Shown here: in pieces, positions 1-64,000 of the stretch
Position numbering within the stretch: the first letter of the stretch is position 1
How the letters are laid out: every line of letters begins with the position of its first letter
From: Spongiibacter taiwanensis
GTDB taxonomy: Bacteria > Pseudomonadota > Gammaproteobacteria > Pseudomonadales > Spongiibacteraceae
Length of the DNA stretch: 64,000 nt
Reading direction: 5' to 3'
Assembly (NCBI RefSeq): GCF_023702635.1
Contig: NZ_CP098455.1
Coordinates: 930,001-994,000, forward strand
Program-made: the position numbers and the translations under genes
The notes under the pieces: model-generated
Databases searched by the model: none
Told to the model about the DNA's origin: nothing
The model's input: the letters and a program-made list of their open reading frames with translations, nothing else

Positions 1-1551
1 CCCCATCCGCTACCGGCCCCAGAGGGCTATCGCAATGCCGCGCCGGATTCAGTCAATGATCTGCTACGCCCCGAACAGGTACTGGGCGACGATTGGCTGA
101 GCACCGACCCGCGAGTGGCCTGGCTGGAAAAATGGCTGCTGCAGATGGAGGACGAAAAAGTTCTACTGATCTGTGCCCAGGCCGACACCGCCCAAGATCT
201 GGAATTGTATCTACGCCTGCGCCGGGGTATCGCCAGCGCCGTGTTTTTTGAGGGCCTGAGCCTGGTCGAGCGCGACCGGGCCGCCGCCTATTTTGCCGAC
301 CCGGAAGATGGCGCCCAGCTGCTGGTGTGCTCGGAGATTGGCAGTGAGGGTCGCAACTTTCAGTTTGCCCAGCATCTGGTGCTGTTTGATCTGCCCTGGC
401 ACCCCGATCTGCTGGAGCAGCGTATTGGTCGCCTCGACCGCATCGGCCAACAGGGCGATATCCAGCTCCATGTCCCCTTCTACGAGAACAGCCCCCAGGC
501 ATTGATGCTGCGCTGGTATGAACAGGCGCTGGGTATTTTCGACGCGCCCTGCACCGTCGGCGATGCCATGGTGAAAGCCTTCGGCCATTCCCTGCAGGCT
601 TTGTTGTTACAGCCCGCGCCTGCCGCAAGCGAAGTGGACACCCTGTTTAATCAGGCTCGGGAAACCGTTGCCGAACTGCGCGACAATTTAAGCCGGGGCC
701 GTAACCGCCTGCTCGAACTCAACTCCTGCAAACCCCTGGAGGCTGCAGAGCTGGTTGCCCAGCTGGAGGCCGAGCAGCGCAGCGACGCCCTGGCCAACTA
801 CCTCGACATTTTTGCCGACCAATTCGGTCTTGAACACGAAGAACACAGCGAGAATGCGGTGATTCTGCGCCCCGGCGACCACATGCAGATTGAGGCCCTG
901 CCCCACCTGCCCGAAGAGGGACTGACCGGCACCTTTGACCGCCAGCGCGCCCTCAGCCGTGAAGATATGGTTTACCTGAGCTGGGAGCATCCCCTGCTGC
1001 GAAGTGCCATGGACGTGATCATGACCAGTGACTTCGGCAGCGCGTCACTGTGTACCCTGCCCGTCAAGGGCCTGAAGTCCGGCACCCTGTTGTTGGAAGT
1101 GTTCTTTAATCCCAGCCTCAACGCGCCGGCCTGGCTGCAGCTGCAACGCCAGCTGCCCGGTCACTGCCTGCGTCTGGTCATTGACGACCAGCACCGGGAT
1201 TTAAGTCAGGCGGTGGCCCACAGCAAACTGAATCAACTGTGCAAAGGCGTAAAGAAAACCCTCGCCCCCGCCCTGCTCCGTCAGGTGCGAGAACCCCTCG
1301 GCAAAATGATTCAACACCTCGAAGCACTGGCCCAAACGGCGAGTGGCCAGTGGCAACAGCAAGCACTGGAGAACTACCGGCAAGAGCGCGACGAGGAGCG
1401 GCAACGGCTGGAGAATCTCAGCCAGCGCAACCCAGACATTGACGCCGCCACCCTGGCAAGTTTTGATAGTGACACTGAACGGGGTGAACAGGCGCTATCT
1501 TCCCTGCAACTCAATATGGCCGCCTTGCGCTTGGCCGTGGTCAGCAACTAG
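1..1551 (+). CDS. rapA: RNA polymerase-associated helicase RapA, C-terminal part (5' end outside window)
   Basis: This is the 3' half of the SWI2/SNF2-type ATPase that binds RNA polymerase and recycles it after transcription. The reading frame is open from base 1, so the N-terminal helicase lobe lies upstream of the window. The visible part starts with a stretch typical of RapA (LLRPEQVLGDDWL), followed by the second helicase lobe: motif V region (GSEGRNFQFAQHLV) and motif VI (QRIGRLDRIGQ). The rest is the RapA-specific C-terminal domain, ending at TAG. The motif order and the C-terminal extension separate it from other SNF2 helicases. A small gene begins 10 bp after the stop. Confidence 0.95.
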   Translation, partial: PHPLPAPEGYRNAAPDSVNDLLRPEQVLGDDWLSTDPRVAWLEKWLLQMEDEKVLLICAQADTAQDLELYLRLRRGIASAVFFEGLSLVERDRAAAYFADPEDGAQLLVCSEIGSEGRNFQFAQHLVLFDLPWHPDLLEQRIGRLDRIGQQGDIQLHVPFYENSPQALMLRWYEQALGIFDAPCTVGDAMVKAFGHSLQALLLQPAPAASEVDTLFNQARETVAELRDNLSRGRNRLLELNSCKPLEAAELVAQLEAEQRSDALANYLDIFADQFGLEHEEHSENAVILRPGDHMQIEALPHLPEEGLTGTFDRQRALSREDMVYLSWEHPLLRSAMDVIMTSDFGSASLCTLPVKGLKSGTLLLEVFFNPSLNAPAWLQLQRQLPGHCLRLVIDDQHRDLSQAVAHSKLNQLCKGVKKTLAPALLRQVREPLGKMIQHLEALAQTASGQWQQQALENYRQERDEERQRLENLSQRNPDIDAATLASFDSDTERGEQALSSLQLNMAALRLAVVSN

Positions 1552-1561
1552 GGGGCCCGCG

Positions 1562-1849
1562 ATGTTTCTGTTTTCCGTCAATGCCGTATCCAAATCCACC
1601 CAAGGCGATTTCAAAGAGGGAGAAGATGTCCCCTTTATCGTCTACATTCACTTTGCTGACCTGTTTGGCGCCGAGCAATTGGCCAAACTGCTAGTCATGC
1701 GGGAGGGGTTTCGGGACGTCAAAATCGAAAAGCGCAAGCACCTCGATGACAAGGTGTTAATGGACAATGACAGCGGCCTGGGACGCGATCCGCAGATTCA
1801 GGAAGCACTGAAGAAGGGCTATTGCATTCAGGCGTTTAGTGCCCACTAG
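1562..1849 (+). CDS. small conserved-looking hypothetical protein (95 aa)
   Basis: I do not recognise this family. The frame stays open upstream inside rapA, but ATG at 1562 lies just after the rapA stop and gives a compact, well-folded-looking protein. It begins MFLFSVNAVSKSTQGDFKEG and has a mixed hydrophobic/charged pattern with no signal peptide or membrane segment, so it is probably a cytosolic alpha/beta protein. The 10-bp gap to rapA suggests co-transcription. Base composition matches its neighbours. No function is proposed. Confidence 0.65.
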   Translation: MFLFSVNAVSKSTQGDFKEGEDVPFIVYIHFADLFGAEQLAKLLVMREGFRDVKIEKRKHLDDKVLMDNDSGLGRDPQIQEALKKGYCIQAFSAH

Positions 1850-1921
1850 CTACAAGACACCAGGCCGGGCACACTCGCGCGACTCGTCAATGCTCACCAA
1901 CACCTAAGAAGTAAACGCGGG

Positions 1922-1943
1922 CCGCTGCCAACAGGGGCAGCGG
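1922..1943. terminator. GC-rich hairpin between convergent genes
   Basis: An 8-bp perfect stem (CCGCTGCC / GGCAGCGG, 6-nt loop) lies between the rightward gene ending at 1849 and the leftward gene ending at 2007. It has no clear T-tract, so a terminator role is inferred mainly from its convergent position. Confidence 0.35.
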
Positions 1944-2006
1944 TGGGCTAAGTTAAGTGGCCCAGTAAAACAGACCACTCTGCAACTCAACTGACCAAAC
2001 TGCAGC

Positions 2007-2606
2007 TCACTGAAAAATCCGCGGTGTTCGCTTTTTCTCCTGCCCGCGCTCACTACCGCCCAATGAGCGACCGGGGCGCTTGGATTGCCAGCCATCATTC
2101 ACCCGCCCCCGCGTATTGGCGTGCGGCTGACTATTCTGCCGGTGATCCCGACCACCCTCATCCCGACCACCGCGATCATGCCCACCCAGAAAGCGATTAT
2201 CTCGATCGCGGTCTCCAGCGAGCGGGTGACGGTCGCCGCCCCGATCTTTGCCGCGATCACCATCACGACGGTCACGCTGATCGCGGTTATGTCCTTGGTC
2301 ACGGTCGTGGTTATCTCGCTGGCGATCGTCGCCTCGCCAGCGTGAATCCCGGTCATACTGAATATCTACCCGGGTAGGCGAACGGCCACCCGAATGGCGG
2401 TGGCCATCATCCCGGCGATATTGATCACGGTCGCGGTAATAATAAATCCGGTCCCTGTGGTAGGGCTGGCCGTAATACTGGCCGTAGGAATGATAGTGGC
2501 CCCGGTAGCGTTCGTAACTGCTGTATCCGACACCGTGCGGATACACCGTACAACCGCTCAGAACCACAGCCCCCGCGATACCGATCAGCAACTTTGTCTT
2601 GATCAT
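2007..2606 (-). CDS. Arg/Asp-rich low-complexity lipoprotein
   Basis: Likely an envelope lipoprotein of unknown role. The N-terminus (MIKTKLLIGIAGAVVLSGC) is a lipoprotein signal peptide with lipobox LSGC. The mature part starts with a Tyr/Gly/His-rich stretch and then about 100 residues dominated by Asp, Arg, His and Gly in DRD/RDR-type runs. ATG at 2606 is preferred over the in-frame GTG at 2615 because GGAG at 2618-2615 is 8 nt from the ATG and only 0 nt from the GTG. The repetitive DNA leaves several other frames open over the same stretch; these are shadows. Similar DR-rich lipoproteins are widespread but uncharacterised. Confidence 0.75.
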   Translation of the reverse strand: MIKTKLLIGIAGAVVLSGCTVYPHGVGYSSYERYRGHYHSYGQYYGQPYHRDRIYYYRDRDQYRRDDGHRHSGGRSPTRVDIQYDRDSRWRGDDRQRDNHDRDQGHNRDQRDRRDGDRGKDRGGDRHPLAGDRDRDNRFLGGHDRGGRDEGGRDHRQNSQPHANTRGRVNDGWQSKRPGRSLGGSERGQEKKRTPRIFQ

Positions 2607-2978
2607 GACATGCACTCCGCACTACCTGATGGGGCAATAGATTCGCAAACGGGCGGAATGTTCGTCTGGTGCGGCCACACCACCCGGTTTTGCCACAATG
2701 ATCCATCGTCAATCGTGAATGCGGGCTGAATGCTGGCGAAGCTAGTAAATGTGTAATGGCGCTAGCGGCGTAACGGAGTTTGAATTTTGCAAATGAAGGC
2801 CGCCACCTCGAGAACGTACTACCGCATTAGTCACATAGCGGACAGTCACAGAGGACGAATTCTACAACCTCAACGACCAAGCTCTCCGGCAACTTTGGAG
2901 CGTAGCGGAAAAATTGTCCGAGTACAGCGCTGTTGTTATGTGATTATGCAGATAACTACTGAAAGTCATTTTTATTGC
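2607..2978. other. gene-free stretch, upstream of the lipoprotein gene and downstream of the Avs-like gene
   Basis: I see no gene here. It should hold the promoter of the leftward lipoprotein gene, though I see no strong -35/-10 pair. Composition shifts from GC-rich to AT-rich across it, marking the right-hand start of the AT-rich island. The 10-mer TTGTTATGTG at 2933-2942 occurs again at 7851-7860, on the other side of the large gene. Confidence 0.5.
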
Positions 2979-5900
2979 TCAATTTGTCGGCTCTTCCCTG
3001 TTGTACCATATACTGCCTACAGGTTTGCCATCTTTATATTTAAACAATCCACTATAAACCAAACGACCAAAAAACTGCCCTGCACCGGAAGAAAACATTT
3101 GCTTCTCCCCGCCTATCAACCAAACGATCTCCATATCATTAGCTTCAAGCCATTTCTGTAATTTCTCAGTTCGCATTAACGCATATGAAGGGCCGTATTC
3201 TTCGAGGCTTGGATCAAAAAATACAGGCTGCTCCTTGTGCTCCCATCGCCCCCATTGACCCGGGGGTCTAACCAAGTCCATTTCCTCAATCAGCTCCTTG
3301 ACTGGCATATGGAAATAAAGTGAACTATTAAGAGAATAATCTTTACCACCATCCTCCCACTCGTATTTAGCAAATGGAACAAGGTGTTCGACTGCAATCT
3401 GTTTCCTAAAGACTTCATCTGGCTCCCTCCACCCAGAAAGGTGGCGATATATTGGATGCCAAGGATATTCTCCTAAAAAGCCTTCGTGTTGAGTTGATGG
3501 CGCGCTAACTATGTGGGGATCGCAAAGCGCTTTTCCCTCAACTCCTTTAGCTAAAGAATCAAACTCTCCTTTACGGATTAAGATAGAATTAATTCTGAAC
3601 CACCCATCAAGATAGGGGCTTTCAGTTTTATCATCTGAATATTTCCTGTTTTCAGACCAAAAGCCATGTAAAACTAGCCAATTAGAATTGTCGGCAGGCA
3701 TTGTCCTTTGCAGTAACTCAGAGAATTCAGGCAAAACATCTTCGTCCCACAAAAATTTAGCCTTGGCTGCAGAGTCATTTTCATTTGGGAATGGGAAGCT
3801 GTAAGGTTGCCACCAAGTACAACGCTTGTTGTGATAGGTTTTGAATTCTCCAGATTGTCTTGCCCAGATAGTAGGGTCAATATCACGTTTGTATATTTGC
3901 CAAGGCCCTTCATAAATATCATCATCAGGAACATCGCTATAACCTCGATTAGTCCAATGGTAGTTATCAGAAAGTCTGGCCAAAAACTCATGGAGGGCCA
4001 TCCATTGGTATTTTTTCCCGACACGCTCCATTGCTCCACCACTGGGACCACCACCCCTTCCGTGTGAGCACATTCTTTCAAAATCACCAAATAGCTCTTC
4101 AGTCCATCCAAACTCATGAGCTCGCTTACACACCCATCTTTGAGCCCATTTCCTACTAAAGGCTGCTGGCCTATCATTACTGATCCCAGAAAGCCAACGA
4201 TAATACTCTTGTTGCTCGTCATTGAGTTGCGCGTTTATCCGGCAATCAAACTTTTCTCGTTCTTTTCTTTGATCCTCAAAGCTGCGCTTGTAGTCTTCGG
4301 AATCGCGCTCAATTCTTCTAATAGCCATTAATAACTCTTCTGGTGAAAGTGAAGAATTATCTGCTTTTATTAGCTCTAATTTTTCTAAATATTCTTCTTG
4401 CACATCGCCAGTTAATAGCTCGTGTGCAAATCGTACCTTGATCTCATGGCCATTTTCAATTTTTGGTAAGGCAATAGGTGTTGAAGACCAATTATGAACA
4501 CAGCCCATGGTGTAGTTTCCAAAGTCGCCAGGAAAACCCATTAAAGAACTTTTGATTCTTGATGAAAATTCGTCTCTAGCTATGCCTTCTATCTCTTTTT
4601 TGGATGGATTATCCAATTCTGGGGTGCTGTTATAAGGCGCCCTGAATTGTTCGGGAGCAATTTCTGCCGGAAGTACTCCAATATGCAAGGCATACTCTAA
4701 AATCCCGCGAGCATAATCTCTAAGCAGAATATGCGGCGTTGGTTCACCACCCCTAAATATCAAATTAAATGTGGTGCTCGCTATATCCTCAATAGTATCT
4801 TCTTTGTCGGTGTTGCAAACGACACCATATGCAACTGCATAAAGCCTTTCGGATAAGTATGTATCCTCTAGGCTCGAAAATGCTTTTAATAAGTCTTCAA
4901 CAAGATGGGGGTAAGAAGAAAGAATTCTAACCAGGGATTTCGTAGATCGATCCCTTATTCGCCTATTTGGAGTAGTCAAAAACCAAATAAGGACAATAGC
5001 ACAGAGCCTAATTCTTTCCTCTCCGACAGACTCTATTTCACCAGAATGTGCCCACTCAATAATTGTTCTAATGATGGATTCATATTCATCATCTTCTTCA
5101 GAGCTATCACCGTGTGCTATATGTATAGACCAAAAGTGGTCTCGTTCAGCAATCTCTTTCTTCGCAAGGTTTCGATGAAGCAACTCAGCATTCCATGGAT
5201 GATTGGGCTCCGTGGATAGTTTCAACAAAATATCCAGTGCTGGGTGATTGTAGGAATGACCTTCTAAGTTATTTAAAAGCTCCAGAGTCCTTTCAGAAAA
5301 AGAGCCTGGACTTCTCCACAAAACAGTATTCTGGAAAGTCTCATCAAGCTGCCACTTCCCAACTTCAATATCATCAGGCAGCAAATCCTCTAATTCCCTA
5401 TTGAAACGCTCAGTAATAATGATGGCCAATGCTTCGAATATTCCAGAAAAGCGGTAGTAACCATTATCTTTGAGTAATTGCCCTATAGAACCTCCATCTG
5501 AAAAGGCAGCTTCAATGTTATCTTCCCGATTTACTAATTCCTGAGCAATAAAATAATCACTAAATCGTTCATATGTGAATCTGATAATAAGATTTCCACG
5601 CTGTTCGCCTTTATAAGAAACATCCTCAGAAATAATGCCCTCATCGATCAATATATCGAAAAGGCTATCCCCATAATTCGGGTTTGGATCGTAATCATTG
5701 ACCAGCTTTCTAACATACGGCTTCAGAAGCCCCTCAAGATTATCTGGTAATAATTTTGAAGCGATATTGATAAGTGTGGACTTAACGATATTCTCATTCG
5801 GATTGAATCTTTTCTTTTTTGCTACAACCCTTTCAATACTTGAAACATAGAAATCAAATAATAAGGTAATAGAATTAAGCCCTTTTGGAAATGAGCTCTG

Positions 5901-7508
5901 GTTGTTTTGCCTTAGCGCTCGGCAGCATGTTTTCAAGAAAAGTGGATTTGTAAACTCAGGCGCCAATATTGGTGCGCTTGGTTTGGATATACCTTGCTGG
6001 GAAAGAAATTTCTCCGCAGCCCTATGCTCATGCCCTCTAAACCCATAATGCCCTATACGTGGCAACAAGCCTTCGTCTGCACTATCGGGAAGAATGTAAC
6101 TTAGATAAGTGCTGCGGCAACTAAACAGAACAGCAATATATGGGAATCGCGATAAATCCGACAAAAATCCTGTTATTTGGTTATGCCAGTCATCTCTATT
6201 ATTTCCCTCATTTATAGCATCAATGACAATGAGTGCTCTTGCCCCCGATGCTTCACCGGCTGCATCTATAGCACCTAAGACTTGGGAGCTTCTATAGTTT
6301 TTTAAGTCTAATGATTCCTTTAAAAAACCCGTTGGGTTCCCACCTTGATATTGAGCACCTAATAAAAACAATGTGGGTAAATTCATATTGATTCTATCAA
6401 AGCTCAAGTCACATAGGAGGTGTGATTTACCTATTCCTGCTTCCCCGTAAAGAAGTGCAGCTTTTGTCTGGGACGAGATGGCCTTTTTTTGCTTTATGAA
6501 AGATGCCAGCTCATCTATTACATTGTCTAATTTATACAGACTACTTCTAGAGTTATCATTTCTTTCAGACCAATCGATTTTATCATGGACATCTTTATAT
6601 ACTTCGGCATATAGTTTAGATATCTCTTCTAGTGAAGAGTTTATTTTTGAAATTCGATTGTGAAAATCCTTGCCTGCAATCCCTTTACCAAATTCATCCA
6701 AAAAATCATTAAGGTGATCATCTAAGATATTTATTCTTTCACTGTTTAATGAAATGTTTCCTTTTTTGTCTTCTTTTTTTAAAAAATAAATAACATCTGA
6801 GCTGGCGTCTTTTAGCTCTGATCTCCTTTCTTTGAGAAGATCCCACCATGAGAAATTCAAGCATAGGCCGTCAAAACTCTTTGCAATGGGAAGTTCAACA
6901 TGAAACTCAGGGGTATACCTATCTCCCAAGCTGTCTTGCGACCTTTTTGCGATATTTCTGAATACCCCTGTTCCGAGAAATGGTTCGTTAAACCAGTACA
7001 AAGCTCTACCAGAGTAAAGGGGGTCATCAATCGAAAGAAAAGTAGTAATCTCATGCTTACCCCAGTATGAGAATGTAATTTTACGAGCAACAGCATTTGC
7101 TTGGCCCTCCCACTTTTTAATGTGTTCTAGCCACTCATCTTCGACAGAAACTACTTTTTTTCCACCTTTTCCTTTCTTTCTGCTATCAGCTTTATCTAGA
7201 GGTAAGCAGACAATATAATGTGTTAACTTGGGGTGCTTTTCTAAGGCTGTAGTAAATGATTCATCTATTTGTTGCCAACGGGAGGAGTTCATTCCATCTA
7301 AAAAATATTTAGCTTGCCAACATATTTCCGAGTCATTTTCAAGAATCCAGTAACATTCAACACCGGCATCACCTCCAGCGCCATCCTTTTTAATGAACCG
7401 CTTTCCATCATCTGGTTTTTGAAGATGGGCAATTTGGCAAATCAACTCTTCAAAGCCTGAGTTTTTACTACCATCATGTGTTCTAATTTGAGAGAAGTTA
7501 ATTTCCAT
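2979..7508 (-). CDS. Avs-like STAND NTPase with N-terminal PD-(D/E)XK-type nuclease (putative anti-phage defence)
   Basis: A 1,509-residue protein with the layout of Avs (AVAST) defence proteins, which sense conserved phage proteins and then cut DNA. Residues about 1-160 look like an Mrr/Cap4-type nuclease: GFEEL near 18-22, GGDAGVE with D47 and E51, and WQAK with Q65 and K67. A STAND ATPase follows: Walker A GEAGIGKS (355-362), Walker B IVIDAINE (427-434), a sensor-type Arg in FSCRS (R465) and NPLFLK (521-526). The remaining ~950 residues have no membrane segment and would be the helical sensor region. ATG at 7508 gives a typical start. The gene is markedly more AT-rich than its neighbours and stands alone, which suggests horizontal transfer. 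The nuclease-STAND layout and length fit Avs4 best, but I cannot separate Avs4 from other nuclease-bearing Avs types by eye. Confidence 0.72.
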
Positions 7509-7593
7509 ATAAAGTCTTAAATAACTGAATGTTTATTGGCTGGTTAGTAGCCCCGGGTGTTAGTCAATTATCCAGTAGGTGTATTACGCATAA

Positions 7594-7771
7594 GAGGCTG
7601 TAGAAAAACTAGAACCTCTCTAAAAATCAAACTCACCATGCGCTCCTATGCAAAATCCAGAGTATTTGCGCAATAGACTGTTCCCTTAATTTCAAAAAAT
7701 AGCTCGATTTTTAGATCAAAAAAAGATCACACGACGAGCCACTAATCTGCTTTTAGTTTTTCTGCAGCCTC
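7594..7771. repeat. MITE/IS remnant with 17-bp terminal inverted repeats
   Basis: The ends 7594-7610 and 7755-7771 are inverted copies matching at 16 of 17 positions (GAGGCTGTAGAAAAACT versus the complement of the right end). The 178-bp interior has no open reading frame of note. This fits a miniature inverted-repeat element or the joined ends of a deleted IS. I see no clear target duplication and cannot name the parent family. Confidence 0.6.
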
Positions 7772-7785
7772 ACACGCCGTGTTTT

Positions 7786-7864
7786 GGGGCGCCGGAGCGC
7801 CAGCGAAGGCGTCCCAGCAGAGCGGCTTTCTGCGCTGCGACAACAACACTTTGTTATGTGTTGT
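7786..7864. repeat. GC-rich block of hairpins in AT-rich DNA
   Basis: A stem GGGGCGCC (7786-7793) / GGCGTCCC (7808-7815), 7 of 8 paired plus one wobble, is followed by ACAACAC (7843-7849) / GTGTTGT (7858-7864). It abuts the right end of the MITE remnant. It could be a degraded recombination site or part of an older mobile element; function unknown. Confidence 0.4.
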
Positions 7865-8730
7865 CTTTCTAATCTTTCTAACATAGCATTTGCCCCGCTA
7901 GTCCCCGCACTGGGAGGGGGTGTTGAAAAGGAGGATACCATTTTGGCCAAATTTTTGACTTCCCCATTACTGGCCCAAACGGAGGAAGGTTTGGCTTGTA
8001 GCTAATGGGGATACGGTAGAGGGGAAGGGTTCTGGGGAATCTACGCGGAAGTCTCTTGTTTTGGGTGAAATACTCATTCAATAAATATCCGCGGTGAACC
8101 CGGTTTCCCGGCTAAATTGTTACAAGTAAACGCCTGCCTATATATGCATAGGCGAAAGCAATACAAGCCCCAGAGTTTAGCCACTCCCTTCGATTCACAT
8201 TAACCTGAAATTCCTCGTGACATATAACAGCATTATTATAAAGACCGGGGCCTTATATCACTGAGGCTCCCTATCTAGGGGACTAAATTTGGAATGACGT
8301 CCGAAATCCTTGCTACTTCATGGACTTGGGCACATTTTGTGGAATCAGTGATTGATATTAGCAAGACCAGGTCCCTCTATCTGATTTAAGCTCCTTTTCA
8401 CCTGATCATATACCGACTCACATAAAAATCAATAAGTTAGCATCAGCAAAAAGGTGATAGTGAGCTTGTGGCTCCTGAAAAAAGAGAAAGTGGCGATTTG
8501 GGAGCAGTTTTGTTTTCGCCGAAGGAGCCTTGATGACTGTCTGCTTCTGACCAGCAACAGACCTTGACCCCGACAGAACTACATTCCACTCCAGTCGCTC
8601 AGTGGGAGTTCGTCAAGTATGACTTTTAAATGCATACCATCAAATACAAGGATTCATGCTGGGGCGGTGGAGCTGAGTAAACATAGCCAGCGCGTGTGCG
8701 CTGTAAAAGAAGCTTTCGCTTTACCGGCAG

Positions 8731-9051
8731 TCATCCAGGAGCAACCACAAAATACGGATTACCCAGCGGGTCTACCAGGCAGGCATAAAATGCTTCGGTA
8801 AAACGTTGCAGTTCATCGTCGCGGTAGTCGCTGAGCAGTAGCCGGGGGAAGTTACTCTCTACCATGCAGCCATCGGTTTGCTCATGTACGGCGGCAATAC
8901 AGTCCGGGTCGTCGCTGCCGCAGAGTTCGACCAGGCGTTGCACAAGGCTGCGTTTGAAGAAGAACTCGCCGACATCGCCCCGGGTACAACCACTGAGGGC
9001 AAGCGGGCCGCACACTAGAACAAAAATGATCACCTGCCGATACGCAGCCAC
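8731..9051 (-). CDS. small lipoprotein of unknown function (106 aa)
   Basis: The N-terminus is a lipoprotein signal peptide with a long hydrophobic core and lipobox LSGC, so the mature protein should be anchored in the envelope. The mature part has four cysteines, perhaps two disulfides, and no family I recognise. Start is GTG at 9051, with a GAGAG-type ribosome site about 7 nt upstream. GC-rich composition returns here, so this gene belongs to the host backbone rather than the AT-rich island. It is separated from the upstream oxidoreductase gene by a strong terminator. Confidence 0.6.
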   Translation of the reverse strand: MAAYRQVIIFVLVCGPLALSGCTRGDVGEFFFKRSLVQRLVELCGSDDPDCIAAVHEQTDGCMVESNFPRLLLSDYRDDELQRFTEAFYACLVDPLGNPYFVVAPG

Positions 9052-9150
9052 TGATTTTCTCTCACCGATATTTCACGCAACCCTAGCCCGCCGCAGGGAT
9101 GAAGGCAAGATAACCCGTACCCCTTCTGCTTAGAAAAATGACAGGCATAA

Positions 9151-9178
9151 AAAAACGCGCTGATTAAAGCGCGTTTTA
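9151..9178 (-). terminator. rho-independent terminator after the leftward beta-oxidation operon
   Basis: Perfect 10-bp stem AAAACGCGCT (9152-9161) / AGCGCGTTTT (9168-9177), 6-nt loop, followed on the minus strand by a run of T. It lies 20 bp past the stop of the nitronate monooxygenase-like gene, the last gene of that operon. Confidence 0.9.
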
Positions 9179-9197
9179 TGCTGAGCTTATTTTCCGC

Positions 9198-11424
<2,227 letters not shown>

Positions 11425-11459
11425 CTTGTTGTCCTCTATCGCAGTTCAGTCGGTGGCAA

Positions 11460-12224
11460 TTACTGCCCGGTCCAGTTGGGGGCGCGCTTTTCAGCAAAGG
11501 CCTTGGCACCCTCAATGGCGTCTTTGCTGGAGAACACGGGATCAATAATGCTCGCCTGCTTTTTGAACATCTCTTCGGTCGACCAATCCTGGGACTCGTC
11601 GATGACTTGTTTGGAAGCCATAACGGCCAGCGGGCCATTGGCCGCAATCGTCCGGGCCAGGGCCATCGCGCCATCCAGCGTTTCACCCTTGGCCGCAATG
11701 CGATTCACCAGGCCAAGCTCATAGGCGCGCTGGGCGCTGATAAATTCACCGGTCAGCGCCAACTCTTTGGCAATACGCGGCGGAATCTGGCGAGGCAGGC
11801 GCATCAAGCCACCGGCAGCGGCAGCCAGGCCACGCTTGGTTTCCGGGATACCGAACTTGGCGTTCTCGGCGACTACAATCAGATCGCAGCTCAGGGCCAA
11901 TTCACAGCCACCGGCCAGCGCATAGCCCTCAACCGCGGCAATCAAGGGTTTGCGGGGTGGCTGTTCACACAGGCCCGCAAAGCCCCGGCCACGCACCATC
12001 GGCAACTCGCCGCTGACAAAAGCCTTCAAATCCATACCGGCACAAAAGGTATTGTCGGCGCCGGTCAGTATGGCCGCGCGAATGTCCGGATCGCTGTCCA
12101 GCTTCTCCATCGCCTCGGCAATGCCTACCGCCACCGCTTTATTGACCGAGTTTTTGGCCTCGGGACGGTTGATAGTGACGACCATGATGCCGTCTTCGAC
12201 ACTCACCAGAACTGCGTCTGTCAT
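11460..12224 (-). CDS. enoyl-CoA hydratase/isomerase (crotonase) family protein
   Basis: 254 residues with the crotonase fold: the first oxyanion-hole segment CAGMDL (61-66), the second GYALAGGCELA (100-110) with E108 as a likely catalytic acid/base, and PETKRGL with E128. These support hydration of a 2-enoyl-CoA, although isomerase activity cannot be excluded. ATG at 12224 follows GGGGAGAAATAAC. Between it and the preceding SDR gene lies an inverted-repeat element (12271-12537), so this gene may have its own promoter or be read through that structure. Confidence 0.92.
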   Translation of the reverse strand: MTDAVLVSVEDGIMVVTINRPEAKNSVNKAVAVGIAEAMEKLDSDPDIRAAILTGADNTFCAGMDLKAFVSGELPMVRGRGFAGLCEQPPRKPLIAAVEGYALAGGCELALSCDLIVVAENAKFGIPETKRGLAAAAGGLMRLPRQIPPRIAKELALTGEFISAQRAYELGLVNRIAAKGETLDGAMALARTIAANGPLAVMASKQVIDESQDWSTEEMFKKQASIIDPVFSSKDAIEGAKAFAEKRAPNWTGQ

Positions 12225-12270
12225 GTTATTTCTCCCCGGCGCGGCTCAATGAGCGCCGTGTTAGGTGTTA

Positions 12271-12537
12271 AGGAGCCTCTGCACAACCCGGTAATGCCTC
12301 AGCGGAGTCTTTGGGGCGTACTGGCAAGGCGCTGCGCGAAGATCAAGGCTGGTTGTCCTTGGTGAGCGTAGCAACGCCGTCCAGTGCGCCCCAAAGGCCC
12401 GCCCTCCGGGGCTTTTCCTGAAAGCGCTCCGCAGCGTTGACGTTATTCGAAAGGCAACCAGCCTTCCCGCATAACGCCGCCTTGCGGAACACTTTCATGC
12501 AAAGCCTGAGGTATCACCGGGTTGTGCAGAGGCTCCT
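12271..12537. repeat. MITE-like element with 32-bp terminal inverted repeats and nested internal inverted repeats
   Basis: The ends 12271-12302 and 12506-12537 are inverted copies matching at 30 of 32 positions, beginning AGGAGCCTCTGCACAACCCG. Inside are two further inverted pairs: 12309-12324 with 12381-12396 (15 of 16) and 12345-12360 with 12451-12465. The element fills almost all of the 373-bp gap 12225-12597 and has no gene. It splits the SDR and crotonase genes of one operon. I see no exact target duplication. Confidence 0.8.
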
Positions 12538-12597
12538 GAAGTAAATCCCAGCGCGGAGCGGGTGCCGATCTGCGCCGACAGCCCGCCAATAGCCTTC

Positions 12598-13371
12598 TTA
12601 GCGAGGCTGCATGCGAATGGCGCCATCCAGACGGATGCATTCACCATTCATGTATTCGTTTTCGGCAATCATCACCGACAGGTGAGCAATTTCTTCAGGC
12701 CGGCCCAGACGCTGAGGGTTGACCACACTTTGCTCCAGCGACTTGTAAGCGGCTTCTGGCAGTGACTCAAACAGGGGCGTGTGAATCAGGCCGGGAACGA
12801 TGGTGTTCACGCGGATGCCGTAGGACGCCAGATCACGAGCCATCGGCAAGGTCATACCGACCACACCGCCCTTGGACGCGCTGTAAGCGAGCTGACCAAC
12901 CTGACCTTCGTAGGCTGCCACCGACGCCGTGTTGATGATCACACCACGGGCATTGGCACCGTCGTAGGGTTCGTTTTTGGCGATCTGCTCGGCAACCAGA
13001 CGGGCCACGTTAAAGGTACCCACCAGGTTTACATTGATAATCTTGGTGTATTCCGCAAAGGGGAAGGGACCATTCTTGCTCAGGGTCTTGGCCGCACTGC
13101 CGATGCCGGCATAGTTGTTACAAATGTGGATCGCGCCAAATTTGTCCATCACCGCGTTCACCGCATTTTGCACCGACTCCTCGTCGGCCACGTTCACATT
13201 GAAGAACGCCACCTTGTCTTCGCCCAGCTCGGCGACAATGGCATTGCCCCGCTCGGCGTTCATATCAAAAATGGCGACCTTGCCGCCTTTGGCGACATAA
13301 GCGCGCACGGTAGCTTCACCCAGACCGGAAGCACCGCCGGTGACCACGGCAACTTTATTGCTGATATCCAT
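12598..13371 (-). CDS. short-chain dehydrogenase, 3-hydroxyacyl-CoA dehydrogenase type II-like
   Basis: A 257-residue NAD-dependent SDR close in pattern to HSD17B10/type II 3-hydroxyacyl-CoA dehydrogenases. It has cofactor motif TGGASGLG (11-18), the catalytic set S150, Y163 and K167 (YSASK), and the conserved tail NGECIRLDGAIRM. The usual NNAG is NNYAG here. ATG at 13371 is chosen because GAGGAGAAC lies just upstream; a longer frame from 13401 has no such site. With the crotonase, thiolase and ACAD of the same operon it supplies the third step of a beta-oxidation turn. Confidence 0.88.
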   Translation of the reverse strand: MDISNKVAVVTGGASGLGEATVRAYVAKGGKVAIFDMNAERGNAIVAELGEDKVAFFNVNVADEESVQNAVNAVMDKFGAIHICNNYAGIGSAAKTLSKNGPFPFAEYTKIINVNLVGTFNVARLVAEQIAKNEPYDGANARGVIINTASVAAYEGQVGQLAYSASKGGVVGMTLPMARDLASYGIRVNTIVPGLIHTPLFESLPEAAYKSLEQSVVNPQRLGRPEEIAHLSVMIAENEYMNGECIRLDGAIRMQPR

Positions 13372-13425
13372 CGTTGTTCTCCTCAACACTAAATTGGCCA
13401 AGCGCTCAGCGGCGCTCAGCGGTGA

Positions 13426-14571
13426 CTATTTCGCAGTAAAAAAGGACCTTGCGATAATTTCTTTCATGATTTCCGAGGTGCCGGCGAGAATCCGACTGAT
13501 CCGCGCATTCGCGTAGAGATTACAAATCTCGTACTCCTGCATGTAACCGGCACCGCCGTGCAACTGCACACCGAGGTCGACCATCCGGCCTTCCACCTCT
13601 GAACAGTAGTACTTGGCCTGGGAAGCTGCCACCGAGGTGAGCTTGCCGTCGTTATGCTGCGCCACACACTGATCGACAAAGGCCTGGGCCACATCAATTT
13701 CGGTGCGCATATTGGCCATGGTAAAGCGCGTGTTCTGCTGCTGAGACAGCGGCCCGCCAAAGGCCTTGCGCTCTTCCACATAGGTTTTGGTGAGATCAAA
13801 AGCCGCATTGGCCGCCGCCAGCGAAATACAGGCAGTGATCAGGCGCTCTTCCGCCAGTCCCTGCATCAACTGCTGCATGCCGCGGCCCACTTCGCCAAGC
13901 ACGTTGGCCTTGGGCACCTTCACATCGTTAAAAAACAGTTCGGCGGTGTCCTGGGCCTTAAGCCCCAGCTTGTCCAGATTGCGTCCCCGCTCAAACCCCT
14001 CCATACCGCGCTCGACCAAAAACAAGGTCATTTCGCGGGGCTTCTCTGGATTAGTTTTGGCGGCCACAATCACCAAGTCAGCCAAAATGCCATTGGAGAT
14101 GTAGACCTTGGAGCCATTGAGCAACCAGTGATCGCCCTTGTCCTCGGCCCGGGTCTTCATGCCGGCCAGGTCGCTACCGGCGTCGGGCTCGGTCATGGCA
14201 ATGGCCATAATGCACTCGCCGGAGACGCAGCCGGGAATGTACTTGGCCTGCTGTTCGGGCGTACCAAAGTGTTTTAAATACGGCGCGACCAGACGACTGT
14301 GCAAGGTGTGGAAGAAACCCGGCTCACCCAGCTGACCGTCTTCCTCAATCATGATCTGCTGGTAGCGGAAGTCTTCTACACCCAGGCCACCAAAATCCTC
14401 GTCGGCCCAGGTGAGCAAATACCCCTGCTGGCCCATCTGCAGAAATTTTTCCCGCGGAACAATGCCGGCCTTGCGCCACTCTTCACGATGGGGAAGGACT
14501 TCCTGCTCCAGAAAGCGCCGGTAGGCTTCCCGAAATATTTGCTGATCTTCTGTGAAACAGGTGCGTAGCAC
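13426..14571 (-). CDS. acyl-CoA dehydrogenase
   Basis: FAD enzyme of 381 residues that introduces the 2,3 double bond in an acyl-CoA. Family motifs are visible: MAIAMTEPDAGSDLAG, the KVYISNG flavin-binding stretch, ERKAFGGPLSQQQNTRF and QLHGGAGYMQEYEI. The usual C-terminal catalytic Glu position reads LAGTSEI, and the base is probably the Glu in GLAEERLI, as in isovaleryl- and long-chain types. Start is GTG at 14571 with AGGAG 9 nt upstream. It is the first gene of the leftward operon ACAD-SDR-crotonase-thiolase-flavoprotein. Confidence 0.92.
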   Translation of the reverse strand: MLRTCFTEDQQIFREAYRRFLEQEVLPHREEWRKAGIVPREKFLQMGQQGYLLTWADEDFGGLGVEDFRYQQIMIEEDGQLGEPGFFHTLHSRLVAPYLKHFGTPEQQAKYIPGCVSGECIMAIAMTEPDAGSDLAGMKTRAEDKGDHWLLNGSKVYISNGILADLVIVAAKTNPEKPREMTLFLVERGMEGFERGRNLDKLGLKAQDTAELFFNDVKVPKANVLGEVGRGMQQLMQGLAEERLITACISLAAANAAFDLTKTYVEERKAFGGPLSQQQNTRFTMANMRTEIDVAQAFVDQCVAQHNDGKLTSVAASQAKYYCSEVEGRMVDLGVQLHGGAGYMQEYEICNLYANARISRILAGTSEIMKEIIARSFFTAK

Positions 14572-15061
14572 TGGCCGCGTCTCCTATTACCTGGTCTTTG
14601 CAATCTGATGCTTGCCTGACGGCTATCAATCACTTACCTATCAGTTATTTTTATCACTGTCCGCAAGCGAAGTGTTTGGCCCAAAGCCACAGCAGCCAAT
14701 CTGGCGACTCGCCTTAAGCGAACGACATTGTCTGGCACCCCCGGCACCGGGACAATGACACCGGCAGACAGATAATTTGATAATTTTTTACAGCCCGTGC
14801 GACACCCTTTCAGCCGCTGTTACCTTGCAAGCGGCACGTGAAATTGACCCTGAAGACGACACAGAATTGACATAAAAATACAGATTCTGATGTTTTTAAA
14901 ATATGACTCAGGATTAATCTAACAGCGATTGACAAGCACAAGGCTTTTTCCGTTTATTAACCTCAGCGAAGCGCGCGACGACCACCATCAAGCGCCCCGA
15001 AGCCCCGCTATATTTCAATCACAAAGCGGACTTTTTACCGCCGCCATAAAATGGAACCGGG
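14572..15061. other. 490-bp divergent regulatory region
   Basis: No gene is visible. The stretch separates the leftward ACAD operon from the rightward WS/DGAT operon and is more AT-rich in its middle (14770-14960), as expected for back-to-back promoters. Two TTGACA hexamers occur on the plus strand near 14866 and 14929. Confidence 0.6.
14929..14958 (+). promoter_or_regulatory. candidate sigma-70 promoter of the WS/DGAT operon
   Basis: A perfect -35 TTGACA at 14929-14934 with a weak -10 (TTTATT, 14953-14958) at 18-bp spacing, about 100 bp upstream of the WS/DGAT start. Called from the hexamers only. Confidence 0.3.
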
Positions 15062-16696
15062 ATGAAACAGCTTTCACAAATCGACTCCATCTTTGTATAT
15101 AACGAGAGCGCCCACCAGCCACTGCACATCAGCCCAATTCTTATTTATGACCAGAGCACCGCCAAAAATGGTGTGCGCTTCAAGGATATCCTGGCGCGAT
15201 TTCAGGAGCGCATTCACAAATCTCCGGTGTTTCGGCAACGTCTGGTCAGGGTGCCGCTCAATCTGGATAGTCCCTACTGGGTAGAAGATGAGCACTTCGA
15301 TCTGGAGTTTCATGTTCGCCACCTGTCACTGCCCAAGCCCGGCGACTGGCGGCAGTTTTGTATACTGCTGGCCCGTCTGCACAGTCGCCCCCTCGATCTG
15401 AATCGGCCGCCCTGGGAGGCATATATCATTGAAGGCCTGGACAACATCAATGGCATGCCTCCTGGCGCCTTTGCCATGTACCTGAAAATTCATCACTGTG
15501 CTATCGACGGCGCTACCGGCAACCAGATCATTGAGGCCCTCCACGACCTGCAACCCGATGCGCGTCCTACAAGCTATCCCGATAACTGGCAAGGTGAGGC
15601 ACCGCCAAGCACCCTCACGCTGCTCAAAAACGCCGCCGTCAACGCCATGCGCTCGCCATCCCGGGCCGCCAAGCTAGCCAAGCACGCCTACACCTCCCAT
15701 TTCGCTGAGAAAAAGGGCTTTCAGGGGCGCGCCTTTGAAAACCACGAGGTGAAGGAGCGCATTCGTTTCAACGAATCGATCACGCCCCACCGGGTTTTCG
15801 GCGGCTTTCGGATGAACCTGCAGGATTTGAAAGAGATAAAAAATATCGTTGGCGACTGCACTCTCAATGACGTGGTGCTCAGCATTGTCGGCGGTGCCAT
15901 GCGACGTTACCTGATGGAGAAAGGCGAATTGCCCGAGCACTCGCTGGTGGCGGGTGTCCCCATCAGTACCCGCAGCGTCGAACAAAACACCACCGAGGGC
16001 GGCAATCAGGTGGCTGGCATGCGCTTGCATTTGCGCACGGACATCGCCGATCCCTTGCAGCGACTGCGGCTGATTCACCAGGACGCCGTCGCCTCCAAAG
16101 CCTACGCAAACGCCATCGGGGTGGAGCGTATGTCCACCATTCTCAACTCCATTCCCGCAGGTCTTGCTTCGGTGGGAATGCGGGTGGTGTCTTCCACCCA
16201 CCTGGCGGCCCGGGCGCCCCTGCTCCACACCATAATCACCAACGTACCCGGCCCCCAATTCCCAATGTATATGGCGGGGGCCAAAGCAGGATTGTGGCTC
16301 GGTGCAGGCTGCCCACTCGATGGCACGGGTTTGTTTCACACCGTTAACAGCTACTACGGCAGTATCACCCTCACCTTTATCTGCTGCCGAAAAATGATGC
16401 CCGACCCCGACTTTTACCATCAGTGCATCACCGGCGCTTTTCATGAGCTGCAACAACAGTCTCTGGCGCTGGCCAAAAAGTCTGCTCCGGCAAAGTCAGT
16501 AGGCTCATCCAGTCAGAGCAGAACCGCTAAAGCCTCGGCAAAAAGTACACGATCGAAAAAAGCAGTTACAACGGGTACGACAGCAACGCGGGCCCCGGCA
16601 AACAAAGCACCGACAAAAAAAGTTCAGGCAAAAAAGGCCCCGGCTAAAAAGGCCAATCAGACCACATCCGGCACAACGGCCTCTGGCACTTACTAA
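15062..16696 (+). CDS. wax ester synthase/diacylglycerol acyltransferase (WS/DGAT) with Lys/Ala-rich tail
   Basis: Transfers an acyl group from acyl-CoA to a fatty alcohol or diacylglycerol, making storage wax ester or triacylglycerol. The catalytic HHxxxDG motif is HHCAIDG at 144-150, and the C-terminal domain shows LNDVVLSIVGGAMRRYL, the family's conserved ND segment, and TNVPGP. The core ends near residue 465. The last ~75 residues are a Lys/Ala/Ser/Thr/Pro-rich low-complexity tail (KKAPAKK-type repeats) resembling histone H1 or AlgP tails, unusual for this family. ATG at 15062 follows GGAACCGGG. The next gene begins 10 bp later. Confidence 0.93.
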   Translation: MKQLSQIDSIFVYNESAHQPLHISPILIYDQSTAKNGVRFKDILARFQERIHKSPVFRQRLVRVPLNLDSPYWVEDEHFDLEFHVRHLSLPKPGDWRQFCILLARLHSRPLDLNRPPWEAYIIEGLDNINGMPPGAFAMYLKIHHCAIDGATGNQIIEALHDLQPDARPTSYPDNWQGEAPPSTLTLLKNAAVNAMRSPSRAAKLAKHAYTSHFAEKKGFQGRAFENHEVKERIRFNESITPHRVFGGFRMNLQDLKEIKNIVGDCTLNDVVLSIVGGAMRRYLMEKGELPEHSLVAGVPISTRSVEQNTTEGGNQVAGMRLHLRTDIADPLQRLRLIHQDAVASKAYANAIGVERMSTILNSIPAGLASVGMRVVSSTHLAARAPLLHTIITNVPGPQFPMYMAGAKAGLWLGAGCPLDGTGLFHTVNSYYGSITLTFICCRKMMPDPDFYHQCITGAFHELQQQSLALAKKSAPAKSVGSSSQSRTAKASAKSTRSKKAVTTGTTATRAPANKAPTKKVQAKKAPAKKANQTTSGTTASGTY

Positions 16697-16706
16697 GGAT
16701 CTACTG

Positions 16707-17633
16707 ATGAGCTGGCAAAGTTTTCTATTCAATTTATTTCTCCGCCTGCGCCGACGCATACTCTGCCATCACGACCAGTTCAATGCGCTGCGCGAGCAGG
16801 TGGCCAAACTTGACGGCCGGCGGGGGCGCAAACTCGGCGTCGTGCCCGGCATGCGCCGGGAACAATGGGGAGAGTACGACTGCGATCACTACTGCCCCGA
16901 CCGGGTCGCGGCGCTGCCCATTGCCAAGCGCAAAGTAGTGATCTACTACCACGGCGGCGCTTACTGCCTACGCGCCCCCCACCTCTACGGTATGACCTTG
17001 CGGACGTTCTGCGATGGTCTGCAGAGTGAGGGGTTCATGGCCGATTACCGGCTTGCACCGGAACACCCCCACCCTGCGGGCGAAGCCGACTGCCTGGATG
17101 CCTATCGCAGAGTGCTGGCCCTCGGCTATTCACCGGCCAATATTGTGATGATGGGCGATTCAGCTGGGGGCGGTCTCAGTTTGACGACCCTGCAGGCACT
17201 AAAGCAGTCCAATCTGCCGCTGCCCTGCGGGCTGGTGCTGATTTCACCGGCGGGTGACTGGCATTTGACTGGCGCGTCCTATTACCTGAATCAAGGAAAA
17301 GACCCGATGTTTCACATCGCGTCCTTTCTGTTTTTTCGCAAACTCTACTGCGGTGACGACAACGATCTGATTGCCGGCATGTCACCTTTATCGGGGGATT
17401 TCAGCAACTTCCCCCCCAGCTATATCACTACCAGCGACACCGAACTGATGCGCGATACTGCGGTGGAAATTCATGACAAGATCCGCGCCAGCGGCGGACA
17501 CAGCACCCTGTCTATGGCCCGTGGGCTATGCCACGTATACCCCCTGCTGGGATTCATGCCAGAGGCGAAAAAGGCCCGGCAACAGATCATCGAATTTGCC
17601 AGGCAATGCCTGGCCGCCGGTGCGGCAGAGTAA
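16707..17633 (+). CDS. alpha/beta hydrolase, hormone-sensitive-lipase-type esterase
   Basis: A 308-residue carboxylesterase. The oxyanion motif HGGA, nucleophile motif GDSAGGG, a likely acid in SDTELMRD and catalytic His in GLCHVYPL are all in order, as in the bacterial HSL family. The N-terminus carries a short hydrophobic/basic stretch (FLFNLFLRLRRR) that may associate with membrane or lipid bodies. The 10-bp spacing to the WS/DGAT gene suggests the pair makes and mobilises neutral lipids or hydrolyses an ester substrate for the pathway. Confidence 0.88.
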   Translation: MSWQSFLFNLFLRLRRRILCHHDQFNALREQVAKLDGRRGRKLGVVPGMRREQWGEYDCDHYCPDRVAALPIAKRKVVIYYHGGAYCLRAPHLYGMTLRTFCDGLQSEGFMADYRLAPEHPHPAGEADCLDAYRRVLALGYSPANIVMMGDSAGGGLSLTTLQALKQSNLPLPCGLVLISPAGDWHLTGASYYLNQGKDPMFHIASFLFFRKLYCGDDNDLIAGMSPLSGDFSNFPPSYITTSDTELMRDTAVEIHDKIRASGGHSTLSMARGLCHVYPLLGFMPEAKKARQQIIEFARQCLAAGAAE

Positions 17634-17694
17634 GCGCAACCCGAATAACCCAACTGTCGCAAGCCGCTATAAAAAGAACCTGCAGGAGAACATC

Positions 17695-18471
17695 ATGGCC
17701 ATCGATTACTTCCAACTCACGGGCAAAACGGCCCTAGTCACCGGCGCCTCCAGTGGCCTGGGCGAGCACTTTGCCCGGGTGCTGGCCAGCGAAGGCGCGA
17801 CGGTGGTGGTGGCCGCCCGCCGGGAGGAGAAGCTGGCCGAATTAGTGGCCGACATAAACGCCAATGGCGGTACAGCACACGCCCTAAAACTCGACGTGGC
17901 CGACAAGAATAGCGTCGCAGACGCCTTTGCCACCGTCGAGCGCGATATCGGCGGCATCGATATTCTGATTAACAACGCCGGTGTGGCCACCGCCCCCACC
18001 CGCTTCGTTGAAATGTCTGAGGAGGACTGGCACTGGGTGCTGGATACCAATCTCAATGGCGCCTGGCGAATGGCACAAGCTGCCGCGAAACAGATGATCG
18101 CGAAAGGGACAGCCGGCAGCATCATCAACGTCGGCTCCATTTATGGCCTGCATACTGGCGTGCTCAAAGCGAACTATAACGTTGCCAAAGCGGCCGTGGT
18201 GCAGCTGACAAAATCCATGTCGATGGAGCTTAGCCGCAATAACATTCGCGTAAATAGCCTTTGCCCTGGATGGTTCTACACAGAGATGAACGAAGATTAT
18301 TTTTCTTCTGAAGCGGGCGAGAAATACATCAAAGGCTTTCCCACCAAGCGCCTTGGTCGCCTTGACGAACTCACCGTGCCACTGCTGCTTCTGGCGAGTA
18401 ACAATGCTGGCGGCTACATCAATGGCAGCAGTATTACCGTGGACGGCGGTTTAGTTGAGTCGCCAATCTAA
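17695..18471 (+). CDS. short-chain dehydrogenase/reductase
   Basis: A classical SDR of 258 residues with TGASSGLG (16-23), NNAG (93-96), S148, Y161 and K165 (YNVAK) and the C-terminal SSITVDGG. ATG at 17695 has CAGGAGAAC just upstream; a longer frame overlapping the hydrolase gene is not needed. It likely oxidises a 3-hydroxyacyl-CoA or a secondary alcohol, but the substrate is not visible. It lies 61 bp after the hydrolase gene in the same rightward unit. Confidence 0.88.
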   Translation: MAIDYFQLTGKTALVTGASSGLGEHFARVLASEGATVVVAARREEKLAELVADINANGGTAHALKLDVADKNSVADAFATVERDIGGIDILINNAGVATAPTRFVEMSEEDWHWVLDTNLNGAWRMAQAAAKQMIAKGTAGSIINVGSIYGLHTGVLKANYNVAKAAVVQLTKSMSMELSRNNIRVNSLCPGWFYTEMNEDYFSSEAGEKYIKGFPTKRLGRLDELTVPLLLLASNNAGGYINGSSITVDGGLVESPI

Positions 18472-18540
18472 GCTGCCATCCAGCGAGTACGCCGTCGTCA
18501 ATCACAATAAATATCGAACAAATACCCGCGAGGCCAGCCC

Positions 18541-20145
18541 ATGACCACCGCCATCCCCTCCAGCATACGCAGCTTCACCGCGCTGATCGATTACCATGCC
18601 CAGACTCGGCCGGAGCACCCCGCCTTAATTTGCGGCGACCGCACCCTCTCCTACCTTGGTTTGCAGGCCAGCGCCTCCCGTCTGACGACCGCCCTGAGTC
18701 ACCATGGTGTGGGCGCGGAGGACAGGGTTGGAGTGCTGGCCAAAAACTGCGCCGAATTTGTCGAGTTATTACTGGCCTGCAGCAACCAAGGCGCGGTGTG
18801 TGTGGGACTCAACTGGCGCCTGGCTGCAGCGGAATTAAAGTACATCATCAATGACTGCCAGGCGGGCATTCTCTTTGTCAGCCGCGAGTTCGCCCCGCTC
18901 TTGCATGCGCTCGCACCTGAACTCCCCGCACTACAACAGGTGGTGATTATCGATGGCAACAACGACCAGACATCCTCCTGGCCATCATTGGCGCAATGGT
19001 TGGACGACGCGCCGACATCGCCGGCTCCCGAAATCAAGGCGCTCGATCCCCACAGCGCCCCAGACCGTGCGATAGTGCAGCTCTACACCAGTGGTACCAC
19101 GGGCAACCCCAAGGGGGTGGTACTGCCCCAGCGGGCATTTTTTGACCCCTGGCAATTTGAGAACGATGCCCGCCTATCCTGGAATGACTGGGGAGATGAC
19201 GACGTCTCGCTGCTGGTCATGCCGCTGTTCCATGTCGGCGGTGTGGGATTGTTGTGTATGGCATTACGTGGCGGTGCGACGACGGTCATTGAGGCCGAAT
19301 TCAACCCCGTGCAGGTAATGACCCTGGTGCCCGAGCACCGCATCACCAAGAGTTTTCTGGTGCCCGCCGCCATCCGCGCGCTGATATTGACCCCGGGCGC
19401 ACAGGAGGCCGATTGGTCTTCCCTGCGACTGATGCTCTACGGCGCGGCCCCCATGCCCGAGTCGCTGTTGCTTGAGGCCATGCAAACCCTGGGCTGCGAA
19501 TTTGCCCAGCAATACGGCATGACTGAATTGTGCGGCACCGTGGTCCATCTTCCCACGGCAGACCACGTGCCCGGCAGCCCCAGGCTGCGCGCGGCGGGCC
19601 TGCCCCTGCCCGGCACCACCATTAACATCATCGACGACCAGGGGCGGCCACTGCCCGCCAATAAGGTGGGCGAAATTATCGTGAAATCACCGGCGGTCAT
19701 GCTCGGTTACTACGGCCTGCCCGAGGCTACCCAAAAAACCCTGGTTGCTGGTTACATCCACACCGGCGACGCCGGGTATTTTGACGACGACGGCTATCTC
19801 TATATTTTCGACCGCATGAAAGACATGATTATCAGCGGCGGCGAAAACGTCTATCCCATCGAAGTCGAAAACGTCCTCTACAAGCACCCCGCGGTCACCG
19901 ACGCTGCGGTCATCGGAGTGCCAGATGAACGCTGGGGCGAAGCGGTATTGGCGGTAATAGTGCTCGCCGACGGACAGAGCATTGAGGCCGATCAACTTAT
20001 TGCCTACTGCAAACAGCATCTGGCGGCCTTCAAATGCCCTAAGCGAGTAGCATTTGTCACCGAGCTGCCGCGCAATCCTTCGGGCAAAATTCTGAAGAAA
20101 AGCCTGCGCGAACCTTACTGGCAAGGTCAACAACGCCGCGTCTAG
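18541..20145 (+). CDS. AMP-forming acyl-CoA synthetase (FadD-like)
   Basis: Activates a carboxylic acid with ATP and CoA. The 534-residue protein has the ANL-family P-loop YTSGTTGNPKG (182-192), the AQQYGMTE motif, the hinge region IFDRMKDMIISGGENVYP and the C-terminal catalytic Lys in PSGKILKK. It is the last enzyme of the WS/DGAT operon and would supply acyl-CoA both for storage and for beta-oxidation. Chain-length preference cannot be read by eye. Confidence 0.93.
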   Translation: MTTAIPSSIRSFTALIDYHAQTRPEHPALICGDRTLSYLGLQASASRLTTALSHHGVGAEDRVGVLAKNCAEFVELLLACSNQGAVCVGLNWRLAAAELKYIINDCQAGILFVSREFAPLLHALAPELPALQQVVIIDGNNDQTSSWPSLAQWLDDAPTSPAPEIKALDPHSAPDRAIVQLYTSGTTGNPKGVVLPQRAFFDPWQFENDARLSWNDWGDDDVSLLVMPLFHVGGVGLLCMALRGGATTVIEAEFNPVQVMTLVPEHRITKSFLVPAAIRALILTPGAQEADWSSLRLMLYGAAPMPESLLLEAMQTLGCEFAQQYGMTELCGTVVHLPTADHVPGSPRLRAAGLPLPGTTINIIDDQGRPLPANKVGEIIVKSPAVMLGYYGLPEATQKTLVAGYIHTGDAGYFDDDGYLYIFDRMKDMIISGGENVYPIEVENVLYKHPAVTDAAVIGVPDERWGEAVLAVIVLADGQSIEADQLIAYCKQHLAAFKCPKRVAFVTELPRNPSGKILKKSLREPYWQGQQRRV

Positions 20146-20208
20146 GCAGGCGGCGCCCAACCTGCCCTGCGCTGACCCAGCGGCGGCGGGCTCGCTGCCC
20201 TTGGCGAC

Positions 20209-20218
20209 ATTGTACAAT
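20209..20218. promoter_or_regulatory. candidate operator upstream of the TetR gene
   Basis: The perfect 10-bp palindrome ATTGTACAAT lies about 95 bp before the TetR start. Self-regulation by the TetR protein is plausible but untested. Confidence 0.3.
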
Positions 20219-20313
20219 CTCCCCGTCAGACACTATTATTCAGCGCAACAAAGCCAATCAGGACATCAGCCTGCCTGGCTTGCCGGCAAATCAAATAACA
20301 CCTGGGAGTGACT

Positions 20314-20907
20314 TTGGGCAGACCATCCAAACCGATTATTTCGAAAGAGCGCGCCACACTTGCAGCTCTTGAGGTTATCGATAGCGAAGGACTTGATGGG
20401 CTTAGCCTGCAACGGGTCGCAAAAAAGCTGGGTGTGAAAGCACCGTCGCTCTATTACCACTTTGAGAACAAAGCAGAGATGCTGGCATCAGTCGCACGAC
20501 TGATTCTGAATCAGGCTGCCATTCCCCAGGCGACCCCCGGTACAGATTGGCGGGAAACGCTGGTCCAGCAGGCCATTGCCGCCCGTCACTCCATTCTTCT
20601 TCACCCCAATGCGGCGCCGCTGATGCTGCAGTTTTTTCCGCGCCAGCTGATGATGGGGGCCTACGAATCCTGGATTAAGCGCTACGACGTCAAGCCAGAG
20701 TTGCAGATGATGGTGCTGGAAGGGGTGGAAAAACTGACCTTTGGCTCCGCTCTGCTCGGCGCCATGAGCCGGGCCAACGGCATCGACCCCGGATTTGCTA
20801 TCAATAGCGAAAAATATCAGCACTTCGCCCGGGCTACCCAAGCGGCCCAGGGCAATGAGGACACTATTTTCGAAGCCACGGTACGGCGGTTTTTATCAGC
20901 CTTCTAA
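20314..20907 (+). CDS. TetR/AcrR-family transcriptional regulator
   Basis: A 197-residue one-component regulator. The N-terminal helix-turn-helix is typical (GLSLQRVAKKLGVKAPSLYYHF, helices around residues 29-50), followed by a variable all-helical ligand domain, here probably binding an acyl-CoA or pathway intermediate. Starts: TTG at 20314 has GGGAG 5 nt upstream and begins MGRPSK, usual for the family; GTG at 20308 overlaps that ribosome site and is less likely. It ends the rightward WS/DGAT-esterase-SDR-ligase unit and is the only dedicated regulator visible in the catabolic island. Confidence 0.9.
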   Translation: MGRPSKPIISKERATLAALEVIDSEGLDGLSLQRVAKKLGVKAPSLYYHFENKAEMLASVARLILNQAAIPQATPGTDWRETLVQQAIAARHSILLHPNAAPLMLQFFPRQLMMGAYESWIKRYDVKPELQMMVLEGVEKLTFGSALLGAMSRANGIDPGFAINSEKYQHFARATQAAQGNEDTIFEATVRRFLSAF

Positions 20908-20943
20908 CGCCGATGTTTCGTACCCTTCGTGTATTGGGCAGCC

Positions 20944-21046
20944 TAAGACCGGTTAACACTGATTAGATTATGACTGAGAGCAGCGCCGCCCGGCCCCTCG
21001 GCTTACGGCTAAAAAGGCGTCACAGTTCAATTGGTCTTAAACCCTA
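20944..21046. repeat. degraded, internally deleted copy of the TA-flanked element at 34941-35263
   Basis: The left end (TAAGACCGGTTAACACT) matches the left end of the 34941 element at 11 of the first 14 bases and through the following GTTAACACT. The right end (CAATTGGTCTTAAACCCTA) resembles that element's right end with a small gap. Only about 100 bp remain. The terminal CCCTA supplies the TAG stop of the leftward hydrolase gene at 21044. Confidence 0.45.
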
Positions 21047-21913
21047 AATAAAGCCCTTGAGATCGGCCAGGAACGCGGTCAACTGATCGTGGTGCAACCA
21101 ATGGCCGGCTTTCTCGTAGTGAATGATTCGCGCATCCTGAAAGCACTGAAAACGCCCATTATCCTCGGGTGATTCCATAAAAGATTCCCGCCCCCAGGCC
21201 AACAGCGTCGGGCATTGAATCATGCCGATCAGCTCCTTGATCTGCGCCTCGGTAATATCCATGGGGCTAAGGTGGCGGCAGTAATTATCAAACTTCCAAC
21301 TGTAACTGCCGTCCTCATTTTGGCAAATGCCGTGCACCGTCAGATGCCGCGCCATTTCATCACTTAGATGGGTGTTCTTTTCCTGCATCCGGGCGAGGGC
21401 TTCGTCAATTGAGGTGTAGCGACGCGGGGTGCGCGACGACAAGCCCTGGCGGTAGGCCACCCAGTCGCGCATTTTCTCGGCGTAGCTTCGGGTCTGGGCG
21501 CCATCGATAATGTCGGGGTTCATCCCCAGGCCTTCGATCAACACCAGCTTGCGGACTTTTTCCGGGTAGATTGCCGCGTATCGCATGGCGATGGTGCCGC
21601 CCATGGAGTGGGCCACCATAGTAACCGGCGCCAGATTTTTTTGGTCAATCAGCTGATACAGATCGCACAGGTAGGCATCGTAGCTGTAATAGCCGTCGCG
21701 AGACCAGGCGCTGTCACCATGTCCGCGCAGATCCGGCGCAATAACATGCCAGTCATGGCGTAACTCCCGGGCAATCCAGTCCCAGTTTCGGCAGTGATCC
21801 TGGCCGCCGTGGAGCAGTACCAACGGCGGCGCGCCATGATTGCCCCAGTCCACATAATGCAGACGCAGGCGCTGGGAATAATAAGTATGCGAGGTGGGCC
21901 CGACCAGTTCCAT
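21044..21913 (-). CDS. alpha/beta hydrolase
   Basis: A 289-residue single-domain alpha/beta hydrolase with oxyanion region LLHGGQDHCRNW, DLRGHGDS, nucleophile elbow AHSMGG and C-terminal His in AGHWLHHD. This pattern fits esterases, C-C hydrolases and epoxide-hydrolase-like enzymes, and the exact reaction is unclear. ATG at 21913 has AGGAG 8 nt upstream; the frame open to 21937 lacks a site. It is the last gene of a leftward five-gene unit (ligase, ALDH, MDR reductase, ACAD, hydrolase). The stop codon lies in the end of a degenerate inverted-repeat element. Confidence 0.88.
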   Translation of the reverse strand: MELVGPTSHTYYSQRLRLHYVDWGNHGAPPLVLLHGGQDHCRNWDWIARELRHDWHVIAPDLRGHGDSAWSRDGYYSYDAYLCDLYQLIDQKNLAPVTMVAHSMGGTIAMRYAAIYPEKVRKLVLIEGLGMNPDIIDGAQTRSYAEKMRDWVAYRQGLSSRTPRRYTSIDEALARMQEKNTHLSDEMARHLTVHGICQNEDGSYSWKFDNYCRHLSPMDITEAQIKELIGMIQCPTLLAWGRESFMESPEDNGRFQCFQDARIIHYEKAGHWLHHDQLTAFLADLKGFI

Positions 21914-22010
21914 GTATTGCACTCCTACAACCCGCACCGGACAAAATACCGGGACGGCTTTTCAAGAAGTAACCGGCTGGCCACCGCTTGAAAACAGTCC
22001 CAGTGGCAGT

Positions 22011-23192
22011 CTAGCCTGCCTCCAGTGCGCGCCAGATTATAGTACGCTGAATTTCGTTGGTCCCACCATAAATGCTCTGGGCGCGCTCAAACAAGTAATC
22101 ATCCCAGGCTTTCACCACAAAGGCCGGCGTGGCGCCCAAGCGGGCAAACCAGTCGCTGCAATTCATGTCGGGAAAGGCCGTTGCACCGGCCAGCTCAGTA
22201 AACAGCTCGGTGATCCCCTGGGCGCATTCAGTGCACTGGATTTTGAGACTGGAAATCGCCGCTGGGGGCAGATCGCCACTCAGCCCTCGCAGCACGGACA
22301 CCTCCAGCACCGCAACGCGCACCTCCATGGCCGCCAATTTGTGGGCGAACAAGGGGTCATCCAGCATGATCCCACCGACTCCATCACGACACTTACTGGC
22401 CAGGCGGCGCAGTCGCGCCAGGTCGGCCTTTTTCTTGCCGATATGGGCGTAAGACAGGCGCTCGTTACCCAACAGCACATTGGCGTAATGCCAGCCCCTG
22501 CCCTCTTCGCCAATACGATTGCACTGGGGCACCCGCACATTGTCAAACTCGACCCGATTCAACTCATGGGCGCCATTCATCGAAATAATCGGCTGCACCG
22601 ACACCCCGGGCGAGCGCATGTCGATACACAAAAAGGTAATCCCTTCCTGCTTGCGCCCCCCCCGGCTGGTTCGAACCAGGCAAAAGATCCAGTCTGCCCA
22701 GTGACCTTGTGTCGTCCAGATTTTGGTGCCATTGACCCGATAATCGTCGCCATCCACCACCGCGGCAGTGCGCAGGCTGGCAAGGTCGGAGCCGGACTCG
22801 GGCTCGGAATAGCCCTGAGCCCAAAAGTGGGTGGAACTGAGAATATTCGGCAGCCAGCGCTGTTGTTGCTCGGGGCTGCCAAAGGCGGCCAGAATCGGAC
22901 CGAGATAAATCACCCCCATGGGAATGATATTCGCCGCACCGGCCAGCTCCAGCTCAGACTCAAATAGATACCGCTGCACCGGTGTCCAGCCCGGCCCTCC
23001 GTGCGCTTTCGGCCAACCAATGCCCAGCCAGCCGCGCGCCTGTAAGGCCTGCTGGGAGCGAACCTGATCAGCCTTGGTAAGGCGCTCCCCCCGGGCAATT
23101 TTCTGCTTGATGTCGAGGGGGTAGTCCTCAGCAAAAAATCGCCTGACTTGCTGCTGAAAATCCAGGTCCTCGGCGCTGAGCTGCAAATTCAC
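22011..23192 (-). CDS. acyl-CoA dehydrogenase
   Basis: FAD-dependent, 393 residues. Visible motifs: WAQGYSEPESGSDLASL, KIWTTQGHWADW and the C-terminal RAQSIYGGTNEIQRTII. The usual catalytic Glu before GT is Gly, so the base is probably the Glu in GNERLSYA, as in long-chain and isovaleryl types. Start GTG at 23192 has GAGG seven nt upstream. It lies 9 bp after the reductase gene and shares motif style with the ACAD at 31273, suggesting related substrates. Confidence 0.92.
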   Translation of the reverse strand: MNLQLSAEDLDFQQQVRRFFAEDYPLDIKQKIARGERLTKADQVRSQQALQARGWLGIGWPKAHGGPGWTPVQRYLFESELELAGAANIIPMGVIYLGPILAAFGSPEQQQRWLPNILSSTHFWAQGYSEPESGSDLASLRTAAVVDGDDYRVNGTKIWTTQGHWADWIFCLVRTSRGGRKQEGITFLCIDMRSPGVSVQPIISMNGAHELNRVEFDNVRVPQCNRIGEEGRGWHYANVLLGNERLSYAHIGKKKADLARLRRLASKCRDGVGGIMLDDPLFAHKLAAMEVRVAVLEVSVLRGLSGDLPPAAISSLKIQCTECAQGITELFTELAGATAFPDMNCSDWFARLGATPAFVVKAWDDYLFERAQSIYGGTNEIQRTIIWRALEAG

Positions 23193-23201
23193 CCCGGCAC
23201 C

Positions 23202-24212
23202 TCAATCAATATCGATCACAATTTTGCCGAAGTGACCGCCGCGCTCTTGGCACCGAAAAGCATCGGCCAGCGCCTCCAGCGGAAAGTGTGTATCAGCCAC
23301 CGGCCGAATCCCGAGCTGGTCAATGGCGCGGATCATATCGAGCTGATCCTGTCGGCTGCCGACAATCACACCCTGCACCCGCAATTGACGTCCCATGATC
23401 ACATCGGTGGGCACCGCGCCCTCATTGCGCCCGGCTAACACGCCAATCATGGCGATATGCCCGCCCTCGGCGCTGGCATATATTGACTGACCAAAGGTGC
23501 CGGCACCGCCAACCTCCACCACATGATCGACCCCCTTGCCGTCGGTAAGCCGTTGCACTTCCTTTGACCATTTGGGATGGCTGCGATAATTAATCAGTTC
23601 GTCGGCCCCGAGGGCTTTCAGCCGTTCCAGTTTTTCATCGGATGATGACGTGGCAATCACTCGGCAGCCTGCTGCCTTGGCAAATTGCAGGGCAAACACC
23701 GATACCCCGCCGCTCCCCTGGACCAACACCGAATCGCCGGGCTTGATGCCGCCATTGATGACCAGTGCTCGCCAGGCGGTAACCCCAGCGCAGGGCAGCG
23801 TCGCAGCCTCGGCAAAGTGGTACCCCGCCGGCATTGGTGTCAGCCCAGTGACCGGCAAGGTAATTTCCTGACGGGCGTAGCCGTCGCGGCGATCCCCCAT
23901 CATGCCACCGTGATGGCGCATCAACGCTTTCCCGGCAGGGCAATCAGCAAAGAAGGTGCCCACTACCTTGTCGCCAACGGCAAACTCGGTTACCCCGTCA
24001 CCAAGGGCGATCACCTCCCCGGCACCATCGGACAGGGGAATGCGACCATCTTCAGTGGGCAGTACGCCGATCGCAACGAGGTAGTCGTGATAATTCAGGG
24101 AGCTGGCATGCAGACGAACCGTCACCTCCCCCTGCGCCGGCGGCGGGGAGGCGATCTCGTCCAGGTAAAGATTATCCAGGCCACCGGGCTTGCGTACGCG
24201 AATTGCTTTCAT
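23202..24212 (-). CDS. MDR-family NAD(P)H-dependent reductase / zinc-type alcohol dehydrogenase-like
   Basis: A 336-residue medium-chain dehydrogenase. It has the GroES-like N-terminal domain with SLNYHDYL, the AATLPCAGVTAWRAL segment, and the Rossmann motif GSGGVSVFALQFAK. The four-Cys structural zinc loop is absent, which points to a quinone/enoyl reductase-like or zinc-free member rather than a classical alcohol dehydrogenase. ATG at 24212 starts the typical MKAIRV sequence; no strong ribosome site is visible. It sits between the ALDH and ACAD genes of the leftward unit. Confidence 0.85.
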   Translation of the reverse strand: MKAIRVRKPGGLDNLYLDEIASPPPAQGEVTVRLHASSLNYHDYLVAIGVLPTEDGRIPLSDGAGEVIALGDGVTEFAVGDKVVGTFFADCPAGKALMRHHGGMMGDRRDGYARQEITLPVTGLTPMPAGYHFAEAATLPCAGVTAWRALVINGGIKPGDSVLVQGSGGVSVFALQFAKAAGCRVIATSSSDEKLERLKALGADELINYRSHPKWSKEVQRLTDGKGVDHVVEVGGAGTFGQSIYASAEGGHIAMIGVLAGRNEGAVPTDVIMGRQLRVQGVIVGSRQDQLDMIRAIDQLGIRPVADTHFPLEALADAFRCQERGGHFGKIVIDID

Positions 24213-24281
24213 AACATCAGCTTCGTATTTTGCGACCAAAAGAGCCGCTGGGCTGCCATCAGCCCAGCGGTCGGCAGACGG

Positions 24282-25700
24282 TTACCCTGTAGCCGCCTTG
24301 GGGATGAAGATGGTTTTGCCCTGGGTGAACTCCAGCAGCCCTTCCAAACCGTTTTCCACCCCGATCCCGGAATGCTTGTGCCCGCCTAGGGGAGTGCTCG
24401 GTGTGGTTTGCAGGTTTTGGTTAATCCAGACCGTGCCGGTATCCAGGCGTTTGGCTACCGCCACTGCCTGATCAATATCCTTGGACCAAACCGCACCGGC
24501 CAGCCCGTATTCGCTGTTATTGGCCCGGGCGATCACCTCGTCAATATCCTGATAGCGCAGCAGCGGCAAAATCGGGCCAAAGGCCTCCTCCTTCACCACC
24601 ACCTCGTCCTCAGGCGGATTATCCACTAAGGTCAGCGGCAAAAAGTAGCCCTGATCAGGCACTGGCCCGCCGTCCAATACCGTAAGGCCTCTAGACTTGG
24701 CATCGGCAATAATGCCTTTCACCCGCTCAAACTGGGGGCGGTTTTGCAGCGGGCCAAACACGCTGTCGGACTGGTCACCCGGGCCCACTTTCATGGTCTT
24801 GGCCAGCGCGTGCAATTTGTCGCGCAGGGCATCGTAAATGCTGTCGTGAATATACAGACGCTTGGTGGCAATACAGACCTGGGCGGTGTTGAAGAAGGCC
24901 CCCATAAACAGCTGGGGGGCGACCTCGTCCAGATCAACATCTGGCAAGACAATACAGGCATCGTTGCCGCCCAACTCCAGGGTCACCCGCTTCAGGTCCT
25001 GGGCCGCTGACGCCATGATGCGCTTGCCGGTGGCGGTCGAACCGGTAAAGGAAATTTTGGCGAAGCCGGGATGGGCAGTCATCATCGGGCCCAGTTCATC
25101 GCCACCGCTGATCACGTTCAGCACGCCCGGAGGCAACACATCGCGCAGGATCTCACCAATCCGCAAGGTCGCCAGCGGGGTGAAGGGCGACGGCTTGAGC
25201 ACCATCGTGTTGCCCGCGAGCAAGCCGTGGGACATCTTCCATGAGGCCAGCAGCACGGGAAAATTCCAGGGCACGATGGCACACACCACCCCAATGGCTT
25301 CCCGGTGAACTTCTACCCGGCGACGCTTGGAGTCTTCTACCACCTCAACCGGCAATTCAAATCGGGCCATGCCTTTAAACCACATGCCCGCACCCATAAC
25401 CTCTTCCCGAGCCTGTTTCAGCGGGCGCCCTTGTTCAGCGGTGAACAGGGCCGCCAGCTCGTCGGCATTGGCGAGAATCGCGTCGCCCGCGGCGACCATC
25501 AGCGCGGCCCGCTCCGCGTGGGGCAAACCCTTCCAGGCGGGCAGCGCCGCCTGGGCTGCAGCAACAGCCGCATTCAGGTGACTCTCGCTCGCCCGGGGCG
25601 CCTGGGCAAATACCTCAGCGGTTGCCGGATTAACGACCTCCAACACCTCGGCGGAGGCAACCCCTTCTCCGTTGATGGTCATCGTTACTTCTGCTGTCAT
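24282..25700 (-). CDS. aldehyde dehydrogenase (NAD(P)-dependent)
   Basis: Oxidises an aldehyde to the acid that the neighbouring ligase can activate. The 472 residues include PWNFP (N145), FTGSTATGK, general base E242 in LELGGND and nucleophile C276 in NTAQVCIATK, all in normal positions. ATG at 25700. It is the second gene of the leftward unit, downstream of the AMP-forming ligase and upstream of the MDR reductase, so aldehyde oxidation and CoA activation are coupled genetically. Confidence 0.93.
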   Translation of the reverse strand: MTAEVTMTINGEGVASAEVLEVVNPATAEVFAQAPRASESHLNAAVAAAQAALPAWKGLPHAERAALMVAAGDAILANADELAALFTAEQGRPLKQAREEVMGAGMWFKGMARFELPVEVVEDSKRRRVEVHREAIGVVCAIVPWNFPVLLASWKMSHGLLAGNTMVLKPSPFTPLATLRIGEILRDVLPPGVLNVISGGDELGPMMTAHPGFAKISFTGSTATGKRIMASAAQDLKRVTLELGGNDACIVLPDVDLDEVAPQLFMGAFFNTAQVCIATKRLYIHDSIYDALRDKLHALAKTMKVGPGDQSDSVFGPLQNRPQFERVKGIIADAKSRGLTVLDGGPVPDQGYFLPLTLVDNPPEDEVVVKEEAFGPILPLLRYQDIDEVIARANNSEYGLAGAVWSKDIDQAVAVAKRLDTGTVWINQNLQTTPSTPLGGHKHSGIGVENGLEGLLEFTQGKTIFIPKAATG

Positions 25701-25826
25701 AACCTTAACCTCTGTGGTACCCCATGCTCACCGGGATACGCTGGTGATAGCAATACCCAGCCAATTGGCTGTAATCAATTTGGCATCACTGTGTGTGTGT
25801 ACTGCACCGGCTCCTAGGAGAGTGTT

Positions 25827-27350
25827 TCAACGTACCCGGGGCAGCGTTTCATGGGCGTCTTTGTACTTGGTCCTCAAGGCGGGTTTGGCAATTTTCCCGG
25901 TGGCCAGCCGCGGTAGCGGCTCACTCTCCAGCGCAACATAGCGAGGTACTTTGTAACTGCTCAAATGCTCGTTGCAGTGAGCGATCACCGCCTCGACGGA
26001 AACCCCCTCGCCATAAATAACAGCCAGTGGTGTCTCGCCAAATTTGTCATCCGGCGCCGCAAACACGGCAACCTCAGCAACCCCTTGTACCTCGGATATC
26101 ACCCGCTCCAGCTCCATCGCGGAGATATTCAGACCACCGGAGATAATGATGTCCTTCAAACGGTCCAGGAAGGTGATCAAGCCCGTTTCGTCGGCCATGC
26201 CCAGATCACCAGTATGCAGCCAACCGTCCTTGATCGTTTCGGCGGTTTTTTCCGGGTCGTCCCAGTAACGGTCCATAACACCGGGCCCCTGAATCACAAT
26301 TTCCCCCGGAGTATTGGGTGGGCAGAAATTGCCACTGTCGTCCTTGATCGCGAGCTTGGTGAAGGCCGAGCCCCGGCCACACTTATCTGGATCACTGATC
26401 GCGCTGGTGTCGGTACTAACGGTCGCCTGACCACCAGCCTCAGTTTGGCCATACAGCTGACGCACCAGCACATCCTTGGCCAACCACGCCTCCAGCAATT
26501 TTTGCGTGACCCGAGCCCCACCCACGGTGCAGAAACGGATCGAGGACAGATCAGCATCGGCAAATTTCGGCGACGCCATCATCATCTCCAAAAAGATCGG
26601 CGCGCCCTGCACTGAGGTAATCCGATGCTGCTGAATCAGGTCGATCGCCCGATCCGGGTCAAAACTCTCTTCGATAAACACGGTGGCGCCGTAATGAAAA
26701 TACTGGGTGGACACCACATAGCCAGCCGAGGTGCAGAACGGACCGAAAATCACCACTTTGCAATGGGCCACAGGAACAAAGGGGAAGGTGACGGCGGTAT
26801 CCGAGGCATAGGCTGTGAGGGTGCGATGGGTATACACCACCCCTTTGGGGTAGCCGGTTGAACCACTAGTGGGAATGATCACCACATCGTCATCGGGGGT
26901 AATGATCGGCCGCACAACACGGGTATCTCGCGGCTGGTGGCGCAATTCATGGACAAACGACAGCGACTCAATCCGGGTGTTGCCGACTTTTTCTGCGGTC
27001 TTTTCTGCCAAGGATTTGCGATCATCGTCGTGGAACAACACCTTGGACTGGTAGCGCTCTCCAACGAGGTAGCTCACCTCGGAGACAGTGAACTTGGGAT
27101 TTACCGGCGCCAGAATCAACCCGGCAACCATAGCGGCCTGGGAGACAATCAACCACTCCAGGCGATTGGTCGCCAAAATGGTGATCCGGTCGCCTTTCTC
27201 TAAACCGATGCCGGCCATCCAGTCGGCCACAGCATGGCTCCACTGGTAAAACTCCCGGTAAGTCAGCTGATCATCAGCGGTGACGATGGCCAGTTGCTCG
27301 GGGCGCTCCACCGCCCACCAATCGAAAACCTCTGTCAGGGTGTTGGCCAC
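25827..27350 (-). CDS. AMP-forming acyl-CoA synthetase
   Basis: ANL-family ligase of 507 residues with P-loop TSGSTGYPKG (151-160), LYGQTEAGG, the hinge FLDRLKDIIISGGLN and C-terminal Lys in ATGKIAKPAL. GTG at 27350 is chosen because AGAGGAG lies 5 nt upstream; the frame is open further to 27386 without a site. First gene of the leftward unit, transcribed from the region divergent to the NDP-forming synthetase at 27648. The two divergent units thus both start with a CoA-activating enzyme. Confidence 0.92.
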   Translation of the reverse strand: MANTLTEVFDWWAVERPEQLAIVTADDQLTYREFYQWSHAVADWMAGIGLEKGDRITILATNRLEWLIVSQAAMVAGLILAPVNPKFTVSEVSYLVGERYQSKVLFHDDDRKSLAEKTAEKVGNTRIESLSFVHELRHQPRDTRVVRPIITPDDDVVIIPTSGSTGYPKGVVYTHRTLTAYASDTAVTFPFVPVAHCKVVIFGPFCTSAGYVVSTQYFHYGATVFIEESFDPDRAIDLIQQHRITSVQGAPIFLEMMMASPKFADADLSSIRFCTVGGARVTQKLLEAWLAKDVLVRQLYGQTEAGGQATVSTDTSAISDPDKCGRGSAFTKLAIKDDSGNFCPPNTPGEIVIQGPGVMDRYWDDPEKTAETIKDGWLHTGDLGMADETGLITFLDRLKDIIISGGLNISAMELERVISEVQGVAEVAVFAAPDDKFGETPLAVIYGEGVSVEAVIAHCNEHLSSYKVPRYVALESEPLPRLATGKIAKPALRTKYKDAHETLPRVR

Positions 27351-27386
27351 GATGACTCCTCTCATTATCTTTTTATAGGGCGACAA

Positions 27387-27414
27387 GTTATCTTATGATG
27401 TTAGTTTTGTGCAA
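27387..27414 (-). promoter_or_regulatory. candidate promoter of the leftward ligase-ALDH-ACAD unit
   Basis: On the minus strand, -35 TTGCAC (27414-27409) and -10 GATAAC (27392-27387) are 16 bp apart, with the ligase start 37 bp downstream. Confidence 0.35.
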
Positions 27415-27552
27415 GGCCGCAGCGGCGTCAAGAGCCCTGGCGGCCCAGATATGATACTCAGCCCAGCTTGCGGGCACGCAGGTGGACCGCACAAGGGCAC
27501 GGCATCAAATCTGTTGCTACAGCATATACGCAGAATAAAAATTAGTTAATCG

Positions 27553-27581
27553 TTTAATTAAATTTTTGTTTGATTTAGAAT
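27553..27581 (+). promoter_or_regulatory. candidate promoter of the rightward NDP-forming synthetase unit
   Basis: A good -10 (TAGAAT, 27576-27581) lies in a very AT-rich patch with a poor -35 (TTTAAT, 27553-27558). The patch 27540-27570 holds overlapping TTAATT-type inverted repeats that could bind a regulator. Confidence 0.3.
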
Positions 27582-27647
27582 CCTTTTACGCTCTCGGGCG
27601 CGGCAAAACCCGCGCTCGAAACACCAACTCTAATAAGGAGCCCTCCA

Positions 27648-29744
27648 GTGGATGACGCCATCGCCCATCTAGACCGTATGTTCAAGCCCAAAAGCATTGC
27701 GCTGGTTGGCGCCAAAGACCGCTCTGTCTGGTCGGTTTCGGCCTTCGATAATCTCAAGCGCGCCGGATTTCGCGGCAAGGTCCACCTTATCAACCCCAAA
27801 GGCGGGGTGATTCACGGCTGCGAGGCCCACACCAGCTGCGCTGCCGTTGGCGAGAAAATCGACGCCGCATTGCTGATGGTGCCAGAGTCGGTACTGCTAG
27901 ACACCTTTGAAGACCTGCATGCCGCCGGTGTTGAAGCAGCGGTCATTCTGTCTTCGGGCTTTGCCGAAGCCGGGGCCGAAGGCGCCAGCAAGCAAAGAAC
28001 CATGACCGAAAAAGCGCGCTCCTTGGGGATACGTCTGCTCGGCCCAAACTGCCTGGGCTTTGCCAACTACCTAGACAGCACCACCATCTGGTCAACGCCC
28101 CTGCGCGGCCCAGCGCCCAACCCCGCCGTTGCCATTGTCTCCCAAAGCGGCGCGCTGGCCGCCCAGTTAGCTCAATTCGCCCACCAGCAACGGGTATCGC
28201 TGACTCACATGATCTCCACCGGGAACGAGGCCGATGTCAGCGTTGCCGAGGTCATCGAGTATTTGAGTGCCCAGCCCGAACCCAAAGCCATTGCCCTGTT
28301 CCTCGAATCAGTGCGCGACCCCGAGGGCTTTATCAAAGCCGCCGCAGCGGCAAACCGGGCCGGCAAAAAGATTGTGGTGCTCAAGGTCGGCAGCAGTGAG
28401 GCAGCGGCCAAGGCCGCCCAGGCCCACACCGGCTCCCTGGTGGGTGACGACGCGGTGTTCAATGCCCTGTGCAAAAAGCTCGGTATTGTCCGGGTGCACT
28501 CACTGGAGCAGCTCATTGTCACCACCGACCTGTTCGCCAGCTTTAGCGACAAGATCGTCAAGAGCAAAGGGCTTGCCCTGATGGCGATGTCTGGCGGGCT
28601 GTGCGAGATTGCCGTAGACCAGGCCGAAGAAATTGGCCTGAACATCCCCCAGCTCCAGCCCGAAACCAAGGCCGCCCTGGCCGACGCGCTGCCCACCTTT
28701 GCCACACCGAACAATCCGCTGGATCTCACCGGCGGCGCCATGGTGGACCCCAGCTTGATCAGCACTGCGATCCGTATTATTTCCCAAGACCCGAACGTAG
28801 GCGCGGTGGGATTTGTCTTTGACGTGCCCGCCACTAACGACAAACGCAATTTTGCCAAGAACTTCATTGCCGAGGTCGCCGCCGGATTCAAGGCCATCGA
28901 TATTCCCGGCCTGATGCTCAGCCACACCTTCAGCGCCGTCAGCAGCGAGGGCCGCGGCATGACCGACGAGTTTGGTATGGTCTACTCCGGCGGCGGCGTC
29001 AATCATGTGCTCACCGCAATGACCGACATCCTCGCAAGCGATGCCGCCTCGGCTGACGTATTGCCTGGCAGTACCGGCGCCGCCACCAGCGCCCGCCCCA
29101 ACAGCGAGCGCGCGGTGCTGGATTACCTGGCCAGCCACGGCGCTGCCGTGATTCCCGCCCATGTGGTCACCTCGGCCGAACAGGCCGCCACTGCGGCAGA
29201 AACCCTGGCCGGGCCAGTGGTGCTGAAGATTCTGTCGGAGGATATTCAACATAAAACCGAAGTCGGCGGCGTAGCATTGAATATTGCTGGCCCGGAAGCG
29301 GCGGCCAAGGCCTACGAAGAGATTATGGCCTCGGTTACCAGCAAAGCGCCCAGTGCCAAAATTGAAGGGGTGATAGTGTCGCCCATGCGCGGCAAGGGGG
29401 TGGAGCTGTTTGTGGGCACCATGCGCGATCCCCAGTGGGGTCCGGCCATCACCCTGGGCCTGGGCGGCATTTGGGTTGAAGCTCTGAAAGACACCAGCCT
29501 GCGTCTGCTGCCTGTCAGCCGCGACGAGGTTAAAGAGATGGTCAGTGAACTACGCGGCGCCGTGCTGTTGGATGGCTTCCGGGGTGCGGCCAAGGTCGAC
29601 CTGGATGCCCTGGCCGATACTGTGGTCGCCATTGGCAATGCCGCGCTGGCCCTGGGGCCAGAGCTGGTCTCCCTGGAAGTCAATCCAATTCTCGCCTCTG
29701 ACCACGGCATTGAGGCCCTGGATGGCCTGGCGGTATGGGAGTGA
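27648..29744 (+). CDS. acyl-CoA synthetase, NDP-forming (acetate-CoA ligase family, fused alpha-beta)
   Basis: Makes acyl-CoA through a phospho-histidine intermediate with ADP or GDP release, or works in reverse. The 698-residue protein has the CoA-binding domain (ALVGAKDRS near 18-26), the succinyl-CoA-synthetase-like domains with active-site H260 in QAHTGSL, and a C-terminal ATP-grasp domain (VVLKILSEDIQHKTEVGGV). GTG at 27648 has AAGGAG 7 nt upstream. It leads a rightward unit with a thiolase-like protein and an ACAD. The substrate acid is unknown. Confidence 0.92.
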   Translation: MDDAIAHLDRMFKPKSIALVGAKDRSVWSVSAFDNLKRAGFRGKVHLINPKGGVIHGCEAHTSCAAVGEKIDAALLMVPESVLLDTFEDLHAAGVEAAVILSSGFAEAGAEGASKQRTMTEKARSLGIRLLGPNCLGFANYLDSTTIWSTPLRGPAPNPAVAIVSQSGALAAQLAQFAHQQRVSLTHMISTGNEADVSVAEVIEYLSAQPEPKAIALFLESVRDPEGFIKAAAAANRAGKKIVVLKVGSSEAAAKAAQAHTGSLVGDDAVFNALCKKLGIVRVHSLEQLIVTTDLFASFSDKIVKSKGLALMAMSGGLCEIAVDQAEEIGLNIPQLQPETKAALADALPTFATPNNPLDLTGGAMVDPSLISTAIRIISQDPNVGAVGFVFDVPATNDKRNFAKNFIAEVAAGFKAIDIPGLMLSHTFSAVSSEGRGMTDEFGMVYSGGGVNHVLTAMTDILASDAASADVLPGSTGAATSARPNSERAVLDYLASHGAAVIPAHVVTSAEQAATAAETLAGPVVLKILSEDIQHKTEVGGVALNIAGPEAAAKAYEEIMASVTSKAPSAKIEGVIVSPMRGKGVELFVGTMRDPQWGPAITLGLGGIWVEALKDTSLRLLPVSRDEVKEMVSELRGAVLLDGFRGAAKVDLDALADTVVAIGNAALALGPELVSLEVNPILASDHGIEALDGLAVWE

Positions 29745-29749
29745 GCACC

Positions 29750-31264
29750 ATGATGAACCCGGAAACCACCCCGGTTATTGTCGCCGTTGGCGAGATCACT
29801 GATAAGCCCGCCGACATCAGCCAGGCCCTCGAACCGGTCGCGCTGATGGCCAAGGCCCTGGAAGCTGCTAACGCGGATGCGGGCGGCGGCCTGCTGAAGC
29901 AAATCGACAGCATTGACCTGGTTGGCCTGATCACCTGGCGCTATACCAATCCCGTCGGGCTGCTATGTGAAAAGCTCGGCATTGCGCCCGCCCGGCAACA
30001 CAATGCCAGCATGGGCGGCGAAACCCCGATTCGGCTCATCCACGACGCGGCGCTGGCCATCGCTCGGGGCGAGCAGCGCGTCGCCGCCTTTGTTGGCGGC
30101 GAAGCAATGAACGCCATGGCCAAGGCCCGCAAGCAGGGTGTCAAACTGGATTGGACACCGCTGGCGAGCAAGGAAGAGGCCGTGCGCTTTGCCAATGACC
30201 GCATTGCGATCAGCCCGGTATCAAAATTGATCGGCGTGCGCGACCCCTCCCAGATGTACCCCCTGTATGAAATGGCCGCGCAAAAGGCCTGGCAGGAATC
30301 CCCCGCAGAGGGTGCACAGCACTCGGCCCAGTTGTGGCAGAAATTTGCGGCCGTTGCCGCAAACAACCCCTTTGCCTGGTTAACCGGCGCGCCCAGCGCT
30401 GACGAGATTGGCACGGTCTCCCCCAGCAACCGGATTATCTCCTGGCCCTACCCCAAGCTGATGGTCGCCAACCCATCGGTAAACCAGGGCGCAGCCATCA
30501 TCGTCAGCTCCCTGGCCGCCGCCCGGGCCGCCGGCGTGCCCGAGGAGAACCTGATCTATATTCACGGCGGCGCCGCCGCCAGCGAGCCCGACGATTATCT
30601 GTTGCGCGACCGCTATGATCGCAGCGCCGCCCAAACTGCCGTACTGGAAAAGTCCCTGGAATTTGTCGGTGGCGATGCCAAAGGCTTTGCCAAGATGGAG
30701 CTGTACAGCTGCTTTCCAATTGTCCCCAAACTCGCACTGCGCTGCCTGGGTATCGATATCAACAGCAGCGAGCCCACCGTCACCGGCGGACTCACCTTCT
30801 TCGGCGGACCGCTAAACAACTATATGAGCCACGCCACCTGCGCCATGGTAAGAGCCCTGCGCGCCGCCCCGGGGGAAACCGGGCTGCTCTACGGTCAGGG
30901 TGGCTTTGTCAGCAAGCACCACAGCCTGATTGTTAGTAGCAAGGCGCCCCGGGAGCCCCTGGCAGAGGGTTACTCAGTTCAGAGCGTGGCCGATGCCGCC
31001 TACGGAGAAGTGCCGCCACTGCAAGACGATTACACCGGTGAGGCGGCAATCGAAACCTATACCATTCAATATGACCGAGATGGCCAGCCTCTGCAGGGTG
31101 TGGTGGTTGCCCTGGGCAAGCAGGGTCAGCGTTGTCTGTGTCGGGTCGACCCAGGTGATACGGCCAGCCTTGCACTGCTGCTGGATGAATCCCAATCCGC
31201 CGTGGGCCGCCCCGGCCAAGTCAGCATTGACGCCGATGGGCGTCCCAACTGGTCAACATTGTAG
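29750..31264 (+). CDS. thiolase-like protein type 1 (SCP2-thiolase-like) with additional C-terminal domain
   Basis: A thiolase-fold protein of 504 residues. The canonical nucleophile region NxxCASG is HNASMGGETP here, without Cys, and the C-terminal CAAGG is replaced by GQGGFVSKHH. The conserved TGGLTFFGGPLNNY and an extra C-terminal beta-rich domain (after about residue 420) match thiolase-like proteins of type 1. Such proteins need not catalyse thiolysis; related Ltp2-type enzymes are retro-aldolases. ATG at 29750 has GGAG 8 nt upstream; the start lies 5 bp after the synthetase stop. Coupled to the NDP-forming synthetase and an ACAD. Confidence 0.85.
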   Translation: MMNPETTPVIVAVGEITDKPADISQALEPVALMAKALEAANADAGGGLLKQIDSIDLVGLITWRYTNPVGLLCEKLGIAPARQHNASMGGETPIRLIHDAALAIARGEQRVAAFVGGEAMNAMAKARKQGVKLDWTPLASKEEAVRFANDRIAISPVSKLIGVRDPSQMYPLYEMAAQKAWQESPAEGAQHSAQLWQKFAAVAANNPFAWLTGAPSADEIGTVSPSNRIISWPYPKLMVANPSVNQGAAIIVSSLAAARAAGVPEENLIYIHGGAAASEPDDYLLRDRYDRSAAQTAVLEKSLEFVGGDAKGFAKMELYSCFPIVPKLALRCLGIDINSSEPTVTGGLTFFGGPLNNYMSHATCAMVRALRAAPGETGLLYGQGGFVSKHHSLIVSSKAPREPLAEGYSVQSVADAAYGEVPPLQDDYTGEAAIETYTIQYDRDGQPLQGVVVALGKQGQRCLCRVDPGDTASLALLLDESQSAVGRPGQVSIDADGRPNWSTL

Positions 31265-31272
31265 AGGCGCAG

Positions 31273-32502
31273 ATGATGGATATTGCCTGGAGCGAAAAGG
31301 ACAAAGCCTTTCAACAGGAAGTAAGACAGTTTTTTGCCGAAGCCCTGACTGACGACATTCGCCGGGCCGCCAAAGGCATGACCAGCGTTTACGCCGATCA
31401 CGAGGCCTCCATGCACTGGCAGGAAAAACTGGTTGCCAAGGGTTGGGCCGCCCCCCACTGGCCCGTCGAATACGGTGGCTGCGACTGGAGCATTGCCCAG
31501 CACTATATTTTTGCCCGGGAACGAGCCATCGCCGGTGCGCCACCGCTGTCGCCCATGGGCATTCAGATGTGCGCCCCAGCAATCATTGCCTTTGGCAGCG
31601 AGGAGCAGAAGAACTTTTTTCTACCGCGCATGCTCAGTGGCGAACACTTCTGGTGCCAGGGCTATTCCGAGCCCGGAGCCGGCTCCGACCTGGCTTCACT
31701 GAAAATGTCGGCGGTCAGTGACGGCGACCACTATATTTGCAATGGCAGCAAGATCTGGACGACCCACGCAGATGAGGCCAATTGGTGCTTCTGTCTGGTC
31801 CGCACTGCCAAGGAAGATCGCCCCCAAAAAGGCATCACCTTTTTGCTGATTGATATGAGCACCCCCGGCATTGTGGTCAAACCCATTGTTTCACTCACCG
31901 GTGAGCATATTCAGAATCAAATATTCTTCGATGATGTGCGGGTTCCCAAAGCCAATGTTATTGGTGAAGAGGGCAAAGGCTGGACGGTGGCCAAGTACTT
32001 GCTGGAATTTGAGCGGGGCGGTGCCGCCTACGCACCGCTGATGCACGAACGGCTCAATGATATTCGCGAGCTGGCCAAGACCATCCCCGGCGATAACAGC
32101 CCGCGCTTAATCGAAGATCCGATTTTTGCTGCCAAACTCGCCAGCGTGGAAATCGAAACCGCCACCCTGGAAATGTACGAGCGCCAGGCCATGTCGGCAA
32201 TTTCTGCCGGTGGCTCCCCCGGCATGTCGGCGTCGGTAATGAAAATTCTGGGCACCGAGCTGCAGCAACACGTCACCGAACTGGCTATTGATGCGGCCGC
32301 CTACGCTGGCCTGCCCTTTCAACCTCAGGCCGGCGCCCCTGGCGGCAAAGTGCTTTATCCATACAATCCCGATGAGTTTGTTGGGCCCACCGAAGCGGCC
32401 CTCGCGCCGCTGCGCTATTTCAACGAGCGGGCGGGTTCGATTTACGCTGGCTCCAATGAAATTCAACGCAACATCCTCGCCAAGGCCGCATTAGGTCTTT
32501 AA
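31273..32502 (+). CDS. acyl-CoA dehydrogenase
   Basis: FAD enzyme of 409 residues with WCQGYSEPGAGSDLASL, KIWTTHADEANW and C-terminal SIYAGSNEIQRNI. The MCAD-type catalytic Glu position is Ala; the likely base is the Glu in LLEFERGG. It starts 8 bp after the thiolase-like gene, with GAGG just upstream; ATG at 31276 is an equally possible start. Similar in pattern to the ACAD at 22011, suggesting duplication within the pathway or use of sequential substrates. Confidence 0.92.
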   Translation: MMDIAWSEKDKAFQQEVRQFFAEALTDDIRRAAKGMTSVYADHEASMHWQEKLVAKGWAAPHWPVEYGGCDWSIAQHYIFARERAIAGAPPLSPMGIQMCAPAIIAFGSEEQKNFFLPRMLSGEHFWCQGYSEPGAGSDLASLKMSAVSDGDHYICNGSKIWTTHADEANWCFCLVRTAKEDRPQKGITFLLIDMSTPGIVVKPIVSLTGEHIQNQIFFDDVRVPKANVIGEEGKGWTVAKYLLEFERGGAAYAPLMHERLNDIRELAKTIPGDNSPRLIEDPIFAAKLASVEIETATLEMYERQAMSAISAGGSPGMSASVMKILGTELQQHVTELAIDAAAYAGLPFQPQAGAPGGKVLYPYNPDEFVGPTEAALAPLRYFNERAGSIYAGSNEIQRNILAKAALGL

Positions 32503-32517
32503 TCGGCCCGCCCCGAC

Positions 32518-32567
32518 GCTCACCACCGTTTCTCCGTCAATGACATAAAGGGAAAACGGCGGTGAGC
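32518..32567. other. inverted repeat after the ACAD gene
   Basis: GCTCACCACCGTTT (32518-32531) pairs with 32554-32567 at 13 of 14 positions around a 22-nt loop. No T-tract follows, so termination is only possible. It lies in the 169-bp gap before the membrane protein gene, which also contains the palindrome TTCGTTCACGAA near 32588. Confidence 0.5.
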
Positions 32568-32671
32568 GCTATCGATCAATAAAAATTATTCGTTCACGAA
32601 CAAAAGTGATAGAACCTGCACCAGCAAATTCACTACCATACCCTGACGAAAACACTCTGCTGGAAACAGAT

Positions 32672-33361
32672 ATGAACGCTACTAATCAAAAACTCTGCAT
32701 CTACTCCGGGGTCGTGTTTATGATCCTATTCGCCCTTGGCTGGGTGATCATTGGCGGCATGCTGCCCCCGATAGAACCAACTGCCAGCGCAGCCGAAGTC
32801 GCGACCTTTTATCAAACCGACACCTGGAAAATAAAGCTGGGCCTGATCCTCGCGGCCCTGTCCGTGACCTTTTATTTCCCTTGGGTAACGGCCCTGTCCA
32901 CCCAGTTACGACGCATTGAGGGCAATGCCCCCCACATGGCCTGGACGCAACTGGCATCGGGCTGCATGGGCGCCATCATTATTTATTTGGCCTTATTTTT
33001 CTGGCTGGCCGCCACTTACCGGCCTGATCGAGACCCACAAATCACCTACCTGATCAACGACCTGGGCTGGTTGATATTTACCACCACGGTGGCCCCGTTT
33101 TTGATTCAGTTTATCGCGCTGGGATTAGGACTGCTCAACGACAAATCGGCCAAGCCGGTACTGCCCCACTGGCTTGGCTTTTACTGCCTGGTCTCGGGCA
33201 GTTTGTTTCTGCCCGCCGCGTTTATTTTCTTCTTTAAGACAGGCCCCTTTGCCTGGGATGGCCTGATCACCTTTTGGCTGCCGCTAACCGATTTCTTTGT
33301 GTGGATGGTGGTAATGACGATATACATGCTCAAAGTGGCAAATCGGGCCGAGTCACCGTAA
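32672..33361 (+). CDS. integral membrane protein of unknown function (229 aa)
   Basis: About six hydrophobic segments are visible: near residues 9-30, 55-75, 95-115, 130-155, 165-190 and 200-222. Charged loops separate them. No family motif that I recognise; the pattern resembles small membrane proteins often found beside lipid or steroid catabolic genes. ATG at 32672 is favoured (GGAAAC upstream, direct entry into the first membrane helix) over the longer frame from 32606. A transport or membrane-sensing role in the catabolic unit is speculation. Confidence 0.7.
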   Translation: MNATNQKLCIYSGVVFMILFALGWVIIGGMLPPIEPTASAAEVATFYQTDTWKIKLGLILAALSVTFYFPWVTALSTQLRRIEGNAPHMAWTQLASGCMGAIIIYLALFFWLAATYRPDRDPQITYLINDLGWLIFTTTVAPFLIQFIALGLGLLNDKSAKPVLPHWLGFYCLVSGSLFLPAAFIFFFKTGPFAWDGLITFWLPLTDFFVWMVVMTIYMLKVANRAESP

Positions 33362-33417
33362 ATCGAGCAGGCGGGTCAAAATATGCGGCGGTGTGATGTA
33401 CCTGTGTTGCAAAGCCG

Positions 33418-34875
33418 CTATTTTTTAAGCTGCATCTTCAGCACCTTGGCGATAGTACTGCCAAAAGGTGGGTCCATCATTCCAGCGATATCCCGATACC
33501 AACCCTGCTCAAAGATCGAGCGGGCATGGGAGAATCGCTTGAAGCCGGCATCCCCGCCCCAGTAGCTCCCCATGCCGCTGTGACCGACGCCACCGAAGGG
33601 CAAGCGGCTTTGGCTGAGATGCATCATCACCTCGTTAACCGCCACACCGCCCGAGAGGGTCTGGTTGATCACCTGTTGCTGACCCTGTTTGTCTTTGCCA
33701 AAATAATAGAGCGCCAGCGGCCGCTCACCGGCATTAACGTAGTCAATCGCTTCCTGCATATTCTGGTAGCCCTTGATAATCAGAATGGGGCCGAATACCT
33801 CCTCGCGCATCAGCAGGCTGTCGGCGGGCGGGTTAATCACCAAACAGGGATTGAACTGGCGCAGGGACTCATCTGCACCAATATCGATGGTGATAACTTC
33901 CGCACCGCGCTCTCGGGCATCCGCCAGCAGGCGGTGCATACGCTGAAAATGGCCATCGGTGGCAATAGACGCATAATCCTCTGCGCCGCGATCCGATGGG
34001 AAAAACGCGTTAATGCAGGCCTTGGCGTGACCGACAAAAGCCGCAATATTGTCACCGGGCAACAGCACATAGTCCGGCCCGATACAGGCCTGACCGGCAT
34101 TGATCAAACGTCCACTGATGCAACGTTTCGCGGTATACGCCAGATCGGCATCAGCGGCAACAAAGACCGGTGACTTGCCACCCAGCTCCAGTGTTACTGG
34201 TGTCAGATTACGGGCAGCAGCGGCCATAATATGTTTGGCCGTGCCCGCGCTGCCGGTATACATCAGGTGATCGAAGGGCAATTCAGCAAAGGCCTTGGAG
34301 ACCTCCACCTCTCCCAAAACCACCGCCAGCTCCGACTCGTCAAAGTACTTCGGCAACGTTTCTGCCATCAGCGCGGCGGTGGCTGGCGAAAACTCAGAGA
34401 CCTTCACCATTACCCGATTGCCGGCGGAAAAGGCATCCATAGCGGCAACCATGGCCATCGCCAGAGGGCCGTTCCAGGGCACCATGACACCCACAACCCC
34501 CAGCGGTTGGTGACGGATATAGGTTTTTGCGCCCACCAGATTAAAGGGGAAATCCGGCGTGACCTTGTGGTCTTTCATCCACCCTTTCAGGTGCTTTTTA
34601 ATGTGCTTGGCATGATTGAGGATGGGGATGATTTCCACCGCTTTAATAAACGCCGCGGGCTTGTGTTTCCAGTCAGCAATGGTCGCCTCAACAATGGCAT
34701 CCTGCTGCTCGAGCACAAAATCCACACAGCGCTCGATACGGTTGAGCCTGACCGAGAGGTCGGGGATACCCGCCTCATGGAAACTGCGACGCTGAAGTGA
34801 CAGCCGCGCCATTAGCGCTGAGGCGACATCGGCTTCGGCGCAAAAGGACGACTGACTTGCTGCAACCGTAGACAT
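33418..34875 (-). CDS. aldehyde dehydrogenase, coniferyl-aldehyde-dehydrogenase-like
   Basis: A 485-residue ALDH with PWNGPL (N135), YTGSAGTAK, base E230 in LELGGKS and nucleophile C264 in NAGQACIGPDY. The C-terminal end FGGVGHSGMGSYWGGDAGFKRFSH matches the coniferyl aldehyde dehydrogenase group, whose members act on aromatic and also long-chain or branched aldehydes. ATG at 34875 has GGAG 7 nt upstream, so the extra frame to 34956 is unlikely. Separated from the upstream ACAD by an inverted-repeat element, it may still be the third gene of the Rieske-ACAD-ALDH unit. Confidence 0.9.
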   Translation of the reverse strand: MSTVAASQSSFCAEADVASALMARLSLQRRSFHEAGIPDLSVRLNRIERCVDFVLEQQDAIVEATIADWKHKPAAFIKAVEIIPILNHAKHIKKHLKGWMKDHKVTPDFPFNLVGAKTYIRHQPLGVVGVMVPWNGPLAMAMVAAMDAFSAGNRVMVKVSEFSPATAALMAETLPKYFDESELAVVLGEVEVSKAFAELPFDHLMYTGSAGTAKHIMAAAARNLTPVTLELGGKSPVFVAADADLAYTAKRCISGRLINAGQACIGPDYVLLPGDNIAAFVGHAKACINAFFPSDRGAEDYASIATDGHFQRMHRLLADARERGAEVITIDIGADESLRQFNPCLVINPPADSLLMREEVFGPILIIKGYQNMQEAIDYVNAGERPLALYYFGKDKQGQQQVINQTLSGGVAVNEVMMHLSQSRLPFGGVGHSGMGSYWGGDAGFKRFSHARSIFEQGWYRDIAGMMDPPFGSTIAKVLKMQLKK

Positions 34876-34940
34876 AGCTTTACTCCGTGAAATGGGGCGC
34901 GAGGCTGTGATTGTTATCTCAACGCGCCGTTGATGGAGAA

Positions 34941-35263
34941 TAGGGCCTGTTAACACTAATTGAATTGCACCAGCTGGAGGTCATTTTTGCCTCCAGCTAG
35001 CTGGTACGCCGCCCGGGCGGAGGGAACGCAGTTTGGTCATTCCAAATAAGCGACCTCCAACAAAGCTGGGGGGAAAAAATGGCCCCAGCCCTCCGGGTTG
35101 TGGCTAAAAACCCGCCACTCTTCGTTGTTCGGACCCAAAGCACTCGCTGCGCTCGCGGGGCCAGCTTTCGTTCATTTGGAACCACCAAACCTCTCTCCTC
35201 ACTCCTTGATTGGCGATTTTTTAGCCGCAACAGGCGCAATCCAATTAGTATTAACAGGCCCTA
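34941..35263. repeat. TA-flanked MITE with 29-bp terminal inverted repeats
   Basis: The ends 34942-34970 and 35234-35262 are inverted copies matching at about 26 of 29 positions (AGGGCCTGTTAA...), and TA lies at both outer edges (34941-34942, 35262-35263), as for Tc1/mariner or IS630-type insertion. The interior has no gene but nested inverted repeats: a 9-bp stem AGCTGGAGG/CCTCCAGCT (34972-34998) and longer imperfect pairs near 35030-35048 with 35172-35190 and near 35097-35116 with 35211-35232, making the whole element one long imperfect hairpin. It fills the gap between the ALDH and ACAD genes, and its right end gives the ACAD stop codon. Confidence 0.8.
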
Positions 35264-36403
35264 GGCCGCCTGTTTGCGCAGGCGGGCATGGCGCGCCAGA
35301 TGGAAATCGACACTACCAAACTCGACCTCGATCTGGGTGGCGCGCCGGAAGTAGTGGGAGATATTCAACTCGTCGGTCATCCCCATACCGCCGTGCAACT
35401 GCACCGCATTCTGACCAATAAAGCGACACGCCTTGGCCACGGTCACCTTCGCCGCTGAGGTGTTAATCGCCCGCTCGATCGGGTCGGCATCAAGATTCAG
35501 GGTCGCCAGCAAACAGGCCGAGCGCGCCATTTCCAGCTGCATATACATATCCACCATGCGGTGCTGCAGGGCCTGAAAGTTGCCGATGGCCTGCCCGAAC
35601 TGCTTTCGGGTTTTGCTGTAGCTCACCGTGTCTTCCTGAAGCACCGACAACACCCCGACCGCTTCGGCGCATTGGGCTGCCAGCGCGGTATCCAGCGCCA
35701 TTTCCAACAGCGGTAATCCGCCATCCACAGGCCCCAGAAGATCATCTGCGGACACCCGAACCTGATCAAATTGCAGATCCGAGGCCCGCCGGCCGTCAAT
35801 GGTCGGATAGTGTTTAGCACTGAGCCCGGCCCCATCGGCACTCACCAAAAACAACGAGACACCACTTGCGTCACCAGGGCCACCGGCGGTGCGGGCACTG
35901 ACAATAAATGCATTGCTCCAGGGGCCGGCAATCACGACCGACTTATGTCCGCTGATCAGCCAGCCGTCGCCGTCCTTTTGCGCGACGGTCTCTATGGCCG
36001 CTGGGTTAAATCGGCTGTGAGGTTCCGACCAGGCAAGACTCACCACCGCGCGCCCTTCGATAATGTCGCCAATCCATTGCTGGGCCTTGGGGCCGCCATC
36101 GGCTTTTAACAAGGTGCCGCTGAGTACCGCCGTTTCAAGAAAGGGCTCGACGACCAGCGCCCGCCCCATTTCCTCCATCACTAACATGATGTCGACGGCG
36201 CCGCCATTCAAACCGCCCTGGGACTCGGGAAACGGCAGCGCAAGAATACCGAGTTCCTGCGCAAAGGCCTGCCAAATAGCCGGTTGCCAACCTGGCTCCG
36301 CCGCCGCGACTTCCCGGCGCTGCTCAAAGCGATAACGATCACTGAGAAATCCCTGCAGACTGCGACGCAATAATTGTTGCTCGTCAGTAAAGGAAAAATC
36401 CAT
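35261..36403 (-). CDS. acyl-CoA dehydrogenase family protein, catalytic Glu not recognised
   Basis: 380 residues with the ACAD fold: SLAWSEPHSRFN, HKSVVIAGPWSNAF, SYSKTRKQFGQAIGNFQALQH and QLHGGMGMTDELNISHYFRR. The usual catalytic Glu sites look empty: the helix-G position reads MALDTALAAQC and the C-terminal position reads VEFGSVDF. This pattern is like the non-catalytic partner of alpha2beta2 ACADs in sterol side-chain degradation, although an Asp could substitute. ATG at 36403 has a GGGGGA site. The stop codon TAG at 35261 lies in the end of the MITE, so the C-terminus may have been altered by insertion. Likely co-transcribed with the Rieske gene 65 bp upstream. Confidence 0.87.
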   Translation of the reverse strand: MDFSFTDEQQLLRRSLQGFLSDRYRFEQRREVAAAEPGWQPAIWQAFAQELGILALPFPESQGGLNGGAVDIMLVMEEMGRALVVEPFLETAVLSGTLLKADGGPKAQQWIGDIIEGRAVVSLAWSEPHSRFNPAAIETVAQKDGDGWLISGHKSVVIAGPWSNAFIVSARTAGGPGDASGVSLFLVSADGAGLSAKHYPTIDGRRASDLQFDQVRVSADDLLGPVDGGLPLLEMALDTALAAQCAEAVGVLSVLQEDTVSYSKTRKQFGQAIGNFQALQHRMVDMYMQLEMARSACLLATLNLDADPIERAINTSAAKVTVAKACRFIGQNAVQLHGGMGMTDELNISHYFRRATQIEVEFGSVDFHLARHARLRKQAA

Positions 36404-36468
36404 TGGTGTATCCCCCGTTACCTTAGTGCTGGCATTTTATTTATAGGTTTATTTTCGGCGCGACGGTC

Positions 36469-37638
36469 TCACTCGGTAAGAAAGGATTCCACCGAGTCAT
36501 GGAAGGGACCGATCATCCGTTCCAGGCCACCGAAATGCACGGTATCGACACCGCCGGCCGAAAGAGCCTCTTGCTGAATGGTCGCCGCGCGGAAGTCTTC
36601 ACCACCAAAGACCTCGTCAATCAATTTGTAAGACTTGGCATAAAGCGCTTCGGCCTTTTCATTGTCGGGTTTGCTTTTCACCAGCATGTAGTAGTCCACC
36701 ACCGTGCGATTGGCGGCCCGGGGGCAAAGCACCATCACGCTGATATAGTAGGGGCTGGTCACCACAATCGTGTTGGGAAATGCCAGGTAGGCATGGGTAA
36801 TGTACTTGTGCAGGTTGTCAATATTGCCGTCGAGAATGGCCGGATCGAAGTTGGCTTTGCCGGACACCTGACGCTGGTGATGGCCAATCTGGTCGTAGAC
36901 ACTGGGTACATCATCAAACAGCTTGGCAATTGACTGGGCGTGCAGGCGCTGCACGTGATAGCCCTCCAGAAAGGGCTCAATCACAAACTTCCAGTTGGTC
37001 GGCAAATCGTAATGCCGACGGCCGTACACGTACATTTTGTCCAGGCCCAGCGCTTCCAGATCGGCACAAATTTGATCGGTGCCTTCCAGCGGCGCGGGCT
37101 GATATTTGTGATCCAAACCCACCCAGATGAAGCCACCGCCCTCGAAGGTTTCCAAGGGAACCAGCGCCAGATCGCACTTCTTCAACGAAGGAAATGTCTC
37201 CTGCCGGGGGATACCAATCAGCTGGCCGTCAGCCGCATAGGTCCAGGCGTGATAGGGGCAGGAAATCCGCGCGGATTTCACTGGCTCATTGCCTTCCACC
37301 AGTTTTGAACCCCGGTGACGACAGGCATTAATGAACGCCCGGGCAACCCCTTCCCGGTCGCGGGTGATAAGCAGCGGCACGCCGTAGCAATCCTGGGCCA
37401 GGGACATACCCGGCTCTGGCAGGTACGCCGACATGGTCGCCACCACCGGCGCCTTTTTAAACAGATCTCGCTGCTCTGCCTCAAAGCGTTGATCGCTCAA
37501 ATAAATACTGACCGGACGGCTGGCTTCGTCAGTCGGCATCGCCATTTCTTCGAGGGGACGAATCGCCTGGATGGCCTCCCACTGACTGTCGGTCAAGCCC
37601 ATGGGAGCCGCCGTAACGCTTGCCTTTTTGGCTTCCAT
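36469..37638 (-). CDS. Rieske non-heme iron oxygenase, alpha subunit
   Basis: A 389-residue oxygenase. The N-terminal Rieske [2Fe-2S] domain has C106-x-H108 (NACRHRG) and C127-x2-H130 (SCPYHAW). The catalytic domain shows EPFLEGYHVQRLH with iron ligands H228 and H233. The substrate is not readable; members hydroxylate aromatic, steroid or terpenoid rings or demethylate. No ferredoxin, reductase or beta subunit is encoded nearby, so electron carriers must come from elsewhere. ATG at 37638 follows AGGAGAACGGAA. First gene of a leftward unit with an ACAD and an ALDH. Confidence 0.93.
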   Translation of the reverse strand: MEAKKASVTAAPMGLTDSQWEAIQAIRPLEEMAMPTDEASRPVSIYLSDQRFEAEQRDLFKKAPVVATMSAYLPEPGMSLAQDCYGVPLLITRDREGVARAFINACRHRGSKLVEGNEPVKSARISCPYHAWTYAADGQLIGIPRQETFPSLKKCDLALVPLETFEGGGFIWVGLDHKYQPAPLEGTDQICADLEALGLDKMYVYGRRHYDLPTNWKFVIEPFLEGYHVQRLHAQSIAKLFDDVPSVYDQIGHHQRQVSGKANFDPAILDGNIDNLHKYITHAYLAFPNTIVVTSPYYISVMVLCPRAANRTVVDYYMLVKSKPDNEKAEALYAKSYKLIDEVFGGEDFRAATIQQEALSAGGVDTVHFGGLERMIGPFHDSVESFLTE

Positions 37639-37732
37639 TTCCGTTCTCCTGTCTACCTATTCGCGCTACCAATTCACGTCGCACACGCCCTTGGCAAGGG
37701 CGTATGAACAGTTATTCGATTTATCGGCAAAT

Positions 37733-37761
37733 AGCTTAGGCAGGCATTAATCTAATGTCAA
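37733..37761 (-). promoter_or_regulatory. candidate promoter of the Rieske unit
   Basis: Perfect -35 TTGACA (37761-37756) with a weak -10 TAAGCT (37738-37733), 17 bp apart, on the minus strand. A tight hairpin (CGCCCTT/AAGGGCG, 37686-37702) lies in the leader before the gene. Confidence 0.4.
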
Positions 37762-37793
37762 TAGATAAAGAGATAGTGGCCAAGGGACGCCTC

Positions 37794-37830
37794 AACCACT
37801 ATTATCTAACAAAAGTAGATAATAGTGGTT
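37794..37830. promoter_or_regulatory. perfect 15-bp-arm palindrome between Rieske and DUF2889 genes
   Basis: AACCACTATTATCTA (37794-37808) is followed after 7 bp by its exact complement (37816-37830). It lies 35 bp before the DUF2889 start and 33 bp beyond the Rieske -35 candidate, in a divergent promoter region. A dimeric regulator binding site is the simplest reading; a leader hairpin is possible. Confidence 0.6.
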
Positions 37831-37865
37831 ACCGTTTAAATGAGGTGCCACAAAGGTAAAAGGTT

Positions 37866-38633
37866 ATGGGCACGCCAGAAGAATTCGCTCCACCAAATTC
37901 CGGCTACGGTCAGGGAATCTATCGGCGACGCACCCTCCTAAGCCGTAAGCCAGGCGCCATTGAAGTCGTTATGGAAGACTGCTCCCATGCCATGAAATTG
38001 CTGATGCAACATCAGGCCGGGAACATTACCGACTTACAGGGTGAGGTCATTCGCGCGCCGGTAACCAGCTGTCGAGGCGCACCGGGCCAACTCACCGATC
38101 TGATCGGTCTACCACTCAGCGACAATGCCGATATCTACCGCCAGCACAGCCCGCAACACCATCACTGCACCCACTTGTATGACATGGCATTGCTGGCCAT
38201 CGAATTTGCACAGCGCGAAGAAGAGCTGCAGCAGTTTGATGTGGCGGTGGGTGACGAAGTTGACGGGGCGATCGATGGCAAAATTTTTCTCAACCATCGG
38301 CTCATTCACCACTGGGTAGTGCGTCAGGGTAAGCTGGCTGAACCCACCGAATTTGCTGGCCAGTCGGCATTCAAGGGCTTTGCCCACTGGGCGAAATCCC
38401 AATTCAGCGGTGATGCTCTGCTGTGCGCCTTTGGCTTGCAGCGGGGCCTGATGGTCGCCAATGCCCGCCGCTGGGATATGGCGGCCCTCGCCGGAGAGCC
38501 TGCAGATACCTTTGGCCCTCCACCTGGCGCCTGCTACAGCTACTCCAAAGGCCGGGAGAAAACGGCCCTTCGCACGGCAAACCCAGTCAGAGACTTTAGT
38601 GATACCCCAGAGCAGTTACTGCGCTTTATCTAG
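37866..38633 (+). CDS. DUF2889 domain-containing protein
   Basis: A 255-residue soluble protein with the DUF2889 hallmark HHHCTHLYDMALLA (near 98-111). Function is unknown; members often sit among aromatic, steroid or fatty acid catabolic genes, as here beside a Rieske oxygenase. Conserved His and Cys residues in the N-terminal half could bind metal. ATG at 37866 has AAAGGTAAAAGG upstream. The gene is alone, has its own palindrome upstream and a strong terminator 14 bp downstream. Confidence 0.85.
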   Translation: MGTPEEFAPPNSGYGQGIYRRRTLLSRKPGAIEVVMEDCSHAMKLLMQHQAGNITDLQGEVIRAPVTSCRGAPGQLTDLIGLPLSDNADIYRQHSPQHHHCTHLYDMALLAIEFAQREEELQQFDVAVGDEVDGAIDGKIFLNHRLIHHWVVRQGKLAEPTEFAGQSAFKGFAHWAKSQFSGDALLCAFGLQRGLMVANARRWDMAALAGEPADTFGPPPGACYSYSKGREKTALRTANPVRDFSDTPEQLLRFI

Positions 38634-38647
38634 GGCACTCGCACACA

Positions 38648-38674
38648 AAAAAGCCGCGACGAACGCGGCTTTTT
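38648..38674. terminator. bidirectional rho-independent terminator
   Basis: Perfect 11-bp stem AAAAAGCCGCG / CGCGGCTTTTT with loop ACGAA, giving a T-run in both directions. It serves the rightward DUF2889 gene and the leftward gene ending at 38700. Confidence 0.93.
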
Positions 38675-38699
38675 GATTCTCTCTCGACTCTCACCGAGA

Positions 38700-38996
38700 T
38701 CAGTTGAGAATATCGACAATTTCGAGTGTGGCAGCCAACAGGCGGAGGCGGCGGTCTTCAATCTCTACCGTGATATAGCCGCGATCATCCACTGGCGAAA
38801 TGATATGACCGTGGGCATAAATATCTCGATCCAGCCGATGCCCCACGGCCAGCTTCTTCTGCCAACCGGGAGGCAGGTTGCCGTGGGCCGCCTTCTTTTG
38901 CAGGCCTGGCGGCAGACCATGGGGCGGTGCTGCCAGCACCGGAATAGAGATACTCATCGCCAACGCGGCGGTCAATGCCATCACTGTTTTGTTCAT
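38700..38996 (-). CDS. secreted CigR/RcnB-like small protein (98 aa)
   Basis: A signal peptide with AxA-type end (VLAAPP) is followed by LPPGLQKK and LPPGWQKKL repeats, a pattern seen in CigR-like and RcnB-like periplasmic proteins, and a C-terminal region with YITVEIEDRRLRLL. Those families are poorly understood; roles in metal homeostasis or envelope regulation have been reported for some members. ATG at 38996 is preferred because GAGGAG is 6 nt away; the in-frame ATG at 39002 touches the ribosome site. Confidence 0.72.
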   Translation of the reverse strand: MNKTVMALTAALAMSISIPVLAAPPHGLPPGLQKKAAHGNLPPGWQKKLAVGHRLDRDIYAHGHIISPVDDRGYITVEIEDRRLRLLAATLEIVDILN

Positions 38997-39123
38997 ATCC
39001 ATCTCCTCGTAGCGGCCATCATGGCGTATAGCTTAGTACCTGATACTGCACTCGGAGTTCTGAATTTTATCTTAACCAGTAATGGCATTAATGCCAGACG
39101 CTGGCGGTGCAAGTGCCGCGTGG

Positions 39124-39312
39124 TTATAGCGAATCTTTCAATGAAGCGCCGTTGATTCGCACTTCTTTATGGGGCTGAAAATTCGGGCCGGACAACTGTT
39201 CAATGCGGCCACCATGCTGAATAAACTCCTCAATTTGGCGGGCAATTTCAGCACGAACGGTCTGCTGGTGGGTTTGGGAGTGGCTACCGTGGATTCTTTC
39301 AAATCGGCTCAT
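39124..39312 (-). CDS. SutA-like small protein (62 aa)
   Basis: A small soluble protein with the segment EIARQIEEFIQHGGRIEQLSGPN, which resembles the helix-plus-GG region of SutA, a small RNA polymerase-associated regulator of slow-growing Pseudomonas. The acidic N-terminal tail of SutA is missing, so this may be a different family with the same short motif. ATG at 39312 has GGTGAG upstream. An overlapping plus-strand frame over the same bases is judged a shadow. It is divergent from dapE. Confidence 0.55.
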   Translation of the reverse strand: MSRFERIHGSHSQTHQQTVRAEIARQIEEFIQHGGRIEQLSGPNFQPHKEVRINGASLKDSL

Positions 39313-39513
39313 CGTCTCACCTGTCCTTGCTTTAAAAAAAGTGCTAACCAGGAATGATCGCTCCGGACAGTGCCTGTCCAGGCCTATCCTAGCCGGGCCC
39401 ATCCCCGGCATCGGAAAGACTAGAGCTTGGGGATGACAGAATAACGATGCTTTTATGACAAAATCGCGGCAGCTCCGAACTCCTACGGCCGCCGCCGGGC
39501 GGGAATCTGATAA

Positions 39514-40680
<1,167 letters not shown>

Positions 40681-40692
40681 GCGATCGGCTGT

Positions 40693-41448
40693 TCAGGTGG
40701 GAAAAGCCCGCAGCGGATAGATATCAAAACGCACCGCTTTGCCGCTAACCGCAAACTGGGGTAACGGCCCAGCGATTGGCGGTGCATGGGGCGGGCGCTT
40801 GACCACTACCCGATGCTTGGCGCGCTGCAGGGCCAACGCCAAAAGCGCTTCGGTATCCTCGTCGCTGCCCACTAGCGAATGGAACAGGCGCATCTCCTTT
40901 TTCACCAGGGCGGACTTTTTCGATTCCGGAAACATCGGGTCGAGGTAGATCACATCGGGGGTCGCCGTGGTCAGCATTTCAAGCGCGCTGATGGCCGACA
41001 GGCGCAAACGGCTCACAATTTCCGCCACCTCCGCCTCGGCCCGGCTGCCCCGTGCCAAACCATCGGCAAGCAGGGCCGCCACCACCGGGTGGCGCTCACA
41101 CAAGCTCACCTGGGCACCGTAACTGGCCATGAGAAATCCGTCGCGACCCAGACCAGCGGTTGCATCCACCACCGTGAGCCCCGCGCGGCGCCCGCCAATG
41201 GCCTTTAACAACAACTCCTTTCCAGGTCGACGCAAGCGATATTGTTCGGCGAAATCCACGCAAATGGGGTGCTCCCGATGTGAGGGATGACGCCCCACCA
41301 CCAGCCGGCCCTCGTTAAAAAATACCAGCAGGCTATCGGTATTCTCAGGTGGCTCGGCCACCACGGACAAGCCCAGCTGGGTCACCAACCCGTCGATATG
41401 AGCATCACCATCGGGGTTCCAGATCAGAGGTGGAGGAACAAGAGGCAT
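40693..41448 (-). CDS. rsmJ: 16S rRNA (guanine1516-N2)-methyltransferase
   Basis: SAM-dependent methyltransferase for G1516 of 16S rRNA. The SAM motif VVDATAGLGRDGF, the catalytic-type YLDPMFPESKKSALVKKEMR and VVVKRPPHAPP match RsmJ. The frame is open far upstream to 41649, but that part overlaps the CBS gene; ATG at 41448 gives 251 residues, the normal length. No strong ribosome site is visible before it, so GTG/ATG alternatives nearby cannot be excluded. Confidence 0.93.
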   Translation of the reverse strand: MPLVPPPLIWNPDGDAHIDGLVTQLGLSVVAEPPENTDSLLVFFNEGRLVVGRHPSHREHPICVDFAEQYRLRRPGKELLLKAIGGRRAGLTVVDATAGLGRDGFLMASYGAQVSLCERHPVVAALLADGLARGSRAEAEVAEIVSRLRLSAISALEMLTTATPDVIYLDPMFPESKKSALVKKEMRLFHSLVGSDEDTEALLALALQRAKHRVVVKRPPHAPPIAGPLPQFAVSGKAVRFDIYPLRAFPT

Positions 41449-41581
41449 GGGCGGGAAGACGGGGTCCGGGCTGACAGCGATGCCCGCTATGATAGGGAAT
41501 TCGGCGCCGTGGCCCAAGAAAATTGTGGCCGGCACACGCGGGCTTAGCAGCAGCCCAACACACCGGCCAACCAAAAAGCGT

Positions 41582-42004
41582 TTAGTGGTACTGGCGACAG
41601 CAGTGCATGACTCGCGTTGCCAGATCATCCGTCTCGCAATGCTTGGCAATATCGGCGAGCGTCACCACCCCAACAAAGTCCTTGTTGCGATCATTATTGA
41701 GGACCACCAAGCGCTGCACGCGCTGATCGTGCATGTTCTGCAGTACGTCCTCAACCTTGTCGTCCTGATAGCAGTACAACAACTTGCCACTCATCACCGA
41801 GCTGACCGGGTCGTCTGGGGTGACCCCGTTGGCAATACCCCGCAGGGCGATATCTCGATCGGTGACCACGCCCACCAGTTTTTCCCGCTCGGCAATGGGA
41901 GTAAAGCCACGATCGTGCTCTGCCATTCTAATGGCGGCTTCACGAATAGTGGCAGTGGCATCGAGGTACTCGGGCTTGGAGGTCATCACTTGCTTGATTT
42001 GCAT
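41582..42004 (-). CDS. CBS-domain pair protein
   Basis: A 140-residue stand-alone Bateman module: two CBS domains, about 1-60 (MQIKQVMTSKPEYLDATATIREA, GVVTDRDI) and 70-130 (PVSSVMSGKLLY, GVVTLADIA). Such proteins bind adenosine nucleotides and act as energy or nucleotide sensors for unknown partners. ATG at 42004 has GAGGAGCGAGACC upstream, so the longer frame to 42052 is unlikely. Confidence 0.9.
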   Translation of the reverse strand: MQIKQVMTSKPEYLDATATIREAAIRMAEHDRGFTPIAEREKLVGVVTDRDIALRGIANGVTPDDPVSSVMSGKLLYCYQDDKVEDVLQNMHDQRVQRLVVLNNDRNKDFVGVVTLADIAKHCETDDLATRVMHCCRQYH

Positions 42005-42252
42005 GGTCTCGCTCCTCGTCTTGGATTCTAAAAGCGGGGGCAATGCCCCCACTGTCAGGGACAGGGAACGACGGCCAAAGTTGCAAGCAAATTAAGGCCA
42101 ATGACCACGCGCTTATTATTGTACGTACCGCACATGAGCAATAGCCGAATCGTCATCAGTGGTAGACGTTTCCCCCTCCACCATTGACACCGGACCGGAG
42201 GTGAAGGCCGTAGCCGTCTCACCCCGGTCGCTGTTCGAACCTGGAGATCGGG

Positions 42253-42969
42253 TCAGTCGAACTGCATACCCAGACGGCGGCCCACTTCTTCATAGGCTTC
42301 GACCACATTGCCAAGCCCCTTGCGGAAACGGTCTTTATCAAGCTTTTCGCGGGTATCCTTGTCCCACAAGCGGCAGCCGTCGGGTGAAAACTCGTCGCCG
42401 AGATACACCTGGCCATCGCTGAATACGCCAAACTCCAGCTTGTAATCCACCAGCAGAATACCGGCATCCAAAAACAGCTTCTTGAGCACGGTATTCACTT
42501 CGAAGGTCAGGGCCTTCATCTTGGCCAGCTGCTCGGCGGTCGCCCAGCCGAAGGATTGGGCCAGCGACTCGTTGACCATCGGGTCGTGAAGGGCGTCATT
42601 CTTCAAAAACAATTCAAAGGTCGGCGGATTGAGCTCCAGCCCCTCCTCCACACCCAGGCGCTTCACCAGCGAACCGGCAGAGATATTGCGCACCACACAC
42701 TCCACCGGAATCATATCCAGGCGCTTGACCAGCGATTCGGTATCGTTGAGCAAAGCTTCAAAGTGAGTGGGAATGCCCGCCGCCTGGAGCTTTTCCATAA
42801 TGAAGGCGTTGAACTTGTTGTTCACCATGCCCTTGCGAGCCAGCTGTTCAACCTTGAGGCCATCGAAGGCCGAGGTGTCATCCCGAAAACTCAGCACAAA
42901 GCGATCCGGGTCATCGGTTTTGAATACCGACTTCGCCTTCCCAGAATACAACTCTTCGCGTTTTTCCAT
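42253..42969 (-). CDS. purC: phosphoribosylaminoimidazole-succinocarboxamide synthase
   Basis: SAICAR synthase of purine biosynthesis, joining aspartate to CAIR with ATP. The N-terminal [17 protein letters not shown] (ATP loop), [24 protein letters not shown] and [21 protein letters not shown] are diagnostic. 238 residues, normal. ATG at 42969 has GAGGCAGAAG upstream. It is the last gene of the leftward series dapA-bamC-MBL-purC, an arrangement shared with pseudomonads. The 248 bp after it, up to the CBS gene, show no gene. Confidence 0.97.
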
Positions 42970-43006
42970 CTTCTGCCTCGCAAGCACTGCTTAATAAAGG
43001 TTGAAA

Positions 43007-43765
43007 CTACACTATTTCCAGCCAGCCAAAACCGGCTTCCTGATCGGCCGATAACAAAGCCTCGCTGCCACACAAATGGGGAGCAATCGCAGCCTGAGCC
43101 AGGGCCGGCGTATTGTTCTGTTCGCTGAGATGCGCCATCACCACATGCTGCAGACGTTCAACCTGACATGCCTGCAACAGGCTGGCCGCCTGGGCGTTGT
43201 TTAAATGGCCCCAGTCGCCACCGACCCGCCGTTTGAGCCCGGGTGGATAAGGCCCCACCCGCAGCATCTCCACGTCGTGATTGCACTCCAGCAACAGCGC
43301 ATCACAGTCACGGTAATGCGCTTTCACGAAAGGCGTAATACTACCCAAATCGGTGAGCAGCCCAAAGCGCAGGGAACGGTGCCGAAACACAAACTGGCAG
43401 GGCTCTCTGGCGTCGTGGGGCACCGCAACCGGCGTCACCTCCACCGCGCCCAAGGGCAACACCTCTCCCAATCTCAAGGGCCGCCACAGCGGGAATTCCA
43501 TCATCTGCCCGTACTGGGCGGTTCCATAGCTGGCATAGACCGGCAACTGGTATTTGCGGGCCAGGGGCAGCACGCCCTTGATATGGTCACTGTGTTCGTG
43601 GGTCACAAGAATGGCACAGAGATCGGAGGGCTGGCGACCGAGCCGCGCCATTCGCCGCTCAGTCTCCTTAATTGTGAAGCCACAATCCACCAGGATGAGT
43701 TGCTCTGCCGTCTCCAGCAGTGTCGCATTCCCTTTACTGCCGCTGCCCAGGGAGGCAAATCGCAT
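43007..43765 (-). CDS. MBL-fold metallo-hydrolase (YycJ-like)
   Basis: A 252-residue metallo-beta-lactamase-fold protein with the metal motif THEHSDH (H56, H58, D60, H61), the N-terminal LGSGSKGNATLL and a later HLSEQNN. This looks like the YycJ/WalJ-type subgroup of predicted exonucleases or phosphodiesterases. It is conserved next to bamC and purC in related genomes. Start ATG at 43765, 23 bp after bamC. Confidence 0.92.
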   Translation of the reverse strand: MRFASLGSGSKGNATLLETAEQLILVDCGFTIKETERRMARLGRQPSDLCAILVTHEHSDHIKGVLPLARKYQLPVYASYGTAQYGQMMEFPLWRPLRLGEVLPLGAVEVTPVAVPHDAREPCQFVFRHRSLRFGLLTDLGSITPFVKAHYRDCDALLLECNHDVEMLRVGPYPPGLKRRVGGDWGHLNNAQAASLLQACQVERLQHVVMAHLSEQNNTPALAQAAIAPHLCGSEALLSADQEAGFGWLEIV

Positions 43766-43788
43766 CGCGCCCTTTCCGGTGGAATGAA

Positions 43789-44805
43789 TTAGTAGAGATA
43801 GCCTTTGATCCGCTCCAGCACCTGCTGCCGTTCGGCATCACGCAGGCGGCGACCTTTTTGGTAATTGAGGTACACCAGGTTTTCCTCATCGGCAACCGGT
43901 TTCATCTCAATCACATAGCGCGCCACAGGTGGCCGTGGATCGCCGAACAAGAAGCTCTTGAACCAACCCGGATCTTCAGTCTGGGGCGGAATGTAACTCA
44001 CCCAGAACTTATTCACGTTCTGGGAGGCTTCTTCAATTTCAAAGCCGGCCTTTTCCAGTGCCAGGCCCAGAGCGCCCCAGGCACGGTCGTAGGGCAGTTG
44101 CACCCGCAGGAAGGAGTAATCCCCCTCACCCTCGAGGAAAATCTTGCCTTTGGTGCCACCGCGTTTGGCTAGCACCGAGACGGCGCTGTGCTTGCCCTGG
44201 GTGTCGGCCAGAAACTGAGCCAACAATTTGACCAGCTCCATTTCCCGGTCGGGGTTCACCGAGCGGGCAGGCCAGCGGTCGCTGCCATCATTAACCGCTT
44301 GGGTTATGTGCACTTCGGCAGTACCCGCCTGAACACCTTCTTCCACCCGGAAGCGAAACCGTTCCGCGGCGCCACCCTTACTCGGCTGCATCCACGTGGA
44401 TTCCAACAGCCCCTGCTCCACGTCAGCGCGAGCGACTTCCATGCTCGCCGCGTTCATAAAGGCGCGAATCTGGGGCCAAATTTGGCCAGGCACACCGTCC
44501 ATCAGAATCCAGGCTTCATTGTCGAGGCGCTGAATCCGCACTTCCGAGCGACCGACGTTGCGGGCGATGGGCTCCGGCGGCGGCACTTCAAACTCCCCCG
44601 GTAGCTTCTGGTAGCGCTCGATGCCAGGCACGCTGTATTTATCACCCAACGTCTCACTGCTGACACCAGCAGGTAACTCCAACGGCTTGCTCAACTCCGC
44701 CCGACGATAATCCTGCCCCCGGTCCCGAAATGCACAGGCACTGACCACAACACTCAGACCAACAACCAATAGGGGAAGACCGACGCGGCGCATAGAATGG
44801 CTCAT
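43789..44805 (-). CDS. bamC: outer membrane assembly lipoprotein BamC
   Basis: A lipoprotein of the BAM complex, which folds beta-barrel proteins into the outer membrane. It has a signal peptide with lipobox VSAC, a flexible N-terminal part (AELSKPLELPAGV...), and the two helix-grip domains of NlpB/BamC. 338 residues. Its ATG directly follows the dapA stop codon TAA with no gap, so translation is coupled. Confidence 0.93.
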   Translation of the reverse strand: MSHSMRRVGLPLLVVGLSVVVSACAFRDRGQDYRRAELSKPLELPAGVSSETLGDKYSVPGIERYQKLPGEFEVPPPEPIARNVGRSEVRIQRLDNEAWILMDGVPGQIWPQIRAFMNAASMEVARADVEQGLLESTWMQPSKGGAAERFRFRVEEGVQAGTAEVHITQAVNDGSDRWPARSVNPDREMELVKLLAQFLADTQGKHSAVSVLAKRGGTKGKIFLEGEGDYSFLRVQLPYDRAWGALGLALEKAGFEIEEASQNVNKFWVSYIPPQTEDPGWFKSFLFGDPRPPVARYVIEMKPVADEENLVYLNYQKGRRLRDAERQQVLERIKGYLY

Positions 44806-45684
44806 TTAATTTATTAATCCTGCTTCTTTAAGGGCAGCTCGAAGTTCCGCGTGGTAACGCTCACTGAAAGGCGTCAGGGGCAGGCGAATACCGCTCTCCA
44901 TCAACCCCATTTCGAGGAGCGCCCACTTTACGGGAATCGGGTTGGATTCGAGAAAGAGTTTTTTGTTCAAACTGGCCAGCGGCCCATTTGCCGCCTCGGC
45001 CTCGGCCCGGTTACCCGCCATGGCCGCATCGCAAACCGCCTTCACCGCAGCGGGAGCAACGTTGGCGGTCACCGAGATATTTCCTTTCCCGCCCACCAGC
45101 ATCAGCTCCATCGCGGTAGCGTCATCACCGGACAGCACGTCGAGACGATCACCCACAGCATCAATCAAGGCTTTGCCCCGGGGCACATCCCCGGTGGCAT
45201 CTTTGATTGCCACAATATTGGGATGCTCAGCCAGGCGAATGGTGGTCTCATTGCTCATGTCGCAGGCGGTGCGGCCCGGCACATTGTAGAGAATCTGGGG
45301 AATATCCACCGCATCAGCAATGGCCATGTAATGTTGATACAGACCTTCCTGGGTGGGCTTGTTGTAGTACGGCGTGACCAGCAGGCAGGCGTCTGCGCAG
45401 ACTTCCTTGGCCACCTCAGTCAGCTCGATCGCCTCACTGGTTGAGTTGGCGCCAGTCCCAGCTATCACCTTGAGGCGTCCCGCCGCCTGGTCGACACAGG
45501 CCTTGATGAACATCTTGTGCTCATCCATTCCGAGGGTAGCGGATTCTCCGGTCGTGCCAACGGCGACCAGCCCGTCGGTGCCCTGAGCCACATGCCAATC
45601 AATCAGGCGCGACAACGCCGCCCAATCGATACTGCCATCGGGGTGCATAGGACTGACCAAGGCAACAATACTGCCCCTTACCAT
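44806..45684 (-). CDS. dapA: 4-hydroxy-tetrahydrodipicolinate synthase
   Basis: Condenses pyruvate with aspartate semialdehyde, the first step of diaminopimelate/lysine synthesis. The TIM barrel shows TT at 44-45 (VGTTGESAT), Tyr133 (YNVPGRTA) and the Schiff-base Lys161 (IVAIKDATGD), all in the normal positions. 292 residues. ATG at 45684 with AAGG close upstream. First gene of the dapA-bamC-MBL-purC run. Confidence 0.97.
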   Translation of the reverse strand: MVRGSIVALVSPMHPDGSIDWAALSRLIDWHVAQGTDGLVAVGTTGESATLGMDEHKMFIKACVDQAAGRLKVIAGTGANSTSEAIELTEVAKEVCADACLLVTPYYNKPTQEGLYQHYMAIADAVDIPQILYNVPGRTACDMSNETTIRLAEHPNIVAIKDATGDVPRGKALIDAVGDRLDVLSGDDATAMELMLVGGKGNISVTANVAPAAVKAVCDAAMAGNRAEAEAANGPLASLNKKLFLESNPIPVKWALLEMGLMESGIRLPLTPFSERYHAELRAALKEAGLIN

Positions 45685-45903
45685 GCCTTTATTCTCCAGA
45701 ATTGATGCAAGCCGCTAATGGTACTGGCCAGTGCAGCCCAGCTCAAGGGACAAATCACCTCAGCGAGGGGCTCACTCACGGAGTTTTTATCGCCGACGGC
45801 CGGTCCTCCCGGGAAACCCCGCTCGCCGGTCCCTGTCTAACGCAAATACGCTACAATCGACATCCGCCGGTCACGGCGAATAACGAATAATGGAGTCTGA
45901 AAA

Positions 45904-46401
45904 ATGCGTTTGCTAATTCTTGGTCTGTGTCTGGCCCTGGCCTCGTTGAGTCAAGCCGAACCGCTGCGCGTGGATGAACTGACACCACTGGACGAGCGCT
46001 TTATGGACACCGCCGTTGCCGAACTGAACGACCTGGCGCAAATCCGCCTGGGCCGCAGCCTCAGCAACGAACACACCCGCAACCGGGACCAGGATCTGGA
46101 CATTATTCAAACCCTGCTCGATCGCAAGCTGGTCGATGGCGACGACACGAAACTGCTCCAGGCCATGGGCATTGTGCTGGGTCGTCACCTGCAGAAGGAA
46201 AACAGTCTGAAGTGGGTGATTTACGTCGATAACGTCGGTCGCAGCCGCGCGTTGGAAGTCCCCTTTAAAGAGGATTTCATCTTCCCCGTCACCCAAATCT
46301 CCAGCCGCGCGGCGGTAGGTGCCAACGTTGACGTGCAGGCGATCTACGAAAAACTCGAGCAGGAAATCGCTGACATTCGCAAGAAGATCATCGTCCGTTG
46401 A
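45904..46401 (+). CDS. secreted DUF3806-like protein
   Basis: A 165-residue protein with a signal peptide (LGLCLALASLSQA) and a domain with LLQAMGIVLGRHLQKE, a central Trp and VGRSRALEVP, FPVTQISSRA, a pattern I associate with DUF3806. Function unknown; probably periplasmic. Coil-forming C-terminus (IYEKLEQEIADIRKK). ATG at 45904 follows GGAGTCTGAAAA. It is divergent from dapA; the 219 bp between them should hold both promoters. Confidence 0.75.
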   Translation: MRLLILGLCLALASLSQAEPLRVDELTPLDERFMDTAVAELNDLAQIRLGRSLSNEHTRNRDQDLDIIQTLLDRKLVDGDDTKLLQAMGIVLGRHLQKENSLKWVIYVDNVGRSRALEVPFKEDFIFPVTQISSRAAVGANVDVQAIYEKLEQEIADIRKKIIVR

Positions 46402-46426
46402 TAGCAAAGCCATTGCAACAGGGCCT

Positions 46427-46444
46427 CGCCGATATCCATCGGCG
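46427..46444. terminator. hairpin between convergent genes
   Basis: 7-bp stem CGCCGAT/ATCGGCG with a 4-nt loop just after the DUF3806-like gene and just before the end of the leftward carrier gene. No clear T-tract. Confidence 0.35.
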
Positions 46445-46447
46445 GGC

Positions 46448-47335
46448 TCAGCCAACACCAATAACCGCCAATAACAGCGGAATGCTGACAAAACTGAGCA
46501 CGGTCGACCACACCACGATACCGGCTACTGCCTCTGGGCGGCGGCCATACTGCACTGCCAGCAGATAATTAAAGACTGCAGCGGGCGTAGCCGACTGTAC
46601 CAGCAACACCTTCGCCAGCATGCCCTCAAGGCCAAGCAGCCACACCGTTAGCACACCGCCCCCCAACCCCACTGCCAAACGCAGCAAGCCCAGCAGGAAC
46701 GAGTGTCCGAGGCCACCCACCCGCAGGCTGCCCAGCGAAATACCCAAGGTGATCAGCATCAGCGGCACCGCCGGCGCACCGAGAATATCCAGAGTGTTGG
46801 CGAGTGACACCGGCAACTTAATCTCGAACAAAATCAGGCCGAAGGCGACTACACCAGCGTAAACAATCGGTGTCTGGAGCAGTCCCGCAACACTGCCCCT
46901 CCCTCTGAGCAAAGCAACCCCGAGGGAAAAATGCAGCAGCGCAGTGACCACGAAAATGCCCAGGGCATAGACCAGCCCCTCTTCCCCGAAGGCAAACAGA
47001 CACAGCGGCAACCCCATATTGCCGTAATTGCCAAACACCAGGGGCACCAGGAAGTCCCGCGGCGATTGCCCTAACACCAGACAGGCGAGCCCCGCCAGCA
47101 GCAGAGACAACACGATCATCAGCACCGAGGCGACAACCACTTCCCGCAGCACAGAGTGGGACATGGACACCTCACCCAGGGTACCCACAATCAGCGCTGG
47201 TGCCGCGATCCACATGACCAAACGGCGCACAAACTCCTGATCAAAAGGTTGCCGGGTGTAGGCCCAAATTACGCCCAGGCCGGCACAGAATATGACCGGC
47301 AGGATGACCGGCAGCAAAGGCAGAACAAAGGACAC
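46448..47335 (-). CDS. AEC-family transporter (auxin efflux carrier-like)
   Basis: A 295-residue membrane protein with about ten hydrophobic segments in two five-helix halves and the family signature FGNYGNMGLPLC in the fourth helix, plus VQSATPAAVFNYLLA in the second half. Bacterial members export or import small acids such as malate or malonate; the substrate here is unknown. Start ATG at 47335, 34 bp after pyk. Confidence 0.9.
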   Translation of the reverse strand: MSFVLPLLPVILPVIFCAGLGVIWAYTRQPFDQEFVRRLVMWIAAPALIVGTLGEVSMSHSVLREVVVASVLMIVLSLLLAGLACLVLGQSPRDFLVPLVFGNYGNMGLPLCLFAFGEEGLVYALGIFVVTALLHFSLGVALLRGRGSVAGLLQTPIVYAGVVAFGLILFEIKLPVSLANTLDILGAPAVPLMLITLGISLGSLRVGGLGHSFLLGLLRLAVGLGGGVLTVWLLGLEGMLAKVLLVQSATPAAVFNYLLAVQYGRRPEAVAGIVVWSTVLSFVSIPLLLAVIGVG

Positions 47336-47369
47336 ATCAGGCTCCCGACATGGCTGATCCAGCTGAAAA

Positions 47370-48791
47370 TCAGCTCACCCGCACCATCTTCAGGGTATTG
47401 GTGTGGCCATCGATGCCCACCGTGTCACCGAGGGTCACCAGCAGGACATCGTCGACGGCAACATGACCTTTTTCTTTTAGTACCGCCACGCACTCCTCAA
47501 TGGTGGTGTCGTGGCGCGCGGTGCGCTGAGCATAAACGCCACGATAGAGGCTGACCCGACTGCAGGTTTCACCGTGGCTGCTGAAGGCATAAATTGGAAT
47601 GCCCGACGTCAATCGCGACATCAACAGCACCGTGCGGCCGGTCTCGGTCAGCGACACAATGGCCTTAACGCCCTTTTGATGGTTGGCGGCGTATACCGCA
47701 CTCATCGCCAGCGTTTCCTGAATTGAGTCGAACTGCCGCTCCAGCCGATAACTGGATTTGCGTGCAGAGGGGTACTGCTCGGCGCCCTCACAGTTGCGCG
47801 CCATCGCCACCACGGTTTCCACCGGGTACTGGCCCGAAGCGGTCTCAGCCGACAGCATCACCGCGTCAGTGCCGTCGAGCACCGCATTGGCCACATCAAA
47901 CACTTCGGCTCGGGTGGGGACCGGATTCTGGATCATCGACTCCATCATCTGGGTGGCAGTAATCACCGGCCGATTGAGCACCCGGGAGCGCTTGATAATA
48001 TGCTTTTGCAGACCGATCAGGCTGGCATCGCCAATCTCTACACCAAGGTCACCCCGGGCAACCATTACGCCGTCACACGCTCTAATCAGTTCGTCCAAAT
48101 GGGCTTCATTGGCGACCGCCTCGGCCCGCTCGATCTTACCAATGATGTTCGCCAGACAGCCCGCCTGCTGCAGCTTGCTGCGTGCGTCGTGAATATCATC
48201 GGCACTACTGGGAAAGGACACCGCAATAAAGTCCAGACCAATCTCGGCGGCGAGCTGGATATCCTCCATGTCTTTTTCGGTCAGCGCCGGGGCGGACAAG
48301 CCGCCGCCGAGACGATTGATTCCTTTACGGGAGTGCAGATTGCCGGCGCTCTCCGACACACAGTGCACCTCCTCGCCCTCCACTTTCTCGACCACCAAGC
48401 GCAGGCGACCATCGTCTAGCAGCAGGGTGTCGCCAGCACTCACCGAGCGCGCCAACGGCTCGTAATCGACGCCGAGATGCAGGCCATCCCCTTCACCATC
48501 GGCCAAGCGGGTATCAAGCACCAGGCGCAAGCCCGGCTGCAGGCGCACCGGGTCCTGGGCAAGCTTACGCAGGCGGATTTTAGGGCCCTGGAGGTCACCC
48601 AACAGGCCAACGTGTTGATTTTGCTCGCTGGCGACTTCCCGAATCAGCGCCGCCCGAGCACGGTGCTCCTCTGCGGTGCCGTGCGAAAAATTCAATCGAA
48701 AGACATTCACACCTGCTTTGACCATGGCAGCCAGTGACGCGCGTGAGTCACAGGCGGGGCCGACAGTGGCAACGATTTTTGTACGACGCAT
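47370..48791 (-). CDS. pyk: pyruvate kinase
   Basis: Transfers phosphate from PEP to ADP at the end of glycolysis. 473 residues with TKIVATVGPA at the N-terminus, FRLNFSHG, the metal site region MVARGDLGVEIG, TQMMESM and DAVMLSAETA. The C-terminal domain continues to TNTLKMVRV. Whether it is the PykA or PykF type cannot be decided by eye. ATG at 48791. Upstream lies a 323-bp gene-free region. Confidence 0.96.
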   Translation of the reverse strand: MRRTKIVATVGPACDSRASLAAMVKAGVNVFRLNFSHGTAEEHRARAALIREVASEQNQHVGLLGDLQGPKIRLRKLAQDPVRLQPGLRLVLDTRLADGEGDGLHLGVDYEPLARSVSAGDTLLLDDGRLRLVVEKVEGEEVHCVSESAGNLHSRKGINRLGGGLSAPALTEKDMEDIQLAAEIGLDFIAVSFPSSADDIHDARSKLQQAGCLANIIGKIERAEAVANEAHLDELIRACDGVMVARGDLGVEIGDASLIGLQKHIIKRSRVLNRPVITATQMMESMIQNPVPTRAEVFDVANAVLDGTDAVMLSAETASGQYPVETVVAMARNCEGAEQYPSARKSSYRLERQFDSIQETLAMSAVYAANHQKGVKAIVSLTETGRTVLLMSRLTSGIPIYAFSSHGETCSRVSLYRGVYAQRTARHDTTIEECVAVLKEKGHVAVDDVLLVTLGDTVGIDGHTNTLKMVRVS

Positions 48792-49114
48792 GAGGGAAAC
48801 AACCTTGTTTCAGTGATTGAGGCAGGAAAAATAGCAGTTTACACCCTGCTCCCCTTCCCTTCGACAGTTGGATTCATCCTTCTTTATCGGCGCCGCCAGG
48901 TCAACGCCCCCAGCGGTATCACCGAGTCAGAAGCGGCAATCTTCAGCTTACTAACGCTATGACACAGCCAATTCGTGCATATGTCACGTCCTGCTATCAA
49001 AGCCCTTGCCCCATTTATCTATTAATATTAGTTTTTACAGCGCACTTGAAAAGCCCCCTGTAACAGAACACTGGGACCACTACACATAACAAAGCACCAC
49101 GCTGGGAGAAATGT
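48792..49114. other. 323-bp divergent intergenic region
   Basis: No gene is visible. It separates leftward pyk from the rightward secreted protein. The half next to 49115 is AT-rich (49010-49040) with TTGCCC and TATTAATA-type sequences that could form a weak promoter. Confidence 0.5.
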
Positions 49115-49585
49115 ATGAAAAGAACGATCTTGGCCACCGCATTGCTGGCGGGGGCAATGAACACCCACGCACAGGGCATCAATCTTGCCCCCTTGGTACC
49201 CGCTGATCTGGTGACCTCGCTGACGGGCTTGGCCGTCGGCGACCTGCTACCGATCGCCGGGGAGCTCATCAACAGTGCGCCCCTGTCAGATCAACTCCTC
49301 GGCGGTCTCGCATTGGGCGCGCCGCTTACCGACCTGGTACTGGGCGGCGATTCTCTGAAGGGGCTTTCCAATTTTTACGGGCCGCTGGATAGCGTACTGG
49401 CTCCGGTCGTCGCACTGACTTCTCAGGACGGACTGGGCGCGGTTTTGGCAGCGCCACTGGATATTCTGGTCGCCCCGGTAAATCCCGTGCTGGCGACCTT
49501 GGGCGGCGGCGCCCAGCCGCTGAACGGATTGACCGTACTGTTTGACCCCCTGTCCCTGATTTTGGACGGCGGCCTCGCGCTTTAG
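49115..49585 (+). CDS. secreted Leu/Gly/Pro-rich hydrophobic protein (156 aa)
   Basis: I recognise no family. A clear signal peptide (TILATALLAGAMNTHAQG) is followed by a mature chain almost without charge, made of short hydrophobic steps such as LAPLVPADLV, APLTDLVLGG, GPLDSVLAPVV and APLDILVAPVNPVL. This looks like imperfect repeats of a P-L-x-x-L-x-x-P unit. It could be a surface or outer membrane-associated protein. Good ribosome site (GGGAGAAATGT) before ATG at 49115. Confidence 0.7.
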   Translation: MKRTILATALLAGAMNTHAQGINLAPLVPADLVTSLTGLAVGDLLPIAGELINSAPLSDQLLGGLALGAPLTDLVLGGDSLKGLSNFYGPLDSVLAPVVALTSQDGLGAVLAAPLDILVAPVNPVLATLGGGAQPLNGLTVLFDPLSLILDGGLAL

Positions 49586-49627
49586 GAAGAGGGCAAGGGA
49601 GTCTGCCAGATAATTTGGGCAGGCTCG

Positions 49628-50383
49628 CTAGCGTAACAGGGCCTGACCGCCATCAACCGGGATGGTGTGTCCGGTGATAAAACCGGCGTCGGCACTGCAC
49701 AAGAACACCACCACCCTGCCGATATCCTCTTCGCAGTCACCCACTCTGCCCAGTGGTACCGACTCCAGGAAGGCAGCAACGTCGTCTTCGCCACTTTCCA
49801 CCCAGCTGGCAACGGCAGGGGAATTCGCCAGGGGCATGACGCAGTTGACCCGGATATTGTCTGGCCCCCATTCGCAGGCGGCAGCGCGGCTGAGGGCGCG
49901 GATGGCTTCTTTGGCGGCAGCGTAGGCGCCATAGCCAGCGGAATTACCGCGAACGGCGGCCGAGCTGGCCATGTTAACCACCGCGCCTTCACCACGCAGA
50001 TAGGGATAACAGGCTTTTAAAAAGCGGAAGGTAGCAAGCGGGCCAGAGTCCATGCCCAGGTGATACTCGTCCTCACTTAATTCCAGGATGTCGCCAAGGG
50101 GCACAATCTGGGCATTGTTGATCAAAATATCGATGCCGCCGAATTCATCCACCACTTCCTGCACGGCAGACTCGATGTCTTCCAGCTCCATCACATCGCA
50201 AACAAAGGCCTCTGCTCGACCACCACGGCGATGAATTTCAGCGCAGGTTGCTTCCAGCGGCCCCAGCGTTCGACCCAGCACCGCCACCGTGGCACCTTCG
50301 CTGGCAAGTGCCAAGGCCACCCCGGCACCCACACCCTGACCACCGCCGGTCACCAACGCCACCTTGTTCTGCAAACAAGCCAT
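49628..50383 (-). CDS. short-chain dehydrogenase/reductase
   Basis: A 251-residue SDR with VTGGGQGVGAG, NNAQ in place of NNAG, a catalytic Ser in MASSAA and YGAYAAAK holding Tyr and Lys. The C-terminal TGHTIPVDGG is typical. Substrate unknown. ATG at 50383 with GGGAG 8 nt upstream begins the usual CLQNKVALVTGG; the frame to 50473 adds 30 residues unlike SDRs. It is convergent with the secreted Leu/Gly-rich gene. Confidence 0.88.
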   Translation of the reverse strand: MACLQNKVALVTGGGQGVGAGVALALASEGATVAVLGRTLGPLEATCAEIHRRGGRAEAFVCDVMELEDIESAVQEVVDEFGGIDILINNAQIVPLGDILELSEDEYHLGMDSGPLATFRFLKACYPYLRGEGAVVNMASSAAVRGNSAGYGAYAAAKEAIRALSRAAACEWGPDNIRVNCVMPLANSPAVASWVESGEDDVAAFLESVPLGRVGDCEEDIGRVVVFLCSADAGFITGHTIPVDGGQALLR

Positions 50384-50738
50384 GCCCTGCGCTCCCATCA
50401 TTATTGTTTGAGCCCGGCTTCGACAATGCATCAGCCACCCCTTGCTGGCAAGGAAAAATCGCCACATTTGCACCGGCCGAAAATACCGCTACCGCAAACG
50501 CAGCAAGGGTACAAATGCAGTGCAGTGCGCCAAAAGATGCACAATATATGCACATTATCACCAACGAGCCTCCTCTCATCTCGCGCACGCATAGCGTGCA
50601 GCACCCCCAGGGCATCGCCGCCAAAGCCAGGCAGGCCGCGGCTGGCAAACATTGTCACCCCACCTGGCCTGGTCCTTGCTCAAGCGGTCAACAGACCAGC
50701 CAGCAGCACCGCTAGTAAAAACAGAATGGAGACCCACT
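50384..50738. other. 355-bp divergent region before the signalling operon
   Basis: No gene is visible; open frames here are shadows. It should contain promoters for the leftward SDR and the rightward sensor operon. A direct repeat ATGCACA (50537-50543 and 50548-50554) in an AT-rich patch is the only candidate regulatory feature. Confidence 0.5.
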
Positions 50739-52832
50739 ATGAAGCTGGATTTTGCAAAGTACCGCGGCATTATCGTGTCGGTAGCGCTCTTCCTGCTGCT
50801 CGATGCCTCGGTGTTGATGCTCAATTTTTATATCTCCTTCGAGATTGCCGAGGACGCCGTCGGCGTAAACCTGGCGGGGCGCCAGCGCATGCTGTCCCAG
50901 CGCATGATGAAGTCACTGCTTGACCTCGATTCCGCCAACAGCGAAGCGACCCGCGAAAAGGCGCTGATAGAACTCGACAATACCGTTGGCGTTTTCGATA
51001 CCACGCTGGGCGCCTTTGATCAGGGCGGGGTCACTCCCGGGGCAGACAGCCAGGAGCAGGTCTTGCAACCAGTCAGCACGGCAGACGGCAGGGCAGCAAT
51101 TGCGAGCGCCAACGAAATCTGGGCACCGTTTCATCAGCAGTTGCGGGCCCTGTTGGCCAGCGCGCAAAACGGCGGGCCCCTCAGCCAACCCATGTTAGCC
51201 GCAGCCATCGACTACGGCCGGGCAAACAACCTTGAGTTGCTGCGGCTCATGAACGTGCTGACGGTTGACCTGGAAAACTATGCCGCATCCAAAGCCAAGC
51301 GCTTACGCCTGATTCAAACCGTTGGGATCACCCTGGCGGTCATCAACTTCTTCATCATCATGTTCCACTTTCTGCGCCAGCTTCAGGAAAGCGACGAAAA
51401 GATCGCCGCCGCCCAAAGTGAAACCCGGGAAATTCTCGACACCGTGAGTGAGGGCCTGTTTCTGCTGGATCAGGCGCAGCGTATTGGCAGTCAGTACTCC
51501 GCAGAACTGAACGAAATCTTTTTGCGCAGTGATATCGCCGGCAGCGACTTTGACGAGCTACTAAGCAATATTGTGTCAGACAAGGACCGCCACACCGCCC
51601 GCAGTTTCATCAAGCTGCTGTTCGATCCCCGCAAAAAGCAAAAGCTGATAGGCGACCTCAATCCGCTGCGACAAGTCGAAGTGCATATTCCCCAGGCCGA
51701 CGGCAGCTTCCAGAACAAACACCTCAGCTTTGCCTTTTCCAGAGTACTGCGAGACGGCGAAATCATTCACGTTCTGGTCACCGTGCAGGATATTTCCCGG
51801 CAGGTGAAACTGGCTCAGGATCTGGAGGCCGCCAGACAGCAAGGCGAAGAGCAATTGGAGATGTTGTCTACCATCGTTCAGAGCGACACCACCCTGCTCA
51901 ATCTGTTCCTGGAGAACAGCGTCCGCTGCTTCGAGCAGATCAACGATGTACTCAAGAGCCCCGCCAAAACGCGCTTGCAGTATTTGGAAAAGCTGCGCCA
52001 GATCTACGCATTGATTCACAACTACAAGGGCGAAGCGGCCGCCCTGAATCTGGACAGTTTTGCCCAGCAGGCCCACGAGTTTGAGGACCAGCTCAGCGCA
52101 CTGCAGGAGCTCCCGAAACTCGGTGGCAACGATTTTCTGGGGCTGACGGTTTACCTGAACAAGCTGATGACCCAAACCGAAGCTGTTCAGGCAATGATGG
52201 CCAAAGTGGCTGGTCTCGTCGGACCGGGCAGTGCCAATACCGCGCGCGCCAGCCGCTTCGAGTTCGATCATTTACAACACCTAGCCGACAAAATTGCCCA
52301 GCGCCGTGACAAAGAGGTGGAGGTGGTGTGCAGCGGCTTTAACGACTACTGCCTCAGCGACGAACTGAAAGCCCAGCTCAACAGTATCGCCTTACAGTTG
52401 TTGCGCAATGCCGTCAGCCACGGCATCGAACCTTGCGCGGTGCGCGGGCAGTCACAAAAGCCGCCCCGGGGCGAAATCCATATTCGCCTGGTTGGGCGCC
52501 TGGACCAAAGCCTTGAGCTGACGGTAGAAGACGATGGCGCCGGGCTCGATCGGGACAAAATTGTCCAGGTAGCCCTCGATAAGGGGCTGATCAACGAAAC
52601 AGAAGCAGAGAGCCTGGACGGCAAAGCCGTTATGGCGCTGATCTTCCACCCCCAGCTATCCACCCAGGACGAGGTTGACGAGGATGCTGGCCGGGGCATC
52701 GGCATGTATGCCGTGCGGCGCATTGTTAACGATCTCGGCGGTCGCATCACGGTGAAATCCCGCCGCGGTGTGGGCACCACCTTCAGAATTCATCTTCCCA
52801 GAGCGTTGGCATCGCTACCGCGCGCTGCCTGA
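50739..52832 (+). CDS. membrane sensor with PilJ-type N-terminus and CheA-like histidine kinase core
   Basis: A 697-residue sensor protein. Order: membrane helix near residues 10-32, a PilJ/NarX-type periplasmic four-helix domain (NLAGRQRMLSQRMM), second membrane helix near 190-215, a PAS-like region (about 230-370), a helical domain with YALIHNYKGEAAALNL whose His resembles the Hpt site of CheA-type kinases, and a C-terminal HATPase (LLRNAVSHGIEP, EDDGAGLD, GRGIGMYAV). The SHGIEP N-box and Hpt-like site place it nearer CheA than ordinary HisKA kinases, though no CheW domain is seen. ATG at 50739 has GGAG 7 nt upstream. Partners follow at once. Confidence 0.85.
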   Translation: MKLDFAKYRGIIVSVALFLLLDASVLMLNFYISFEIAEDAVGVNLAGRQRMLSQRMMKSLLDLDSANSEATREKALIELDNTVGVFDTTLGAFDQGGVTPGADSQEQVLQPVSTADGRAAIASANEIWAPFHQQLRALLASAQNGGPLSQPMLAAAIDYGRANNLELLRLMNVLTVDLENYAASKAKRLRLIQTVGITLAVINFFIIMFHFLRQLQESDEKIAAAQSETREILDTVSEGLFLLDQAQRIGSQYSAELNEIFLRSDIAGSDFDELLSNIVSDKDRHTARSFIKLLFDPRKKQKLIGDLNPLRQVEVHIPQADGSFQNKHLSFAFSRVLRDGEIIHVLVTVQDISRQVKLAQDLEAARQQGEEQLEMLSTIVQSDTTLLNLFLENSVRCFEQINDVLKSPAKTRLQYLEKLRQIYALIHNYKGEAAALNLDSFAQQAHEFEDQLSALQELPKLGGNDFLGLTVYLNKLMTQTEAVQAMMAKVAGLVGPGSANTARASRFEFDHLQHLADKIAQRRDKEVEVVCSGFNDYCLSDELKAQLNSIALQLLRNAVSHGIEPCAVRGQSQKPPRGEIHIRLVGRLDQSLELTVEDDGAGLDRDKIVQVALDKGLINETEAESLDGKAVMALIFHPQLSTQDEVDEDAGRGIGMYAVRRIVNDLGGRITVKSRRGVGTTFRIHLPRALASLPRAA

Positions 52833-52841
52833 GGAAACTGC

Positions 52842-53210
52842 ATGCTAAATCTGATGATTGTGGATGATTCGAACATCATCCGTTCTAAAATCCAGCGGGC
52901 CTGCGACAGCAAGCGCTTCGATGTGGTGGCAGTGGCCCGGGATGGCCGCGAGGCGCTCACCCTGGCCCACAACTGCAAACCTGACGTGGTCACCATGGAC
53001 TTAACCATGCCCAACCTCGACGGAATCGGCTGCATAAGCGCCCTGTCTAAAATGCTGCCGGAAGTGCTGATTTTGGTGGTGTCGGCGCTGTCAGACGAGG
53101 CCACCGGTATTGAAGCCCTGGAGCGCGGCGCCAGCGGCTTTCTGCTTAAACCCTTCAGCGAGGCGCAACTGCGCGACGCCCTGGACGCCCTAACCGATCA
53201 CCTGGGATAA
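52842..53210 (+). CDS. CheY-like single-domain response regulator
   Basis: A 122-residue receiver domain without output domain: acidic pocket D8-D9, phospho-acceptor D53 (VTMDLTMPNLDG), switch Ser81 in place of Thr/Ser, and K103 in LLKPFSE. It lies 9 bp after the kinase gene and 4 bp before the CheX-like gene, so it is the likely phosphorylation target of the first and dephosphorylation target of the second. Confidence 0.93.
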   Translation: MLNLMIVDDSNIIRSKIQRACDSKRFDVVAVARDGREALTLAHNCKPDVVTMDLTMPNLDGIGCISALSKMLPEVLILVVSALSDEATGIEALERGASGFLLKPFSEAQLRDALDALTDHLG

Positions 53211-53214
53211 CACC

Positions 53215-53661
53215 ATGCACGAAGACAATTTACAGATTTTTATTGACGGCATTAGCCGCTACTTTGAACACACCAAAGACAACGACCTGCGTCTGGGCAC
53301 CCCCTATTTGGCCCCCAACAGCGCCCCGGTCTCAATGGACTACACCGGCATCATCGGCGTTTCCGGGTCCAGTAAAGGCTGTGTGTACTTCACCGCGCCA
53401 AAGGCAATGCTAAAGCACCTGATCATCAGCCTTGGCGAACCGGATACGTCGGAGAGCAATATGGTGGATCTGGTGGGCGAACTGGCCAACACGATTTCCG
53501 GCAATGCCCGCCGGGAGCTGGGGAAAAACTTTATGATTTCTGTGCCGGTCGTGGTGTCCGGCGCCCCAAATCAGATCCACCTGCCGACGGACCTGCGCTC
53601 CTATGTGATTCCGGCCACCTGGCGCAGCTATCAGGCAGCAATGGTAATTTGCCTGCAGTAG
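53215..53661 (+). CDS. CheX-like phosphatase
   Basis: A 148-residue protein of the CheC/CheX/FliY type. The signature ExxN is E89 and N92 in VGELANTISGNA, the residues that attack phospho-CheY in CheX. The N-terminal part and the central GVSGSSKGCVYF strand pattern agree with CheX. It closes the kinase-receiver-phosphatase operon. No chemoreceptor, CheW or flagellar gene is in the window. Confidence 0.85.
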   Translation: MHEDNLQIFIDGISRYFEHTKDNDLRLGTPYLAPNSAPVSMDYTGIIGVSGSSKGCVYFTAPKAMLKHLIISLGEPDTSESNMVDLVGELANTISGNARRELGKNFMISVPVVVSGAPNQIHLPTDLRSYVIPATWRSYQAAMVICLQ

Positions 53662-53714
53662 CGGCAAATCGACTGTCTCGAAGGGGGCACATTTGGGGCA
53701 GCTCGGGCCGGGAC

Positions 53715-54593
53715 TTAAGACACCCGCTCGACATCGACGGCGACGGTAAGGGACTGATCACTGCCCCCGCCGAATACAATTCCTTTAAGCGGAGTCACGT
53801 CGGAGTAGTCGCGTCCCCACCCGGTCGTGATGTGCTGATCGGCGGGAATCAGGTCGTTGGTGGGGTCAAAATCGTTCCAGCCATCGCCGGGGACATACAC
53901 CGAAAACCAGGCATGGGAGGCATCAGCGCCCTGCAGTTTCTGCTGACCCGGCGGCGGCAAGGTCTCGAGGTAGCCACTGACATAGCGCGCCGCAAACCCG
54001 AGGCTGCGCAGCACCGCAATGGCCAGATGGGCAAAATCCTGACAAACCCCGCGGCGATTTTCCAACACCTCCGCCAGTGGCGTGGCCACCGTGGAAAATC
54101 CCGGATCATACTGAAAGTCGGTAAATATCCGGCTGTTGAGGGCCGCCACCGCTTCCATAAACGGGCGTTCAGCGGGAAACAGGTCACGGCCAAAATCCGC
54201 CAGCTCGTTGCTGCCCTGCAGCATGGGGGAATCAAAACAGAATTCAGTGGCCTCGATATCGTCCTGAGCGCGACTTTCCTCCAGCACCTTTAACACTTCG
54301 CCACAGGTAATACCGCTGCCCAGCAGGCGACTCTCGGAGGGTGCAATCTCAATCTCACTCTCTACCGTCACCGACAGGCTGCGATGGGGCTTTTCCACCG
54401 AAAATTGACAGACCACGTTGCCGTAATAGTCTTCTCTGCGTATCCGGGTGGCAGGCACCGGGTCGATACGAATATCGCTGTACACCACCCGTTGTCCCCG
54501 GCAGTCCCGGGGAATCAGGTAGGCAATGTTGTAGCCCTGGCTAACCTGATCGGCGTAATCGTATTTGGTGGTGTGACTGATCCGATATCTCAC
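53715..54593 (-). CDS. transglutaminase-like cysteine protease-fold protein
   Basis: A 292-residue protein with an N-terminal beta-domain (YRISHTTKYDYADQVSQGYN) and a transglutaminase core. The catalytic triad is C184 (RRGVCQDFAH), H227 (SHAWFSVYVPG) and D243 (WNDFDPTND). Such proteins accompany ATP-grasp and alpha-E proteins in a conserved cluster predicted to make and remove a peptide tag or small peptide. Start is GTG at 54593, overlapping the stop of the upstream gene by 4 nt (GTGA), so translation is coupled. Confidence 0.92.
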   Translation of the reverse strand: MRYRISHTTKYDYADQVSQGYNIAYLIPRDCRGQRVVYSDIRIDPVPATRIRREDYYGNVVCQFSVEKPHRSLSVTVESEIEIAPSESRLLGSGITCGEVLKVLEESRAQDDIEATEFCFDSPMLQGSNELADFGRDLFPAERPFMEAVAALNSRIFTDFQYDPGFSTVATPLAEVLENRRGVCQDFAHLAIAVLRSLGFAARYVSGYLETLPPPGQQKLQGADASHAWFSVYVPGDGWNDFDPTNDLIPADQHITTGWGRDYSDVTPLKGIVFGGGSDQSLTVAVDVERVS

Positions 54594-57148
54594 TGCAGCC
54601 CCCTGCCGCTCATCTCAATGGGCTGAGGGCCCGAGGTGTGATCGAAATAGCGATCAGCCAAGAATTGGGCCGCGTTATTTAGATCATCCTCCAGAGAGGC
54701 CAACAGCTCATCCAGTGTTGGAAATTCCGTTCCTTCCTCGTTGAGCTTGGACAACTCCGCCAGGCTCGACAACAACAGGCTATTCACCGCCCGCAGCACA
54801 CAGCGCATGTCGTCGGTCACCTGTACGCCACGAATGGGACCACTGACATCTTCCAAATGATCCTTGAGCGCCTCCAACTGGAACAACACCGAGCGCGGGT
54901 TCTGGGGATCAAACAGCAGCAGCTCCAAGCCTTTATCGAGGCGGTACCCGGTGCGGTAATAGCGCTTGTACACAATGCGTGACTCGAGACTGGCCAGCAC
55001 CGGCTTTAACAGCGGCACACTGTTGCCTTCCGCGCCGGTGACCAGGGTATGGCGCAGCAATTCCACGGTGCGCTGGGCACGCTCGATGCGGCGGCCGATT
55101 TCCATAAAGCGCCAGGCCCGCCCCCGCACCATACTTTCCTGACTCAAACCCGACAGGGCCAGCAGGGTGGTGATCAGCGGGTCGAGCAGCTCTTCCGGCG
55201 CGGCCTGCAGGCTCGAGGCAAGATTGGTGTTGAGGTACTCCATACCGTCGCGCACGTCGTTAATCAGCCGCAGCATGTCGTTAGAGAGCAGCTCTTTGAC
55301 GCTGCCCGCCGAGTGCAGAATCGATTCCAGACAGTGGGCAATACTGCCCTGCCGGGCGCGGTTGGCAACCAGATCCAGCAACTCCTGCTCCGGGGCCGAA
55401 AAATCCGCGTCCTCGGCGGTAAAACCGGGATAGGTTGCGGTCAAGTGGGTGACCGCCTCCAACAGCACCCGACGCAGGTGTTCGGCCAGCGGCTCAATAC
55501 TGTTCAGCTCTTCGAAGGCGGTGCGCACCAGGCGCAGGCCCGATTCGGCCCGCTCGGCATAGCGACCAAACCAGTACAGGTTCTCGATGACCCGGCTGGG
55601 CAGGCTGAAGCTGCGCTCCATTTTTTGCCGGGCCATAAAATCGTCAGGCTGGGCCTCCGGCACTTCCGGCTCGGATTCCAGAATCCAGGTGTCCTTACTG
55701 GCACCGGCGTACTGACTGACAATGTGCAGGGTATCTTGACGGCTGCCCACCCGAGTCAGGCCACCGGGCATCACATTGTAGGAACTGCCACTGGCAACGG
55801 TGAACCCGCGCATCACCAGTGGGCGACTGCTGAAAGACGCACCACTGAGCACCGGGGTATGCGACGGCGACACCGCCACTTGCGCGACATAGTCCCGGGG
55901 TTTGGCCAGAATTTCCGCCAGCAACTGCTGGCGCTTCTGGGGCGGTAAATCACTGACAAAAATGCTGTGCTTTCCCGGCAGACGATAGGTCGGCCGGATC
56001 AACAACTCATCAAAATGCGCTTTGACATATTCCAGGTCGTTAGCGTCGCCACACCACCAGGTCTGAACCGAGTTGAGGCGCAGCTCCCGGCCTAAAAAGT
56101 GCTGGGCGATGGCCGGCATGTACTTGGCGAGCACCGGGTTTTCCAACACGCCGCTGCCCAGGGGATTGGCTATTACCACCCCTCCGCTACGGGCCACTTC
56201 CAGCAGCCCTGGCACCCCCTGGGAGGAATCGTAGCGTGACACCAGGGGATCGGTGTACTCGTCATCAACCCGGCGCAACACCACGTCGACCCGGCGCAGG
56301 CCGTCGAGGGATTTCAGCCACACACTGCCTTTGCGCACCGTCAAATCCCGGGCCTGAACCAGCGGATAGCCCAGGTAGTTGGCCAGGTAGGCGTCTTCGA
56401 AGGAGTTTTCCTTGAACGCGCCCTGGGTCAGGTAGACCACCAGGGGCGAGTCCTTGGACTGGCTGAGTTCAGCCATTTTTCGCCGCCAGGCGAGGAAGAA
56501 ATTGGACAGCCGGTGAACGTGGGTATCCCGGAACAGGCTCGGCATTACCCGGCGCAGTACGGTGCGGTTCTCCAGCGCATAGCCCGTGCCGGTAGGTGCT
56601 TGGGTGCGGTCCCCAATCACCAACCACTCGCCCTGTTGATTGCGCACCAGGTCGGAGGCATGGAAGATCAGCTGGTGCTGACCGGGCACCCGAATGCCAT
56701 CGCAGGCTCGCAAAAATCCGGGATGGCCATACACCGCTGCCGGCGGAATGACCCGATGTTTGATCAGGTTTCGTTCGCCGTAGAGGTCGTCGAGGATCAG
56801 GTTAAGCAATTCGGCCCGCTCGCGCAGGGCATTTTCGATCACCTCCCACTCCTGACTGGATAGAATCAGGGGCAGCAGGTCGAGGTTCCAGGTATGGCTG
56901 ATATTGAGCTGGTCGCCAGGGCTATAGCTGGCGCCGTCATCCCGCAGAATTCGCTTGGCGGTGCGCTGACGCTCTAGTAGCGCCTCCGGGCCCATGCTCC
57001 GTAGCACTTGCATGGGATAATGCCAGTGTTCGCGAATTTCGCCATTAGCGCCCAGCACCTCGTCGTACTGGCTGTGCTGAGGCTTATAGTCGAAGCGGTC
57101 TAATGGCATGGGTTCCGAGCCGCTGGGATTGGTCGCAGTTTTTTGCAT
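54590..57148 (-). CDS. circularly permuted ATP-grasp protein fused to alpha-E domain
   Basis: An 852-residue fusion. Residues about 60-480 are a type 2 circularly permuted ATP-grasp domain (DLVRNQQGEWLVIGDRTQAPTG, DVVLRRVDDEYTDPL); about 530-840 form an alpha-E domain (LPSRVIENLYWFGRYAERAE). The family is predicted to form peptide bonds. ATG at 57148 is used; ATG at 57106 is also possible. The related single-domain genes upstream (57326 and 58255) carry the same two domains separately, so the operon holds two sets. Confidence 0.92.
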   Translation of the reverse strand: MQKTATNPSGSEPMPLDRFDYKPQHSQYDEVLGANGEIREHWHYPMQVLRSMGPEALLERQRTAKRILRDDGASYSPGDQLNISHTWNLDLLPLILSSQEWEVIENALRERAELLNLILDDLYGERNLIKHRVIPPAAVYGHPGFLRACDGIRVPGQHQLIFHASDLVRNQQGEWLVIGDRTQAPTGTGYALENRTVLRRVMPSLFRDTHVHRLSNFFLAWRRKMAELSQSKDSPLVVYLTQGAFKENSFEDAYLANYLGYPLVQARDLTVRKGSVWLKSLDGLRRVDVVLRRVDDEYTDPLVSRYDSSQGVPGLLEVARSGGVVIANPLGSGVLENPVLAKYMPAIAQHFLGRELRLNSVQTWWCGDANDLEYVKAHFDELLIRPTYRLPGKHSIFVSDLPPQKRQQLLAEILAKPRDYVAQVAVSPSHTPVLSGASFSSRPLVMRGFTVASGSSYNVMPGGLTRVGSRQDTLHIVSQYAGASKDTWILESEPEVPEAQPDDFMARQKMERSFSLPSRVIENLYWFGRYAERAESGLRLVRTAFEELNSIEPLAEHLRRVLLEAVTHLTATYPGFTAEDADFSAPEQELLDLVANRARQGSIAHCLESILHSAGSVKELLSNDMLRLINDVRDGMEYLNTNLASSLQAAPEELLDPLITTLLALSGLSQESMVRGRAWRFMEIGRRIERAQRTVELLRHTLVTGAEGNSVPLLKPVLASLESRIVYKRYYRTGYRLDKGLELLLFDPQNPRSVLFQLEALKDHLEDVSGPIRGVQVTDDMRCVLRAVNSLLLSSLAELSKLNEEGTEFPTLDELLASLEDDLNNAAQFLADRYFDHTSGPQPIEMSGRGLQ

Positions 57149-57325
57149 GGCGTTCCAGGTTTCCGCGACCCAGGGGTCTTGGTCTTAAAGTCAGCGCGCC
57201 CCATCGACAGGGTGTCGCGAGGGGCAAGACTACCGCAGTTCCAAAATTCCAGCAAATGAGGAATAGTACGGTGAAACCCCTGCAGATGCAGCATAAAGCA
57301 CACCACCCGCGGGGGTTCGCCAGCC

Positions 57326-58258
57326 TTAACCCGGGGTAAACCAGGTCTCGTTAATCACATTGTGCAGGCCGCCCAACTGGCGCTGCAACTCGTCTATATG
57401 GGCAGGTAACGCCACCAGCACATCCTCATAACCGTCGCCTTTTTCCACTTGCTTGATCAGGCCATCCACAGCCTTGCCCACCGCCAGGCCTCGGGGCAAC
57501 ATGGCCGCAGAGGCACGCATATCCAGCAAACAGGCCGTCACCGCCCGGGGAAACAGCGTGTCCTCGAGCAGGAAGCGCGCCGAGTCCTCACCATTCAGGG
57601 AGACCTTCATGGTACGGCGGAAGGGCATGATGGCATTGAGGGTGCCCAACACGCTGCTCCACACCGCATCGGTCACGTGAACGCTGTCGTGCTCAATACA
57701 GTCGCCTGACATCCGCGCCCCCGCCTCCAGGGTCCGCAGGGTCATATCGGCGGTCTCCAGGCTGCGGCCCAGCACCAGGAAGTGCCAGGCCTCATCTCGA
57801 CGCATGGTGTCGTAAATCAGGCCGTTAATCTGCTGGCAGGTCTTGACGATGTCACCGAGAAACTCCGTCCGGTGGCGGCGATTCAGACCCTGCTGCATAT
57901 TCTCGCTGACGAAAATCTGAAACTCGTTGACCAGTTCCCAGCTCTCGGCGGGGAGCACATCCCGGGTAGTGCGAATGTTCTCCCGCACCATCCGCAGCGA
58001 CGACATCAGCGAACCTAAATTGCTGGTATCTTCCAGCAGAAAACGCACCACCCGCTTTTCATCCTTCACCGAAAAACGCCGTTCATATTCGTGATGACTG
58101 CCGCTGGCAATAACCAGGTTGTGCCAGCTGATGCCGGTATCCTTGGGCAAATCAAATAACAAAGAAGTGTAGACATTGATCAAGCGGGCCATACTTTCCA
58201 CCCGCTCCAAGTAGCGGGCAAACCAGTAAACGCGCTCAGCAACCCGGGACAGCATCAT
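57326..58258 (-). CDS. alpha-E domain protein
   Basis: A 310-residue all-helical protein of the alpha-E (DUF403) family with MLSRVAERVYWFARYLERVES at its start. It always accompanies circularly permuted ATP-grasp proteins and is thought to be part of the same peptide-ligating system. ATG at 58258 overlaps the TGA of the upstream ATP-grasp gene (ATGA) with GGAGGG about 8 nt before it, so this start is firm. The following 177 bp before the fusion gene have no gene. Confidence 0.92.
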   Translation of the reverse strand: MMLSRVAERVYWFARYLERVESMARLINVYTSLLFDLPKDTGISWHNLVIASGSHHEYERRFSVKDEKRVVRFLLEDTSNLGSLMSSLRMVRENIRTTRDVLPAESWELVNEFQIFVSENMQQGLNRRHRTEFLGDIVKTCQQINGLIYDTMRRDEAWHFLVLGRSLETADMTLRTLEAGARMSGDCIEHDSVHVTDAVWSSVLGTLNAIMPFRRTMKVSLNGEDSARFLLEDTLFPRAVTACLLDMRASAAMLPRGLAVGKAVDGLIKQVEKGDGYEDVLVALPAHIDELQRQLGGLHNVINETWFTPG

Positions 58259-59742
58259 GATTTTTTCCCTCCCTGGGCCACAATCCAAGTATCTTTACTC
58301 CCCCCGCCCTGGGAGGAATTCACCACCAGGGAGCCTTTCTTCAGAGCCACCCGGGTCAAGCCACCCGTGGTCACCGTGGTGGTTTTGCCCTGCAAGACAA
58401 AAGGTCGCAAGTCGAGATGCCGGGGTTCTACCTGACCCGGCCCGGTGATAACCGGTGTGGTCGACAGCTGCAGAGTCGGCTGGGCAATGTAATTGCGGGG
58501 ATTTTCCTGGACCAGCTTGCGGAAGGTCTTGTGATCCTTCTCCGAGGCGTGGGGGCCCACCAGCATGCCGTAGCCACCCGACTCGTTCGCCGGCTTTACC
58601 ACCAGCTTTTCGATATTGGCGAGCACGTATTCCCGCTGTTCGGGGTCGTCACAGAGATAGGTTTCCACGTTCGGCAAAATCGCCTTTTCACCCAGGTAGT
58701 ACTCGATCATTTTGGGCACGTAGGCATAGACCACCTTGTCATCGGCCACCCCAGCACCCGGGGCATTCACCAGGCCAACATTGCCCGCCTTCCAGGCTCG
58801 CATCAGACCGGCCGCGCCGAGCACAGAATCCGGGTTGAAGGCTTCCGGATCCAGAAACAGGTCATCAATCCGGCGATAAATAACATCCACCCGCTCCAGG
58901 CCGGAGATCGTGCGCATGTAAACGCAGTCATCCTCCCCGACGACCAGGTCACTGCCCTCTACCAGCTCCACCCCCAGTTGTTGGGCAAGAAAAGCGTGCT
59001 CGAAGTAGGCGGAGTTAAAAATCCCCGGTGTAAGAATCACGATTACCGGTTGGCGCACTTTGCGCGGCGACACCGACGCCAGCATGCTCAGCAGTTTTTC
59101 CGGGTAATCATCCACTGGCAGAATATCGTTGGTTTCAAACAGCTCCGGCAACACCCGCTTGCTGATTTCGCGGTTTTCCAACATATAGGCCACCCCGGAA
59201 GGCACACGCAGGTTGTCTTCCAGAACGTAGAACTTGCCATCGGCGTCGCGCACCAGGTCACAGCCACAAATATGTGCCCACACCCCCCGGGGCGGATTCA
59301 CACCAACGCACTCAGGACGGAAATTCTTGGAATCTTTCAGCAGATAATCGGGAACCACGCCATCTTTGAAAATCTGCTGATCGTGGTAAACGTCATTGAT
59401 AAACATATTCAGGGCTTTGACGCGCTGCTTGAGGCCCTCCTCGGTGCGCTTCCACTCCACTTCGCCAATCACCCGCGGAATCAAGTCAAAGGGCCAGGCC
59501 CGGTCAATATTGCTGCCGTCCATGTAAACGGTGAAGCTGACCCCCATATCCCGCACCGTGCGGTCCGCCGCCACACGGCGACTTTCCAGTTCTTCGCCGC
59601 TGAGTTTCGACAATGCGCTAACGATCCGGCGGCTGGCGGCCCGGGGGTTGCCCTTGTCGGAAATCATCTCGTCAAAGAAATCGCCCTTGGGATACTGGCT
59701 CCAATCAATGCTGTCGGATTCCTTGCCTCTACCTGTACTCAT
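58255..59742 (-). CDS. circularly permuted ATP-grasp type 2 protein
   Basis: A 495-residue ATP-grasp protein with CDLVRDADGKFYVLEDNLRVPSG, VDVIYRRIDDLFLDP, VVKPANESGGYGM and a C-terminal GGLTRVALKKGSLVVNSSQGGGSKDTW. Predicted ATP-dependent peptide ligase. First gene of the leftward operon ATP-grasp, alpha-E, ATP-grasp/alpha-E fusion, transglutaminase. ATG at 59742. A TGCAC-N2-GTGCA element at 59787-59798, 45 bp upstream, is a possible regulator site. Confidence 0.93.
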   Translation of the reverse strand: MSTGRGKESDSIDWSQYPKGDFFDEMISDKGNPRAASRRIVSALSKLSGEELESRRVAADRTVRDMGVSFTVYMDGSNIDRAWPFDLIPRVIGEVEWKRTEEGLKQRVKALNMFINDVYHDQQIFKDGVVPDYLLKDSKNFRPECVGVNPPRGVWAHICGCDLVRDADGKFYVLEDNLRVPSGVAYMLENREISKRVLPELFETNDILPVDDYPEKLLSMLASVSPRKVRQPVIVILTPGIFNSAYFEHAFLAQQLGVELVEGSDLVVGEDDCVYMRTISGLERVDVIYRRIDDLFLDPEAFNPDSVLGAAGLMRAWKAGNVGLVNAPGAGVADDKVVYAYVPKMIEYYLGEKAILPNVETYLCDDPEQREYVLANIEKLVVKPANESGGYGMLVGPHASEKDHKTFRKLVQENPRNYIAQPTLQLSTTPVITGPGQVEPRHLDLRPFVLQGKTTTVTTGGLTRVALKKGSLVVNSSQGGGSKDTWIVAQGGKKS

Positions 59743-60315
59743 ATATTGTTATTCCAGCCTATTTTGGGAAACGGAATACCCCTTGATGCACTGGTGCAGC
59801 GCAGGCCACACCAACAAAGCGCACCAAGGCTGCGCAGCGGATAACGGCCAGGCCGCGCAATGGAGTAATGATGATTTTTATGCCTGCAAACGATGCGCCA
59901 ACTTGCACAACAACAGTGACACACCACTGTGAAATAACGCGAGGCAATTGTTGTAAGAAGAGCGGGCGACAAATGCCCCTTAGAAATGACAAAAAAACTG
60001 GATTGGCCTGCATCGCAAGCCATAGAGAAACACTGCTTTGGGGGTGAAGGGTCAAGCCATTCCTCCGCAGTTTGCCACTCAACGCCGAGCGGCTGACAAC
60101 CGTGTCACAAGCTCTTGAATATAACGTACATTTGGCCGTTGGTACCAATCCATTTCTGCTTGGCGGTTGTGAATTTGCAATGCATCACGACAGCCGGAAC
60201 CATCGCCGTCAGCAATGGCAGGATTCAAACAGCAGGGGGCGCCCCAGCCACTTTCACCACGCCATGGCAGACGGGCGAAAATGGCTAGGCCCCTGATTGC
60301 CCAGCGCCTAACCAC
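59743..60315. other. 573-bp gene-poor stretch between aceF and the ATP-grasp operon
   Basis: It should hold the promoter of the leftward ATP-grasp operon. A 78-codon frame on the minus strand begins with GTG at 60315, directly after the aceF stop, and ends at 60079; its composition is not convincing and it has no motif, so it is not called. No clear terminator for aceF is seen. Confidence 0.5.
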
Positions 60316-62067
60316 CTACAGGAGCAGGCGCCGAATATCCCCCAACAGGGCAATCAGGTGAACCATAAACTGCCCGGCATCGGCGCCGTTAATCGCGCGA
60401 TGATCATAGGACAGCGACAAGGGCAGCATCTGCCTTGGCTGGAACGACTCACCGTCCCACACCGGCTGCACCGACAAGCGAGATACCCCCAGAATCGCCA
60501 ATTCCGGCGCATTGATGATTGGGCAAAAGCCCTTACCACCGATGCCACCGAGACTGGAGATCGTGAAGCAGCCGCCCTGCATATCGGCGGGTGACAGTTT
60601 GCGATCTCGCGCCTTAGCGGCGAGCTCGGCCGACTCCGCCGCCAATTGCCAGATGGATTTTTTATCAACATCGCGCAGCACCGGCACCACCAGCCCAGCC
60701 GGGGTATCCACCGCCATCCCCACATGGACATAGTCTTTGTACACAATCGACTCGCCGTCGCTGCTCAGCGAGGCGTTGAATTTGGGAAAGGCCTGTAGGG
60801 TGGCCGCCACCGCCTTCAACAAAAAGGGCAAGGGTGTGGCTTTAACACCTTTGGCTTCGGCCTCAGCCTTAAGACGCTTACGAAAGTGCTCTAGCTCGGT
60901 AATATCGGCATCGTCGAAGTGGGTCACGTGGGGCAGGTTCACCCAGCTGCGGTGCATATTCGCTGCGGTGAGCTTATCAAGCTTGCTGCGCGCCTCGACC
61001 CTGACCGAGCCGAACTTGGCAAAGTCGACTTCCGGTAAGGGCGGCAACGCGCCGCCACCGGCGGCCGCGGGTGCCGGCCCCTTGCTTGCCAGGGTTTTGA
61101 CGTAGGCTTGCAAATCTTCTTTAACCACGCGACCTTTGGGACCGCTTCCCTTGACCTGCTCTAGCGGAATACCGAACTCCCTCGCCATTTTGCGCACGGC
61201 GGGCCCGGCGTACACATCGTGATGGGTTTCCAGGGTTGGTCCGGAGGCAGCATCCGCGCCTGCGGCCAAGGCAGGGTTGGCTGTCTGAAACTGTTCGCCG
61301 GCGGGACGCTTGGCGTTTTCGGACGATGAGCCCGAGGCGTCGCCACTGTCTTGCCCAGCGCTTTTCTCTGCCGGAGCAGCATCCTCCGCGGCGCTTTCAT
61401 CCTCCGCAGCACTTCCATCCTCCGCGGCAGCTTGGCCCTGCACCTCAATCTCGCCGAGGAGGCTCCCCTCGGACAGGCTGTCGCCCACCTTTACCACCAG
61501 GCTGGTGAGCGTGCCAGAGAAGGGTGAAGGCACTTCCATCGAGGCCTTATCAGACTCCAGCACAATGAGTGAGTCACCCTCTTCCACGGCGTCACCCGCG
61601 GCTACGCAGAGCTCAATGACCTCCGCTTCGCCGCCGATGTCCGGTACTTTGATCGTCTCGACACGGCTTGCCGCAGCGCCCTTGCCACCTTCCTCTTGGG
61701 CAGGTTTTTTATTTGCCTCAGACGGGTCATCGGCGGCGCTTTCCTCATCAGAGGCATCACCCTCCTGCTCCGCCGTTTCACCGGCATTGTCATCCTCAGC
61801 GCTGTCGCTCTCAGGCTGGGCATCACCACTATCGCCCTCTAGCTCAAACACCGCGTCGCCTTCACAGACCGTGTCGCCGACTTTGACCAGAATTTTACTG
61901 ATGGTCCCGGCCTGAGGCGCGGGCACTTCCATGGAGGCTTTATCTGACTCAAGGACCAAAAGCGAATCTTCTGCTTCTACCCGGTCACCCTCCGCCACGC
62001 AGATTTCAATGATCTCGACGCCGTCAGCGCCGCCCATATCGGGAATCTTGATGGTTTCTTTCGCCAC
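60316..62067 (-). CDS. aceF: pyruvate dehydrogenase E2, dihydrolipoamide acetyltransferase
   Basis: E2 core of the pyruvate dehydrogenase complex. The 583 residues contain two lipoyl domains with ESDKASMEVP (lipoyl Lys43 and Lys174), a peripheral subunit-binding domain (AGPAVRKMAREFGIP, near 291-330) and the catalytic domain ending with SYDHRAINGADAGQF. The first inter-domain linker (about 78-130) is very acidic, rich in Asp/Glu, whereas the usual linkers are Ala/Pro-rich. ATG at 62067, 21 bp after the aceE stop, so the two genes form an operon. No lpd gene is seen downstream. Confidence 0.97.
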   Translation of the reverse strand: MAKETIKIPDMGGADGVEIIEICVAEGDRVEAEDSLLVLESDKASMEVPAPQAGTISKILVKVGDTVCEGDAVFELEGDSGDAQPESDSAEDDNAGETAEQEGDASDEESAADDPSEANKKPAQEEGGKGAAASRVETIKVPDIGGEAEVIELCVAAGDAVEEGDSLIVLESDKASMEVPSPFSGTLTSLVVKVGDSLSEGSLLGEIEVQGQAAAEDGSAAEDESAAEDAAPAEKSAGQDSGDASGSSSENAKRPAGEQFQTANPALAAGADAASGPTLETHHDVYAGPAVRKMAREFGIPLEQVKGSGPKGRVVKEDLQAYVKTLASKGPAPAAAGGGALPPLPEVDFAKFGSVRVEARSKLDKLTAANMHRSWVNLPHVTHFDDADITELEHFRKRLKAEAEAKGVKATPLPFLLKAVAATLQAFPKFNASLSSDGESIVYKDYVHVGMAVDTPAGLVVPVLRDVDKKSIWQLAAESAELAAKARDRKLSPADMQGGCFTISSLGGIGGKGFCPIINAPELAILGVSRLSVQPVWDGESFQPRQMLPLSLSYDHRAINGADAGQFMVHLIALLGDIRRLLL

Positions 62068-62088
62068 AACAGAATCCTTTTATCTTGC

Positions 62089-64000
62089 TTAACGGTACAG
62101 AGGGCTTGGGGAATCAGCGTTGATCCCCAGGGTTTTGATCGCCTTGCTCACCTCGGTGGCAGCCAACAGGCCGTCATCACACAGGGCCTTCAGGGCCGCC
62201 ACCGCAATATAGTTTCGATCTACCTCAAAATGCGCGCGCAATTTTGCCCGCGTGTCCGAGCGCCCATAGCCATCAGTGCCCAGCACCACAAATCGCCCAG
62301 GAATATAGGGGCGGAGCTGCTCGCCGTAGGCCTTGATATAGTCGGTCGCGCAAATCACCGGCCCCCGACTGTCGGTTAACAGTTCGGTCACATAGGGCAC
62401 TTTGGCGGTCTCTTCCGGATGCAGCAGGTTCCAGCGATCACAGTCCATGCCATCACGACGCAACTGGTTAATGCTGGTTGCGCTCCACACATCGGCCTCA
62501 ACTTTGAACTTGCTTTTCAGCAACGCCGCCGCGGCTTCAACCTCGCGCAGAATCGTGCCGCTACCGATCAACTGCACTTTCAACTTGGGCTTCTTCGCCG
62601 CACTGCTAGCCAGGCGGTACATCCCCTTCACAATGCCCTCTTCCACTCCCTCAGGCATGGCCGGGTGGTGGTAGTTTTCGTTCATGATGGTGATGTAGTA
62701 GAAGACGTTTTCTTTGGCCTGATACATCCGCCGCATGCCATCCTGGATGATGACTGCCAACTCATAAGAATAGGTCGGGTCATAGGAGACGCAGTTGGGG
62801 ATCATATTTGCCATCAGGTGGCTGTGGCCATCCTGATGCTGCAGACCCTCACCGTTCAGGGTGGTGCGCCCCGAAGTCGCGCCAATCAGAAAACCCCTTG
62901 CCTGGGAGTCACCCGCCGCCCAGGTCAGGTCCATCACCCGCTGGAAACCGAACATGGAGTAGAAGATATAAAAGGGCACCATCGGGTAATGGTGATTACT
63001 GTAAGAGGTGGCCGCAGCTAACCAGGCCGAGAATGCGCCGGACTCGGTAATCCCCTCCTCCAGAATCTGCCCCTGCTTGTCTTCCTTGTAAAACATGATC
63101 TGGTCAGCGTCATGGGGGGTGTAGCGCTGGCCCTGGGACGAATAAATCCCCAGTTGGCGGAACATCCCCTCCATGCCGAAGGTACGCGCCTCATCGGGCA
63201 CAATAGGAACAATTCGCTCGCCCACCGCCTTGTCTTTGACCAGGGTGGACAACAGGCGCACAAAGGCCATGGTGGTTGAAATTTCCCGCTTCCCGGTATC
63301 TTTCAACTGGGCCTCGAAGCGGTCCAGCCCAGGCGTCTCAAGGGCGTCAAAATCGGCATTGCGCGCGGGCAAGTATCCGCCCAGCTCCTGCCGGCGCTTG
63401 TGCATGTACGCCATTTCCGGACTGTCTTCCGGCGGCCGATAATAGGGCACTTTCGCCAGGTCATCATCGCTGATGGGTACACCAAAGCGATCGCGGAATT
63501 TCTTCAGCTCATCCAGGTCCAGTTTCTTAACCGAGTGCGCTTCGTTCTGCGCCTCACCGCCCTCGCCCAAACCGTAACCTTTCACGGTCATGGCCAGCAC
63601 CACTGTCGGCCGGCCCTGGCTCTCCACGGCGTTGGCGTAGGCCGCGTAAACCTTGTACGGATCGTGACCGCCGCGATTGAGATACATAATGTCGTCGTCA
63701 GAGAGGTCTTTCACCAACTCCAACAATTCTGGGTACTTGCCGAAAAAGTGCTTGCGGGTATAGGCGCCACCGTTGGCCTTGTAATTCTGCAGCTCACCGT
63801 CGACCACTTCGTTCATGCGTTTGCGCAGCAGGCCGGTGGTGTCTTTCTCGAGCAGCTGATCCCACAGCCGCCCCCAGATCACCTTGATGACATTCCAGCC
63901 GGCGCCCCGGAAAACCCCTTCCAACTCCTGAATGATCTTGCCGTTGCCGCGCACCGGACCATCGAGGCGCTGAAGATTACAATTGACCACAAAGATCAGG
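62089..64000 (-). CDS. aceE: pyruvate dehydrogenase E1 (homodimeric type), partial; start outside window
   Basis: Thiamine-diphosphate-dependent E1 of the complex, C-terminal ~637 residues. The frame remains open at base 64000 (minus strand) and an internal codon at 63990 is not the true start. Strong AceE features are present: NCNLQRLDGPVRGNGKI, GAGWNVIKVIWG, FFGKYPELL, RGGHDPYKVYAAY, GEGLQHQDGHSHL and the C-terminal VLGTDGYGRSDTRAKLR. It is followed by aceF. Confidence 0.97.
   Translation of the reverse strand, partial: LIFVVNCNLQRLDGPVRGNGKIIQELEGVFRGAGWNVIKVIWGRLWDQLLEKDTTGLLRKRMNEVVDGELQNYKANGGAYTRKHFFGKYPELLELVKDLSDDDIMYLNRGGHDPYKVYAAYANAVESQGRPTVVLAMTVKGYGLGEGGEAQNEAHSVKKLDLDELKKFRDRFGVPISDDDLAKVPYYRPPEDSPEMAYMHKRRQELGGYLPARNADFDALETPGLDRFEAQLKDTGKREISTTMAFVRLLSTLVKDKAVGERIVPIVPDEARTFGMEGMFRQLGIYSSQGQRYTPHDADQIMFYKEDKQGQILEEGITESGAFSAWLAAATSYSNHHYPMVPFYIFYSMFGFQRVMDLTWAAGDSQARGFLIGATSGRTTLNGEGLQHQDGHSHLMANMIPNCVSYDPTYSYELAVIIQDGMRRMYQAKENVFYYITIMNENYHHPAMPEGVEEGIVKGMYRLASSAAKKPKLKVQLIGSGTILREVEAAAALLKSKFKVEADVWSATSINQLRRDGMDCDRWNLLHPEETAKVPYVTELLTDSRGPVICATDYIKAYGEQLRPYIPGRFVVLGTDGYGRSDTRAKLRAHFEVDRNYIAVAALKALCDDGLLAATEVSKAIKTLGINADSPSPLYR

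Follow-up and report, generated by a model that had tools for sequence, protein, structure and literature searches.

An avs2 gene of Spongiibacter taiwanensis probably acquired as a single integron gene cassette

Avs2 has been described as a receptor with a target-recognizing C-terminus, an ATPase that forms oligomers with ATP, and an N-terminal effector that becomes activated (excerpts of PMC12724215 and PMC12931631). According to the same excerpts, the large terminase is recognized by Avs1-3, a Klebsiella Avs2 also appears to bind Ksap1, and nuclease Avs proteins kill the cell through cutting of phage and host DNA. Integrons are known as stores of small defense genes. The excerpted text of PMC12409362 describes integron defense systems as streamlined to small size, with larger, multi-gene ones absent. 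The locus reported here resembles the integron-cassette defense genes of Darracq 2025, Kieffer 2025, and Getz 2025 (via that excerpt) in that an anti-phage gene lies between attC sites. However, those genes are described there as small and streamlined, whereas the avs2 unit is 4.7 kb, lies outside the host array, and has decayed sites. Integron defense genes are presented in that excerpt as size-restricted, which makes an NLR-like receptor of 4.7 kb surprising as a cassette. We found no report of Avs2 in an integron in the literature searched, and what is new here is the integron cassette as carrier of avs2; this claim is a limited one, since Darracq, Kieffer, and Getz may already list Avs2 cassettes.

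The window analyzed here is the whole stretch of 64,000 bases at 930001-994000 of the genome. Within it, the ORF at 2979-7508 (minus strand) has an ATG start and encodes 1,509 amino acids without an internal stop. We found that its product is Avs2, a known kind of gene, with the order putative nuclease, STAND ATPase, and sensor, and we put the probability that this immune receptor was acquired as one integron gene cassette at roughly 0.88. The PADLOC Avs2 profile PDLC02164 matches the full length (1,728 bits, residues 1-1508), and five other PADLOC Avs2 profiles score 700-899 bits. The NCBIfam Avs2 profile (NF041813) is matched over positions 3-1316 of 1317 with 967 bits, which falls just below its naming cut-off of 1,000 bits. 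By sequence, the sole solved relative is Avs2 9o4e (E 8.7e-138, query residues 192-1499), while in Pfam only AAA_16 and NACHT match, both below their cut-offs. Compared to known Avs2 (AVAST type 2; PDLC02164, NF041813, 9o4e), the length, domain order, and full-length profile match are alike, and one difference lies in the proposed carriage of the window gene as an integron cassette. The initial annotation had recognized an Avs architecture, which our data narrow to Avs2. A non-defense ATPase is ruled out by the matches in PADLOC, NCBIfam, and 9o4e, the best profiles being those of Avs2.

Seven related loci (L002-L008) share 47-88% identity with the window protein. Their hosts are Salinivibrio (L002), Rhabdochromatium (L007), and metagenome-assembled genomes (MAGs) labeled Lentisphaeria, Parcubacteria, Pseudomonadaceae (L005), Gammaproteobacteria, and Thiomicrorhabdus, labels that may be wrong for single contigs. 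Since L005 is a MAG with a broken avs2 frame, its host and copy are uncertain. At E ≤ 0.001, avs2 matches were present in 2 of 57 relatives (own genome included where searched) and in none of the other 17 genomes of the genus. Samples of the class and the order contained matches in 4/369 and 4/390, respectively (E ≤ 1e-50, own genome included where searched), and the family of the Salinivibrio genome in 5/247 (E ≤ 1e-100). Matches were found in 75 of 72,556 plasmids, each with less than 60% identity; one scan of viral contigs gave no relatives, and 1 of 50,697 phage records gave a partial match. A Staphylococcus phage record (MG543995.1, 102844-104856) matches residues 645-1450, mostly sensor, with 27% identity, and is without the nuclease and the Walker motifs. 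In a tree of 15 rows, the window and Salinivibrio proteins are paired (100/98) and form a clade with L003, L004, and L006 (100/100), while the deep forks are weak. Values of dN/dS, calculated with a Nei-Gojobori script, are 0.18, 0.09, and 0.11 against L002, L003, and L004, respectively; L006 yielded no computable value. The GC content of the gene is 38.5-41.4% in all seven loci (partial genes in L007 and L008), with 37-60% in the remainder of each locus. Genes of HIT type adjoin avs2 in some loci: the match is clear in L002 (7440-7853, PF01230) and weak in L006 (12575-13222, CwfJ_C_1), and in L004 (3463-3885) a HIT-like motif was seen by eye where Pfam gives no match.

The gene had been described as the only coding content of an AT-rich island, gained alone from elsewhere, and we judge this description to be right. 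GC content is 0.38-0.43 across the five 1-kb bins of 3001-8000 versus 0.53-0.63 in the bins of 9001-64000, and GC3 is 0.35 for avs2 versus 0.50-0.74 for the remaining listed ORFs of at least 100 amino acids in the window. The data are consistent with nothing else being coding in the island: in the 1.2 kb upstream of avs2 the longest ORF is 73 amino acids (7784-8005), and nothing in Pfam or PADLOC matches it at E ≤ 0.001. The ORF list and the Pfam and PADLOC searches rule out a further gene in the island. A known structured RNA in 1500-9300 is ruled out by Rfam (none at E ≤ 1), and a tRNA as insertion point by ARAGORN, which detects no tRNA within the window.

The left side of avs2 holds rapA, a gene of 95 codons, and an ORF of 202 amino acids; on the right is a 106-aa ORF (both of these ORFs read as lipoproteins by eye), followed by genes for nitronate monooxygenase, thiolase, enoyl-CoA hydratase, an SDR, and acyl-CoA dehydrogenase (Pfam). 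Among ten neighboring ORFs, PADLOC matches only rapA, via its helicase part. Since rapA and the following 95-codon gene are present in 10/10 stretches fetched from relatives, genes resembling those at 10189-14571 are present in 1/10, and the best matches of 8600-10300 sit elsewhere in relatives, the location of avs2 is a synteny break. No exact empty site was found in the relatives' stretches. A non-coding repeat at 8218-8511 has copies in the same genome at 2129658-2129948 (83%) and 708900-709159 (70%).

DNA identity to the Salinivibrio (L002), Pseudomonadaceae MAG (L005), and Rhabdochromatium (L007) loci is 87-89% and ends abruptly just outside the gene. In a BLASTN comparison of window 1500-9300 with the seven loci (E ≤ 1e-3), homology extends over 2872-7593 in L005, 2881-7578 in L002, and 5586-7593 in L007, whose contig stops inside the gene; L003, L004, L006, and L008 match only to within about 30 bases of the gene. 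By eye and by script, the first bases of the unit are TTATGCG, with G immediately before them in L002, L005, and L007, which makes the start an integron crossover point (G|TT). The other end is also G|TT and falls within an attC-like site, both in the window and in L002 and L005. The window start is instead preceded by C, beside a 178-base element. The whole cassette spans 2874-7593 (minus strand), 4,720 bases with precise ends, and matches units of 4,719 bases in L005 and 4,718 bases in L002. The end of another attC precedes the unit in L002 and L005, and none is recognizable in L007. The 85-base leader from TTATGCG to the start codon (7509-7593, minus strand) has a similar 87-base counterpart in all three loci. 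The 178-base element (7594-7771; 21-base inverted ends, arms 90% complementary) fits exactly between the preceding attC and the beginning of the avs2 cassette, and a second copy is absent from the same genome at E ≤ 0.01. The initial annotation was correct about gain from elsewhere; it missed the attC sites that bound the gene and the likely integron cassette.

We searched for attC sites with a covariance model seeded with seven sites, four from the host's own array and three from L005. One of the latter, L005 2222-2293, lies just before avs2, and the seeds include no attC of an avs2 cassette. Across 21 sources (360,822 bases), the model gave 22 hits at E ≤ 1, of which seven are the seeds; its E-values are rough owing to a short calibration. 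In the 64-kb window it gave just two hits, which flank avs2 on its strand: the decayed attC of the avs2 cassette at 2868-2941 (minus strand; E 5.3e-6 in 360,822 bases) and the remnant of the preceding cassette's attC at 7770-7859 (minus strand; E 0.013 in 360,822 bases), which the 178-base element has truncated at the 3' end. The same two sites were found in 2500-9000 alone with filters off (E 9.6e-8 and 2.4e-4, respectively, in 6,501 bases). The attC downstream of avs2 was also hit in L002 (1.2e-13) and L005 (7.1e-12), so that avs2 has its own downstream attC in three loci, and L005 contains four sites in a single orientation. There were no model hits in L003, L004, L006, L007, or L008, nor in L051, L052, L053, L055, L068, L070, or L074, and L054 has one hit 2.3 kb beyond its avs2. 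Among motif scripts, the first was too strict and the second too loose (10 hits in the 54 kb of window 10001-64000). The third finds 2871-2938 with 2 hits in 780,000 shuffled bases, but it also reports 2 sites in window 10001-64000, plus 1-2 in several loci without a known array. The fourth, relaxed in one place, misses the window site and reports 3 sites in window 10001-64000; shuffled sequence of 1.65 million bases gives 20. Given these shortcomings, the attC case rests on the covariance model and the shared ends.

Folding of the attC bottom strand differed among sites. The window attC folds no better than its shuffles (z -0.02, 88/200 shuffles as good) and we therefore do not class the window cassette as still mobile, while 5/200 shuffles were as good for L002, 24/200 for L005, 27/200 for the site before avs2 in L005, and 2/200 and 0/200 for two sites of the host's own array. 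Since the window attC is decayed and the 178-base element cuts into the attC before it, the cassette is probably stranded, and the window avs2 is now probably fixed in the chromosome. The avs2 reading frame is not decayed. We asked whether the locus might be a silent or dying relic, i.e., of cassette origin and now unexpressed or inactive. The damaged attC sites, promoter-like sites at chance level (14 found versus 14.1 expected), and the lower expression described for cassettes distant from the array promoter (excerpt of PMC12409362) would fit such a relic, yet 1,509 codons without a stop, retained motif residues, and a leader similar in three relatives make it somewhat unlikely in our view.

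Returning to the putatively cassette-borne Avs2 receptor, the STAND ATPase comprises residues about 331-690 (5439-6518, minus strand), with sub-threshold matches to AAA_16 and NACHT. Walker A (GEAGIGKS, 355-362) and Walker B (IVIDAINE, 427-434) lie where first annotated, and G355, E356, G358-S362, I427, and I429-E434 are invariant in 5/5 full-length rows. The C-terminal sensor region, residues about 691-1509 (2982-5438, minus strand), aligns with Avs2 9o4e and shares 47.7-89.9% identity with four relatives. Its size, first given as ~950 residues, becomes about 820 under the present domain division. The first annotation also suggested that the sensor defines a distinct Avs branch. Such a branch is quite improbable: identity to the closest relatives on plasmids is about 30%, and tree support is good for the clade of 47-87% identity, but 6/6 Avs2 profiles match, five of them across most of the protein, and the sensor is alignable with a solved Avs2 (residues 192-1499 of the protein align). 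Furthermore, PDLC02164 is also the top match for Rhodothermus and Burkholderia proteins of ~30% identity, the annotated Rhodothermus Avs2 being about 30% identical to the window protein.

The N-terminal nuclease-like domain (residues 1-190; 6939-7508, minus strand) is the part without sequence alignment to 9o4e. D47, E51, Q65, and K67, which we take to be the PD-(D/E)XK residues, are at the positions first claimed and invariant in 8/8 aligned N-termini. The N-terminus alone matches the LmuA profile in 8/8 members and, weakly, the Avs4 profile in 7/8. An AlphaFold model from eight aligned rows (pLDDT 71.3, pTM 0.72) has the element order helix, three strands, helix, strand, helix, strand; a single-sequence fold of residues 1-345 was poor (pLDDT 44). 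A plain Foldseek search with the N-terminal model gave nothing at E ≤ 0.001, its top row being an unrelated fold, and when the N-terminal alignment was compared with PDB sequences and Pfam, all matches were weak and unrelated. On a second look by structural alignment, Avs4 8dgf ranked top (Z 9.4, 130 residues, 4.4 Å), followed by restriction and nicking enzymes mixed with an RNA polymerase subunit and acetyl-CoA carboxylase (Z 7.0-7.7) and by Can2, LmuA, and Cap4 (Z 6.3-6.6). The nuclease core is thus not missing from the predicted fold, the evidence for which is moderate, and fold and residues together suggest, with moderate confidence, a nuclease effector. The nuclease fold is shared with Avs4 (8dgf), and the likeness of the window protein to Avs4 is confined to the N-terminus. 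An Avs2-like protein at L059 aligns only from window residue 187 on and has a different N-terminus, which suggests an effector swap.

The host genome contains one integron integrase over the cut-off (2186115-2187062, minus strand; 417 bits), and the attC sites of its array begin on the integrase's other side in one orientation. avs2 lies 1.25 Mb from this integron. Integrases over the cut-off were present in 14 of the genus's 18 genomes and, among the 7 genomes from which the related loci come, in 3 (L005, L007, L008); the Salinivibrio genome gave no integrase match at E ≤ 1e-30. Other cassettes measure 410, 484, and 1,187 bases in the host's own array and 1,090 bases in L005.

A second Avs2 that resembles a cassette occurs in a genome from a different family of the same order (G472) and shares 54% identity with the window protein. 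It sits between G|TT points 4,890 bases apart, in a genome with an integrase of 394 bits. Upstream, the model hits 9409-9492 (1e-11) and 10589-10720 (0.0016) on the gene's strand. The site that ends the unit, 2719-2795, reaches only E 0.41 and the next one, 2181-2244, E 0.34, both on the gene's strand; 2719-2795 is also supported by script and folding (9/200 shuffles as good). By eye, a transposase-like insertion seems to split the attC preceding this avs2. Since L003 and L004 are nearer to the window protein yet show no attC, either capture happened twice or sites were lost.

We favor the cassette reading because L002 and L005 share both ends of the unit and L007 shares its start; because the window's two attC hits flank avs2 on its strand with a model lacking avs2-cassette seeds; because an intact integrase and array are present in the host, whose genus has integrases in most of its genomes; and because the 54% identical Avs2 sits between G|TT points in an attC-bearing stretch. 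The absence of matches in the 17 other genus genomes and the dN/dS of 0.09-0.18 against three relatives further support it as the best explanation. Points against it are the sub-cut-off NCBIfam score (967 < 1,000), the modest structural match, a window attC that folds no better than shuffles, the C before TTATGCG, a Salinivibrio genome with no integrase match at E ≤ 1e-30, the lack of attC hits in L003, L004, L006, and L008, and the broken L005 frame. Gain of Avs2 by another vehicle (transposon, phage, or homologous recombination) with attC-like sequences as chance neighbors is highly improbable, for although the inverted-repeat element of 178 bases borders the unit on one side, the attC of the window is of poor quality, and the L007 copy starts beside sequence without a detected attC, the start point is common to three loci and both ends to two, each at G|TT, the window's only two model hits flank avs2, and L005 has four sites in one orientation.

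For the window Avs2, what is known of the family suggests that the C-terminal sensor would bind a phage protein that is conserved, with the large terminase subunit as the likeliest target, that the STAND ATPase would then oligomerize with ATP, and that the N-terminal nuclease domains, brought together, would cut DNA and halt phage growth at the cell's cost. From the observed G|TT ends, an integron integrase presumably recombined the unit at these points, by which the 1,509-codon gene with its own attC may have been carried between bacteria; the window copy would then have come to sit far from the host integron, beside one other attC remnant, with both sites damaged. We somewhat favor the broader view that full-size NLR-like receptors spread among distant bacteria as oversized single-gene cassettes, in at least two Avs2 lineages, such that the small-size rule is not absolute. 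If true, a 1,509-codon single-cassette receptor would connect NLR-like immunity with a gene-capture machinery that is already known and help explain lone Avs2 genes in unrelated hosts, and the cassette size limit would become testable with existing integrase assays.

Further cassette-like features were observed in these genomes. A stretch of 6,788 bases between two array attC sites in L005 (7009-13797) contains a type I restriction R-subunit gene and further ORFs, and represents either a giant cassette of several genes or an insertion that came later. Two attC hits of the S. taiwanensis genome lie distant from the integrase (L073 6903-7030, minus strand, E 1.6e-5; L069 584-652, plus strand, E 5.2e-8) and are possible further scattered cassettes. 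A cassette of its own integron (L071 18661-19746, plus strand; genome about 2,188,661) codes for a protein of 361 amino acids that has a TIR domain of the CAP12/Pycsar type (PF10137, E 9.8e-15) and is likely a defense effector.
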